Origin: Prillingera fragicola
Taxonomy: Eukaryota; Basidiomycota; Tremellomycetes; Trichosporonales; Trichosporonaceae
Length of the DNA: 64,000 nt
NCBI GenBank assembly: GCA_002335605.1
Contig: BEDY01000007.1
Span: 682,001 to 746,000, forward strand
Direction of reading: 5' to 3'
The notes below the pieces were generated by a model. It did no database searches. It saw nothing but the letters and a program-made list of their open reading frames with translations, and was not told the DNA's origin. The translations under genes and the position numbers were made by a program. Position 1 is the first letter of the stretch. Every line of letters starts with the position of its first letter. Shown here piece after piece: positions 1-64,000 of this stretch.

Positions 1-431
1 CATCTGAATCCTCAGCGAGTCGATCATTAAGATCACGTGACATGGGACATGGCGACTCGAGTTCACTACTCTAACAGCGACTAGAGCTTGCTACATGCAT
101 GAGGAGACACCAAGGATCACTTGGGGGTACTCGTTGAACCCCATGTACTGTCTTGTGCAAGCATGGTCTACATTGGAGTTGGAACAGTGATGATCACATC
201 GTCATTGTGGCTGACTTGAGAACATGTTCTTCGAGTCTTGCGCGCTTGGATCTACTCTTTATCCTTGCAAGCCATCACCAACTCTCTGCAGAGGTAACTG
301 TATAGCCAATGTGCGCACGGGCATCCAGCCATCACTTCTTCTGCCCACAGCTTCTTACACCTCTGCTTCGCACAGTGGCACAACTCACCATCGACGCAAT
401 AACTCTCTACTCATCACTCACCTCACCTGCA
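1..431. other. no gene recognised
   Basis: I see no convincing coding segment or RNA gene in the first 431 bases. Short open stretches exist but lack coding character. The end of this stretch is presumably the 5' flank of the Gag-like gene that starts at 432. Confidence 0.5.
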
Positions 432-1775
432 ATGACTCTCCCCACGAGTGTCCTTCCCCGGCTCACAGGCCCCGAAAACTTCTACGACTGATATCACGAC
501 CTCACCGGCATTTTGCTAGCCCAAAGCCTTTCTCAAGCACTGAGCCCCAATGATGTCGAACCAACTCATGACGACTCAATGTCGACAGAAGCACGCGAGA
601 CAATCCAGGCTGTCGACCACCCGCAGTGGGCGTTTCGACAGACTGCGGCTCGATTCTTCATTTCCAAGTCGCTTTCGGATGAGATTCGGGAGGCTATCCC
701 CCCAGACGCCTCCGCTGCCGAGATGATGCACTATCCCGCACGGTATGATCCCCGCCTGTACCCTCAAGCAAAGACGGCCGCTACAGCGTCGCCGCGGCCT
801 GATGCCAGTAACGACCCCATCAAAGCGGCTGCGGGGACACAGACCTCTGGCAACTCGCCTCATACGCGCGTCCGCCCTCACTCGGCCTCCGCCACCGTGA
901 AGCGGACACCGTCCCAACAGAATCGTGCACCCACTCCATACCCCAACCCAAGCCCGCATCTGCACGAGGTCTCCGACTCGACAAGTCTCACCAAACCAGA
1001 CCCTACCTGCAGCCCAGCACCACCACCTCGTCTTCCTCGCTCTGTCGTCCCCCAGCCGCCCAAATCAACCCCAACGGCGGCGGGGACAACGAACAAAGCC
1101 CGTCTCGAGACGTTCACCAAACTCTCAAACCTCACCCTCTCCCGCGGCTTCACGCGGAGGGACGCGGACATGCATCTGTTCCAATTCAAGACCCTCGTCA
1201 TCACCCTCTCCGACCTCGGTGTGGTGATCGAAGACTGGCTGAAGATATTCCTGTTCGCGCAGACGTTGCCTGGTGCCAAGTTTGCTGCTCTGCACAACAC
1301 GGGTGTGTGGCGGGTCGCTGGGGGGCTGGATTGGGCCACGTATGAGCGGCGGTACAGGAAGGCTGCCAAGTGGACTGCGGCGCCTGTTGGGTTTGACGAT
1401 GGAGTTGCTGTTGGACGGGAGATGGGGAGGGTGGAGGAAGTCAAGGACCAGCAGCGGGAGGAGCGCAGGGAGCGTAAGGAGCGCAACGAGCGCAGGCGGG
1501 CTGAGAAGGCGTCGCGCGAGGGGAGAACGTCGTGCGAGACCGGTGACCTGCGTAGGGGGAGGTCACGGGCTGATAGCGGGGTCAAGGCCAGCGTCAGTCC
1601 GAGAAACGAGGGCAAGGACGGGCCGGGAAACAAGGACAAGAACAAGAACAAGCCGGAAAACAAGGACAGGCCGCCAAAGTCCATGCGTCGGGACGGCAGC
1701 ACCACTCGCAAAGAGCAGTCTCCTGGCCCGACGGCTACGGGAGAGATACTTGGGTCGCCAATTATGTTGCGTTAA
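432..1775 (+). pseudogene. Ty1/copia-type Gag-domain gene with in-frame stop
   Basis: The frame from the ATG at 432 gives the start of a copia-type Gag (UBN2-like) domain, with the signature LTGPENFYD, and then meets TGA at 489-491. The same frame continues open from 492 to 1775. It carries SLSDEIREA, then a second Gag-like block near 1105-1300 (LSNLTLSRG, FQFKTLVITLSDLG) and a highly charged Arg/Lys/Glu tail. Copia Gag domains normally have Trp a few residues after the LTG-x-E/A-N/D-Y/F motif, so the TGA sits exactly where TGG is expected. No protease, integrase or reverse transcriptase follows. The gene at 26024 has the same architecture with Trp intact, which supports the reading. It is either a decayed element or a domesticated gag broken in this strain. 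Translation restarting at the in-frame ATG at 513 cannot be excluded. Confidence 0.7.
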
Positions 1776-1784
1776 TCCTGTCCG

Positions 1785-2860
1785 TAGATCACGGCTGTAG
1801 GTCTTTCAGTACTTGCTGATGAAGGGATGTGTCTAGCAGGGTACGTCGGGCAGTGCGTGACGGCCGTAGTAGCAGGAGGGATGTGCTCACATGGAAACGC
1901 CAATCGCCGTCGCCGACGGCCACAGAAGACAAGATCAGTCCTGCAATGAAATTGATGGCACCTACAGTAGTAGTAGCTGGAGTGGCGCCATCTCCTAATT
2001 TCTCGTTCATGAAGCGACTTCTGTAGGGTAAAGGAGGTTAGCGCAGGAGTCAGCTGGTCAAGCAGTGTCCTCTCCGTTCCCGACGGCCACGGAAGGGAGA
2101 AGAGGAGATCAGGATGTCAATGAAATTTCTGCAGTACGTACTGTGGCTCTGCATGCCTCAATTACTCGTTAATGAACAGCTTCAGTGGAGTAAAAGCCCG
2201 TCAACGCAGGAGTGGAGTCACGACAGGACAGTCTCCGTTCCCAACGGCCACGGCAAATCAAGCCGTTTCTGTTGCCCATTCTGTTGCCCAATTGCATACC
2301 TGTAGTCCGTAGATCGCGGTCGTAGGCTGCTCCTTCAGGTGTTGGTGGAAGGAGAAGGAGACGCCACGATCTCTGGCATAGCACTTGTAGAGCGTCCTCA
2401 CAGAAGTACTTGCGAGAAACTCGGCATACAACCGATGAGTGGTCACTCGCGAGGATCTCGGCAACACGGCCGTGTCGGGAAAGGGTGTAGATCACGATCG
2501 TATGAAGATCAGTTCCTCATTGAAAGAGTGAAATGTATCATATCGAGTGACCAAGATGATGATGGTCGGTACATGGCCGGTGACGTCCATTGTTCCTGTT
2601 CCTAGGAGACTCGGAGGACCTCCGGGCTTGCTGTGCTGGGCTCCACTGATCAGATCAATGTCCGGATTGGAGATCGTTCAGTTACTTGTGGCTTGAGTAA
2701 GCCTTAGATAGCGTACGCTGCCTCCAAATCTGGTACAAGCGTGCACGACATTCGTAGAGGCGGCGACGTCTCCGGTTCCTATGGCCACGGCAAAGGCCGC
2801 GGTTGTCACTGGCTGATGGCGGTAACTGTCGATCCTCATGACTCGTTAATGAGAGGAGAC
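1785..2860. repeat. degenerate tandem repeat, period about 165 bp
   Basis: Several short blocks recur in the same order. The block CCGACGGCCAC or CCAACGGCCACGG appears near 1915, 2080 and 2245, with a weaker copy near 2775. GATCAG followed by CAATGAAATT occurs near 1930 and 2110. CTCGTTMATGA occurs near 2003, 2167 and 2844. GTAGATCRCGG occurs near 1785 and 2308. The first three copies of the GGCCAC block are about 165 bp apart. Copies are well diverged, so this is an old array. It begins right after the Gag-like gene. Confidence 0.6.
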
Positions 2861-5057
2861 GCCACAAGTTCTGCTATCCTTGTGCTTTTAGGGTGACTAT
2901 CGGAGTGCTTGCGAGTTGAGAGCAGCTAGTCCATTTGATCGACAACACAGCCGTTCATGACAGTGGATGAGTTAACAGCTTGCGTCGTCCATCAAGTCCG
3001 CATTCCTCGCACTGTTCACAACCCTGTCACACTACATAGCTACATAGCAAGCACCTACAATGCATACGAACCTGATGATGGATCTTGGCCTAATAACACT
3101 GTTTGACACCCAGGAATGCGCCACTCTCACTGGCACTCGAAGAGACGGTCTCTTGTGCCGAGCGATCAACGCTATCTTGAATCAGGTGACTGACCGCATG
3201 TGCTCCTCTCTTGTCAATTGATTTCCCGTTCGTTCAGTCAAGTGCTGCGCATGGTACATACTCGTTAGCATAGCCTTGTCCGAGATGCACGGTCCTTGCA
3301 ACGATCACTGTCATCACATTCAGTTGCAGTGAAGAACGATGCACTTGCACCGCGGCCACGTTCCGACCTTTCCGGCCGCGTTCCGATCCTCAGATCCTAT
3401 CTCCCATCTGTTCTTCATCATGACGCGTCGAGCAGGTCATGACGCTCACCGTATCGTATCCGACAATTACGGACACGCTGGCCACATGCTCTCCACGATG
3501 CAGGGAACGATGTCCTTCCGCGACCCAGAAGTGGAGCAACCGAAGGGCACATGTATCCAGCATTACTCGGTCGGGTCCGATCCGTGCTACTGCAACACCA
3601 CAAGACGAGAAGAAATGACAGCAACATCCCACTGCTGCGAGGCCAGGTGATGTGGAGATGGCCGCCTCACCGCTGCACTAGCAAATGCAGGCACTGCTCG
3701 CTTCCGCCCAAAGTGCCACCTGTCGTCAGTGGCACATCCTGCTCTTCATCACCTATCCGAATGGCTGTTTGCTTGGACGGCTCTGCGCCAAGCCCTTGGG
3801 TGCTGGTCTGCATAGCTGCACACGCTGATTTCGCTGTTATGGCGGTAGCAGCAGCAGCAGCAGCAGCGCTGGGGGGTGTACCCGCAGACGGCGCCACACC
3901 GCACGCCGCCTCACCTTATACAGCCCCTCCCCGCCGCTCACAGTGCTCGCTCGGCCCCCCGCTCCTCCTCGCACCCTCTTCGGACGCCGCTCGCTACCTC
4001 GGACCCGTGCTCGCGACCTCGGAGCCTGAGCGGAGGCGGACAAGGCAGGCACTGGCGCCGTCGAGCGTCGGAGCGCTCATCGCCGCAGCGGCGCCGAGCC
4101 GAGGCGGCTCGCTCGCCCAACTCGTGCGTCGACCCTACGACACAGGGACTCGTTTCTAGGCGATAGCCAGGAGGTGAGTCACCGAGGTGTGTGCGGGGTG
4201 GGTCGGCCGCGCCGCTATTGTGCGTTTTTGTTGTGCAGAACGACTCAGGAGGACATGGTCGAGGCACTGCTCGCGTCATGTCTCGCGTCATGGTCCTTGC
4301 TGCACGCAACTGACACCGCTGGACATACAATACGTCGTACATGCACAGCAAGCACACTCTAGTCATGTGCAAGACAACACCTTTGGCATTATACCAAGAC
4401 GTAGAAGATGCAGACTCTCTCGTAGCGAGATGCTGACGCGAATTCAATTCAACGACCACCCACAACTGTAAGCGAGCGTTCCGAGCGACGACTCCTCCAC
4501 CCGGCCCGACCACCTCTTTCCCGTCGACAATGCCTGGCATGCTTGGCAGGTCCCGGCTTGCTAGTCGCCAGCGAACAGCGTGTTCGGCAGCGAAAGGACT
4601 GCTGCTCGCGTCCGTCTTTCTGCTGCGTGCTTATGCCCTTGTGCACCGAGCTGGACACGAGGGCAGCTCTGTTTCCTGGGTCGCTTTCGCCTGGTAGAGT
4701 TCGCTTCCGAGGAACAATGGTTCGCGTCCGAACGGCGTGTTCCTCTTGATGGTGCTGGCGGCGGCTTGGGCTCGTGGGCTGGAGAACGAAGAGGTGCAGG
4801 CAGCAATGTTTCTGGGGCTTAGACTGCGTTGCGTTAGTGCAAGATCCAAGTTGGTGGAAGGTATGTGGGAGTCAGTGGGACTTGGAACGAGATCTGTGCA
4901 AGCTGGTGTTAGAAGGAGTTGCGAGGCCGCATTCCGTGTGGAGCCAATGCATGCCAGGAAGCGTTCAGACATCCAAGCGCCTACCGCTGATGTTCCTTGA
5001 CCCTTTGGGCTCCTCGTAGTCATGAATACATCTACACATAAAGTTCAATACAATCGC
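2861..5057. other. gene-poor stretch
   Basis: No coding region could be supported on either strand over these 2.2 kb. The stretch contains a (GCA)n run and several stop-free GC-rich frames that look like chance. The last part is the 3' flank of MCM4. Confidence 0.5.
3847..3867. repeat. (AGC)n microsatellite
   Basis: Seven consecutive AGC triplets lie in noncoding DNA. Confidence 0.9.
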
Positions 5058-8000
5058 CTACGCAATCCGACGGATAGTCCTCCTCTCCTTCTCGCCCACG
5101 ACCTTTGCCACACTCTCGTCCACCAACCCCTTGATGACCTCGGCAAACTCGGAGTGGTCCACGGGAATGCTACTCTGCTGCTCCAAGCTGCGAATGGCCG
5201 CCGTCCAGCGCAAGCCACTGCGACCAGCAGCGTCAAGCAGCTTGAGCACCTCGCGGCGCATGTCGGCGCGGACTCGGCGGGCGGCCGCGCCACCGCCAGA
5301 AGTGATGAGGTCGAGGTCAATCTGGCCCGTGAGAGGGTCGGTGGCGGATTCGCGGAGTGCGGCGCGGATGAGGCGCGACGCCTCTTCGACATCCTCCAGG
5401 TCGACTGTCTCAGAAAAGCGCATGCGGGCGTGCGCCTCGGAGAGACGGATCATGGACTCGAGCTGACGCGTGGTCGCGGTGATGCGGCGTTCTTGGCTGC
5501 GGGCGTCCTCGCCGACCTTGCGCATTGCGACGTAGGCCTGGACGAGGGCGTTCGAGGCCTCCTCGGTGAGGACTGGGTTGACCTTGGCACGCGAGTAGGT
5601 GATGTAGGCGGTGAGCATCTCGACGGGCTATGGCAGTCAGCATTGGTCACGAGTTTCGGTACAGTGAGACGTACGAGAATGTCAACACCGCCAGTGTCAG
5701 GACGGTCCTCGAGGTAGAGCCCGACAAGATGGGCTGCTAGCCTGCGGTCGTTCATCTCGTCGACCTTGTCGAGAACAAGGTAGAGCAAGTCGAAACGCGA
5801 AATAAGCGTAGGCGGCAGGTCAATGTTGGCCGGGATAGGCAGCTTCGGGTTGTACTTGGAGCCCACGGGATTGGCAGCGGCGAGGATCGAAGTACGCGCA
5901 TTGAGCGTGGTAATGATACCAGCCTTGGCAATCGACACGGTCTGTTGTTCCATCACTTCGTGCAGGACACTACGCGTCGCGTCCGACATTTTGTCAAACT
6001 CGTCGATGCAGCACACACCACCATCCGAGAGCACAAGCGCACCAGACTCGAGCACGAGCTGCTTCGAGTCTGGGTCACGGGTGACGTACGCCGTGAGACC
6101 GACAGCCGAAGATCCCTTACCCGATGTATAGACACCACGGGGCGCAATCTTGTGCACGTACTGCAGGATCTGTGACTTGGAAGTACCGGGGTCTCCAACC
6201 ATGAGAACGTTAATGTCACCACGGTAACGGGGACCGCCGCCGCCACCGCCGGTCGCAATGTTCTTGTTGGTGCCGCCAAAGAGCTGGAGAAGGATTCCCT
6301 TCTTGACGTCGTCCATCTCGTAAATAGAGGGCGCCATCGAGCGCGAGAGCATGTCATAGATGTCGGGATGACGCGAGAGCTCGAGGAGCTTTTGCTCCAT
6401 CTCGGCCGACGCGGTCAGGCTCAGGTCGGGCGTCTCCTCATCCATAACGTCGTCAGAGTTCATGCCAGTGCCCTGGAGAACCTCTCCCTCGTCGTCCTCG
6501 CCACCGACGCCGACACCGGGGAGCTTCTCGCCACTGCGGGTGCTGGGGTCGAAGCCCATACGCGCCGTGTTTGTGCGCTTGACGTGCACGACATCGACAT
6601 AGGTCTTGAACAGCGCCTTGATACTACGCTGACGAGGGTTGAGACGAACAGGGATCGAACGGAAGATACCCGAGACAATGACACGGTCACCGGGCTTTAC
6701 GAGATCAACGAGCTCGTCGTACACGCAGAGCGAGACGGTGTGCGGGGTCTGTCCATCGGGAACGGCGTCAGGAGTCTCCTGGAGGCGAATGACCTGCTTG
6801 TCGGTGAATGAGGAGCGGTTGTGGATAAGCGCCATGGAGCCGAGCGAGCGACAAACGTCCCGGGGACAGCGCTCGGGCTCGCTAATGCGTCCACGGTCAA
6901 TCTCAACCTGCACAGTGTGCTGGCACACAAGACAGCGGAAGAAGCCAGCGGTCATGTCCGGAATGACGGGCGTGGCGCGGATGACGAGGCCCTTGACCGA
7001 AATGAGCTTGTCGGTATCTCCTGGATTGAGGTCGCGCATGTTTATGCACTTTTCGCTGCCAAAGGGGCGAACTTTGAAGATTCGTGTCTCCATCTCTTCG
7101 AGATCCTGCTCGATGACACGAAGCTCAAGCTCAGCAATCGAGCCCTCGTCAAACTTGGTACGAGCAGCCTCAAGCTCATCCTCTGCCATTTCCGCCATGA
7201 CGTCGCGAAGGACCTGGTCCATGATAGGAACGACTTCCTGGGGAAAGTTGCAGAGCTGGTGGTACAACTTTTTCGTGGGAGGGTAGGCAAGCAGGTTGAG
7301 CGAGTCGAGGTTTAGGTTGGTCTGGCCACTAAGACGGAGCTGCGAAAGGTAACCCTCGTAGAGAAGAGCTTCGCGTTGCCTGGCAGGAAGGTTGTCGTAA
7401 AGAGCCATCGGAGGGGGAGCGACACCACCTTCGTCGACAATGATCTTAGCCTGGGCCGCGTTGAGGGCGCCACGGTACTTGGGCTTGAAACCGTGGAGGA
7501 ACTCGCGGAATAGGTTCATCGACTCCTGCAGCGAAATGGTCGTTCCCCAAATAAACTTGGACAGACCAGAGTCGTCCTCGGCCGCGTCCCCGAGGGGGTC
7601 TGTCGCAGCTGACATGGTCTGGGCCGATGAGTGAGCAGCGCGAGGGGTAGCTGGGTCGCTCCAATTGTTGAACGCCGGCGACGACGAGGCGGCTAGAGGG
7701 CGGACATTCTGAGCTGGTCGCCTTACGAGAGAGGGAGACGAAAGGGGGAACGACGAGTGGATGTCACCACGACGATGGCGACGCGGAGTGCTTCCACCCG
7801 ACGCTGGGAAGAACAATGGTGTCTCGCTGCGTAGCCTGGACGGTCCGGTAGCCGGTGGCATGCGACGGCCACCTTGGCTAGAGGAAGGAGCATGCCGGGG
7901 TGAGGATGTGGGGAACTGAAGAGGAGAAGAGGATGCCGGGACTGGAGAATATTAGCTAGGATTGAGATGGGATTTGTTGACGCACGATTTGAGCCGTTGT

Positions 8001-8112
8001 TGTTGCGAATAGCAGAGGCGCGAGGAGTTCCCGCTACGGAAGAGGTGGGAAAGTGGAGAGGCGATGATGAGCGAGGCCCTGCTCCTCCAGGTGTCCTGTT
8101 GGGTGTGGACAT
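5058..8112 (-). CDS. MCM4: MCM4, replicative helicase subunit
   Basis: MCM4 is one of six subunits of the MCM2-7 ring that licenses origins and unwinds DNA in the nucleus. Exons run 8112-7986, 7941-5675 and 5627-5058, giving 987 aa, the usual size for fungal Mcm4. Both introns (44 and 47 nt) have good donors (GTGCGT, GTACGT). The first 130 residues are a Ser/Pro-rich disordered tail, as expected of Mcm4. A zinc finger begins with CLVCQ near residue 380. Walker A GDPGTSKSQ lies near 620, Walker B CCIDEFDKM follows, and the arginine finger is LISRFD near 755. The start is the ATG at 8112, because the N-terminal MSTPNRTP segment resembles other Mcm4 starts and splices in frame. The gene is divergent from CDC27, with a 468-bp gap between the two starts. 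Confidence 0.96.
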
Positions 8113-8176
8113 TGCTGTTGAAATGTCGCAGAGAGTAGCAACAAGAGAAGAAGTACAAGATGAGGTTGAAAGGGAA

Positions 8177-8191
8177 ACGCGAGAAACGCGT
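8177..8191. promoter_or_regulatory. paired MCB-like boxes (MBF sites)
   Basis: ACGCGA (8177-8182) and ACGCGT (8186-8191) lie 65-80 bp upstream of the MCM4 start codon. ACGCGT is the MCB element bound by MBF in ascomycete yeasts, where MCM genes are classic G1/S targets. That the same factor acts here is inference. Confidence 0.5.
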
Positions 8192-8580
8192 CGCGTCCAT
8201 TCAGCACAAGATCAGGGTCCACCGTGTGATAACGGAAGTATAAATGACACGTCAGGATTACAAAACATTAGTATTGTTTTATAATCGCATTACAAACCTC
8301 CATTTCTAATCAAACACTAATAGCCCTTCTAAGTGGGTGCATGAATAAGAATACTCCCGCTGTGCTCCGCTGGGTGCATGTTGATGTCAACTACTGCTGT
8401 TTACCTCTGAATCATCTCTCGCCATTGTCGTCGCCGCCTCTTTCTCTCTCTGGACTGTATCATCCCACCACTACTACCACAACAGGCATACACAACACTC
8501 GCACAACGCATAATCATCAACGACACCCACTCCCATCTCCCGCAAACTCCTCCACCCCTACCCTCCACCTACCTCTGACC

Positions 8581-11094
8581 ATGGCTCCAAAGCCATCCGG
8601 TCCACACCTCCAACACCGCCTACGCACACTCTGCCTCACATCGCCACCAGACACTGCACTCTACTACGCATATCTCTATCGAGCATTCTTTCCCCCAACA
8701 GACGATCAGCATGACAGCCTGCACGTCTTTGCTCTGTGCCTGTTCGCGTCAGGACAAACATACTCGGCACTCCAAGTAGTCCGCGATCTGGCTGATGCAG
8801 ATGGAGATCCAGCAGACGACTATGCAGACTCCGAGAGGGGAATATTTGCTCGCGGACCGGGCTGCTACGGCTGTGCTGTCATTGTAGCCAAGTGCTGCAA
8901 CAAGCTGGAGAGGTACTCTGAAGGTCAGGCGGTGCTCGACCGAGCAATTCGCCGTTCCGTGCCAATGAGTAAGTCTTTTGCGATGGTGAACGATCACTGC
9001 TGATGGCTTTCAAGCTCTGCCCGCACCCAATCCTACCGACACTGCCGCGACCACGAGCCTCATGCTCGCCACCCTTTCGCACAAGGGCAAGGCACCAGCA
9101 CAAGCAGTCGAGCATTACACACGAGCACTTGCAGAAGACCCATGGTTGTGGGAGGCGTTTACAGGACTGTGTGATATCGGTGAGTCAACCATCATGGGCG
9201 GCATCGCCCACAGCTGACGGGTCGTAGGTGCTCCACCAAGCGGCGATTCCATCTTCCCAGACCCTCCGAGCATGCTTCGCTCATCATCACAACGCACCTC
9301 AAGAGGCGCAACATTGTCTCCAGGGCCAATGCCCCGCAGCTCTGCGTCCGAGGTTCCCAACTTTCGTCGCCAGTTGAGTCCTCTGGCATCTGCTGTGCCG
9401 CCCCAGGGATTGTTCACCCCAGATGTTGGTGGAGGTCTCCCACCGGCCGCACCTGCTCGGTTTGGCATGATGGGCAACCCAGCTGTATGGGAGTGAGTAT
9501 CATCACCCTGCTTTGCTAATCTATGCAGCACACCATCAACTGTCGCGGACACCACCTTCCCCATGATCACCGAGCACCAGAGTGGACCCAGCACCCGCCG
9601 TCCCCTCCCTAACCTCATCTCCGCCTTCCTCCCAGGCGGCGGCATGCTCTCCGCCGCTCTCCGCTCCACACCGAACCCCTTGACCGACTCGCCTCCCTCA
9701 AAACCACCGGCGATGAAGCGTCCCCGTGGCGCAAACATAATGCGTCGTCCGGCTGAGACGCCGGTTGGAGGCCCGCTGGCGACCGAGTCGCGCTTGAACG
9801 GCCGCGAGCACCGTATGCTGGACGCCAATGGCGACAAGGATGCGCCAGTGCGTCGGAGTACGCGCCTCAACTCGGCTGGACCCAAGAGTTCCAAGAGCGG
9901 CGCCTCCAAGACGTCGTCACGGACAGCGCGCGAGAAGCGCTCTACGCGCTCACATTCCGTTACATCGTCAACTTCTGGCCACACACCAGAAGTCACGTCA
10001 CCTGCAGCCGTCGAGGCCCAGGCCCAGGCGCATGTCGACGACTGGCTGCGGGACGTGGTGCGCCGTTGTGCGCGGGCCTACCGCCACCTGAGCCTGTATC
10101 AGTGCCGTGAGGCGCTCGCGGAGATTGACGGCCTGCCAGAGGAGATGGAGACATCGGCGTGGTCGTACGCGATTGTCGCTCGGGCGTTCTTTGAGCTCAA
10201 CAAGTACACCGAGGTGAGTAGCTTGGAATGTGCGGCTGTTTGCTGACGCTGTAGGCCAAGCGCGCATTCGAGGCGCTGCTCGCAGCCGAGCCCTACCGCC
10301 TGGAAGGCATGGACCAGTACTCGATTCTCCTGTGGCACCTTGGTGACAAGCCCGGCCTCTCGCACCTCTCGCAAGTCCTCGTCTCTGTCGATCGCGACGC
10401 ACCACAAGCCTGGGTAGCCGCCGGCAACTGCTTCAGTCTGCAACGCGAGCACGACGAAGCGATGCGCTGTTTCCGTCGCGCTACGCAGGTCTCCCCCGAC
10501 CTCTCCACCGCCTGGACATTGTGTGGCCACGAAGCTCTGGCCATGGAAGAGTACGAGCGCGCAATAGCCTTTTTCCGCACCGCGATCCGCTGCGACGCTA
10601 GGTGCTACACGGCGTGGTACGGCATGGGCTTTGTGTACCTGCGCCAAGGCAAGCTAAGGCACGCTGAACACCACCTTCGTCGCGCAGCCGAGATCAACCC
10701 CTCGAACCCGGCACTGCTCTGCTGTATTGGCACAGTTCTCGAAAAGTCTGACAACCTCCCGGGCGCTCTGGCAGTATACGAGGACGCATGTCAGTACGGC
10801 GGCACGTCAGGCGAACTCATCATGTGTCAGTACCAGCGGTCACGCACACTCCTCGCCCTCGGCCGCCTGGACGAGGCCATTGCGTCCCTGGAGCCGCTGG
10901 CGCGGGACGCGCCCGACGAAGCCAACGTGCACTTTCTGCTTGGAAAGTGTTACCTCCGCGCTGAACGGACTGCTTTCGGCATCATGGCCCTCACCATCGC
11001 GAGAGAGCTGCAGCCCAAGCTCGAGAGCGCTATTCGGGCCACGATGGTGGCAGGCGGGCTGGATGACTCGGGCGAGGAGCTGGATGAGCTCTAG
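8581..11094 (+). CDS. CDC27: Anaphase-promoting complex subunit Cdc27/Apc3
   Basis: Cdc27/APC3 is the TPR scaffold of the anaphase-promoting complex that helps recruit Cdc20/Cdh1 activators. Exons are 8581-8968, 9015-9179, 9228-9492, 9529-10213 and 10255-11094, giving 780 aa with all junctions in frame. The N-terminal 170 residues are helical APC3 repeats (ALYYAYLYRAFF, KLERYSEGQAVLDRAI). A disordered Ser/Pro/Arg linker follows. The C-terminal half holds about eight TPR units, recognisable from A-W-x-x-x-G-N and A-I-x-F-F-R-x-A-I patterns. Introns are 36-48 nt. The start at 8581 follows a pyrimidine-rich leader, and an in-frame ATG at 8341 would add 80 low-complexity residues that I regard as 5' UTR. 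Confidence 0.93.
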
Positions 11095-12374
11095 CGCGGC
11101 CAGGCGGCGTAGCGCAGCTCCATGTAGACGCAGAGGTGCATGTCTTGTTGTGCAGAGATGCAGGCTGCATCGCGTGTTCATTAAGAGCTGGCAGTTAGGG
11201 AGGGAGGTTACTCACCCAACGGCGTTGGAGGCCGATGAAATTGCCGCCAGTCCAAGATGACTGCAAGTCCGGCGCCGGCCTTCCGATCAAGCTGCGACAG
11301 CATTGTCTAATGCGCTGCGGATAAGTGTACACTGCCGCGAAGGGGTTTCTTGGGATATGGTTTATCCGAACTAGGCGTAACTGGAGCTGGGAGAACAATA
11401 CACCACTAGCGAACAATGGGCACATGGGTATAGGTACCCCCGCTGATGCCGGCGGCTTTGCGATGCTGGCTGTATACGGGTCCATGGGCGGCCGCTATTA
11501 GACTGCATGGCAGCGCTGTGGTGCCAACCCCAGAGATATCCATAGATCCAGAGATGTACCGTTCGGAGCCTGGACCAATGAAGCGCTAGAGCTAGAGCAT
11601 CGCGTACCACGCAGCAGTCGTTTGCTCACTGGAACGAGCAGTCTAACCCAAACTGCGAGCAACGAGAGAATGGATGTAGACTGGAATTTCCTCGGCCCCG
11701 CGGAAGCCGGGCGTGTCCCTCTGCACTTGCCGCATAGACACCGCCGGCGGCCGGAGGCTGCGGCGCCGACGCCTGCGGGCGGGGCTTGTTCTCTGTCGCG
11801 TGGCATTGGTGACGAGGTGCTTGGGTGGTGCTTGGGTGGTGCTTGGGTGGGTGGATAGCGGGTAGGTCGGATCACCCGCCAGAATGTGTATAGGCATGCA
11901 TGGACTGTGACGAGCGGTAATGTAGGCGGTTGTGGTGAGAGTGGAGATCCTGTGGCTTACGTCCCATCTCTCCCAGCGGTCGGCCTCGGTGCAGCGAGCA
12001 GCACGTCTCTGGCAGCATCGGCGACCCAGCATGTATGCCTACCGATATGAACGACCTCCGAGCACACCGCACGCCGCACGCCGCACCGCACCAGCAGAGA
12101 CACCACCAAATCACCGCGACTGAAGCAGGCAGGCCGGAGAGGCCAAATCCGGGTGTCCGGGTGTTAGATGTGCGGCCGCGGCCTCGCTCGCTCCGGCGCC
12201 GCACCTGCTCCCCCTCGAGGCTCTGCTCGTACTCGCACGCTGGGCTACGTCAGGTGGACAGCATAGGCAACGTATATGTACCACGCCGTGGGAGTTGTCT
12301 GCTCTTGGCCTTTCCCATATCACTACACTACTCTGCCTCTCTCTCTTGACTTGAACCAGAAAGAATAGGCAACA
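11095..12374. other. intergenic, no gene seen
   Basis: No coding sequence is supportable between CDC27 and the FAD monooxygenase. The stretch contains one short direct repeat (11816-11854). The last 100 bp form the probable leader of the next gene. Confidence 0.5.
11816..11854. repeat. 12-bp direct repeat, three copies
   Basis: GGTGCTTGGGTG is repeated three times head to tail, followed by a partial copy. Confidence 0.85.
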
Positions 12375-13855
12375 ATGACTCAGACTGTGAACGCTCCTCC
12401 TCTCGCCGACATGGCGATCCATATGTGAGTTACTCGGGCGGTGGAGCTGGGGCCGGACTGGGCGTGCTGGCTGGAAGCTGGGAGCAGTCGTCTAGCGCCA
12501 GCGCCACGAGCGAGCTTGCAGCTCCTCCCCGACCTGGGATCTCTGAGAATGGTGGCTGACTCTATAGCATTGGCGCCGGAATGGGCGGCATGGGCGCTGC
12601 GGTGTCGTTTGCCAACCGTGGCTTCACCAACATTCACGTGTGGGAGGCTGCCGCAGCCATTGGCGAGGTCGGCGCTGGCATCAACATCCCCCCCAACCTC
12701 GCTCGTGTGCTTGACGGGTGGAACGTGCTCGACGTGTGCTCTGGCGAGGGAGTGGTTATCACGGACGCCAACGTTCTCGACTGCGAGTCTGACGAGATTC
12801 TCACTTCGGTAAACTATGGCGACTACATGGAAAAGTCGTACGGGTACCCTTTCCTCACTGTGCACCGTGCTGCGCTGCAAAAGTGTCTGCTTGTCGGCGC
12901 CGAGCGCTCGGGTGTGGTCAAGCTGCACCTCGGCAACTTTATCACGCAGTACGACTTTGACAAGACTCGTTTCCAGGTCAAGGGACCCGAGGGCGGCGAG
13001 CCGCAGTGGATTGACGCCGACGTGCTCATCTGCGCCGACGGCGTAAAGTCCAAGGCGCGCGCGGCCATGATGGAGCGCAAGGGTATCATTGACGAGGTCG
13101 AGGACACTGGACAGGCCGCGTACCGTATCATGGTCCGCCGCGCTGCCATCAAGGAGGACCCCGAGCTGCTCCCCTTTTTCACTGGCAGCCAGTCGTACCG
13201 CTGGATCGGCGAGAAGCGCCACATTATCGCCTACCCGATCGACTCGCACGACCTGTTCAACATGTCGACGACGCAGCCTGACCGCCACTTTGTCGAGGCC
13301 GACACCTGGACTGCGGCCGGCAGCAAGAGCGAGATGCTCAAGACGTTCCACGATTTCTGCCCGCGCGTGCAAAAGCTCCTCAACCTCGTGCCCGAGGGCG
13401 AGGTCCTCGAGTGGAAGCTGCGCGTGCACAAGCCCCTCCCCCAGTGGGTGGACCACAAGACTGCGCTCGTCGGCGACGCGTGCCACCCGACCCTCCCGCA
13501 CATTGCGCAGGGGGCTGCGCAGGCGGTCGAGGACGCCGCGGCGCTCGGTGTCGTGCTCTCCAAGATCACCTCCAAGGACCAGATCCACGACGCGCTCCTC
13601 GCGTACCAGCTCATCCGCAAGCCCCGCACCGACTGGGCCGTCATGACTGCGGCGACCAACTCGAAGGGCCTGCACACCAACGACAAGGAGAGCCGCAACG
13701 CGCTCTTCAAGGCTGCGGCCAACGGTGGTGAGAACCCGGACAAGATGATCAGTAAAGAGGTCCACGACACGTTGTTCAAGTACGACGTCGTCAAGGAGAC
13801 GGAGAACGCTTTCGAAAAGCTCATGGCAGAGGCACAGGGCATGAACCAGTCATAA
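12375..13855 (+). CDS. FAD-dependent monooxygenase (salicylate hydroxylase-like)
   Basis: This is a group A flavoprotein aromatic hydroxylase, using NAD(P)H, O2 and FAD to hydroxylate an aromatic acid. Exons are 12375-12424 and 12568-13855 (445 aa), and the intron is 143 nt. The FAD-binding GxGxxG lies at residues 19-24 (GAGMGG). A DG motif (CADGVKSKAR) follows mid-protein. The GD motif GDACHPTLPHIAQGA near residues 318-332 binds the FAD ribityl chain. There is no signal peptide or membrane segment, so it is probably cytosolic. Members of this family in related yeasts act on salicylate, hydroxybenzoates or nicotinate derivatives, and the substrate cannot be read from sequence alone. It is not clustered with other catabolic genes, although an aldehyde dehydrogenase of the salicylaldehyde/vanillin type lies at 47163. 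Confidence 0.9.
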
Positions 13856-13908
13856 AGGGAGCGCAGGCTTGGCATTTGTATTGGATTGTATGCACTACGG
13901 GTAGCAGC

Positions 13909-13933
13909 GCGAGCGAGCGAGCGAGCGAGCGAC
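13909..13933. repeat. (GCGA)n microsatellite
   Basis: About six tandem tetranucleotide units lie just downstream of the FAD monooxygenase gene. Confidence 0.85.
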
Positions 13934-14662
13934 AGCGCAGCGAGCTCACAGCGGCACGCGCGACTGGTACTAACTCTCGAGAGCAGCACATGCGTGACAC
14001 TACCTGTGGCCGAGGACGACCGATTCAGACATGAGGTGAGTGACGACCACAGCAGCATAGCTAACAGCCACAGCGACCGTCCAAAGCGCGTACTGGAAGA
14101 AGCGCAAGAGATGAAAGAGGGATGAACGAGCCTACTTTATCGCGTCCGATGAGTCAAGCACGCGACATCCCTCACGCAAGCCGCCTCCTTCGCCTCGGAG
14201 AGCGAGCTGGACTGGACAGCACAGACCATCACAGGTCCAGTGAGATACGGTCCGGCCCGACTGCTCTCCCCTCGTCTTTCTTGAGCAGGAGAGCCGGGAC
14301 AGTGTCCGGTGGATCCGGTTTCTATGGAGAAACTGGTCGTTGTTGTGGGAGTGATGCTCTGTTGCCTCGACACGGACTGCGACACTACTGTGAGCGCGAT
14401 CTGGCGTGTCTCCAGATGAGAGGCAGTGGCCGTCGTCACGGTCACAGCCCACAGATCACGGAGCGACAGCGGGACGCGCACCTGTTTTCTCGCTTGGCAA
14501 GTGCTGAGCGATACCAGCTCTGCTCGACGCGAGTCGAGGCGCGGGGCAAAGTGCGCTTCGAGCACCCAGCGACAACACAGCCAATGCGAGCTACATGCAG
14601 AACAGCGGTCAGCACCAGCGCCAACGGCTTCACGCCTCGCATTCGAACAGGTGTATGACGCA

Positions 14663-14911
14663 TCAACCAACATACTGCCCCATCGTCCCGAGCTGTACGC
14701 CGATGACGACGACCACAAGCCAGTGGCTTGAAGCCACCAACTCCGGTCCGGCCTCCACCAACCCCATCCCCAGCCCTGCGCCAACGATGCCCAGCTGCAT
14801 GGAGTAGGGCCGAGCAGCAGCCTCGGAAGAGCTGAGAAGCTGAGAGAGCGGAAATGAGCGTCCGCGCTGGCTACGAGGGTATTCACCGACGAGAGAGGAG
14901 GATTCGGGCAT
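14663..14911 (-). CDS. possible small membrane protein
   Basis: An 82-residue frame starts MPESSSLVG. It ends with two hydrophobic stretches, GIVGAGLGMGLV (glycine-zipper-like) and HWLVVVVIGVQLG, with the stop at 14663. I do not recognise it. The composition fits a small helical membrane protein better than chance noncoding DNA. The surrounding 2 kb are repeat-rich, and an overlapping frame is also open, so it may be spurious. An upstream exon could exist. Confidence 0.25.
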   Translation of the reverse strand: MPESSSLVGEYPRSQRGRSFPLSQLLSSSEAAARPYSMQLGIVGAGLGMGLVEAGPELVASSHWLVVVVIGVQLGTMGQYVG

Positions 14912-15878
14912 GGCCGGTTGCGTGATGGTCTCCCGGTGGAGAGCTCCGAGGGTGGTCCGGGAAACATACCGTTGAGCGTTGCCGGCCGTCGCATGTTTAG
15001 TAGGTTTGTTTAGCAGTGCTGTGAGTGAATAGCCATGCAGTGGGCAGTGAGGAGAGGCTGTTAGGTGTGCTGCTCAGGAGACTGTGGTCGTGAGCAGAAG
15101 GACAAAATGGGCTTTCACTCGGGTGGTGTGTTCGGGTGGCGTCTCGGAATTGTAATGGTTGTCGTTTCCAGCCAGTTGGAGTCAGTAGCTTTGCATCTGC
15201 TCATCTGCTCCTGTCTAGCCTGCGTGGTCGTCTGCAGTAGTATTAGACAGCAAGGTAAGAATATTTTTCCTCTTTATTTCGATAGCAGCAGCTGGACGGC
15301 ACTCCGTATTCGAATGATTGTATTTCGAACCATGCGAGCGGTTACTGAAAGAGACCGAGTTCGGAAGCAACACGAGACACGCGGCCACGCAGAGCAGAGC
15401 AGCAGCCCGATGGGGCAGCAGCAGCAGCAGCGCAGGAGGGGGGAGCAGCAGCGCATGAGAGGGGCAGGAGAGGGGCAGGAGAGGAGCATGCATGTGCTGT
15501 CCCACTGTGGAGAGAGACGAGTCTCGGTCTATTTATTTCGAACCTCGGAGCAGGACATTCGAAAAGGCATCGCCTGAAGTCAGGGAGACGCAGCAGCACC
15601 AGCAGCAAGAGAGCAGCAGGCAGCGAGCAGAGAGAGAGGAGCACAATGACCTCTCCGGCATGGGGCCCGGTATGCATCGGGTGGTGGTGGTTCTCTCCCT
15701 GTGCTCCCACGCGTGGTTGTGATCCGGATGAGCCCGGCAGAGGTGACCAGCGCGTACCTCTTCTTCTTGCTGCTCCCGGTCCGGACTGCTCTCATTCCTA
15801 CTCATTCAAGTTATATATCTTGCATTCCAACCCATTCCACTCTACACCCCGTTATCCTCAAGAACCACCCTCTTCACA

Positions 15879-17836
15879 ATGAGTATGTCCTCGCACTCGC
15901 AAGCCTCGGAGCGTCCATCTCACGCGCCAGCAAACACAAACTTTTGGGCTCAGGTGCCCCAGGGGTGAGTCCGTCCACCTCCATCGCACAGCCTGCTCGG
16001 ACACACGAGCACGCAGCGATGGGACACACCAGGCGAGAACACTTGCTGACATCGACCCCAGCCCCGCCGACCCCATTCTTGGTACGTATCCCAGTGGTCA
16101 CGGCATCGCACAGGCCGGCGTCATCATGGCACACTACCGGTTGGCTCCAACACGCCAGCCGGTTCCATGTTACCGGCAAACCCGCCGCCAGCATCCCACC
16201 ACAAGCAGCATCCACTAACATCGCAGGTGTCACTGACGCGTTCAAGCGCGACCCCAGCAAGAACAAGCTCAACGTCGGTGTTGGTGAGTACATGCTGTGC
16301 AGGCGGACGCGGGCTGCGGTGGGGCAAGCAGTGTGGTGGGCGGGTGACGCCGCTGGCATCGAGTCAGATTGGCATACTGTCACTGGCTGGATCCCGCACC
16401 ACGCGCTGCTCCACTGTGGCTGGCGCTGCCGGTTCAAGTATCAGCGCTGATTGCGTTTCTTCTCTTCTGCTCGATTCGCGCGACTTCTGTGCTCTCGTCC
16501 ACCTCTTTTCTCGGTAACAATGCAGGTGCCTACGTGAGTCTTGCGCGAGATGAGCGGTGCAAAGGCAGTGCACTGACGCCCACAGCGTGACGAGAATGGC
16601 AAGCCGTACGTTCTCGAGTCCGTCCTCAAGGCGGAGGACATTCTCCACGAGAAGCGCGCCGACAAGGAGTACCTCCCCATTACTGTAAGTGGATGCAGCT
16701 GGGCGCGACCAGCGCTGACTCACCTAGGGCAACGCCGAGTTCCTCACTCTCTCGGCCAAGCTCGCCTACGGAGCCGATTCCAAGCCGTTGAAGGAGAACC
16801 GCGTGAGTACACCGGCCTGGCATCCGCACGAGCGTGTCGTTCGGACCGGAACGCCGAGCACAGCCACTCAGACAGCCACTGACGCGTGCAGGTTGCCATT
16901 GTGCAGTCGATTTCCGGCACGGGTGCTCTGCGTATCGGCATGGAGATGGTCGACTCGTTCTACCCCGGCCCCAAGGCCATCTACCTTCCCAACCCTACGT
17001 GGGGAGCCCACACCTCGATTGCCGAAAAGGCGCACCTCAAGGTCGAGCGCTACCGCTACTTTGACAAAAAGGTCATTGGCCTCGACTTTGAGGGCATGAA
17101 GGCCGACATTGAGGCTGCCGTGCCCGGGTCAGTGTTTTTGCTGCACGCGTGTGCCCAGAACCCGACCGGTGTCGACCCTACGCAGGAGCAGTGGCGCGAG
17201 CTCTCGGACCTGTTCAAGAAAAAGGGCCACCTCCCCTTCTTTGACATGGCCTACCAGGGCTTTGCCTCTGGCGACGTCGACCGCGACGCCTACGCGCTCC
17301 GCTACTTTGTTGAGCAGGGCCACCAGATCATGCTCTGCCAGTCGTTTGCGAAAAACCTCGGTCTCTACGGCGAGCGCGCCGGCACGTTTTCAATGGTCAC
17401 GACCTCGCCCGAGGAAAAGGACCGCATCCTCTCGCAGCTCAAGCGCATCATCCGGCCCCTCTACTCGTCGCCCCCGATCCACCCCGCGTCGCTGGTCGCG
17501 ACGATCCTCGGCTCGCCCGAGCTGTACAAGCAGTGGCTCGGCGAGGTCAAGAAGATGGCCGACAGGATCATCGCCATGCGCGCCAGGTTGTACGACACGC
17601 TCGTCGAGCTCAAGACGCCCGGAAACTGGGACCACATCAAGTCCCAGATTGGCATGTTTAGCTTTACGGGCCTGACGGCCGAGCAGGTCGACGACCTCGC
17701 AAAGTATGCCCACATTTACATGACCCGCGACGGCCGTATTTCCATGGCAGGCTTGAATGAGCACAACATTCAGTACTTTGCCGAGTCGATGAGTAAGGCC
17801 ATCAAGGGCGAGCTCGCTATCCACTCGGCTCTCTGA
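15879..17836 (+). CDS. Aspartate aminotransferase
   Basis: This PLP enzyme interconverts aspartate plus 2-oxoglutarate with oxaloacetate plus glutamate. Seven exons were assembled: 15879-15964, 16062-16081, 16227-16283, 16526-16533, 16586-16684, 16728-16802 and 16892-17836, giving 429 aa. Family motifs are VGVGAYRDENGKP, SGTGALR, NPTWGAH, CAQNPTGVDP, FFDMAYQGFASGD and the PLP-lysine segment SFAKNLGLYGERAG (lysine about 269). The 20-nt second exon and the 8-nt fourth exon are required to keep the conserved ADPILGVTDAF and GVGAYRD segments in frame. The N-terminus is polar, with no clear mitochondrial presequence, so a cytosolic location is likely but not proved. Confidence 0.95.
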
Positions 17837-18625
17837 GCCTGTCCGCGAGAGGAGGGTTTGTAATACTATCGATCTTGGTTGTGACAGAGGAAGACGGAGA
17901 GAAGTGCTCGCCACGGCGTGCATAGGGGTATGTGGAGAGGTGATTTTTGTTAGGAGGGGAGTAGACTTTATATACATGCGGGTAGAGCATGCATCGGACG
18001 CTTGAGTGTAGCTGCTCGCAGTGCGCGTGATCATTGCCTTGCTCACTGGCAACATGGACTAGATGAGGAACCGTTGGATCAGCCGAGCAGTCATGGGCAG
18101 TCAGGGAGAACCCAGCGTCGAGGACGCGGTATACCATCTCCTTCTTGCCTCCCCGCTTTCGTCTCTTTCTGTAGTGCGCCTACTGACCGACTCGATACTA
18201 GTACCCCCGCACGCTCAGTACTATCCACGTCCGACATCTCCTCGCCGCCTACCCGCCGCTCGTCACACCCGCCATTGTGCCAAGACCAGCCTTGAGTGCG
18301 CTGCTCCGACTCCGCGGGATATGTTTGGACCGACACCCGCAACCCTTGGCCACCTCTGGTGATACCTCCTCTCGCAGGGGGGATAATGGACGGGTGCCGT
18401 GAGGCCAGGGGTCGTGACCATGACCTGTGGCGATAGGGGACTGGTGCGGCACGGTCTGGCGCCATGTCGTGCACGTTGAGCTGGTCTTGTGGACTTTTTG
18501 GCTGGTTCTTAGTAGATCAACAGATATGACACTGACTGTCCACTGGGGCGTCTCTGGACCAGTCTCTAGTACGCCAGGCTTGGCGTGCGGCGGCCTGCTT
18601 GTATACATGCATCAGTCTACACGCT
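17837..18625. other. intergenic between convergent genes
   Basis: This stretch lies between the convergent aminotransferase and PUP1 genes. No coding or RNA feature is seen. It presumably contains both 3' ends. Confidence 0.5.
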
Positions 18626-19720
18626 CTACTCATCGAGCTCCATTCCTTCCAGTCCGCCAGGTCCTGCTCCGACAGCGACGGCCTCGCCCGTGGCACCCGG
18701 CTGCGCCTTGCCTGCCCCCGCCGTCGTGAGGGTCGTCTTCTCGTCGACAATCAGGTCGCGCACATTCTCCTTGAGCCACGCGGTGGTTCCCCGGCGGAAC
18801 TTGTAGTTGCGCGACTTGATGCCACGCTCGTTCGGAGTCTCGTAGTTGCGGAGCGTCTCGGTACCGTTCTTGTCAATGACCGAGACATCGACGTTGGATC
18901 CGGATCCCAGGTCGTTGAAGACTCCGGAACGAATAGCACGGGCGACAAGGTCAATGGCCTCCTGGCGCGTCATGTTGTCCTTGTACGACGACTCAAAGAC
19001 GGCCATGGCCGCGAGCGAACCAGAGCCCATGGTCACGTACGGCAACTTGTCGGTCGAGCCGTGGGCGTGAACAGTAAAGAGGTGGGGGCCGGTCGAGTCG
19101 ACACCACCAACAACAAGGTAGGCGCCAACGTGGCCCTGGTAGCGGTACAGGTACTGCTTGAGCATGGTCATGGCAGTGACGACGCGCACTGGCCTTCCCT
19201 GCGAGTAGGCGTGGAGCTGGTTGTCAGTACATGTGTAAAGGACGGGCATGTGACGTACCTCGAGGTTGGAGGAGATGAGGTTGGTGACATATCTACTGGT
19301 TAGCTGGGTGTCTGGCAATCGCTGCTAGACTCACTCAGTGTCGGCGGCGGTACCGGCACCGCAACACCTGATTGAGGGGGTAAGGTAGTGGATCTGCCGT
19401 CGTCAGCGTCTACCAATGCACCCATTGAACGCCACACACCTTCTCGCAGTTCTTGTCCGCAACAATGGGACCGCCAGTAGCACGCGTGTCGGCACCAAGG
19501 CAGATACCCTCGGGCTCCCCAGAAGATCCGCCACCGTACTTGAGGCCGACGATAGTGGTACCAGTCGAGGTAGCTGGTTGTTAGTATGTCACTTGGTGTG
19601 TCTCGACAATAACCTACCCTTTGCGACACCGCCGAGCTTTGCGCCGAGGAACTCGTTACGAGCAAAGTTTCCAAAGTCAAAGCCTACTTCGGGAGCGGCA
19701 GTGGGGTTTGCGTTAGCCAT
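18626..19720 (-). CDS. PUP1: 20S proteasome subunit beta-2 (Pup1)
   Basis: Pup1 is the catalytic beta-2 subunit giving trypsin-like activity. Exons run 19720-19618, 19573-19440, 19393-19335, 19292-19259 and 19216-18626 (306 aa). The propeptide ends ...TSTG, and the autocatalytic cleavage exposes Thr40 in [11 protein letters not shown]. Other hallmarks are [27 protein letters not shown] and the mid-domain [11 protein letters not shown]. The conserved lysine is in [12 protein letters not shown]. The protein has a long C-terminal extension after the beta fold, rich in Gly/Ala and ending GMELDE, consistent with the arm by which beta-2 embraces beta-3. Four introns are 42-46 nt. The divergent neighbour is the sorting nexin at 20020, leaving a shared 299-bp promoter. 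Confidence 0.96.
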
Positions 19721-20019
19721 GATGTCCGAGTTGTGAGTGGGTGGACGAGGCGTGCAAGAGTAGTAGGAGTATAGGATGAAGTAGTGGTGATGACAGCGAC
19801 TACTGCCATGGACGCGCGGCGTAGAGTGGGCAAGAATGACGTGTGAGTATGTGTTACGTAATATTCTTCTGATAAGCCTGTGGTGGGGGTGGCAATGACG
19901 CTGCACTGCTACTGTATGCTCTCACCATCTCCTACTACTTGCACCTCTCATCTTTGCTACCACTTGTACAACCCCTTGTTGTCGACACTCTCGTCTCTGA
20001 AGGACTCGAAAGCTCCACA

Positions 20020-22363
20020 ATGGACCCCGTAAACCCTTTTGCGGCGGAGCCCAACTCGTCCCACACGTCGACGCCAACCCTCTCCCGCGCAACTTCCCAA
20101 GACTCGTCGCACGCACGCGGGTCTGTAGCAGCATCCGCATCGCCACCACCGACCCAACGGGCTTCCTTTCCAGACCCAGCAAAGGAGCCTCGCAGGGGGT
20201 CTAGTCGGCTCGCAGGACCGCAGCCCAAGACCGACTTTTGCTGCGACCGCGACCGCCAGATCACCCGTGGCGATGAGATTAGTATCATTGACGCCGTCAA
20301 GACCTCGGAGGGCGGGAAGTCGAGCTACATTACCTATGTGATCCAGATTGGCGTACGTCTTGCGGCTACAAGCATCTTGCTAACCCACCCAGACTGTGAT
20401 CATCCGCCGTCGCTACTCGTCATTCCTGTCGCTACACCAGGCACTCAGCGGGCTGTACCCCGTTCTCATCATCCCGCCAATCCCCTCAAAGCAGAGCATC
20501 ACCGACTATGCCGTCAAGGGGCAGTCCAAGACCAAGGAGGACGCTACAATCATTGCCAAGCGCAAACGACTTCTCGAAGACTTTCTCCGTCGCTTGATCC
20601 GGCATCCTATTCTCGGCGGCGAGCATGTCCTCCACCGCTTCCTCGAGGACGGCGTCAGCTGGGTACGTCAACAGGCACCACATGCAACTCTGTGCTAACT
20701 TCCACAGTCCGAAGTCCTTCACTCTCCCCCCGTTTCCCTCCTCCCCAAGAACCCTCTCCACGCACCGTCGCACAACCCGACGTTCCAGGACCAGACCGAT
20801 GAAGGCGACACCTCCCCCACTCCCAATTCGTACATTGCGCACCACCTCGTCCCAAACCCATCCGCAAGCCATCCCCTGCACCACCCAGACCAGCGTTTCC
20901 AAGAGTCCGAGGCATTCACCGACAAGTTTCACCAGCACTTCCAGTCGCAGATGGAAAAGGTCAACCGCCGCGCCGTCAAGCGCTGGAACGAGCGTGCAAC
21001 GGACATGTCCGAGCTCGGTGGGCAGTGGAACGGATTCAGCTTGACCGAGCAGGGTACGCTCGGGACCGCGATCGAAAAGGTTGGACAGGCCGTCGACGCC
21101 GACTATGTCGCTACCACGGGTCTGCTCAACGACTGGGAGGTTACTGCAACCGAGCCACTGCACGTCTACACTCAATTTGCTGCTCTTATCCGCTCGCGTC
21201 TCTCGTTCCGCCACCAGAAGCACGTCCAGTACGAGCTGGTGCAGGAGGCGCTTGACACCCAGCGTGACAAGCTCGAGCTGCTAGAGGCCGCTGAGCGCGA
21301 GTCGCGTCGTCTCGAGGACGCTCTTGAGAGCGGTGGCGTTACGGCACCTACGACGCCAGCAAAGACTGCTGCTGCCGCCGCAGCGGAGCCTACACCGGAG
21401 GCATCCCCATCTAGGTCGACACTGCGTCGCCCTCAGAGTTCGTTTGGACTTCTCTCTGCCGTCAAGCACAGCTTGAGTGGTATGATGGATGTAGACCCAG
21501 AGGCCACCCGCCGGGCCAACATTGGCAAGACCAAGGATAACATTTCTCAGCTCGAGGACTCGTTGCAAGCCTCAGCGCAGGATCTCAAGTATGCTTCCAC
21601 GACTCTCCAAGCAGACCTCGACCGCTTCCAGCGTCAAAAGGTCGCCGACCTGCGCACCCTTGCCATTGAGCTGTCAACCATGCACCGCGAGTGGTGCCGT
21701 AAGAATCTAGAGGCTTGGAAAGAGGCCCAGGAGGCTATCCGCGACATCCCGGCGCACCCCAACAAGCCACCACCTGGTGTGGTCATAACCGAGACACCGT
21801 CGGTTCCGTATACTGAGACAGAGCGCGACTTGCCGCCTGTCCCTTCTACCTCGTCGTCGCCAGCCAAGACGTTTTCATCAATGTCGCCCACCAGGACATC
21901 GTCCATGTTCTCATCATCGTCGCCCAAGAACACATCTGGGTTCTCTGCATCTGGGTTTTCTGGCTCGCCCACCAAGTTGACGTCTGGATTTTCCAACTTG
22001 ACAATGGGCTCGTCAGACCCCTTGGGCGCCCCAGCACCAAGTGCATCGAAGAAGAGCGAGGGCAAGAAGGAGGAGCCCAAGGAGGCGGCTAAGAAAGAGG
22101 AAGCTAAGAGGGAGGAGCCCAAGAAGGACGACACCGACAGACCTAAACTTGTCACTCCCCAGGCCACTGGTGTCAACACTGCCGACACTACGCCCAGTGA
22201 CACCCCATTGTCCGAGACTGCGCCTTCACCAGCAGCTAAGACGCCCACCGCCCCCGAGAGTCCTTCTGTCGTCAGCCGGTCGTCCAACCACATCGAGGAC
22301 CCGTTTAAAAAGGACGACGACGACAAGGATGCTGCTGATTCCAATCCTCTCGGGCCGTTGTAG
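20020..22363 (+). CDS. PX-BAR sorting nexin, Atg20/Snx41 type
   Basis: Snx41/Atg20-type nexins bind PI3P on endosomes and act in retrieval to the Golgi and in selective autophagy. Exons are 20020-20352, 20393-20662 and 20708-22363 (752 aa). A PX domain spans about residues 70-200, including RRRYSSFLSLHQAL and PPIPSKQS, the latter matching the PX PxxP loop, and KRKRLLEDFLRRL. The BAR-like region follows (DPLHVYTQF-like EPLHVYTQFAALI, SRLSFRHQKHVQYELVQ). It is split by an Ala/Pro/Ser insert, as in fungal Snx41. A long Ser/Lys/Glu-rich tail ends the protein. An upstream in-frame ATG at 19939 exists, but MDPVNPFA at 20020 looks like the natural start. Whether this is Atg20 or Snx41 proper needs a tree. 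Confidence 0.85.
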
Positions 22364-22670
22364 ATAGTATGCATGAGACCATAGCACCAGGCAACGTAGA
22401 AGAACAGTCATGTTATTATTTGTACGGATGATTTTTGAATTTCTCCCAGGTTGCCACGTGGGTTTTTGGGTGTGTGCGGCCGAGCCGAGCGGCAACCAAA
22501 CAAAGCAGTCGCCTGTTACATCGAGAGCATTGCAGCTAAACATCTCTCTCCCCCTCTCGTTCTCTTCTATCTAGTCCTAATAGGTATCCTGCACACCTCT
22601 CCCCCATCCATCTGCCCCTACCACACCACGCAGAGGACACAACCCGCTGCAAGCGACACCCGCAGCAAAC
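22364..22670. other. intergenic, promoter region
   Basis: Three hundred bases separate the nexin stop and the next start. The stretch contains a CT-rich leader from about 22540, typical of basidiomycete promoters. No gene is seen. Confidence 0.5.
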
Positions 22671-25039
22671 ATGGACGACCGTGTGCCGGGCATCCCCTTC
22701 TCGACCGAGGACATGGAACGCCAGCGCCTCGAAACAACTCTCGACCAGGACATGTCCTCTCTCTCCTTGTTCAACTCGAACACCGCAGCCAGCTCTAGCT
22801 TTTCTTCCATCTCTACAATCGGCGTCGGCCGCTCCGCTGCCGTTCACCCCGCCGTTGCTCAAGCACACGCCTTTGATCACGACGAGTATCCCCGTTTCCC
22901 GCACAGTATTGCCGACGACACGCCGCGCGCGGGCAGGCATGGACAGAGTTTCGCGCGGACGGAGAGTACGGGGGTCGGGTACTCGCCGGCGAGTACGGCC
23001 GGTCACCATGTCTCTGCTGCGACGCTCGGCGCTGGCGTCTTCAAGAGGCCGTCCGGACCTGTTCGTCCCGACAGGACTGGCGACGACTTTGACCCGGACC
23101 GCAGTTTGGGGAATCTCGTGACGGAGCTGCAGAGGGCTATGGATGACGAGGTGTGTAGCTAACATGGATGGTTGGTGCGGATGGTCGTGGCTGACACTTT
23201 GCTCAGCGTTTCCCTGCGAAACCGGCATCACCCTTTGTTTCCCCTCGATCACAGCACTCGCCCTCGCCAGCGAGCTCGGCGCTTCCCAACTTGTCGTTGA
23301 CGCTGAGCCGCAATGACCCCCTCCCCTCACCACCAGCTTCGCGAACCGTTTCCTCCGCGTCGTCCAACTCGCACCAGCGCGTCGGCTCGGACGGAAACAG
23401 CCGCCTCCCGAGCCGCAGCACCCGTCCGGCCCTTGGCGAGACAAGCAGGCACAACAACCAGTATCAGCCTCCCCCGGCGTCGACGCACAAGAAACGCACA
23501 AAGGCCAACGATACTCTGGACATCACTGGCCTCACAGCCCTACTGGCCACTCCGGCCAAGGGCAGGCAGTACGAGGACCTCGACAAGAATGGCGGTGGCG
23601 ATACAGCCGGGTCGACTATACCCCAGACGTTGGCAACGTTGCATGCGCGGTTGAGGGCGCTTGAGACCGAGAACAGCGTCAGTCGCCGCCGTGTGCGCGA
23701 GCTTGAGGGAGAGGTTGAACGGGCCAAGGAGGAGGTTGAGCGTGCGCAGCGAGGAAGGGATTCTACTCTGCGCGAGGTCATTGGGGAAAAGAGCGGTATG
23801 TTGGCTCGGGGAGGTGTTTTGACATGTGCTAATGGCGCAGTTCTTGAGGAGCTTGTTGCTCGCCTTCGTGCTGAGCTTGCTCGCGTGACTCTCGAGTTGG
23901 AGCAGAACAAGGCACTCGTCGCAGAACTCCGCGCGGCCTCCAAGGGACCTCCCTCGCCCGTCCGCCCAAACCGTTCGGTGCATGACGACATCTCTTCGCT
24001 GAGGCGAGAGGTGGAGCGTCTTGGTCGAGAAGTCTCGCGCCTGAACGCTTTCGCCGAGCAGGGGCTTCTCCAGCGGACGCGCGCACGCGAGGAGCGTTCG
24101 ATGCGCGTCAGCAGCGACGAGGAAGCAGCTCCAGAACGTACTCGCAAAGAGGGCCGCTCGGTGCGTATCACTGAGGACGCGCTTCCCTCGCAGCTGCGCC
24201 AAGGTATCCACGCCGCGGCCGCCGTCAACGCCACACTCCTCCCTCCCAGCGCCAAGCCCCGCACGCGTGTCGCATACGTCGAGTCCGAGACCGACGGCGA
24301 GACCTCTCCCACCCCCGCATCACGCACCGCCTCGCGCACATCGCGCCACTCCAACTCGCCCCGTCTTCCCTTCTCACCCGTCGCAGGCGGTAACCTCTCG
24401 CCCCTCCCCTCCCCCGCCCACTCCGGCACCTCAACTCGCAGCGAGAAGTCGCGCCGTCGCCGGCGGGCCATCGCCGAAGGCCCTGACTCGCCCTTCCCCT
24501 CGATCCGCCCCGAGGACGAGCAGGAGTTCTTTTCCCCCGCGCCGGCTCGCCGCTTACGGTCGCCTCTCGCGCCTCCTCGTGAGCCCACGCGTGTGCGTGA
24601 GGCACCGCGCACCGACGCACCCCTCGACTCTGTCCGCACCATCCTACGTAACGGGGGCGTCCCGCCGCAGACCGTTCTCGCCCGCATCATCCGCGAGCTC
24701 GAGGATGATTTTAGCCACTACAAGGCAATCTACGTCGAGCTCGCCGACCAGTACAAGGTCCTCGATGCTGCTTCTGCCGTCACCAAGCGCCACGTCTTGG
24801 CCGAGCACCTGAAGGAGGTCATTGACTCGCTGGAACAAAAGGCCGACCAGATTGCCGCGCTCTACTCTCTCCTTGACGTCAACGACCGCCCTGCTGCGCC
24901 GGTGGAGAAGAGGCCACAGCCGAAGAAGAGCGTCAACGACCTCTGGCGTGCCGTCCGCGACGCGTTGGGGGACGACGCCGCGCGCCGCCTCGAGGCCGAC
25001 GGCTTGTTTCGTACAGGAAGGCGGACTGTGAGCGCCTAA
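22671..25039 (+). CDS. Spindle-pole/MTOC protein with Cep57-type domain (Ppc89-like)
   Basis: Exons are 22671-23150, 23207-23795 and 23841-25039 (755 aa). The C-terminal region (about residues 625-705) contains RIIRELEDDFSHYKAIY, VELADQYKVLD and EQKADQIAALYSLLD. This pattern is characteristic of the Cep57 microtubule-binding domain family, found in fission yeast Ppc89 at the spindle pole body. Upstream are coiled coils, near residues 290-345 (ARLRALETENSVSRRRVREL) and 370-440, set in long Ser/Pro/Arg-rich disorder. The predicted role is anchoring or organising microtubules at the spindle pole body. The 45-nt second intron has no stop and is a multiple of three, so retention would insert 15 residues. 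Confidence 0.75.
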
Positions 25040-26023
25040 CCCACGTTGTTCTCAGTGTTTGTTCTGTTCTTTTTTGCCTGTCAGCGCTGGGGGGTTGAGC
25101 GCGTAGTGATGACTGTTTCACGATTGTAGATGTGGGTGCTTGTGGAGTGCTGATGTACGTCGAATATTGCATGCTTGTTTCTAGGCTGGGACTGCTGACG
25201 CACCCGACAATCGGCCAATTCGGGATGTCTAGCGATATGCCTTTGGCCGTAGTTCACACTTTCGCTTGTCACAGTATACAGGCTCAAAGACAACGTGGCA
25301 ATGCCAGCACGCGTACCGCCCATCTGCACGGAGATGCGGGACGCAGAGCGCTGCAGGAGCAGTGTCAGGTTGCTACCGCGCGATATCAAGGCTTACCACC
25401 GCGATTGGCCCCTGCTGCACTGCCAGAGCACCAGCGGATAAAGTCTTCTACCCCCATGCGAGGACACGAGGATGGGGTGTGGGCAGTGCTAGTGATTAGG
25501 ACGTGACGAGGAGGCTGGTTTTTTTGAAACGTTGGCAGCTGCCGAAAGTAGGCCGTGATGGTGAGTGCAGTGAGTGGTGTGCATGGTGCTCGGTGCTTGC
25601 AGAACGCATATGTCGTGCGTTGGGCGTGTATTCAAGATAGACATGTAGGTCATCAGTGTGTGCGGCTGATGGCTGAAGAAGAGTGGCAAAGGAGTATACC
25701 AATAATTGTTTAATTCTGGTAATTACTTGTGCTCACCGCGTCCATCGGCCACCGCAGGAGTGGAAATGCATAGGTTGTAGTTATCTTGAGAGGGAATCTT
25801 GCATTCATCAAAGTGTGGCTGGATGGGTTGCATGCATGCAATTACATGCAGGCCTGGCCCTCGACGTTACATCAGTCTCAGATAATAAATCATTGATGTG
25901 ACCCGCAAACTGTCGTTGTCTTGTCCGCGAGAGATGTATAAATCAGAGCTTCTCTCGACCTTGCTTCTCTTCACACAAACTCATCAACTCAGAATCTTCT
26001 CAAGACCCCCAGAAGTCTACAAG
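25040..26023. other. intergenic, no gene seen
   Basis: About 1 kb without a supportable gene. The distal end carries a TATA box for the Gag-like gene and a CT-rich leader. Confidence 0.5.
25937..25942 (+). promoter_or_regulatory. TATA box
   Basis: TATAAA lies 82 bp upstream of the Gag-domain gene start at 26024 and is followed by a pyrimidine-rich leader with CACACAAAC. Spacing fits a core promoter, which suggests this Gag-like gene is expressed from its own promoter. Confidence 0.5.
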
Positions 26024-27125
26024 ATGTCTGACATGTGCACCGCCCTTACCAAGTTTGAGGCTCCAGCCTCAGGCCACCCAATCGAGAACCCTCCTCGCCC
26101 CATGCTCACGGGTCCAGCCGACTATGCCGACTGGTACACTGCCATCCACGAGAGCTTTGACCTTGCCAAGCTCGAAGAGGAGGACATGGAGATTGACAAC
26201 AACTACGTATACTACGAGATTCTCAAGACACTTTCAGACGAGATCCGCGAGGCAGCTTCAAACTCGTGCGGATCGCCTTGCGGGATCATGTTCTTCTGCC
26301 GCCGCTACGCGACCTCCAATGCTGAACGCATGGCCATCTGGGAGAAGATTAACCGGCTCAAGCTCCCCGCTGTCGCCAACGCACTGCGTGTTGCCAAGTA
26401 TGTCCTCGAGCTTGACCCCCTCATGGCCGAGCTGCTCGATCACGGCGTGCACATCAACGATGACATCAAGGTCGGCATCCTCTCGGGAGCCGTTGGAGGC
26501 TCCAAGCTTTCGCAGCTGTATGGCGAGGATCTGAGTGAGATTTCTGGTATTCCGGATTATGATGCGTGAGTAACGTCGAGCTGAAGGGATTCTAACAAGC
26601 AGAATTGTCAAAAAGGCAAACGATCTTGTCAGTGCCATACCTGCGAGTCCGACGAAGCCCAAGCGCGAGGCCGAGCCTCAGCTTGCGGTCAACATGCCGC
26701 CCCTTGTCACTCGCTCAGCCGCGCGCGGCGAATCGAGGACCTCATCGTCGTCCAGCAAGGCCACTTCCAAGACCGACAATTCTCCCACCGCCTCCAAGCT
26801 CGAGAGCGCCACTAAAATCGGCGTGGAGTCCACTCCTGCTTCGGTTCCCGAGCTCACGCCCACGGGAACCTCGTCCAGCAGCACCGAGGTTGACTCACCC
26901 GAGCCGCTCTCGCCTCTGTCCTCAAAGAAGCGCAAGATTGACGAGCCTGCCAACAATCAAACTGCCGAGGGCTCTGCTCCCGACGCTATGGACACTGACG
27001 AGCTTAGTCCTAAGCAAGATCGTTCAGTCTCGTCTTCGCTCTCGCCCGCTCCCCCCTCCGAGTCTGGGGCTGAGTTCCGGAAGATTGAAGCAATCTCGTC
27101 TCCCAAGCGTGTGCTTCGCTTCTAA
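26024..27125 (+). CDS. Gag-domain (copia-type) protein, intact, possibly domesticated
   Basis: Exons are 26024-26565 and 26603-27125 (354 aa). The N-terminal half matches the copia Gag/UBN2 plan: LTGPADYADW with Trp37, ILKTLSDEIREAAS, a Trp-containing IWEKINRLKLPAVANAL, KYVLELDPLMAELLDHGV and INDDIKVGILSGAVGG. The C-terminal half is Ser/Thr/Pro/Glu-rich disorder with a probable nuclear signal SSKKRKIDEP. No zinc knuckle, protease, integrase or reverse transcriptase adjoins it, and no long terminal repeats are evident. A 37-nt intron with the branch TCTAACA and a TATA box argue for a host-like gene. It is a clear paralogue of the broken gene at 432. Its function is unknown; a free-standing domesticated gag is inference. 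Confidence 0.75.
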
Positions 27126-27198
27126 GGCCTTTAGCAAAAAGTCTACTTCATGTTGCTGCTGCGTTTTGATATGAATATATTGTTTGACAAAAAAAAAT

Positions 27199-27293
27199 CG
27201 ACACCAGCAAGATTCGAACATGCGCTCCCGAAGGAAATTGATACACTATTAATCAATAGTAGTCAATCGCGATAACCACTCCGCCATAGTGCC
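27199..27293 (-). tRNA. tRNA-Ser, intron-containing, anticodon ACU by position
   Basis: The class II fold reads 27293 to 27199. The acceptor GGCACTA pairs with TGGTGTC, allowing two G-U pairs, and the discriminator is G, a tRNA-Ser identity element. The D stem is GCG/CGC. The anticodon stem ATTGA/TCAAT is perfect. A 14-nt intron (27256-27243) follows position 37, and there is a long variable arm TCC-TTCG-GGA. The T stem GCATG/CTTGC has one T-T mismatch. Positions 34-36 (27260-27258) read ACT, where GCT is usual for the AGY serine tRNA. A run of seven Ts follows as Pol III terminator. The mismatch and odd anticodon leave open a decaying copy. Confidence 0.75.
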
Positions 27294-27679
27294 TTGTTTT
27301 ATTTGTTGAGAAGTGCGCCTTTGGCGTCCGAGACACACTGATCCACACGGCGTGAGTTGGCGGATCATGCTGCGAAGCGTCTCACATCAGCGCTTCAAGC
27401 TTCAGTGCGAGCATTGTCCGATGTATGATGCATACTACCAATGTGGACATCCTTACTTACATGCAAACCAGGCCAGTAGTGAGACGGGTGAATCAAAAGC
27501 ACAAACCCACTTCATGTGGCCAATTGTTTACGTAATAACAACCTTAGCTGCGGCAAATGCGAGTGGAGGTCGAGTCGCCGGGGCCGATGCTCTCCGTGGG
27601 TGCTGAATCATCCCTCGTTCGACATTTGCTGCTCTTGTTATTCTGCATCTCAACTTACTAGCACAGAGAGACAGTCACC
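27294..27679. other. intergenic, no gene seen
   Basis: This stretch lies between the tRNA and CCS1. A 97-codon frame here is rich in His/Cys/Tyr without family resemblance, and I treat it as chance. Confidence 0.4.
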
Positions 27680-28711
27680 ATGGTCCTTGCTACCTCTGCT
27701 TTCAAGGTGCGCATCTTGCGGCTGGTAAAATGCCGGTTCTCAACCTCCATCAACGGCTGACACAGCAGACCGAGTTTGCGGTCGACATGACCTGCCAAAG
27801 TGTGCGTTGCGCCATTTATGACTACTCGAGTTACTCGAGTCACACGACAACTAACTGGCTTGCAGTGCGTTAGCGCCGTCAAGGGAGCTCTCCAGGACAT
27901 TCCCGGTAGGTAGCACGTCGCCATCCCACCCACGCCACCAGTCAACGCCAGCTGACAACCCAGGCATCGAGCGCTTTGACATCGAGCTGGAGAACAAGCG
28001 CGTCACCATCACTGGCAAGAGTGAGCCCTCCCCAGATCCGAACCCTATTAGCACTGACGTTCAGCTCCCCCCTCCCAGCTCCTCGCCGCCCTCAAGAGCA
28101 CCGAACGTCAAGTCCTTGTCCGCGGCGCGAGCTCAGCCGACCCCTCCCTCCCCTCTCAAGCAGCAATCTCAATCCTAGAGTCCCCTGTTCCCCTTCTTTC
28201 CCAGGCCTCTCGCTTGGAGCCAGGAGCAGCCGCTGCAGCCGTAAAGGAGCTCCCGGGGATGAACGAGGACGAGTTTTCGCAAAAAGTCTTTGGAATCGCG
28301 CGCCTAGTCCAAATCGCCCCCAAATCAATCCTCATCGACTTGACAGTCCGGCTGCCGACCACCCCCTCACAGGCCGTGCAGGACGCCTACCGCGTGTATG
28401 TGTCGGCGACGGGCAACGTTGTCGACCCGCCGCGTACGACTGGGGCGTCGTGGCTTGACCTCGGCAAGGTTACGCCGGACAGGCAGGGGTTTGCGGACCT
28501 GTTCCGCGAGGTGGATGGCGAGCTTTGGGAGTGGATTGGCCGGGCTTGTGTTGTTGAGCGGGAGGGTGCTGCAAAGGAGAATGAGGAGGGAGGTGTGTTT
28601 GCTGGTGTCGTTGCGCGGTCTGCGGGCGCTTGGGGCAATGAGAAGACGGTTTGCGCTTGTTCGGGAAGGACCATGTGGGAGGAGGGACGCGAGATGGATG
28701 CCAAGATGTAG
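27680..28711 (+). CDS. CCS1: Copper chaperone for superoxide dismutase (Ccs1)
   Basis: Ccs1 loads copper into Cu/Zn-SOD and forms its disulfide. Five exons give 267 aa: 27680-27706, 27769-27801, 27866-27905, 27964-28020 and 28065-28711. Domain I is a heavy-metal-associated fold with the copper site MTCQSC (Cys18, Cys21). Domain II resembles SOD but has degenerate ligands, with WLDLGKVTPDRQG and the WIGRACVVE segment typical of Ccs. Domain III carries the essential CxC in VCACSGRTMWEEGREM near the C-terminus. Four introns of 44-64 nt crowd the first 70 codons, and each exon junction keeps the metal-binding fold in frame. The protein is expected in cytosol and mitochondrial intermembrane space. 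Confidence 0.92.
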
Positions 28712-29705
28712 GTTTGGTTGGAGTATAGCATGGTCATGCATTGGTACGAAGAATGACGCGACTGAAGAGAGCGGGGCCAGAGCCAGAGAGGGAAGTGGAC
28801 CGCTCGGCAACTCCGTGCATGTATACATGGGAATGGTGTATTCGGCGCATGGACGCTGTACAGGCATGCTCGAATGGACCCACCGACACGCAGTGCAGCA
28901 TGGCTCGCTACGTTGCAACGACGCAACAAGCTAACTGAAGAATAAGAGCAACCGGCCTGAACAACCGGAACGAACAACACAGGACCGAGTCGACGTCACC
29001 GACCGCACACCTCTGTCCCCCATTTCTGACTTCTCCATCCAGCTCTACTCCTCACGCAGCCCTTCGCGCTCGGCACTGATAATCCTGACGCTTGGAACAA
29101 GTCAACGGACGCGGTGATGAGTCTGCGGTGACAGTCCCCAGACCCGTCCCACATCCTCACCACACGCTCCTGCACATGGTCCTTATCCTCCAGCGTCCTC
29201 CCGCATTGATGCAGCTCACGCTCCGGGCGACAGTGGTGGAGAGAGCGAGACCGTGCGCACCCGGGATGATGCCCACTCTTTCGACCACGGAGAACCCTGC
29301 TCGACGCATTTCCACCCGACCGCACGCACGCATCCCTACCAACCACCCTAGTCTCCCACACACAGTACATGACCTCGCAGACCGTTACAGCGCCCGTGCT
29401 CGCCAGAGCAACCAGGCGCACGCTCCGATGTTAACCGGCTGGCGACCCTCGCCACGTGCCTGGCTGTTTGGTAGCTCGCGGTTTTTGTCGGCGTAGAGGA
29501 CTCATGTTAGTACGCCCACTCGGTGTCGCCGATAGTAGCAGTGAAATGCAGGCCGATGCATGTTGCCTGGATATTTGGTTTGTAAATCTGTGTTGCGGCT
29601 ACGCGCTGGTGTGCCGGTTAAAAAATGGGGAGCGCGGCCCCCGGATTCATTAGCTTGTTGTGGTCGCTCTCTCAGCCACTGCGTGACATTTCATCTAGAA
29701 TCCCC
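28712..29705. other. intergenic between convergent genes
   Basis: About 1 kb between CCS1 and COX6, which are convergent. I see no gene on either strand. Confidence 0.5.
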
Positions 29706-30318
29706 TTAGAGGTTGTAAAGCTGCTCCTTGGTCTCAATGCCTGATGTAGGTGTCAGCTGTGCACGCTGCATGCCACAGGGGTGGGGTGATACTCACCAAG
29801 CTCGTCAATGATGGGCTTGAGCTCGGCGACGTAAGCCTCGTACTGGCCCTTGTTCTCGACCTTCTCCTTGACACCCTCGAGGACGCGGACGGCGGTGGCG
29901 TAGTCGTTGACCTTGCGCGAGGCACGGAGGGCGGCCTCAATGACCTCGGTGGAGGGGACGAGGTCGTAGGCAAAGCAGTTGTTGAGGCCACGCTGGAGCT
30001 CAAAGAGGTCGCCGACCTGGTGGAAGAACTCGCGGTAGCGAGCGTTGAAGGCCTCGTACGACTCCTCGGCCTGGTGCGACGAGTAGCGGACCGCTGGGGG
30101 GTTAGTATGTGCTTGCTAATGGAAGCCATGTGCAGCTCGCTACTCTGCGCCGGACGGTCGCCAACCCCGGGTCGTTCGGGGCAAGGCGGGCCATGCGCCG
30201 AGAGACGGACGCAGAGGGATTGGCAGTGGGATTTGCGCTCACCGGTGAAAGCAGCGGGGCGGGCGGCCTGGGCCAGAGGTGCGCGGGCACGGAGGGCGAC
30301 ACGGGCGATGGAGAGCAT
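29706..30318 (-). CDS. COX6: Cytochrome c oxidase subunit 6 (mammalian subunit Va type)
   Basis: This is a nuclear-encoded matrix-side subunit of complex IV. Exons run 30318-30243, 30093-29797 and 29740-29706 (135 aa). Residues 1-27 are an Arg/Ala-rich presequence (MLSIARVALRARAPLAQ). The mature part begins near YSSHQAEESYEAFNARY. It contains HQVGDLFELQRGLNNCFAYDL in overlapping short motifs (LQRGLNN, FAYDLVPS), EAALRASRKVNDYATAVRVL and the C-terminal KPIIDELGIETKEQLYN, all hallmarks of the Cox6/Va family. The intron after the presequence is 149 nt, longer than usual here. Confidence 0.95.
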
Positions 30319-31472
30319 AGTTGTTCTGGGAGCGGGTGACGGCGGGAGGGGTATGAGTGGTGAGTGGAGAGGAAGCGAGAAGGAGCGACGACGGGTTGGG
30401 TCGGACGCCAACGACATGATTCGACAGCATCGTTTTGGTGAGGAGGGAGAAAATAGAAAAAAAGGTTGGGGAAATATTATTCATTACAAATGTTTTGTAA
30501 TACTCATTAGAAAGTTGCTAATAGACTACGGAGCCAACCGCCCAGGGCGGAGGACAAGAACAAGAACAAAAGGGAAGAACCACGAGTGCATGCATGTCCT
30601 GACCATTCTCTTGTCAGTCTCCTCCCTTTGCTGCTCCTAGGCGGGTGTCTCGCTTGCGACTCTTGACATGTCAGCAGGCAAGCCTCCTCAAACAGCCAGG
30701 GACGGACACGGCGTCGGAGCTCGAGCACGCAGCTCGGTACGCAGCCTAAGGCTCGGCTCCTCTTGCTTCTCCTATGCCATCGCATACCACTCTCGGCTCG
30801 TTGCACGGCCAGTGCGCTGCTGCGCCTGCACTACTGCCTCTTGCCCCGCTTCTGCTCAATGGCACTCGAAGCTCGGTGTCGCTCTTGGCCACTGAGACCA
30901 AAGTGTGGGCGATCCTTACTGCTCCCGGTGTGATCGTCGTGATCCGCGGATCCGCGCTGTGCTTGGATTTCCAGTGATACACCTCCTTTCTGGACTAGGA
31001 GCTGAGCACTACTGCCTTGAGCCTCTGCTGCAGACGCTCTGGGTCGAGGTCGGTGCCTCGCAGCTTGCAGTACGGACCAGAACACCTGCAACACCCTACC
31101 CTACCCTGGCGCTGTAAACACCAGCCACGGGTCACAAATATACATATTGATTAGGATTTGCCCTACTGTGATAAGAGTGCTAATTAGCCAAAAATTCTAA
31201 TTAAATATATGAGGGGAATATTTAAGAAAATCTGGGGTCCCTAACCTGGTAGGCGCCCGTTCACCTTTCCAGGCCTATTATCACTGATAGGCGCGGGGAG
31301 TGTATTCCACGTCATTACTGTAATCTTATCAGCCGTGCCAAGTAGTTGTTGACGACTTGTGACAAGTCACTTCTCTGGCCTGTTACCATCTCTTGCAACA
31401 CGACCACCAACAGCAGAAAACGCCGTCAACGTCTCTTCTACGACCGCACTGCACTGGCCACGCCGGGTGGCC
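30319..31472. other. intergenic with an AT-rich island
   Basis: No gene was found in 1.15 kb. From about 31125 to 31330 the sequence turns strongly AT-rich (ATTCTAATTAAATATATG and similar), against GC-rich surroundings. It includes a small hairpin CCTAT-tatcactg-ATAGG near 31274-31291. This lies directly upstream of the PD-(D/E)XK-like gene. Confidence 0.5.
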
Positions 31473-33237
31473 ATGGATTCACTTCCACCACCTGGATTTT
31501 ACCGGGCGACGGGTTCCGATCCTTTGTCTTCCACGTCCTCGACTTTCAATCCGCCACCACAGCCCAATGTGCTTCAGCTCTTGTCGCCCACCGCCTCTTA
31601 CATCTTCAGCCTCCTGCCCGCCGGTCTACCACTAGTTATCACACCGCCCTTCAACGCGGTCACAGACACCGCCCCGGAACGCATGCAAATCAGGGAAATC
31701 AATTTCGAGAACGAGGGAGAATACGGTGCTCACATTGGCGATCTCATTAGCCACATTCACACCAACAGGATCCCTCCAGGCGATGCTTTTGTCTACAAGA
31801 AAAAGATGTCGCAGTCCATTTTATGGCTGAGGGACTTTGACCTGAAGACGACCTTTTTGGGATCCACGGCGTATCATGACATTCCTGGTGTGATCGAGTA
31901 TCAAGATCAGACAACCGTTGAGAATTTGGCCAACAGCGCCTCTGTGAGCATGCTTGGTTGCCCTGTCTCTGAATCTGTGGGCTGATGTACAGGCTGCAAC
32001 GTCGCGTAAGCTCGGTTCCACAAAGCCGGACAACGTGCTCGTCACAAGGGTTCCTGGGCGTGAACGCTATGTATATCACATTCTCGAGTACAAGTACTCG
32101 AGCGTGCAAGACCCCCAATACCGCGCAAATGACCTGAATTGGCTACGCCGTGAAGGCACTTATCAAACGATGTGGTACCTATACATCGCTAGCCAGTCCC
32201 CGCGCTTTCGTCGTCGGCAGGGTACCGTCCTTATCAACAATCGATACATGCCCCTTGCAGTGCATGCAGATGGGTCAATTCTTGCCCAAGGCCGCGACAC
32301 ATTGCCCGAGACTGGCATCGAATGTTCGGTTCAAGAGCTTGACGACAATGCCGAGTTCTGGAGCACCAATTTTGGCACTTCGCTGGTGGACGCCGAGGGC
32401 GCGGAACAATTTTTTGCTTCTATTCAAGCATCACTCTTTCACGCCGCCATCGACGACATTATATCCCCAGCCGCACAGACTCGCCTTCTGCATGCTGAAA
32501 GGGTCAGGCTCAACTCGGCTCCGAATGCCATGGCTTTGATCATGAAGAAGAAGAATGAAATACACGCCGGGCACGAGACTGTGGTAAAGGCATCGCAGAG
32601 CAAGTCTGCAGCCGGCGGGGCGGGTGGTCGTAGTGACAACATGGGAGGGGGCTCTGGGAGCTCCGGTGGGGCGGCTGGGGCGAATGCTGGACGTGATGGC
32701 GGGCCGGCTGGAGGGGGGACAGGCGGAGGACAGGGACGGGCAAGCACTGGGGGTGCTGACCGTCGTGCCCCCGCTGGAGGCCGGCGTGGTCGAGGCAGAG
32801 ACAGTCGCGAGAGTCTCTCGAATGAAGGTCCGGATTCCATCGCCAGCAATGACCTCGACTCTGGAAGCGATGCTGCCAACGCCATGGAGGGCATGAACAC
32901 AGAGGACGAGGACCGTGAGCGTACCACATTGAGTTACGCTAACCGAGCAGCTCTGCTCGATGTCGAGTGGTTCCGGCAACATCTCGTACGTGCCAACGTC
33001 AAGGTACGCCTCGTTCCGCCCTCTGTAATGCGGTCCGTCTCCACGCAGATCCAGCTCGACGGGGAAGGCGGCAACTTCAGTACTTTGGCTGCCGGCAACA
33101 TGTCACCCCTCTCGCCTGTCTCACAGCTCACTCTGCGCACTCCACCCTCGCCTACTCGCGCAGATACACCTGGCCATGGTGGGGTACCGAAGGCAATCTC
33201 ACCCCCTCGTTTCACGCTCTCCCGTGAGGTGTTTTAG
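31473..33237 (+). CDS. Unknown protein with PD-(D/E)XK-like motif and glycine-rich region
   Basis: Exons are 31473-31943 and 31993-33237 (571 aa); an in-frame ATG at 31359 could add 38 residues. I do not recognise a named family. Residues 168-192 read KPDNVLV...HILEYKY, which fits the D-(x)n-E-x-K core of PD-(D/E)XK nucleases (Asp170, Glu189, Lys191) with the usual beta-strand spacing. The segment before is a globular alpha/beta region. Residues after about 345 are low complexity: a Gly/Ala/Ser-rich block with RGRGRDSRES, acidic Ser, and a Ser/Pro tail. Nuclease activity is a motif-based guess. Many fungal proteins of this kind are lineage-specific and associated with accessory DNA, and the AT-rich flank agrees with that. 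Confidence 0.6.
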
Positions 33238-33766
33238 CACTGCCCAGACCGTACGATTTCGCCGGTGATCCCGATTACTGGTCATGTCCACTATGACCAT
33301 TCCAGAAGTATCAAGTTGATGCCGCCACGGCATGCCCGCAACCTGCCTCTTGCTGGTATAGTTCTAGTATGTGTGAAGTCCAGGACGGCCGACTTTGAAG
33401 TGTTGTGCAGAGGCAGAGGGACAGAGGACGAGACCTCGGCTTTATGAGTTGGAGCGTTAGCCCGAGCGAGGAGCAGATAGAGAACACGTTGTACAGAGCC
33501 ATGCAGAATAGGGCTACCTCTTTGTACACAGCTGATGCAATCTACATCACCAAGAGCGCACAACAACATTGAGCGGAGCAAAGTCCGCTGCCGCCCCGGC
33601 GCACCGGACCGGTTCTCCGCGGCAAAAGCAGGCTCTCCTGTCCCCATCAACATGAACTTGAACTTTACCTCTCCAGCTGCGTTTTCTGTTCTGCTCCTTA
33701 CTCCTCATCCTAGTCTTGCCTGTTGCCACTCTTTAAATCTCTTACACCATTGTATCATCCGCCGCC
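33238..33766. other. intergenic, no gene seen
   Basis: About 530 bp without a supportable gene. The last 60 bp form a CT-rich leader for gluconokinase. Confidence 0.5.
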
Positions 33767-34581
33767 ATGTCTGACTACGCTACCGCCAAGCCTCTCCTCA
33801 TTATCGTCATGGTAAGCTCTCTCCATCTGGTCGCGTGCTGACGTCCCAGGGTCCTGCTTCATGGTTCGTCCACCCCGCAGCACCTTTTTACAAGACCGCA
33901 AACTGACGTAGCAGCGGCAAGAGCACTATCGGCTCTGAGCTCGCCACCGGCCTCGGCATCCCGTTCATTGACGGCGACGCTTTGCACCCGGCCGCCAACG
34001 TGGCCAAGATGACGGCCGGCCACCCGTTGAACGACGAAGATCGCCTGCCGTGGCTCCAGATTATCCGCGCGACTGGCGAGGAGGAGTGTAAAAAGCTCTG
34101 GGACTCGGGCGTCGGCAAGGATGCGGCTGCCGAGAGGAAGGAGGGCAAGCTTGGTCGTCCGGCTGTGGCTATTGCTTGCTCTGCGCTCAAAAAGTATTAC
34201 CGCGATATCCTTAGGGGGGATGTGGAGGCTAAGAACGCGCAGCCTGTGAGTATACGCTCCCTTGAGTGGTGTATGAGGGTGCATAGGAAGCCCATCTCTG
34301 ACACGGTGATGAGTGATGCTGATTACGCGCAGCCCAAGATGCAGACAATCTTTGTGTACTGCTACGGCTCGCCCGCGCTGCTCGCTGAGCGCATCGCCGC
34401 GCGCAAGAACCACTTTATGGCGCCCTCAATGCTCCAGTCCCAGCTGGCTGCGCTCGAGGACCCCAGCGGTGAGCCCGGAGTTACCACGGTCGACATTGCT
34501 GCGAGCCGCGAGGAGGTCGCGCGCCGTGCGCTGGCCGGCACGCGTGAGATTGTGCAGCAGATGGATGCACGGGGGCAGTAG
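33767..34581 (+). CDS. Gluconokinase
   Basis: The enzyme phosphorylates D-gluconate to 6-phosphogluconate for the pentose phosphate pathway. Exons are 33767-33811, 33850-33863, 33915-34245 and 34333-34581 (212 aa). The P-loop GPASCGKSTIG is split across three exons, including a 14-nt exon. It is followed by GDALHPAANVAKMTAGHPL, the gluconate-side motif DDR/DEDRLPWL and CSALKKYYRDILR. The late motif RKNHFMAPSMLQSQLAALE-type block is typical of GntK. The 87-nt third intron has no in-frame stop. I splice it because gluconokinases join the ILRG region directly to the FVY strand. The location is cytosolic. Confidence 0.92.
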
Positions 34582-34814
34582 AGTAGACGAGTATGTGAGG
34601 TGGACTGTTTTAGTATACATATGCATCTGGGCTCTGTGGCAGAGTACAAAAAGGAGTGTTCGGAGCAGGTTGGCATCGGCCGAGGTGGTCTGCCGGAGGA
34701 ACCGGGACTGAGGTGTTTTGAACGACATGCCATTCGACGAGCACAAGGTCTACACCAACCAGCCGTCTATTGTCGCTGTTCTTGACACTACATTCTCTAC
34801 TACACCCACACTCT

Positions 34815-36482
34815 ATGCCGCCCCCACCACCGCGCACAGTCGCAGTAGTCGGCGCCGGCCTCTCGGGCCTGACAGCCGCATACAGGCTGGCAACACGAAC
34901 CAACGCCCGCGTCACGCTCATTGACGCTACGCCGCGCGCTGGTGGATGGGTGCGGTCCCGCCGGCACGCTATCGGCTTCAAGACAGCCACGGGGGCGGAC
35001 ATCGAGGGGGAGATTGTCACGGAGGCTGGACCGAGGAGTATCAGGCCTAGGGGAGGGTTGGGTGCGCCGGCCATGTTGAAACTCGTGAGCTTGCCGCGGA
35101 CCAGTGAGGTGTTGGTGCTGACGGCGTAGATCTGCGACGTTGGGCTGCATGACAGCATCCTTCCCATCCCCATGACACACCCCTCTGCAAAGAATCGCTA
35201 CCTCCTCGACCCCGCGACCTCGGCCCTCAGCATCGTCGACGTCAACCCAGTAAAGCTGTTGACAGGCAAGATGCCAGCAGCGGTACGCAACCTCGTCCTC
35301 GGCGCCGCCGCCGAGCCCTTTCGTTTCCGGAACACACCCAAGGGCGACGAGAGCGTTGCCGATCTCTTTGCACGCCGCTTTGGTGTCAAGGCTGCGGGAA
35401 CGACGAGCGCGTTTGTGCACGGCATCTACGCTGCTGACCCGGCCAAGCTCTCTGTGCGCTCGACCTTTGCGATGCTGAGCGACGCGGACGCCAAGTATGG
35501 CAGCGTGGTGCTTGGCATGATGCTGGGGACGCGCAGCAAGGAGGCTGTCAAGGCTGAGCAGGACGCTTGGGATGCTGTTGGCCCGCTGGGCAAGGAGCGT
35601 GAGGCGTGGAGCATGTATGCTCTGCGTGGGGGCATGGAGAGCCTCACGGCTGCCCTGCAGGCAAAGGGAAAAGAGAGCGGGATGGAGGTGCGCTCTGGCG
35701 CTGTGCAGAAGATGGAGCCGGCAGAGTCTGGTGTCACTGTGAGCCAACTGACAGCTTGGATATGAGCAGCCGCTGACGATCAGATTACTCTTGACAACGG
35801 AGAAACAGTCTCTGCCGAGCACGTCGTCGCTGCTCTGCCATCACGCAAACTCGACCCACTCCTCTCCACCCCTCTGCCCAACCTGAGTGCCAACCCCAGC
35901 ACGACCGTCGGAGTCATCAACGTCGTCTACCCCCTCCCGCCCTCTGCCGTCCACCCAGACGGTTTCGGCTACCTCATCCCTCGGGGTGCCCCCGGCTCCA
36001 ACCCGGAAGGCGCGCTCGGTGTCGTGTTTGACTCTACCGCGCTGCCAGGCATCGACGGCCTCGAGACCCAGGTCACCAAGCTCACAGTCATGGCCGGCGG
36101 CCCGCACTGGAGCTCCTACCCGGCCAGCGAGGGTTCATCGGCGCCGCTGGCGATCCCGCAGACTGAGCAAGCTTTGGGAGAGGTCGCGGTGCGGCACCTG
36201 AACAAGGTCTTCCCGCACCTCGCCAACGTCAAGCCTCTGCTCGTGCTACCCAGCCTCAACCGCGAGTGCATTCCAACCTACGCGCCGGGTCATGCCCACA
36301 GGCTGAGAGAAACGCACGAGGCTGTCCAGGCAGGGCCGTGGGCCGGCAAGCTTAGTGTCGCCGGAAGCGGTTACGGCGGTGTGAGTGTCAACGATGTTGT
36401 CTACTCTGGCGACACTGTCGCGCAGCGTTTGGCAGCGGGGGACCGGGTCACTGGCCTTGAGCGGTGGGCGCAGTGGGTGTGA
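34815..36482 (+). CDS. HEM14: Protoporphyrinogen oxidase
   Basis: The enzyme oxidises protoporphyrinogen IX to protoporphyrin IX in haem synthesis, at the mitochondrial inner membrane. Exons are 34815-35084, 35130-35738 and 35784-36482 (525 aa). The FAD dinucleotide fold VAVVGAGLSGLTAAYRLA lies near residues 8-25, with RAGGWVRS and TEAGPRSIRP. Mid-protein segments such as FVHGIYAADPAKLSVRSTF are diagnostic of PPO. The C-terminal FAD contact is KLSVAGSGYGGVSVND. An in-frame ATG at 34770 would add 15 residues (MSLFLTLHS...), which could help targeting. The start I give is the conserved one, and either is possible. Confidence 0.92.
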
Positions 36483-36775
36483 GAGGGAGGTGAAGGAGAC
36501 TAGACCTAGACCTAGAGAGCATTCATCACATATAGTAGCATTGCATGGATCACCACCACTACTGTCTTCTCTTTGAACAGAGCCACTGCTCGCTCGCTGC
36601 CTCGCGCTCGACGCTCACCATGACCACCTCCAAGGCCGAGACCAGCCGGAGTCGAGCGGAACCAAAATGGGTTCTTTCGGACATCCGCCCTCTCTCGTCA
36701 CTCATCTCTCTCTCTCGACCGTTGTCGGCTTGCTCGTCTCTCTCCCCCCCAAAACAAACCACTAGACTCATCATC

Positions 36776-37626
36776 ATGGGAGCCGGACAGTCTACACAGA
36801 AGGAGCACGTCGTCAAGGCCCCCGAGGAGGGCAACTCGGTCCAGGTGAGCACCCTCCAGCCGCATCCAGCGGCCCGACCAGCCCCCGGCTAGCCATACTG
36901 ACTTGACCAGTTCGCCCCCTCGCTCATCCAACGCCTCTCCGGCCCCGCCGCGGCCTCCTCGGGATCCAAGAGCACCGACGACCTCGTGCGCGAGCGCCTC
37001 GCCTCCGAGTCGGCAGCACTGCGTAAGAAGGAGGCCGACATTTTGGCTTCTATTTCAGCAGCGCTCGAAAAGGAGAACCTCGACAAGGAAAAGCCCGGCA
37101 TGAGCTCAGAGGTGCTTGGGCGGGATATTGAGGAAGTCCGCGAGAAGATTGAGAGGATGGGCGCGGACAAGAAGTTTAAGGAGAGCGTCGAGCTGGCGGC
37201 TGCCAAGGAGGGCGTCGTGCAGTGCTACCTGTGAGTGTTACGTGTTGGTGAGGACGCTGGGTGAGAGAGGAGCGCGCTGCCAGTTCTGGCAGCCGAGTTG
37301 GGATACGCAGCAAACAGCTCTGGGGATGATCATGAGTGACTGTCTGCGGACGAGAACCGACTCCCACTTCCCTGGGCTGTCATGCCATAAACAGGTCCGG
37401 CAACCCGCTTCAACCAGCACTCCATCTCACCTCTCGTCTTTCTGCTCTCTGTCCCAAGACCGTGCTAACATTGCAGTGCCAACAAGGAGCGCCCCCTCGA
37501 CTGCTGGCGTGAGGTTGACGCGTTCAAGAGCGCCGTCAGCAAGCTCGAGCAGGTAAGCGGCCGTGTCTGGGCAACACCAGCGCTGGCGCTAACTCTTCTC
37601 AGGCGTTTGTCAAGTCGCTGCAATAG
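36776..37626 (+). CDS. MIC19: MICOS subunit Mic19 (CHCH protein)
   Basis: Mic19 belongs to the MICOS complex at mitochondrial crista junctions. Exons are 36776-36844, 36911-37230, 37477-37552 and 37603-37626 (162 aa). The N-terminus MGAGQST fits N-myristoylation. Residues 45-110 are charged helix with coiled-coil character. The C-terminus holds QCYLANKERPLDCWREVDAF, a short CHCH-type Cys pair, and ends VKSLQ, as fungal Mic19 proteins do. The final exon codes only seven residues plus stop. The third intron-flanked segment splits the Cys pair region. The size matches the family. Confidence 0.85.
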
Positions 37627-37941
37627 ACATGGGATGCAATGCGTTCCTGAGGATTCGGAGGGGGCTACTAACTTGAACTATGGGCTGACGAGCGGCTGGG
37701 GATGTGTTGACCTCCTTTAGCACCTGTGAGGAAGACGGGCATTTCTACATCTGCATCTGGTCAGCCTCTTGACGACACATGTGTCCTGGCAGGCTCTTTA
37801 GCAGTCCCTGCAGATCCGCAGAACACAACGTCTATGCATATTATATGCGACAAGCATGGATGCAGCGTGTACAGGCGACTGTCCCAAAGTGTCCAGCGCA
37901 CCTCTGTCGACATGTTTTACACCCCTCCCTCCGCCGCAGCC

Positions 37942-38955
37942 TTAGCTGTCAAGCGCCTTGACGTCGAGCTCGGGGAGGACATCCCCCACAGTCTCCCACC
38001 CATCCAGACCAAGCGCAACCGCCTCGAGCATCTTGCCGGCGCGCTCCAGGTCGTCGTTGACAATGACAAGGTCGTGTGCGCCCGAGATGGCGTGCTCAAT
38101 CTCGGCCTTGGCGGCGTCGAGACGCTTGCGCATGCTGTCGTCGGTCTCGGTGCCGCGGCCGCTGAGGCGCTCCTTGAGGTGCGTGATTGAGGGGGGTGCG
38201 AGGAAGAGGAAGACGGGCGAGAGGGGGGGAGTCTGCTGCGGTGCGCGCAGGTGGAGCTGCTTGACGCCCTGCAGCTCAATGTCAAGAATGCAGCGCTTGG
38301 GGGCCAGGCCGCGCAGGGCAGCAAAGGTCGTGCCGTAGCTGGGATGTTAGAATGTTCACGGGGATTAGAGAGGGTTGGGGGTGGAGGTGAAGCGACACAA
38401 CGGGGGAGGTGGGCGGTGACTACCTGCGTCCTTGAGCGGCTATCGTCGTCGAGGAGTGGTATATGGCCAATCCTCGCCGTGAATAGCACAGCAAGACGAA
38501 ATCAGACCAGCACAGGCTCTGGCATAAGCGCGGGGCCGGCTCAAGCCCATGCCCATGACCTTGCCCGGCAACCACCCACAGCTCCACAGCTCTCATCCAA
38601 CACCCTCCCTCGACCGCCGTCTCTCTCGCGCATAACGTACCAGTTACCGCCAAACTGCGCCCACTCCAAAAACTCTCCTCCGTCGACCTTGCTCATAAAC
38701 ACCTCTTTGGGGACAAAGTGGTACTCGCGGCCGTCCAGCTCTCCCTCGCGGGGCTGGCGGGTGGTGTGCGAGACGCTAAACCCAAACTCTCCCGGGTACT
38801 TTGCAAACAGGGCTTTGAGGAGGGTCGACTTGCCGGTGCCGCTTGGGCCGCAGATGACGAGGGGCTGGGTCGTCAGTCGTGTTGTTGGAGCTGTGGATGG
38901 TTGGGGAGGGTCGACTTACGCGGTCGAGGACCTTGGGGGAGATGGCGCCTGTCAT
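37942..38955 (-). CDS. GUK1: Guanylate kinase
   Basis: The enzyme phosphorylates GMP to GDP with ATP. Exons run 38955-38920, 38864-38641 and 38338-37942 (218 aa). The P-loop VICGPSGTGKSTL occupies residues 15-27. The GMP-binding part shows SVSHTTRQPREGELDGREYHF and the GNCYGTT motif, the latter formed across the second splice. The lid and core follow with ILDIELQGVKQL and the LxxRLSGRGTET motif. The second intron is 302 nt, unusually long for this window. The gene is convergent with MIC19, and the two stops are about 315 bp apart. Confidence 0.94.
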
Positions 38956-39392
38956 GATTGTTCGAACTAGAGTGGTGCGCGCTGCACGAGGAAGGGAGGT
39001 CGAGAGGGAGAGTATGGTGAAGGAGAGAGAGATGTCAACAAGACTTTCTTGACACGTAGAGCTTAGTGTCCCGCGTTCCCCGAACTTTTGGACGACCAGG
39101 GAGCACAACGATCGACAGGCACATCTTTATTCAATCCCCCTTGTTAGATACACTCTAAGCATAGTGATCTGGAGTGCAGTTAGTGCTGCTCTTTGCATGC
39201 GGTGCAAGAGTACGCTCTCTGACAAGTTGCAGACGTCCTAACTGTATACATCTCATATCACTAAACTTCTCGCAGACACGCCTGCCACGGATGTGTGGCG
39301 ATGGCCTGATATCTTCGCTGCTGTGGGGAATTTCACAGGGGACAACACCTCGCGCGTATCGCACACTACACTTCTCAAGTCTCAAACACTTC

Positions 39393-40896
39393 TCAGAGCT
39401 TGGCAGTCTCAGCCTTGTCCCCAGCCGCCGCGGGGGCGGCCACGGGCACGGAAGGCGCCGGAGCTGTCGCAGTAGCCGTAGGGGTAGCAGCTGCCAGAGG
39501 CGCGAGAGGCACGTTGGGAGGTTTGGGCGTGGCCCCTTCACCTCCCGGCGAGCGCTTGAGGATCCACTCGGCGACCATGTCGGCAAGACGCGTGGGTTCG
39601 GGCTCGAGCTCGTTGTGGACCTCGTGATACATGCCCTGTACCGTCAGCGCCTGTTCTTTGCAGCAGCGTGCTCACCTCGATAAGCTTGGTCTTCTTGTCC
39701 TCTGCCACGACGCGGTCCCCAAAGCGCACCGTCGCCTTGGGGCAGCAGATGTGGTCCTCCCCGCCGTGGTAGAGGAACAGTGGGAGGTTCTTTGGCCAGG
39801 CGTTCCAGGCCTCGTGCGTGTCGAGAAAGTTGCCACCCTCAATCATGGAGATGGTGGCCTTGATTGAGCCGGCCGGGGTGCAGAAGGGATCCTTCTTGTT
39901 GTCCTCGATGCACGCGGGGTCGTGCGAGAGGTCCTGTGGGGTGAGCACCGCATATCAAGAGGCAAGAGGACATACGTTAGCGTCAAGAGGGGTAGGGATG
40001 ACGAGGCTGCCTCCTCCAAAGCTGTTGACCAGCGAGCCAAGCTTGACCTACACGTTAGCACCTTGTCCTCAGGAGACAAACTCACCTGAATAGCAGTTGA
40101 GAAGCTCGGGCGTGCCTGCTTGATGAACGGGCCACTGGCAATGACACCGGAGAGGAGCGCCAGCGCGTCCTTTGGTGTCTGAGGAGTCTGACGCGTCACA
40201 AAGCCGAGAACCTCGCCGCCGCCCTGTAGTGTCAGCGCTGCCGAGTGTAGCTGGCGTGAGAGGATCATCCACTCGGCACCCGAGGGCAACCCTGGGGCAC
40301 AACGGATTTGCGCCGGGACCAGACACCTGCCCGAAGAGCCGATCTCGACGGCGTCGCCGACCGACGTCGTCACTCCCGCAAGACTCACCATACTGTGTCC
40401 CCAGAGGAACACTTTACCTCCAGCCCTCGCCGCCTCGCGCCGCACAAAGAACTCGATATCCGGAATCGCCTTTTCCCAACCACCATTCCTCCCGCGGTCA
40501 CCCTTGGACAGCACGACAGTTTCCCCTTCCTTTTTCCACTGGACGACCTGCGGCGACTCGGCCGTGAGGGGCTTTTGCGCCGTACGGCCCCATCCGCGCT
40601 GGTCGAATGCCATTACGGAAATGTTGTGCGGCGCGGCGGCGAGTTTGCGGAAAAAGTGGTCATAGCGCTGAATGTGCTCGGCAAAGCCGTGGACAAAGAC
40701 AGCGTGAGCGCGGATGTCGCCTTCCGCGGGGGTCCACTGTGGCAAGAGTTAGCGAGTTCAAGGCAGGAGCAAGCACGGGCAACGACGCGTTCGGTTACAC
40801 GTGCGCCGAAGTGCGACTTACACGTTTGGTGTAGAATGGCAGACCCTCTGGTCCGAGGACCCACTCCTCTTCGGCGTTGACCTTGATGGCAGGCAT
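39393..40896 (-). CDS. Monoacylglycerol lipase (alpha/beta hydrolase, Yju3-like)
   Basis: A serine hydrolase of the monoglyceride lipase group that frees fatty acids from monoacylglycerol. Exons run 40896-40822, 40736-40389, 40223-40086, 40047-39976, 39933-39676 and 39635-39393 (377 aa). The oxyanion strand is AVFVHGFAEH. The nucleophile is Ser140 in GHSMGGG, which is assembled across an intron. Asp271 is in HGGEDHICC and the catalytic His301 in GMYHEVHNE. The tail after about residue 325 is Ala/Pro/Thr low complexity. The second intron is 165 nt and the others 38-85 nt. There is no signal peptide. A membrane or lipid-droplet association is typical for Yju3 but not visible here. Confidence 0.9.
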
Positions 40897-41926
40897 TGTG
40901 GTACTGGCGACGACGATGGTATTCAAGAACGACGAACGGTGAGAGAGACTGTGTGGTGGCAAACTAGTTGGGCGAGAGGATCCGAGATCTGTGCCAAGAG
41001 TGAATCGGCTAACACGATGTGTCAACAACAAATCCGAATGGTCGACTAGTCTTCGTCTAGTGGATTGAGTAAGAGTAACAGTACAAGTTGACAAGGGAGA
41101 GATGCTGCTGACAACAGTATGCATGCATGCATGTGCTCTACCGTACACTGTGCTGCTCAGCCAACCGTTTGGTGTACCAGTGGCTAGTTCGGCCATTGCA
41201 GCGCACGTCATAGCCGAAGCGGGGATTTGATCCCGCGTAGTCACACCTGGTGTGACTAACCGGCACATCCACTGCCAGAGCTGTTCTGCAACGACCTGAT
41301 GCATGCAAAGCAGTGTACAAAAGCAGAGCAGCAGCAGCAGACAGAGCACAGAACACCAGCAGAGCCAAAAAGTTGGTGCCTATCCGGCTCGCCCTACGCG
41401 CCTACCCCGATCCAACCCTCTTGGAGCATCAATGCCAAACTAGCCAGACTGATCCGTTACCGGCCTATCTGAGTGTCACGTGACGTACTAGCTTGATCAC
41501 CGAGAACAAGACCATCGCAAAAGTCGTGAGACTTTGGTGGGGCTCGAACACTGGTGCTAGAGGAGATTCAGGGTACAATGGGCAGCGCTGAGACAAGGAA
41601 TTCCGTGATGGAAATAAACACCTTCCCAAACCCACTACAGGTGGGGACTTGGTAGTGCTGGAGGGGTATAGGCTGGCAGCGAGCTTGTAGTGCATAGAGT
41701 GCAATGTAGCAACTGTGTCTGACATGCATGGTCTGTAGCTGTACTCTGTTCATACTCACCTGCCATACATGCTCACTCTCGGTCCATCTACACTTGCATC
41801 TGGTGCCAATGGGCAACATCTCTACATCACCAGGCACTGCTCCGCCACACCCATCCCATCACGCGCATGCATTGTTGTATTTTACTGCTACTGCCACCCG
41901 CTCACACCCCCAGACTCTCCTAGAGC
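40897..41926. other. intergenic with degenerate tRNA-like hairpins
   Basis: No protein gene is seen. The stretch contains (ATGC)n near 41122 and a cluster of hairpins at 41212-41276. On the minus strand these look like a tRNA D arm and T arm but lack a pairing acceptor stem. Confidence 0.4.
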
Positions 41927-43834
41927 CTAGTTCTTCCAGTCGAGATAGCCGTCGGCGTCCTTCTTGCACTTGCGAGCGACAATGTCACGCACCCGGGCCT
42001 CAATCTCCTTTTGGCGCGCGCCACCGACATTGTCCACGACGGCTTGAAGGAGCTCGTCCTCCTTGAGCTTGAACGCGCCCGATCCGCTGGTCTCGCCACG
42101 GACGAGCTCGCCGACGCGCGCCTCCGACGGCAGACCGTTGCGGCGGAACGCACCCCAGGTGTGGTCCTGGCCCTCCTTGGTCGTGGGCTTGGGGTTGAAC
42201 TCAAGAGTGGGGACCTCGGTGGCGTGCTTGGCGTCGCGGTTGAAGAAGCGCTCCTTGATGCTGTTGGGCGAGAGGAGGGGGTCGTCAATGTCCGAAGGCG
42301 ACCAGTTGGCGCGGCCCTTCTTCTTGTCAATCAGGAGGTGGGTGACACCAGTCTCAAAGTCGGTCGAGACGCGGTCCTTGCCGACAAAGCCAGTGGCGGC
42401 GAGAATGTCGTTCTCGAGCGCAGTGTCAAGGCGCTTGGCCTGCTTGGCGAGCTTGTAGTTGGCAAGCGCGACAGCCATGCCGGTAGGCGAGCGCTCGTCC
42501 ATCTGCTGGCGCTGGACGGCGGCCCAGGCGCAAACCTCGGGGGCGAGGTCGGCAATCTGGTTCGACTCGGCGGCCTTGAGCTCGGCGTAAATCTCCTGGA
42601 TGGATTCCTTGCTAAAGGTCTTGTCGAGGAACTCGCGGATGGCGCCAGTGATGGGCGAGGGGCCTTCGCGCGAAGCCTTGGACGAAGGCTCAGCCTCGGG
42701 GATGGGGGCGACGTGGTAGGTGTCAACCAACGCCGAGATGCTCTCGAGGGTAGGCTCCTCGAGCTGCGAGAGCTGCGAGGTGAGGTCGGCGAGCGACTCG
42801 GGGTCAACGTAGTGGGTAGCGATACCGAGCTCGTAGACGGCACGGCCCCAGACCTCCTGGCCGGTGATAGCGAGCCAAGCACCAATCTCGCCGTCAAGCT
42901 GGGTAATGTAGTAGTTGCCGCCGACGTCGGGCGTGTAGCCAATCTTGGTCTCGGGCATGGCAAAGACAGTCTTCTTGGTAGCGATACGGATGCCAGCGGG
43001 GAGCGAAATACCGGCGCCGCCGCCCACTGTGACTGTCAGCGTCTAAAGCCAAGCAAGGGCCTTTCCGCGCATACGTACTGGTGAAACCGTCAATGATGGC
43101 AACGTAAGGCTTGCCGAAGCGGCCCATCTCCCAGTTGACCTGGAACTCGTCCTTGAAGAACTTGAGAGCGAGGTCACCGCCGTGCTCGGGGCGCGAGAGG
43201 ACGAGGCCTAGACGTTAGCGCGGAGCTTGGAGGGGAGCTCCGGAAGCTGTAGAACTGGGCGACGTGCTTGCACGGCAACTTGTCTAGACACGTATCTAGA
43301 TCCAAGTCTCCCAATTCGTGCTTGCAGCTCCAGCTCGCTTCACTCACCCTTGACATCTCCACCGGCGCAGAAAGCGCGCTCGTCACCCTTGCCGATGATC
43401 ACCTTGGCGAGATCCGAGGTGCGCCAGGCCTGGGGAGTCAGTGTTCCGTTCTGTACACTTGTGATGAAGCAGCCGTCCTCCAGCAAGGCCGCCATAGCTC
43501 TAGCAGAGCTCGACGAGTCGCAACTCGCCTGGCACTACGCCAGGCTCCCCTCTCGCAGCTCCTCTCGCTACGAGCTCTTCCCCCCGCGCGCTCCAGCCAA
43601 ACTCACGTGAGTCTTCTCAGCCAGCGAGTCAATCATCTCCTGGTCCAGCGAGTTGAGGGCCTTGGGGCGGTTGAGCTTGTAGATCCTGGTCCCGCCAATG
43701 CTCTCGTAGAGGACCTTTTCGGTCCCTGCCTCTGCGCTGCTGCGGGCTGCCGACGCCGACATTGCGCGGGCGCCGACGAGGCGGAGGGTGGCGGTTGCGG
43801 GGCGGAGGCGGAGTGTGCGGGTGAGTGTGGACAT
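41927..43834 (-). CDS. 3-hydroxyisobutyryl-CoA hydrolase (Ehd3-like), mitochondrial
   Basis: A crotonase-fold thioesterase of valine catabolism. Exons run 43834-43607, 43429-43348, 43207-43079 and 43026-41927 (512 aa). Residues 1-30 are an Arg/Ala/Ser presequence ([19 protein letters not shown]). The crotonase core includes [29 protein letters not shown] (oxyanion hole) and the second half-site [12 protein letters not shown]. It continues with [16 protein letters not shown], where the Glu and Asp match the hydrolase active site. The C-terminal 150 residues extend beyond the usual hydrolase with a charged helix-rich tail. Extended relatives are found as mitochondrial ribosome-associated proteins in some fungi, so a second role is possible. 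Confidence 0.9.
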
Positions 43835-44316
43835 TGTGGTGTTGGAGAAACAAAGAGTAACGACAACAGACAAGTTGCGGGGTAACCAGGTAGTGGATGA
43901 TGATGGATGGGGTTAGGACGGAGATATTACAGTGGTTGTCCCGGCTACTCGGCTGCTGCTGGCTAATCTCTCGTGTCGTCTCGGCGCGGGGCTTGGGCGG
44001 AACTCGGCATTGAGCAGCACGTGAAAATCAGTGCACTGGGGTAGCGAAGGGGTATGCATAGCGCGTCTACTGCTGCTGTTGACACGGTCTTGTGCAGTGG
44101 TTGGGCAGCCGTTGCCTAAAATCCCACCCACACCATGGATCATCTCGCACCGAAATGACCTCCACTTTCCATGTCCTCTGCCCAGAACACTGTCTATCCG
44201 CCAACGCCAAAGCTGACTTTAACAGCGCAGAGACAAGTACCATTCATGTCGCGTGTATGCTAGTCACTGCCCTACTGCTCGCACTAATCTGGTCCATTAA
44301 CCCTAGACACTGCGAC

Positions 44317-44852
44317 TCAGTCCTTCTTGATATCGTTCTTCTTGAGATTGTTCAGCTGACGCCATTAGCAACAACATGCACCATAACTCACAAAAGGCTT
44401 GAGGTGAGACGGGAGGTCGCGGTGCTTGAGACGCCCATCCTCACGGATACTCTTCAGCAGGTGCTGCTGGAGGACCTTGGCGACATGCTCGTTCCAGATA
44501 TCCTCCTCCTCATTCGTCCAGCTTGTTTTCTGCTTCTGGAGCATGTCAGCCGCGTCGAGGGCCGCGACGCGTGTGGCGAGTGACTCACGCGCTTCTTCAC
44601 TGGGCTGGGGGAGGTTCTCTCTTGGGAGAAGCTGGGCAGAGGGTATACCTGTCGCAGCTGATATCAGAACTGTGCGGCCCTCGTGCGTGCCCCGACTCAC
44701 TCACTCTCGCAGTCAGATGTATGCTCACGACACTCTTGACAGGGTTTGCCACAAGAGTGCTCTAGTCATGGGAAGGTGGCGCTGGTTCACCCTTGGCTAC
44801 TGAAGAGCAGGATCATCTGGCCGAGGCGCCGAGGATTGGGCGCTGGGGGCAT
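44317..44852 (-). CDS. Small unknown protein with N-terminal membrane segment
   Basis: I do not recognise this protein. The secure part is the exon ending at 44392 plus 44355-44317. It reads LATRVAALDAADMLQKQK, SWTNEEEDIWNEHVAKVL, KHRDLPSHLKPF and, after a 36-nt intron, NNLKKNDIKKD-stop. A first exon 44852-44801 (MPPAPNPRRLGQMILLF) is in phase with acceptors at 44658 or 44649, giving 118 or 115 aa. The result is a short basic N-terminus, one hydrophobic segment and a charged helical body, a layout common in small mitochondrial inner-membrane proteins. The 5' part is uncertain, and a further micro-exon is possible. Confidence 0.55.
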
Positions 44853-45679
44853 TGTGTTGACGAGGACGCCATCACAGAAGGCAGGCTGGGTGTCTTGCCA
44901 GCTGCGTGTGGTGGGAATATGGCCAGATCAGTCTGACAGGCGTTTGTCACGTTGGAGCAGACGAGTCTCGACCGAGCTGGATTCCGTTGCACCCAGCACA
45001 GGAGCCTTCTTGGCTGACGGCACCTTCATCACTGGCACCTCGACAGAGTCACTCCGCTCACTCACTCACGCACTCCTATTGTCTTTGGGCACTCAGCATT
45101 CTATCCGTTCTAGTGGCCAAGGTCAAAGGAGACGTAGCGCCTCTCATGTAACACACTTCCAAACCTCGACATGTGCCCTTGGTGGCGCACTGCCACTCAC
45201 AAGAACACAACAACCCACACACGTCTCCCGTTCTTCATGCTTCGTTCTCTCATCCCTGTTGCGTCTTGGCTCATCCTCTATTCAAAGGCCCTTTGCTCGA
45301 TCTGCTCACGATGCTGCCGTGCATCCCCATCCTTTGGATCTTCTTCCTACGCTGCCACACGTCGATGCAAAGGACCCTCTCCCCCTCCCTCCTTTGTCTC
45401 CTGTTCATCTCTCCTTTCCGCACGAGCGAGCGAGAAGCACCTCCCAGGGGTTGTTGTCTGAATCTGAGCTTGTTATCCTACAAAGCACAGTCAAGTGCAC
45501 ACTCTACAGTCACACAACGAGAGTGTCGTCTCTTCTCATCACAGCATCCTCTCATCACACTCGCCTCTTATCAGCTCATCTCACCCACCTCGCACCTCAT
45601 CTCACCACACACTGAAATCTTCAGCCAGTACGCTACTCGCCCACGCCTTGTCCGGCGGCACCACTGACCCCACCCAGCC
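44853..45679. other. intergenic, CT-rich leader
   Basis: No gene is supportable. Long TC-rich tracts from about 45160 onward resemble promoter and 5' UTR of the small gene at 45680. Confidence 0.45.
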
Positions 45680-46084
45680 ATGCCAAAGACCCCCAAGACC
45701 AAGTCCACCACCACCCCAAGCCCCTACGACCCAGCCCCCGAACCAGGCTTCCACCCGTGGCAGCCATACCATACTGTACGTCCCCCTCCTCCTTCTTCCC
45801 AATCTACCACCCACTCACGACGGCAGACAGCCCTAGTCCAAGGAATCATCGAAGCCGCCTACGCCGCCCAGAGAACAATCTACGCCCACCCGCAGCTCAA
45901 AGGCCAAGTCGACGGGCACGCCAACAACCGTACGTCGCAAAAGCTGGATCTCGTTCTCGGGATGCTGGCCCGTGAGCACGGGGTTGGGCTCGATGATATG
46001 CGTACCGCAAAGGGTCTGCCGCCGAAGAAGGGAAATGCGAAGAAGGAGGTGGAGAGGGAGGTGGGGCGGGAGGACGAGGTCTAG
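45680..46084 (+). CDS. Small unknown protein
   Basis: Exons are 45680-45775 and 45827-46084 (117 aa). The intron is 51 nt, a multiple of three without stops, so a retained form of 134 aa is possible. The N-terminus is Pro/Lys/Thr-rich (MPKTPKTKSTTT). The core is helical, with ALVQGIIEAAYAAQRTIY and SQKLDLVLGMLAREHGVGL. The tail is Lys/Glu-rich. No family is recognised. Translation starts at the first ATG after a CT-rich leader, in a good purine context. Confidence 0.55.
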   Translation: MPKTPKTKSTTTPSPYDPAPEPGFHPWQPYHTVRPPPPSSQSTTHSRRQTALVQGIIEAAYAAQRTIYAHPQLKGQVDGHANNRTSQKLDLVLGMLAREHGVGLDDMRTAKGLPPKKGNAKKEVEREVGREDEV

Positions 46085-46511
46085 CGGGCGTTGGATGAGT
46101 GCTCGCTGTGGCCCGTACTGGAGTGATCGCTTCCCGTTTCTTCTTGAGTAGACAGCTTTTCATGTGTCTATGCTGCCCATTCCGGTCACTTGCAGCAATG
46201 TCCAACGACTCGAGTTTCTGTTGGCTACCGCTGACTGAATTTGTTGCCTGTCTTATAACTCATAGACAAAGGACGGCAGGCCCTTGTGGGACTAGACGAC
46301 GCCAAGGGCGAGCGAGTGCAAGGCATGGAGAGGAGTGAAGTATGCAGCTCATGATCAACTTGACCCTCAGCTGACACTGTATTTGCCGAATGAATGCCCC
46401 TTTATAACACGTCCGTCATGGTATCGCTTCCCAGCGTCAGTTGCTCTTCAAGCTGAACAGTAAGTGTATATTTCAGCAGCAAGGTTCACAACAGCTTCAG
46501 TCTCAACAGCA

Positions 46512-47015
46512 ATGCCCAAAGCACTCGCCAAGCAGCCCATCTGGCTCGACAAGGACGAGACAGCTGAACAAGCCCACCAGCCCAGCAAGCCCCGCGCGCG
46601 CAAGGCCGAACCAAAACCCGAGCCCAGACAGCTACCCAAACGCACAAGGACAAGACTCAACTACGCCGAGCGAGTCGACCAACATGAGAACGATGAGGAC
46701 GAACGACACACCCCTGTCGATGAGCCGAGCCCCTCTCTCGTAAAGCAAGAACCCCCCCAACCCAGCCCGCCACGCAACCTCCCGCCGCCTCCCAAGGCGC
46801 CCTCGCCACCACCCAAGCCCGCTCCTCGGCATGTGGAGGAGCGCGACGTTTCCCGTGCCGAGAGCTCGGCGCGCCGCTCGCAGGCCCGGATCGAGCTGAG
46901 TGGCCACCTCGGGTTCATGCATGCCTCTGCCCTTGGGGGGTGTACCAGCCGGGCTCAGATGGAGCTGATCAACCGGCGTCATGAGAAGGCAATGGAGGCG
47001 CTGGCGAGGATTTGA
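46512..47015 (+). CDS. Unknown Pro/charged-rich protein
   Basis: A single-exon frame of 167 aa starts MPKALAKQPIWLDKDE. The middle is low complexity (KPEPRQLPKRTRTRLNYAER; PPPPKAPSPPPKPAP). The C-terminal 50 residues look folded and helical, with QARIELSGHLGFMHASALG and NRRHEKAMEALARI. The basic KRTRTRL segment could be a nuclear signal. I recognise no family. It starts 16 codons into a longer frame, and MPK is chosen because it mirrors the leader-to-ATG spacing of neighbours. Confidence 0.5.
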   Translation: MPKALAKQPIWLDKDETAEQAHQPSKPRARKAEPKPEPRQLPKRTRTRLNYAERVDQHENDEDERHTPVDEPSPSLVKQEPPQPSPPRNLPPPPKAPSPPPKPAPRHVEERDVSRAESSARRSQARIELSGHLGFMHASALGGCTSRAQMELINRRHEKAMEALARI

Positions 47016-47162
47016 GATGTGTGGCGGATGGCGATGGGGTTGAGATTGAGACTAGTTGCGATTGTCAAGTCAGTGGGAGCCATTGGAGGCCGAGACTGGG
47101 AATGAGCACATATAGAACCGATGTACATCTGCTCCAAGACTTCTGATACACCTGCCCATCAC

Positions 47163-49018
47163 CTACGCACCACCACGGATCATACCGAGGGGAATCATAC
47201 CCGGCTGGCGGAACGTGAGCGTCTTGGTCTGGGTAAACGCCTGGATGGCATATGGCCCGTTGAACCTGCCGTGGCCCGAGGCCTTGAAACCGCCGTGGGG
47301 GAACGCTGGCTCGTCGTGCACGCTGATCGAGTTGAGGTGGACCGCACCTGTCTCGAGGAGCTTGGCCATGGCCATGCCCTCCATCAGGTCGTTGGTGTAG
47401 ATGGACGACGAGAGGCCGTAGCCCGAGCCATTGGAGATGTTGACCGCGTCGTCGGCTGAGGTAATCTTGACGATGGAGACGTTGGGACCAAACGACTCGT
47501 CGTTGAAAATTTTCATTGCAGGGGTCACGTCCTTGAGGACCACGGCGGGCACCTTGGCGTCGTGGCTGGGCTTGATCTCGCCGGTCATCGACTTGGCACC
47601 CTGTATGGTCAGTGCCGGCCTTGGGACGATTAGGAGAACATACCTTGGAGAGCGCATCCTCCCAGAGAGCCTTGGGCTTGGCGGCACCCGCAGCGTTGAT
47701 CATCTCAAACTCGCCGAGCTTGACAATGTCCTCGTCGATCATGCGCTGCATAATCTCGACAAACTTGTCGTAGACATCCGCATGGACGAGGGCGAGCTCA
47801 GTAGACATGCAAATCTGGCCACTGTGGGCAGTCGCAGCAAAGAGAATCTGGCTATCAGCGCGGGACAGCACAACTCGTACTCACATTGTTCGCTGCCACC
47901 TCGAGATCCGCCGATGGCATGACGATGGCAGGTGCCTTTCCTCCGCACTCGAGCAAGACGGGCTTCCCTGCCCTCCCAGCGACGCCGGCAATGATGCGGC
48001 CGACGCCAGTGGAGCCTGTAAAGTTGACCATACGGACGGCGTCGTCGTTGATGGCTTGCTCGACTCGCTGAGCCACGTCGTCGGCGCCAAACTGAACAAC
48101 GTTCAGGACGCCATCTGAGCGCTGTCAGCGCCTTGCTGCTAGCCCTACGGCACAGACTACGCCTGAGACGCATTCTTCAAGACACTCACCAGGAAGACCA
48201 GCTTCCTTGAACAGCTTGGCCACTGCGAGAATGTACTGCGGAAGCCTCTCATTGGCCTTGCAGAGCACAGTGTTGCCACAGGCGAGGGGATAGATCAGAG
48301 CACGGAGCGTGAGGGTGCCAGCAAAGTTGAAGGGGACCATGGAGAAGACGACGCCGTAGGGCTCGCGCAGTATGAGACCGAGGGACCCGTCGAGTGTCTG
48401 CGGGATGTCTCCCTTGATCTGGGTGCACTGAGAGTCAGTTGTTGTCGTCGTGAGGATGGAGGCGCCACATTGTATGAGAGGCAACGTAGTCTTGGGTGTA
48501 TATGGGACACACACAAGCACAGCTTCCATATTCTGGGGCAAGCAATGTACTCACAATCGAGGCGGCCTCGCGAATATGGGCAGAAGCAAACTTGAAGTCT
48601 GTCTCGAGAACCATGGGCTCCACGGGCGTCTCGGCAGAGTACAGCTTGAAGAAGTCTTGCTTGCGCTCCGTAAAAAGCTGGGTGTGTCAGCAACAGCTGT
48701 GGTAACGTCATGCAAGCCTGCTCACATCGCCAAACTTGTTGAGAATATCACGGCGCTCGTGGGCCGGACGGTCGGCCCAGGCGCGGAAGGCGGCCTTGTT
48801 GCTAGCGACAGCCTTGTTCCTGCGGTGTCAGAGCAGCCCACGTCTCCAGTCTCCTGCTCCAAATCCCCGTGGTACACACGGCCTACGCACAGAGTAGCCT
48901 CGTCACAAGCCGCGACGTTGGAAGTAGTCTGCCCGGTGATAGCGTGGACATTGGGAAACGTCTTTGCGCCAGACACCTCCTTGCCGTCAATCCAGAGTGG
49001 GACGGTAGCGACAGTCAT
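47163..49018 (-). CDS. Aldehyde dehydrogenase (salicylaldehyde/vanillin dehydrogenase-like)
   Basis: The enzyme performs NAD(P)-dependent oxidation of an aldehyde to an acid. Seven exons give 484 aa: 49018-48891, 48819-48726, 48677-48555, 48427-48190, 48114-47885, 47847-47644 and 47600-47163. Motifs are PFNFAGTLTLRAL (cofactor pocket), NFTGSTGVGR, the general base Glu250 in LLECGGKAP, the catalytic Cys284 in HSGQICMST, and ESFGPNVSI. The C-terminal FPHGGFKASGHGRFNG is typical of this clade. Overall it resembles salicylaldehyde and vanillin dehydrogenases more than ALDH2 types. It has no targeting signal. Together with the FAD monooxygenase at 12375 it suggests aromatic-compound metabolism in this organism, but the genes are 33 kb apart. 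Confidence 0.9.
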
Positions 49019-49365
49019 GCTTGTGAGGAGGTGAGTAGTCAGATACGGGTGTACGTGGGGACGCGTATACAGAAAGTGTGATTATGCTGGGCAGATATAG
49101 ATGTCAAGTGGGCAACTTCGGATCGGACACGGGCAACCATAGCCGGCGGCATCTCGGCGTCGGGGGCGCCCGATCTGTATCTACCAACGTCGATGCGAGG
49201 GGCGGCAATCACATGACTGGCGCATGAGCGAGCATGGGAACACTAGAAAATGTACAGGAGAGGTATCGGGGGCAGAGGACGGAGAAGCAAAGCACAGGGC
49301 CAAGGATAGCTCTTCGGTGGTGACATGTCCGGCCACCGCAGCGATGAACATCCTCGATATCCTCC
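49019..49365. other. intergenic, no gene seen
   Basis: Upstream region of the aldehyde dehydrogenase. Nothing distinct was recognised. Confidence 0.4.
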
Positions 49366-49884
49366 TCAGCCAGCTAGGTGCAGCGAGTACAGGATGCTCT
49401 TGTCGCCATACCTGATGATCAATCAGTCACAGAGAGTCGGGTCGCGGCGACTTGCTGCGCTACTTGATTGGGCGTGGTGAACTTGGGTCAGCCGAAAGGA
49501 GACGCCGCGGCGCCGCCGAGGACCGTTGGCTCGCCAGGACGTTGCATGGCTATGTATTCCGGCAGTCAGATGCGGCGTCAGCTTGATAAGGCTTACTTGC
49601 AAAGCAAGAGTAGCTTCTTGACACCGAGGTGAGGTGCGCTGAGCACGCTCAACAGTCGCCCTGAATCAGAGGCCACACTCGTGTTTCCGTTGCCTGACCG
49701 GGGCTGTGGCCTGTTGGGCCTCGGCGCGACGCTTCTGAACCTCGACTTGCAGGAGCTTCCGGTCCGAGGGGCGGAGGGGGATCGCGGTTGGATTGGAGCA
49801 GATCATAACTTGAGATTTTGATGCCAAAGATGCAGCGATGAGAGGAGGCAGTTCGTGGTGACTATGATTGTTGTTGTTCATCAA
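49366..49884 (-). CDS. candidate multi-exon small gene, model uncertain
   Basis: Coding-like pieces line up on the minus strand. A first segment starts near 49884 (MNNNNHSHHELPPLI, then NPTAIPLRPSDRKLLQVEV and KRRAEAQQA). A strong GTAAGC donor lies near 49600, with an acceptor CATAG near 49556. A last exon reads YGDKSILYSLHLAG and stops at 49366. The frames can be joined through three introns, but one donor would be weak, so I give no exon list. I do not recognise the product. Confidence 0.25.
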
Positions 49885-49962
49885 GGATTTCTTACGTAAG
49901 TAAAGTCCTCAGTAATTATAATAAACAACGAGCTTGACTTCTTTCGATCTCCACTTCACACC

Positions 49963-51736
49963 ATGCCCATGCTCGCTGTGCATCCCACTGCGATCTCCAT
50001 CTTTGCCCTCCCGGTAGGGGGAAGCGCCTCATCACCTGTACTCCCGAACACAGTGGCGTTTCCATCACGCTACCCAGCAGGGTCACCACCACGGACAGTT
50101 GCCGGGCCATCCGGTAGCACCTTTCTCTACACCTCTGGTGGTAGCATTGTGTGGGAGTACGACACCCGTGGGCGACGCGTCGGTGAGATCTCATCAAAGG
50201 ATGTGGAATTTGTGGCTCCGTTTAAGAATGGAGTTGCCGTTGCTGCTGCGGGCGAGCTTCGAGTGTTTCGCCGTGGTGCAGCAGTTGGCAAATGGGCTCT
50301 GGACAGCATTTATGAGGTAGGGCCGCCTGGCTGGAGCATGGCTGACGTACAGGGACCCAGTGGAAGAGTCACAGCAATGTCGGCCGATGGAGAGTTTGTT
50401 GTCGTGTGCGCCAACGAGGTGGCCGCTTATAATGTTGAGAGCGGTGTCAGGCTTTCCCTAATCTTGAGCGTAGAAACCGTGAGCACATCAGATTTGTCGG
50501 CTGCTAACTTCTTAGCCTGTCGTTAGTGTTCGTGTTTGCGCTTTACCTTCTCCAATGGCCCTCTTCCCCACACCCGACGGCATTGCTGCAGTGCCGCTGC
50601 TGGAGTCAAGCGATGAGGCGCCTGCCAAACTGGCATCATTGTCTCTGGGTCGCCCTATCATGGGTATTGCCGTCGCCGAGCACCCGCCCTGCATCGCTGT
50701 GGCAGCTGAGGGACCAGAGGGAATGGTTGCGCTTCTCAACTCTAACTTGGAGTGAGTTTTCTGCAATGTCTGGCGCTGACGTCCCAGAACCACCAAGACC
50801 TTTTCGTTCAAGAATGAGCTGGCAGGCATTGCATTCGTGGATGGAACAACTGTTGCCGCTCGGACAACCACGGGTAGGCTGATGGTTGCCGATATCAACA
50901 CGAAGGCTTCAGAGCCGGATGTTATCAGGGTTTCTCTCAAGGAGACCGTTCTGGGTATCCATGGCATTCCCCCAGCACCACCACGTTCACGCGAGTCGGC
51001 AGGTGGGCCTCGCTCGGTCTCGGAGCGTGCCAGGCCTCTTATTGAGGCGCGCAACGCCAACGTTCCAACGCCTCCTCCAGGAATGCCCAAGGGCAAGGAT
51101 AAGATAGCCTTCGACCAGGCAGGCCGCGCTGTCAGTGCGCCTGTGCACGATATCCACCTGGATAACCGTCACACGCGTGATGAGCTCAAGGCTGCGCGCA
51201 ACCAGGCAACAGCGGAGACACCACGAGACATGCGTCCCCCGCCTGTTCCACGCACGGCTAACCGCACTGTCAGCGACGCAATGCCCCCTGCCAGTACCGC
51301 CAGTACGGTTCGCATTCGCCCCGCTTCTATTCCTGAAGGGAATGAGCCGCCATCGCCTGCTCCGCGATTCCGCCCTTCAGCGCTTCGGACCACTGCACTC
51401 CCCGACACGGGTGTCGTCGGCAGCCCGCCTCCCAGTGAGAGTGGCAGCGGCAGCGGTTTCACAAGGCGCGGACGCGCCGACAGCGGAAGTGGCAGCGACG
51501 TGCAGAACTTGGAGGGTATCGAGCAGATGCGCCAGGAGATTGCCAACCTCCAGTTGGACATGCTCCGGATGGGACGTGGTCTGAAAGTGAGTATTGGAGG
51601 CTGTGAACCAGTAGGGCTGACTGTTCAGAATGAGATTCGTAGCGCGATCGCCCCTTTGGTCGATGAGATCAAGTCAAACCGCGAGGTTATGGCACGACAG
51701 GCCGCTGAGATTGAACGTCTTCGGAGGGGTTACTAG
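49963..51736 (+). CDS. NEDD1-like WD-repeat protein (gamma-tubulin recruitment)
   Basis: Exons are 49963-50478, 50516-50751, 50788-51586 and 51629-51736 (552 aa). Residues 1-330 form a beta-rich region with WD-like strand repeats (GSTFLYTSGGSIVWEY, GRVTAMSADGEFVVVC, AGIAFVDGTTVAA). After a long Pro/Ser/Arg linker, the C-terminus has QMRQEIANLQLDMLRMGRGL and RQAAEIERLRRGY. The helix EIANLQLDMLR strongly recalls the C-terminal helix of NED1/NEDD1, by which this WD protein binds gamma-tubulin complexes. The assignment rests on this architecture and short motif only. The 42-nt last intron has no stop and is a multiple of three. Confidence 0.55.
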
Positions 51737-52440
51737 GTGCTTGAACATGGTTTGTTATGGTCAACGTGACATGTATATAATGCATTGTAGGCGGTATCTC
51801 TAGCATGGCTAGAGGGTGGCTGCGTGAGAGTGTGGCCAGGAGTGACCTGGTATTATGATGCGTGGTATCGGGTAATGCAGGTATAGAGAAGCTCTAAGAA
51901 AGAGCGTCGCTGTCAAATAAGCACGCAACTTGTACACTACTGCTCGACAAGTACCTCAAAAAGCCGATACGTTGCTGTGCAGTCATTCCCTCGCAGCGGC
52001 GGCGACGCTCCTCAAGGCGTTCGTCTCTGGGAGCCGCAGCCTGGGCAGTAGTAGCGCCGCCATTGGGATGCTCTCGGACCTTGACCCTACGCGTGCCTGC
52101 GCTAGCACCTTGACTGCCTCACGGAGCCTCATAGTCCTCATAGTGCGGCGAGTACAGACCGCTCGAAAGTCATTGTCGACCAACGACGTTGTGTAGTAGG
52201 GCGACACTGGCCGCGCAGCTGCGATGATTGATGAATGCATGAATGAGCGTTGAATGCCGATGAGTATAGTAATGAAATATGAAAGCCCTGTTGAATGGGC
52301 ACAACAGTACGCAAAGTGCCCCGCCCGGTCCTGGCCGCTGCCTCGCCGTCCCCGCTGCCCTTGGCCCTGTCTGTCTCTCCTCGTTCTAGCCACCTCTCTC
52401 TCCACGTCACCCCTCTTCAACGAGTGCCTGTAGACGAGGT
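51737..52440. other. intergenic between convergent genes
   Basis: About 700 bp between convergent genes. A minus-strand stretch (about 51900-52240) has coding-like pieces in shifting frames separated by stops, possibly a relic, but no intact gene is seen. Confidence 0.4.
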
Positions 52441-53335
52441 CTACGCCAGCTGAGGCTGTCCAATGTCCCCAGCCCCGACGACAGCAGTCCGGATGGCTGT
52501 CGCCGCCTGATTTCCTCGCTCAAGCACCCACTCGAACCCTTGCTTGCCTATACCAGCGTTTCCTTTGAACACATCCACGCTGGCCTTTTCGATACGGCGA
52601 GCAATGAGCTTTGTTGGGAAGCCAGACACCATGGTCGCGCGCTGGGTGAACTTTGTGTTCATACCGTCTGGCGTGGGATAGGGCGTGTAGGTAATGTACT
52701 CGAGGCAGGAGCTGGGCGTCGTCAGTGTTTCCGACTGAGAGAAGAGAGAAGGACCGCGTTGGAGCCTGCACACTTCAGGGAGGTTGTGTAAAGCTGAGTG
52801 GTGACTACCTTGCCACCAGAGTTTTGGCAGCAACGCGCAAGGACAGATAGTACTCACACATACTGGGCCAAATTCAAGTTCATCGACATGCACGTCGCCT
52901 GAGGCGTGTTTGGGTCGACAAACACGACCTCACGGACGTACGCCGTATCGGGTAGTTGGAACAGCTGCAGCATGCGTTAGCGCTGCCAGCTGCGACGACC
53001 TATTGACACCACCGCGCGGTACAATAGTGCACGTTTGCTGCGTACCAGCGGTCGACGTCGTCGATAAACACACCTTTGCTACCCATTTCGGTGCTCCCTG
53101 TTGCACTCCAATCACGCGCTCGCTGCGCATGATGCCCGTGTCTGGGTCGACGGTGCGGCTGATTGTGTCGACGCTGAAGACATGGGTCGCGAATGGGTTG
53201 GGGTATTTGCGCAGAAGCCACTTGACGGTGTGTGCTGGCGAGTAGCTGTAGTGTCAGCACATGACGGATGGAGTAGTGATCCGCTTGCTGAGCTACGTAC
53301 TTGTATACCACCTCGTTCTCAAAGACTTTGGGCAT
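52441..53335 (-). CDS. PRELI/MSF1 domain lipid-transfer protein (Ups1-like)
   Basis: PRELI-domain proteins with Mdm35 carry phosphatidic acid or phosphatidylserine across the mitochondrial intermembrane space. Exons run 53335-53301, 53245-53074, 52964-52858 and 52711-52441 (194 aa). The N-terminal half reads HTVKWLLRKYPNPFATHVF and SVDTISRTVDPDTG, closer to Ups1 (HVLSIDTISRNVD-like) than to Ups2. MRSERVIGVQQGAPKWV and NLNLAQYVSCLEYITY follow, and the last helix ends the fold near residue 185. No classical presequence is present, as is usual for this family. The Ups1 versus Ups2/3 assignment needs a tree. Confidence 0.85.
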
Positions 53336-53700
53336 GTCGCGTGATCAGGAGCGCGGCCAGCTGGTGTTCGAGTTGTCGTTGGTTGTGGACGGTGCCAGGT
53401 GGATTCAATGTTCGTGTGTCTATGTTGTGTATCACAGCGTCTATTCGTTCAGAGAGACATGGCTGCTGAGAGTGAGCTTTGACAGAGGACAGAGAGGAGT
53501 AAGAGATGTAGATGTGGATGCAGTCATCGTCATTGCGCCACCCAAGAGCGGGCCAGCCTAATGTGGGGGGTACTAATACGTAATTTTGCCACGTGTAAAC
53601 CATGTGTCAACGCGTGGCTGCATCTGTATGGTGCCTGGATGGCAAAGATTTCTAACCATCGAGCCACATGTTCGTGCTCTTGCCACCAAACTCATCCACC
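53336..53700. other. divergent promoter region
   Basis: The 365 bp between the divergent PRELI and NOB1 genes form the probable shared promoter. No further feature is recognised. Confidence 0.5.
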
Positions 53701-55199
53701 ATGGCATTCTCATACAGCGCAGCAGCGCGCTCAGGCGATGCAGCAGCAACAGCATCAACCTCAGCAGCTGCCGCCACTGCGGGCCCCTCAAAGACCGAGC
53801 CCAACACCATTCAGCACCTGATTCTCGACGCCGGACCACTCCTCTCCCTCACCCCCATTCGTCACATTGCGACCTCCTTCCACACCACCCCCATGGTGCT
53901 CGCCGAGCTGCGCGACCCAAAGGCAAGGCAGCACTGGGAGAACCTCAAGCTCTCGGGCGTCGACGTTATCGTCGAGCCGCCCACGGCCGAGTCAATGGCA
54001 AAGGTGATTGCATTCGCCAAGAAGACTGGTGACTACGCCGTGCTTTCGCAGACCGACTTGAGCGTCGTTGCTCTTACGTACCAGTACGAGGTCAAGGTTA
54101 ACGGTGACGCGAGGATTCGTACCGCTCCTGGACAGATGCTGCCGCCGCTCGAGGGCGACAAGGCTGAGTCAAAGGACGAGAAGAAGGACGAGAGTGAGAG
54201 TGACGAGGAGGAGGTCGAGGTTACCGCCGAGGACAAGGAGGAGCCCGAGGTTGAGGCCGCCGAGGTCAAGACAGAGGCTGAGGCTCCGGTTGCCGAGGTC
54301 ACTGAGGCCGTCGAAGCTTTGTCCACGGAGGACAAGGCTGAGCCTGCTGCCGAGACACCAGCCGCTGCCGACGCCAAGGCCGCCAACCCTCCCGGCTGGG
54401 ACGATGGGGAGGAGTCTGACGGCGGCGAGTGGATCAACACCTCCAACGTCAAGCAGCACCGCTCGCAGGACCTTGGCCTCCTTCCCAACGAGGACAAGGC
54501 TGCCGCCGCACCTCTGGCCGCAGCTTGTATGACCGGCGACTATGCCGTCCAGAATGTTCTCCTTGGCATGGGCCTTGGACTCGTTGGCGAGGGCGGCAAG
54601 CGTATCGCCAAGGTCCGCTCGTGGGTTCTTCGTTGCCACGCCTGCTTCAAGCTCTGCCGCGACTCGAGCAAGCGTTTCTGCCCCTCGTGCGGCAACTCGT
54701 CGCTCATGCGCACCACTGTTACTACCTCGGCTACCACCGGCAAGCAGACTGTTCACCTCAAGAAGAACTTTCAGTATCACCTCCGCGGCACCAAGTACAC
54801 TATCCCCGACGCCAAGCCTGGACGCGCAAAGGGCCAGCAGAAGGGCGGAACTGGCCTCATCCTCCGCGAGGACGACAGGGAGTGGCAGGACGCTGTCCGT
54901 GCCAACACTATCCGCAAGCAAAAGGAGGAGAAGCGCATGGCGCGCGGCGATGGATCGTGGATGGACCCCGACGTGAGTCATTTCGTCGGCGAAGCAGACA
55001 TGCGCAGTGTCGCCGACATGGATGCCGCCCCAGATATGGGCTGCATTGATTGCCAGTTGGCATTAGCTGACACCGACGCCAGTGGATGCCCGAGATCATT
55101 ACTGTCGGTATGAGTGGTAAGGGACGCCACAATGCGCACAACATGCCTGCTATCGGACATGGGCGCAAGAACCCCAACGCGTCGAGGCGGAAAAAGTAG
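53701..55199 (+). CDS. NOB1: Nob1, 20S pre-rRNA endonuclease
   Basis: Nob1 cleaves 20S pre-rRNA at site D in the last step of 18S maturation in cytosolic pre-40S particles. Exons are 53701-54972 and 55083-55199 (462 aa). The PIN domain begins LILDAGPLLSLTP, with the first catalytic Asp near residue 43. It continues through TPMVLAELRD (second acidic residue) and TGDYAVLSQTDLSVVALTY. A long acidic Glu/Lys/Ala insert (about 155-240) follows. The zinc ribbon CHACFKLCRDSSKRFCPSCGN lies near 312-332. The C-terminus WMPEIITVGMSGKGRH is Nob1-specific and is restored only by removing the 110-nt intron, whose unspliced reading stays open but loses it. Confidence 0.95.
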
Positions 55200-55979
55200 A
55201 GTGTCTGCTTTGTCACATAGAGGTGTAGAGGCGAGTGTACAGTACTTTATTTCTTCTTCATGAAACCACTGCAGTATTCAATGCCAGGTGTTTCAGGCTG
55301 AGCGACCTACGAGCCTCTCTGGCAGCAGCGGCGCACGCCGCGGCGGGCAAGTCCATGCCGCTCCCACCTACTGACCCTTGGCCCTGGCACTACCCACCCA
55401 TGCACGAGATTGCACGAGCGCACGAGCTGGGTAGCTATCGGCACATCCCAGACTTGGATGCATGGCCCGAGACGGAGATCCACTAGGCCGAAAAGGCACC
55501 TTGCAATACCCGATGCAGCACCACTGGGCTGGACAGAGGGAGACAGCAGTGGCAACGTCGTCGACATGCATCATGTGACGTAAGGAATGGTGGCACCTTT
55601 GTCCTCGTCCTCTTGCCTTCTCGCCACTAGACATTCCACAGCAAGACTCCTCTCTCATGCACCTCTGCATCCAAGATGTGTCTTGACTCGGCTCGTATGC
55701 ACTACACCAAGGGCCATCACAGTCAGCATTCAGCAACCATGGCCATGTGACTTTATGACGTCTTGAAGCGCAACACACTCACAGTCCACTTGACCTCGTC
55801 TCTTGGCTGGTGTTGTGGGCAATTTGTTCTGAATGGTTCTTGGTCTTTCTTAGTCTCGGCCTGCCCACAGTACTTAAACCGGGTACTACTGTTGCCACTG
55901 AGCTCCATGCCCACATACTGGACGCTATTCTCACATCTACCCACACAACTACACCAGCAGCAGTAACACCGGATCAACA
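55200..55979. other. intergenic, no gene seen
   Basis: This stretch contains a weak 43-codon plus-strand frame (MPLPPTDPWPWHYPP start near 55356) that might be an exon of an unrecognised small gene. I could not build a model. Confidence 0.4.
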
Positions 55980-56637
55980 ATGAGTGAGCAAGCCCAACAC
56001 CATATCCCACACCGACTAACAGCCTAGCGATCAAGGCCCAACTTGACAAGATCCGCCGCAAAGCGTCTCTGGGCGGTGGCTCCGGCATGACCGAGCCCGG
56101 ACCCACGCACACGGCGACCCAGACCCGCACCTCTGGCGACATGGCGATGCCCGAGCACACGATGGACAACAAGCCCATGGCCACTGAGCCAATGCCCGAC
56201 TCGCACCCCCCTCCGGCTGGCGGCAGTGAGTCCCACACCACCCCTGGAACCAAATAACCTCCCACAAACTGACACCCAAAGACCTGATGACCAAGATCCG
56301 CCGCCGCTCGTCTGCGTCTGCGGACCACGACGCGGCCGCCGTCCAGCAGCTGGCCGCGATGGGGTTTGACCGCAAGCGTGCGCAGCAGGTGCTGGCCGAC
56401 CACAACGGGAGCCAGACCGAGGCCCTCAACGTGCTCAAGCACGAGCGCCACTGCAAGTCCAAGGGCTGGCTCGACATTCGCGACTATGACCCCAACTGCG
56501 TCGTCTGCCAACGCCGTCCCGAGGGCGACGCCGAGTTTGGCCCTACCGGCGAGGGGGCTGCGGCCGAGGACCATGTGTCCCCGGACGTCATGCCCGGTGA
56601 GAGTGCTGCGGCTATGAAGGTCGGAGAGACCAGATAG
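55980..56637 (+). CDS. Array member A: UBA-like + HxxH/CxxC protein
   Basis: First of six paralogues in the last 8 kb. Exons are 55980-55983 (ATGA only), 56028-56225 and 56282-56637 (185 aa). Residues 1-80 are polar, with a duplicated basic motif (LDKIRRKASLG, MTKIRRRSSAS). Residues 87-120 fit a UBA-like three-helix fold (VQQLAAMGFDRKRAQQVLAD; EALNVL). They are followed by His121-x2-His124 and Cys140-x2-Cys143, a putative zinc site. The tail is acidic, without the glycine tract or hydrophobic segment of the others, so it may be the ancestral or soluble form. UBA assignment is by pattern, and ubiquitin binding is only inferred. Confidence 0.75.
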
Positions 56638-56916
56638 GATTCGGCCATGATTGCTGCCCTCGCTGGGTCGCCGCCGCTGTAGGAATGAGACCTTGAGACG
56701 TATCAGAAGTAGTAAGAACGAGTAATCTTTAATGCAGCCAGTGGTCTTGAACGTGCAGCGTTGTCTTGTGCTGCACTGCTCACTGCAAGACTGACGAGGC
56801 GACTCGGACTGACGAGCTCGCTGCGGGCGACGACTTGATCCATTCTGTCCACAAGGCATTACCTCGCTCACTCCTACACTTGCTGATCCCAGCTCCTGTG
56901 TGAACTGGGCCAGGCG

Positions 56917-57558
56917 CTAGCTACCACCACTTCCACCGCCGCCGCCATTTCCCCCTCCTCCACTACCACCGACACCACCTCCGTCACCACCGCCTGCGCC
57001 GCCTCCGTCACCACTACCACCCCCATGCCCACCACCTCCATGCCCACCCCCGCTCCCCTCGGCACCGTGCCCGCCACCAGCCCCAGCGCCAGCATCACCC
57101 ATAGCCGCACCGGCGATCCCTCCCGCGCCGTCCGCCCCACCCCCGCCATGCTCGACCCGCACCCCCCTCATGCCCACCAGCGTCTTACTAGGCGTAGCCG
57201 GCGTGACGAGCACAGCAGGAATCCTCCCCCCCGGCGCCATCTGTTCCGGCTCGGCAGTAAACTCTGCCTCCCCGGCATGCGTGACACGCACACACCGGGA
57301 GCACCCCACGCTCTCGGGGGGGATGCCGCGGATAGTGTGTAGATCGTGTACGGCGGCTGCGAGGTCGTTGTTGTGGGCTTTGAGTGCTTGTTTTGCCGAC
57401 TTGTTGTCAATGCCGCGGGAGATGAGAGAGGTCAAGGCGCGTGGGTCCGGACGGATGAAGAGTTTGCGCCAGAAGGGAAGAGGGGGTTTGGTTGCCTGTG
57501 GGGAGGGGGTGTGTTCTGCTTGTTAGCGAGGTTGAGGGGAGGGGGGTGCCGTACTCAT
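56917..57558 (-). CDS. Array member B: UBA-like + CxxC protein with glycine tail
   Basis: Exons run 57558-57555 (ATGA) and 57515-56917 (200 aa), with a 39-nt intron ending CTAACAAGCAG. It has the basic-aromatic motif FWRKLFIR, then a UBA-like segment at 29-60 (LTSLISRGIDNKSAKQALKA; AAVHDL). Cys73-x2-Cys76 is present, but the HxxH pair is reduced to one His (His61), so the proposed metal site is incomplete here. A short beta-like segment (PAVLVTPATPSKTLVGMR) follows. Residues from about 124 to the end are glycine-rich with Asn/Ser/Asp/Ala, encoded by CCACC-type repeats at 56931-57112. There is no hydrophobic segment. Confidence 0.75.
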
Positions 57559-58181
57559 TCTGCTTGGTGTTGCCAGCTGGGCTGACTGGTAGAGAGGGGC
57601 CGAGATGGAAGTGATGACCGTCGTGGCTGTGTTGCAAGGGTGTCAAAGAGGAGGACGAAGAGAGAGGAGATGGTCAGTTGCAGAGTGAGCTATAAGAAGT
57701 GTTGGAGTGTGACACGGATGGTGTGCCCGCGACAAGAACACAGCAGCTGTGCCATGACTCCGGCGCCGAGGAACAAGCACGGACAGCTCTTGCTACTTGC
57801 ACAATGGACAGCGATAACCTCAACTGATACTTACTGTGCACATATACACCTGATGCTCTGTGGTCTCCCAGTGCCAGGCTGACTTGAGATCTCAATCAAC
57901 TAAACCACGCCGCCGCAGAGTCCTGTACAAGCAAGCTGTGGACCTCCGACTCGCCACCTTGGAGGGACCGTCCCTTTGGGCTCTACTGATAAGTCACCAT
58001 TATGGCCTATCTCTGCATGCATTTAACGCTTCTGTATCTCCCAGGGGTCTGCATCCTTCATATAAAACTGTATGTACAATCCTTCTCACCGTGTCCAGCT
58101 TACAACTTTGCAGTGCGGTCAATGTTTACAGTGGCGACTCCTCCTTGCACCAACAGATCTGAGTTGTTAGCGTCCACCATG
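57559..58181. other. intergenic, no gene seen
   Basis: This stretch lies between array member B and the TupA-like gene. No coding region is supported. Confidence 0.45.
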
Positions 58182-59138
58182 TCATTCTGCTCGCTGACCT
58201 TTGTCGCACACATCAATCTGTTCTCTTGGAGTGAATAGCGGCACTCTCCTCTCCCAGTCCCGTCCATATTGCTTCACAATGTCCTGCGCCACAGCACCTC
58301 TCAACCACTCCACGAACCGCCACACGGCCCACCGTTTCTCATCAGAGCGCACCACAATAGCGCACGAGTTGAGTAGAACAGCATCTCCCTCAGCCACAAC
58401 CTCGAGCCCACGGATCAACCCCTGGTGGCGGGCCAGCAAAAAGCTCCCCCGGTCAGAGAGGAGGTAGGCACCGGCGCGCTCAGCACCCACCAACGCTTCC
58501 AATGGCGACACCGGCCGGCGCTCATACCACCCCTTGCTCTGCGGCCGCACCCCAGCACAGCTCCAGAGGTACAGCTCCTTGTGCATGGTCGCAGACCCGT
58601 CGCCGCGGGTATGGAAATACACCCCCTGCGCGGCCAGCAGCGCCATGGCGGGCACTATATCCATCCCCCGCACGCCAGCCGGATCCCCGCGCGGGCCAGC
58701 AAGCACAAAGTGGTCGTGGCACAGGATGTCGACTGTCCGTGACCAGCCTTCTTGCTGCGCGACGAGTTCCTGGTCCCGCTCGTAGGTGAGGGCCACGTCG
58801 ACCAGGCCGGCCTGCAGCGCGATCTGGGTGTACCGCGAGTGATTGCAGATCCACTCTATGCGCAAGTCCGGGGTGGTGGCGAGGTAGGTCTCGGCGAGGA
58901 CACGGAGCAGGCCTGTGGGTCCGAGTCCGCCGTTGCCTATGCGCAACACTGTGCGCGCGGTGGGTGAGCCATAGACCTCGCGGGGTGCCGCGGAGATTTC
59001 GTGCGGCGCTCCGGGGGTGTGGTAGAGGTCTGGCTTGAGGACCTCGGAGGTTGTTGAGTGATACGTCCTGCTGGCTTGGGCGATGAAGCAGACGCGGTAA
59101 GGTGGTCCAGCGTGGGTTGGGTCTTGGTGGCGAGTCAT
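58182..59138 (-). CDS. TupA-like periplasmic-binding-fold protein (tungstate/molybdate type)
   Basis: A single-exon gene of 318 aa. It matches the plan of bacterial TupA/WtpA-type anion-binding proteins. An N-terminal strand-helix TVLRIGNGGLGPTGLLRVL is followed by QAGLVDVALTYERDQELVA and the DHFVLAGPRGDPAGVRG block. RGDGSATMHKELYLW (phosphate-like oxyanion loop), AYLLSDRGSFLL and LLNSCAIVV come next, and the C-terminal part includes FVEWLRGAVAQDIV. In bacteria the protein delivers tungstate or molybdate to an ABC importer. Here the first 65 residues are polar and carry no signal peptide, so it is probably cytosolic. The lack of introns in an intron-rich genome and the bacterial-type fold suggest acquisition by transfer, as inference. 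Ligand and role are unknown. It lies inside the UBA-like array. Confidence 0.8.
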   Translation of the reverse strand: MTRHQDPTHAGPPYRVCFIAQASRTYHSTTSEVLKPDLYHTPGAPHEISAAPREVYGSPTARTVLRIGNGGLGPTGLLRVLAETYLATTPDLRIEWICNHSRYTQIALQAGLVDVALTYERDQELVAQQEGWSRTVDILCHDHFVLAGPRGDPAGVRGMDIVPAMALLAAQGVYFHTRGDGSATMHKELYLWSCAGVRPQSKGWYERRPVSPLEALVGAERAGAYLLSDRGSFLLARHQGLIRGLEVVAEGDAVLLNSCAIVVRSDEKRWAVWRFVEWLRGAVAQDIVKQYGRDWERRVPLFTPREQIDVCDKGQRAE

Positions 59139-59766
59139 GGTCGACCTTGGGGGTGTGACGAGGGTTCCCGCATGCTAGCTTGTGCTTATAAAACGCCTAG
59201 CTTGCGGCGACTTACTTTTAACAACATCAGCTGAACAATAACCCGTCAGCTGAACGGTGGTCCACAGGAACGACTCCGGCCAGTGACTCCGGTGGCTCCG
59301 GTGGGCAGGTCATGCACGCATACCTCGGTGTCAGTGGGCAGGCCGGGCCGGTGGGCCGAGTGGCCGAGATAGCAGCACGAGTGGTGCCTACGTTGTTGAC
59401 CTGCTGTGTGCGAGAGGGACATATTGGCAGCCAAGTCGACATGCTAGCCTCATTCACTGGCGCGTTGTCGCCGCATGTGCGCTGACCCATGGCGCATGCT
59501 TGAGAGAACGCGTGCCCAGCGTTGTCTCATGAGATGAGGAGGAGTTGCTGGAGTGCCTACGGCAAGCGGCCCAAGAGGGTAGGATGTTCGGCATGAGCGA
59601 GAGAACTGGAGGGTTGGGCCCAGTGAGTTGCGAAAGCTGCTCCAGTTCCTTGTTCTCATGTCCCGCTGCTGCTTGTGTGTCTGTGCATGTTGGCCGCTGG
59701 ACAAGGTGCATTGGTCCAGTGTTCTAATCACACGATGGCCTTGCATCGATGTGTCCGCGCGGCCAT
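59139..59766. other. intergenic, no gene seen
   Basis: A TTATAA element lies near 59187-59192, about 50 bp upstream of the TupA-like start on the minus strand, a plausible TATA. The remainder shows no gene. Confidence 0.45.
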
Positions 59767-60362
59767 CTAGCAGCCACCGCCATCACCACCCCCGCCACCC
59801 CCATCACCACCACCGCCACCGCCGTCCCCGCCACCCCAGCCCCCGCCATCACCACTTCCCCCGCCATCACCACTTCCGCCCCCTCCCCCACCTTCACTAC
59901 TCCTCCCCATCCTCCCCTGCCACCCACAATCCTCCTGCTCCCACCCCAACCACACGCCAACAGAAACAATCCCCGCCCCAACCCCAATCCCACCCCCACC
60001 GAGCACCACCGGCGCAGGCGTCCCCAGCGCGGCCGCACGCACGCGGATAGCTTCCTCCAACTGTCCCGAACGGCGCGCACATACCGCACAGCCTGCTACG
60101 TGGGCGTGCCCGGAGCCGCGGTGCCGGTCGTGGTGCAGGAGGTTGGCTGCTTCGGTCAGGTCGCCGTTTGTGAAGCGGAGTGCGCGGCGGGAGAGGCCGA
60201 GCGGGTAGCCTTGGGAGATTAGGACTTTGACGGCGCGGAGAGGTTTTGGGCGTGCAGGTGTGGTGGGGTTGAAGAAGAAGAGGCGTTGGAGGAGGGAGCG
60301 TCGCTGGACAGGGGGTTCGTCTGTGACTGGGGTTAGAGGCGTCGAGGAGGAGATGTACTCAT
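59767..60362 (-). CDS. Array member C: UBA-like + HxxH/CxxC, hydrophobic segment, glycine tail
   Basis: Exons run 60362-60359 (ATGA) and 60326-59767 (187 aa). The intron is only 32 nt, with CTCTAAC before CCCCAG. Residues 9-19 carry the family motif RRSLLQRLF. The UBA-like part spans 32-65 (VKVLISQGYPLGLSRRALRF; EAANLL). His67-x2-His70 and Cys81-x2-Cys84 form the putative zinc site. Residues 107-129 are hydrophobic with a glycine zipper (GGGGIGVGAGIVSVGVWLG), followed by W-x3-ED-x-GWQG, conserved in members D and E. The last 40 residues are Gly with Asp/Ser, ending in Cys. A membrane location is inferred. Confidence 0.78.
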
Positions 60363-60517
60363 TGTGCTGTTGTTGTGGCTGCACGTGAAGATACGGAACG
60401 GAGACTGTTCAGAGTCAGAGAGATGTCTGAGTAGGAATGAGTGGTCAGTGCTGAGAAGAGTGAGCAAGTTGGCATTTGTGCTGCATGTCGAGGCCCGAGC
60501 AGCGGACAGTGTTGGCT

Positions 60518-60536
60518 GTGCGAGCCATCGGCCGCC
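60518..60536. promoter_or_regulatory. shared upstream element, copy 1
   Basis: GTGCGAGCCATCGGCCGCC lies about 156 bp upstream of the start of member C and differs by one base from a copy upstream of member D. It contains the palindromic CGGCCG core. Its role is unknown. Confidence 0.5.
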
Positions 60537-60599
60537 ACTGGCCGCTGATGAACAACACTGCATAGCTCAGACACCTTCTTGCAGCCCCCGGCAAGCAGC

Positions 60600-61180
60600 C
60601 TAGCAACCTCCGTCGCCACCGCCACCGCCTCCACCGCCATCACCACCCCCACATCCGCCATCCCCACCACCTCCCCAGCTCCCACCATCGCCGCTCCCCA
60701 TCCCCCCACCACTTCCACCACCACTCCGCCCCCCACTCCCCCTCCACCCCTGCCACCCACTATCCTCCATCTCCCAGTTCAAATACGCCGCCGCAGACAT
60801 AACACCAGCCCCAACACCCACAGCGCCGCTCCCAAGCACAACAGCCTGCGGTGTCCCCAGCATCTTCGCGCGGGTATTGATAGCCGCCTCGAGCTGCCCG
60901 GCCCGCCGCTCACACACCCCACACCCGGCCAGGTAGTTTTGGCGCCACCCACGCCGGTGCCGGTCGTGCGCTAGCAGGAGGAGCGCTTCGTTTGTGTCCC
61001 CCAGGGCCTGGGTTAGGGCGCGTTTGGCGAGTCCGCGGGGATAGCCTTGGGCTAGGAGGGGGTCGAGGTTTGGATCAAAGTTTGGGGCGAAGACGCGTTT
61101 GAAGAGGCTTCGCCGGTGGGGGTTGGGTTTGGCTGTGTTCGCTGGGTGTTAGTGTGCGTATGGTTGGATGGCTTACTCAT
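60600..61180 (-). CDS. Array member D: UBA-like + HxxH/CxxC, hydrophobic segment, glycine tail
   Basis: Exons run 61180-61177 (ATGA) and 61141-60600 (181 aa), with a 35-nt intron. It is the closest relative of member C. It has HRRSLFKRVF, the UBA-like LDPLLAQGYPRGLAKRAL, His60-x2-His63 and Cys75-x2-Cys78. AGQLEAAINTRAKMLGTPQ and a hydrophobic stretch AVVLGSGAVGVGAGVMSAAA follow, then W-x3-ED-x-GWQG. A glycine tail with Ser/Asp ends in Cys. The tail DNA (60603-60735 as seen on the plus strand) is CCACC/CCATC repeats. Conservation with member C is strongest from the CxxC to the GWQG motif, suggesting that this is the functional core. Confidence 0.78.
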
Positions 61181-61350
61181 GGTGGACTAATGCTCGCTTC
61201 AGTCGAGAGTGGGGAGGAGTGTGTCGAGCTCCAGTAAATGTTTAAATAGTGAAAGGAGTGATTATGAATACTGACTAGAGAGAACGAACGTGTCTCCGGA
61301 ACAGAGCAGTGTACAGCGGGGTCCGAGCAGTGCGTGTCGGTCAATTGGCG

Positions 61351-61369
61351 GTGCAAGCCATCGGCCGCC
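61351..61369. promoter_or_regulatory. shared upstream element, copy 2
   Basis: GTGCAAGCCATCGGCCGCC lies about 171 bp upstream of the start of member D and is 18/19 identical to the copy upstream of member C. A CCGAGCAG block also precedes both copies by roughly 20 bp. Confidence 0.5.
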
Positions 61370-61678
61370 GTTTCCTGCAGATGTCATAGCCCCGGTCCGA
61401 GACACATTTCCATTCCATCCACGCCATGCACCACGGTTATGTACTCATATCCTGCCGCTGCTGTGCGTTGTGGTCATGATCCGGGATGCAGTTAATCCTC
61501 AAAGATAAGAGAATGACCGCTGCCCGGTTGTCTTTGTTTGGTCCGAGATGCCGTGCCGAGGTAGCCGAGCATCCAGCCGCGACTGACTTCTCCGTCGGGC
61601 CGTGTTCTCGACGAGCAGCAAACGTGCGCACTTGTTCATACATGTCCACCAAGCTCCGAGCAGCCACTAACATTATCC

Positions 61679-62253
61679 TCATTCACCGCCGCCCCCGCCG
61701 CCATCGCCACCCCCACCGCCATCGCCACACCCACCCCCATCACCACCACCATACCCGCTCCCACCACCCCCGTCCCCGCCCGAGCTCTTATTCCACACAC
61801 TCTCCTGCCACCCCCAGTCCTCATTCGTCCAAATCAAGTAGTCTGGCGCCCACATCAACCCAGCCTCCAGACTAGCCACCAGCAGCGCAGCAGGACCGAT
61901 CGCCATGTCCCGCGACCCAGCAGGGAAGCCCGGGATGCCGCCGCCGAAAAACGGCTGCACCCGCACGCGCCTGTTGCGAAGGTTGTCGATCGTGGCCGCG
62001 CGATACTGGCAGATTGGGCAGGTGGCGTCAAAGGGGACTTTTTGGAAGCGGCGGTGGTCGTCGTGGTATAGTAGCTGGTGGGCGTAGGTTGTGTTGCCGT
62101 TGGCGTGCTTGAGGGCCCGCTTTGCGAGGGGGCGGGGGAAGCCGGCTGCGAGGAGCGGGGCTAGGGCTGGGTCGGGGGTGAAGAGGCGGTCAAAGAGGGT
62201 GCGTCTGGGGTGGGCTGGGGGTTAGGTTGGAGTGAAGATGAGTGCCTACCCAT
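61679..62253 (-). CDS. Array member E: UBA-like + HxxH/CxxC, hydrophobic segment, glycine tail
   Basis: Exons run 62253-62250 (ATGG) and 62214-61679 (179 aa), with a 35-nt intron. The order is the same as in members C and D: PRRTLFDRLF, UBA-like LAPLLAAGFPRPLAKRAL, His52-x2-His55, Cys67-x2-Cys70, then a basic stretch. A hydrophobic segment GPAALLVASLEAGLMW lies near 108-123. TNEDWGWQESVW is its form of the ED-x-GWQ motif. The glycine tail, interrupted by Asp, Tyr and Cys, ends GGE. The sequence between CxxC and the hydrophobic segment is diverged, so this is an older copy than C and D. Confidence 0.78.
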
Positions 62254-63300
62254 TGAACTGGGGTGCTCGTTGCAACGATGGCTGTGATGAGTTGGGAGTG
62301 AGTGGTGTAAGGAGAATGACTGCAGTGAAATGTTGACAGCAGAGGCGTGAGTGTGAGACCAATGTGACCAGGCAAAGGTTTTTGTTTGTTGTTGACAGAC
62401 ACGGTGGTGACGCACGGAGCCTGCCAGGTGCTGTGCAAGCCTCCAGTCAGCATAGCCTCGAGATGCCTTCCATTCCTTCAACCGTCAGCCGAGGTACGGC
62501 AAGCTGTTGCCGGCTGCTTGCAAGCTAGCGGTGAAGCCAGAGATAAGAAGTGATGGCTGCACAGTCTTGGCACGGTAAGTTGATCCGAGCCGACTGAAGC
62601 GACACAGCCTGGTTACTCGGAAGTCGATGATGGTCAAGCACACTAGCTAGTCTCGCCCGCGGTCAGTATTTCCGCGTCAGTAATGGTGAGCGAGTGATGC
62701 TTGCCGCGATTAGGGACTGCCAACCGAGGCGAGAAGAGACACGGAAAGGGCCACGCGATCCATCGAGACGACGACACCAGGATGCTCATCTTTCGAGGGG
62801 AACTTGGAAACAACTTGCCTCCGAGTGTGAGATATGCTTTTGATCCCTCGAGTAGTAGTCCTGCGTGTCTTGGGGTTGTGAATACTGTGTCCCCTTGGCA
62901 CGAATGTCCTCAAAACGCTGTGATGTGAGAGAGAGTGCAGAGGGTAGAGCATGGATGGCAACATCAGGGGAGCAAGAGTGTTCCACAGCAAGTGGTGCCT
63001 GGTTTCATCCTGTTGATCATCCCACATCCATCCCATCACTCGTCTCGCCACTGCACATTGTCTCTCCATACCCTCATTCTTGCATCTACACCTGCTCGAC
63101 AGTCTCTATTCGGTATACTCTATGGGCCTGGAGGCCCTTGTCCAAGTCATCCCCCCTCCAGCTCTCGTGCCGTCCCCATACTCAACACAGGCCTCGCACG
63201 TACCTTGTCACCTGCGGCGCAGCCCCCTTTCAGCTTAGACTTTGCAACGGCACACCCTTCAACACTCTGCTCTCTTCCACTCACTCATCATCATCTCAAC
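62254..63300. other. divergent promoter region of members E and F
   Basis: About 1 kb separates the divergent members E and F. GTGCAAGCC at 62433-62441, 180 bp from the start of E, is a partial match to the 19-bp element of members C and D. No gene was recognised. Confidence 0.4.
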
Positions 63301-63930
63301 ATGCATAGAACGCGTACGCTTTCCTCCACAAACAAACAGCTAACGCCAGAATCCGCACACACCGCCTCCGAACCACCAAGCTGGTGGCGTAGCCTAGTCG
63401 GCCGCGAACCCGTAAACGACTCTCACTTCTCGCGCCTCTGCGCCATGGGCTACCCAGCCTCGCGCGTGAAAAAGATTCTAAGGCAGCAAAACAATCACTT
63501 GCAGCGCACCCGCGCCATGCTCGAGCACGAGGTTCACGAGGAACGCGGCGAGAGCTGGCACGAGCGCTGCGAGGTGTGCGTCATGCGGCGGCAGCGGAGG
63601 GACGAGATGCTGTCCGAGAACAGGCAGCGGGACGAGCGTAACGGCTCAGCGACGCAGTATGGCACCATGGGCGATGCCTTGCTCGGTGCCGGGATGTACA
63701 ATACCGACAAGCCCGGGAGCGTCGCCATGTCCCCGCCGGTGTACACGGGTGGGAGTGCGCCGAGTGCCAATATCGGTGCGTACCAGGGTGCGTATACTTC
63801 GGCGTACTCTGGACCATACGTTGGTGCGTACGGTGGCGCCTATGTTGGCGGCTATGGAAGTCAGGCTGGTGTTACCACTGGGACGGGTGGGCATGGGGCC
63901 AGCTCGGCTGGGCTTAATTCCAATCACTAG
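63301..63930 (+). CDS. Array member F: UBA-like + HxxH/CxxC protein with Tyr/Gly/Ala tail
   Basis: Exons are 63301-63313 and 63350-63930 (197 aa). The intron is in the same phase as in the other members, with GCTAACGCCAG at its end. The order is SWWRSLVGR, UBA-like FSRLCAMGYPASRVKKIL, His64-x2-His67, Cys78-x2-Cys81, then a basic helix (RRQRRDEMLSENRQR). Unlike C to E it has no strong hydrophobic segment. Its tail is built from GAY/SAY/GPY repeats (about 160-180) in place of pure glycine, which hints that an aromatic/glycine low-complexity tail can substitute. It is the last gene before the window end, and the array may continue beyond. Confidence 0.75.
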   Translation: MHRTRTLSSTNKQLTPESAHTASEPPSWWRSLVGREPVNDSHFSRLCAMGYPASRVKKILRQQNNHLQRTRAMLEHEVHEERGESWHERCEVCVMRRQRRDEMLSENRQRDERNGSATQYGTMGDALLGAGMYNTDKPGSVAMSPPVYTGGSAPSANIGAYQGAYTSAYSGPYVGAYGGAYVGGYGSQAGVTTGTGGHGASSAGLNSNH

Positions 63931-64000
63931 GCGGAGGACGCTGGTCAGCTGGCTGGTCCAGCTGTGGTGGTCATCGTGGGTCATTCGTTGTAGCGATATT

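Follow-up and report, generated by a model that had tools for sequence, protein, structure and literature searches.

Few ubiquitin readers are as common as the UBA domain, and an M-G-[FY] loop is the signature of the UBA domains that bind ubiquitin. The domain also occurs as SOUBA, an arrangement of overlapping UBAs. Paired H-x2-H and C-x2-C motifs are what a structural zinc site usually looks like; we know of no UBA domain with a metal site built onto its third helix. Here, we describe a tandem array of six genes from a probably yeast-like fungus and a seventh, separately located member whose predicted proteins look like an apparently undescribed variant of the common UBA domain.

The array and its seventh member

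The window, by which we mean the whole stretch of 64,000 nucleotides that was analysed, contains six genes (A–F) between positions 55980 and 63930. All six, placed there by a first-pass annotation, are intact in gene models built from the sequence. Gene A (55980–56637, plus strand; exons 55980–55983, 56028–56225 and 56282–56637; 185 aa) encodes one RRRSS and one RRKAS stretch, a UBA-like domain, H-x2-H and C-x2-C, without a glycine tail. The next four genes lie on the minus strand. Gene B (56917–57558; exons 57558–57555 and 57515–56917; 200 aa) has UBA-like helices, an H-x2-H one turn early, C-x2-C and a glycine tail. Gene C (59767–60362; exons 60362–60359 and 60326–59767; 187 aa) joins the UBA-like and HxxH/CxxC parts to a hydrophobic Gly-rich stretch, EDCGWQ and a glycine tail, and gene D (60600–61180; exons 61180–61177 and 61141–60600; 181 aa) is its tandem duplicate. 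Gene E (61679–62253; exons 62253–62250 and 62214–61679; 179 aa) has the UBA-like and HxxH/CxxC parts, EDWGWQ and a glycine tail. Gene F (63301–63930, plus strand), with UBA-like and HxxH/CxxC parts and a Tyr/Gly/Ala tail, encodes 209 aa unspliced and 197 aa if a candidate intron is removed.

Genes A–E and the seventh member, G, share a predicted phase 1 intron directly after the ATG and one further base, with lengths of 44 (A), 39 (B), 32 (C), 35 (D), 35 (E) and 97 nt (G); A has a second predicted intron at 56226–56281. In F, an in-frame candidate intron of 36 nt (63314–63349) is also in phase 1 and follows 13 nt of coding sequence. The intron phase proposed as common to all six genes thus holds as a sequence feature in A–E and has the standing of a candidate in F.

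Gene G came to light when the genome assembly to which the window belongs (20.2 Mb in 17 contigs) was searched in six frames; the query was the second-exon product for B and the core for each of the other six members. Among the best candidates, G was the sole further member (contig C11, 566079–566273, minus strand), matching A at 47% identity across 64 residues. Its model comprises 238 aa with the start-codon intron and six separate RRx[ST] sites. G was missing from the best candidates for F, and those for B contained no other family member. By eye, G's neighbours (positions 1017–2186 and 5796–8699 of the surrounding stretch) resemble a 2-oxoglutarate-dependent oxygenase and a biotin-dependent carboxylase.

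Two other candidates were set aside. Opposite a match of F on contig C1 (E 0.2) there is an ORF that by eye resembles an alpha/beta-hydrolase, and this match was dropped. The product of locus C2:270965–271156 (E 0.01 to B, 0.035 to G) is a UBA protein in its own right and lacks the His/Cys motif; it scores just over the Pfam UBA cut-off (22.8 versus 22.4), has a DPR-...-NND-LA segment resembling B and might serve as an outgroup to the family.

When the seven cores were aligned with each other, 20 of the 21 pairs scored above all 500 shuffles and the remaining pair (B–G) above 499 of 500, at pairwise identities of 25–55%. These comparisons support one homologous, diverged family consisting of A–F, in tandem in the array, and G, and they bear out the single plan attributed to the six genes from their sequences. 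In a tree of the cores, none of the four inner branches is strongly supported; A groups with G (85/96), and B and F sit on long branches.

The sequences show C and D to be tandem duplicates: a coding block of 126 nt (71% identical) and an upstream block of 39 nt (79%) are both offset by 833 bp. The upstream block (60512–60550 and 61345–61383) would be either a remnant left by that duplication or a promoter element that was kept. The array may have grown by local duplication, with C–D as the clearest case, next to NOB1, the gene upstream of A, and a CDC5/CEF1 homologue, the next large gene beyond the window end, while G at its separate locus would have kept an A-like architecture. No family member was found among the ORFs of the 9.9 kb past the window end. 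Between B and C lies a gene (58182–59174, minus strand) with a PBP_like_2 solute-binding domain over the cut-off (E 1.2e-7), a domain type best known from bacterial substrate-binding proteins. The window's only Rfam match at gathering score is a tRNA gene at 27199–27293 (minus strand), which at 95 nt probably has an intron or a long variable arm.

The UBA-like core and its loop

A profile of the seven members, compared with the PDB, retrieved UBA proteins exclusively at E<=0.001 (eight of eight sequences, including the ubiquitin-pathway proteins USP13, Mud1 and Ddi1), and 45 of the 48 sequences at E<=1 are UBA-bearing, judged by their names. In Pfam (maximum E 1), UBA_7 and UBA were each matched by five of the seven members, above any other family; no member passes the curated cut-offs, the best scores being 23.4 bits versus 27 for UBA_7 (PF22562) and 19.8 versus 22.4 for UBA (PF00627). 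AlphaFold2 models of A and D contain a compact three-helix bundle. For D, mean pLDDT is 83 over the residues before the tail, with ten-residue blocks of 85–94 over residues 21–70; for A the mean is 67, with blocks of 86–91 over residues 21–60. UBA domains occupy the top rows of Foldseek searches with both models, at modest scores (for example the Mud1 UBA, 30–35 columns, rmsd 0.4–0.6). Profile and models together support a three-helix UBA-like domain as the family core. The first-pass annotation had proposed this fold and named structure models as a check on it; for A and D, the closest structures are indeed UBA domains.

Two of the seven members (A and F) carry the M-G-[FY] loop, and in six of seven its third residue is aromatic; the loop of B reads RGI. 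From these residues, ubiquitin binding by A and F is plausible and by B doubtful. The core could alternatively be a scaffold of UBA fold that packs on the His/Cys extension and serves protein–protein contact or self-association without binding ubiquitin, in the manner of NAC- or EF-Ts-type UBA-like domains. The retention of MGF/MGY by A and F and the ubiquitin-pathway proteins among the best PDB matches argue against such a scaffold, which we consider somewhat unlikely.

The six genes had been taken for an apparently undescribed family, and our searches agree: none of the six window proteins matches a Pfam or NCBIfam family above cut-off, nor does G in Pfam. In protein-database searches, the whole second-exon product of D gave no match at E<=0.001 among 7983 scored candidates, which were probably filled by glycine-rich words, and its residues 1–125 gave none at E<=1 among 68 candidates. 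The seven-member profile, scored against the best 7998 word-sharing candidates, found one weak match, a fern UBA protein (E 0.72). No full-length relative thus appeared in these limited searches, which A and G entered within the profile only, so that the absence of relatives is not proven, above all for these two. Among the literature matches listed, no title or abstract opening describes such a family.

The His/Cys motif

In all six array genes the last UBA-like helix ends in H-x2-H, and C-x2-C follows 10–15 residues later (in A, the segment spans 56440–56508, plus strand, by pattern match). Among the window's 617 ORFs that reach 60 aa or more (74,512 residues in total), the pattern H..H.{9,16}C..C, written after the genes had been seen, has eight matches: one in each of A–F and two in reverse-strand frames inside B and F. 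No window ORF outside the array contains it, and the motif stands as the family hallmark that it was first taken to be. Of nine further UBA stretches in the genome, none is followed by the motif; in several of them, a stop or the end of an exon truncates the reading.

In a MAFFT alignment of the seven members, 82 columns are fully filled and 8 of them invariant; the H, H, C and C account for four of the eight (binomial P 0.0007 versus 5.8% H+C, a post hoc value that accepts the MAFFT gap in B). The four residues are conserved in seven of seven members under this alignment, in B only with a gap of four residues, or one helical turn, before an H-D-L-H that stands at the usual distance from C-x2-C. 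B had been described as lacking the second His; this view stands without the gap and falls with it, and the His pair of B is therefore a matter of alignment.

The D model places His 59 and His 62 in the later part of helix 50–65 and Cys 74 and Cys 77 where helix 75–82 begins (block pLDDT 93); the Cys region of the A model is less certain. Sequence and models together make it likely that the two His and two Cys hold one zinc ion. Pfam and NCBIfam scans (the latter of the six window proteins) list no zinc family for the members. The same four residues, kept in seven of seven members under MAFFT, are as compatible with another metal as with zinc, and the set might be redox-active, structural without metal, or occupied by a non-zinc metal in a metal-stress role. 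We hold this to be improbable, given that paired H-x2-H and C-x2-C are typical of structural zinc sites and that no Zap1-like site occurs in the seven promoters (600 bases before each start codon, those of C running into gene D). The promoter argument is weak: no Zap1-like site is expected by chance either, and with copper-regulator sites outside its scope, the scan says little on metal.

Nor did the promoters add support to the earlier suggestion of a stress-type gene set. Across all seven, STRE was seen 11 times (10.5 expected) and HSE not at all (1.1 expected), and one 8-mer was common to at least four promoters, versus none to two in 30 shuffles.

Flanking segments, proposed function and known systems

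A basic-aromatic motif before the domain had been assigned to all six genes. Its literal form, RR-[ST]-L-x2-R-[LV]-F, is found only in C, D and E; B and F have W-R-x-L and A has RRRSSAS as variants. The six RRx[ST] sites of G are more than any of 2000 shuffles gave (mean 0.26, maximum 3). The two matches in A overlap within a single RRRSS stretch, a count that shuffling also reaches. The remaining segments read from the gene models are as originally described: ED-x-GWQ in C, D and E, glycine tails in B–E (with 41, 36, 34 and 27 glycines, respectively, among the final 60 residues) and a Tyr/Gly/Ala tail in F.

The hydrophobic stretch of C, D and E had also been put forward as a membrane insertion. 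Its 19-residue Kyte-Doolittle peaks are borderline (C 1.88, D 1.69, E 1.53) and could, together with the Gly-rich tails, indicate membrane- or wall-associated glycine-rich proteins that insert by this stretch, display the tail and keep the UBA part cytosolic. The D model instead folds the stretch into a beta-hairpin and short helices (block pLDDT 82–91), and A, B, F and G, with peaks of 0.32–0.77, are without it; membrane insertion is not borne out by this model, and we regard a membrane or wall association as very unlikely.

The explanation that we prefer as a whole, and to which we give an even chance, is that the family comprises diverged small adaptors of the ubiquitin type whose UBA domain is clamped by a metal. 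The proteins would be small, probably intracellular adaptors built on the UBA-like domain seen in the profile and the models. Helix 3 is lengthened to H-x2-H, which together with C-x2-C most likely holds one zinc ion, and this ion would fasten the next segment to the UBA bundle. In A and F, where the MG[FY] loop is of the classical kind, ubiquitin or a ubiquitin-like protein is probably bound at the UBA face, whereas B with its RGI loop has probably lost this binding, and others may have. Ahead of the domain, A (RRRSS) and especially G (RRxS) carry basic stretches with Ser that fit sites of basophilic (PKA-type) kinases, and phosphorylation there could switch the protein on or off. The low-complexity Gly or Tyr/Gly/Ala tails of B–F would provide multivalent assembly or localisation.

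A more far-reaching version, in which the zinc-rigidified UBA face is a new ubiquitin-binding module of lineage-restricted, phospho-switched condensing adaptors that diversified next to NOB1, seems to us rather unlikely. If a metal site on helix 3 is real, the family would offer a small, testable case of a reader domain that was first made more rigid and later diversified in a single fungal lineage: the starting form would resemble A and G, and the later products would be the tailed tandem copies, in which ubiquitin binding may have been lost.

The SOUBA of UBAP1 (4ae4) can be set beside the family; to our knowledge it has no H-x2-H/C-x2-C. TNK1, reported to be a ubiquitin-binding, 14-3-3-regulated kinase (PMC8429728), resembles the proposal for A and G in joining ubiquitin binding to a phospho-regulated serine. 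It differs in being a kinase, no kinase domain having been found in the family members. With zinc knuckles and C2H2-type fingers the family has in common two Cys and two His at short spacing; in contrast to these, H-x2-H comes first and C-x2-C second, and the His residues sit on the last UBA-like helix. Also close are UBA/TS-N (PF00627) and UBA_7 (PF22562), with which the family shares the three-helix fold, the L-x3-G-[FYI] loop and the Leu/Ala pattern of helices 2 and 3, and from which it differs by scores below the curated cut-offs and by a helix 3 that extends into H-x2-H and is then followed by C-x2-C.
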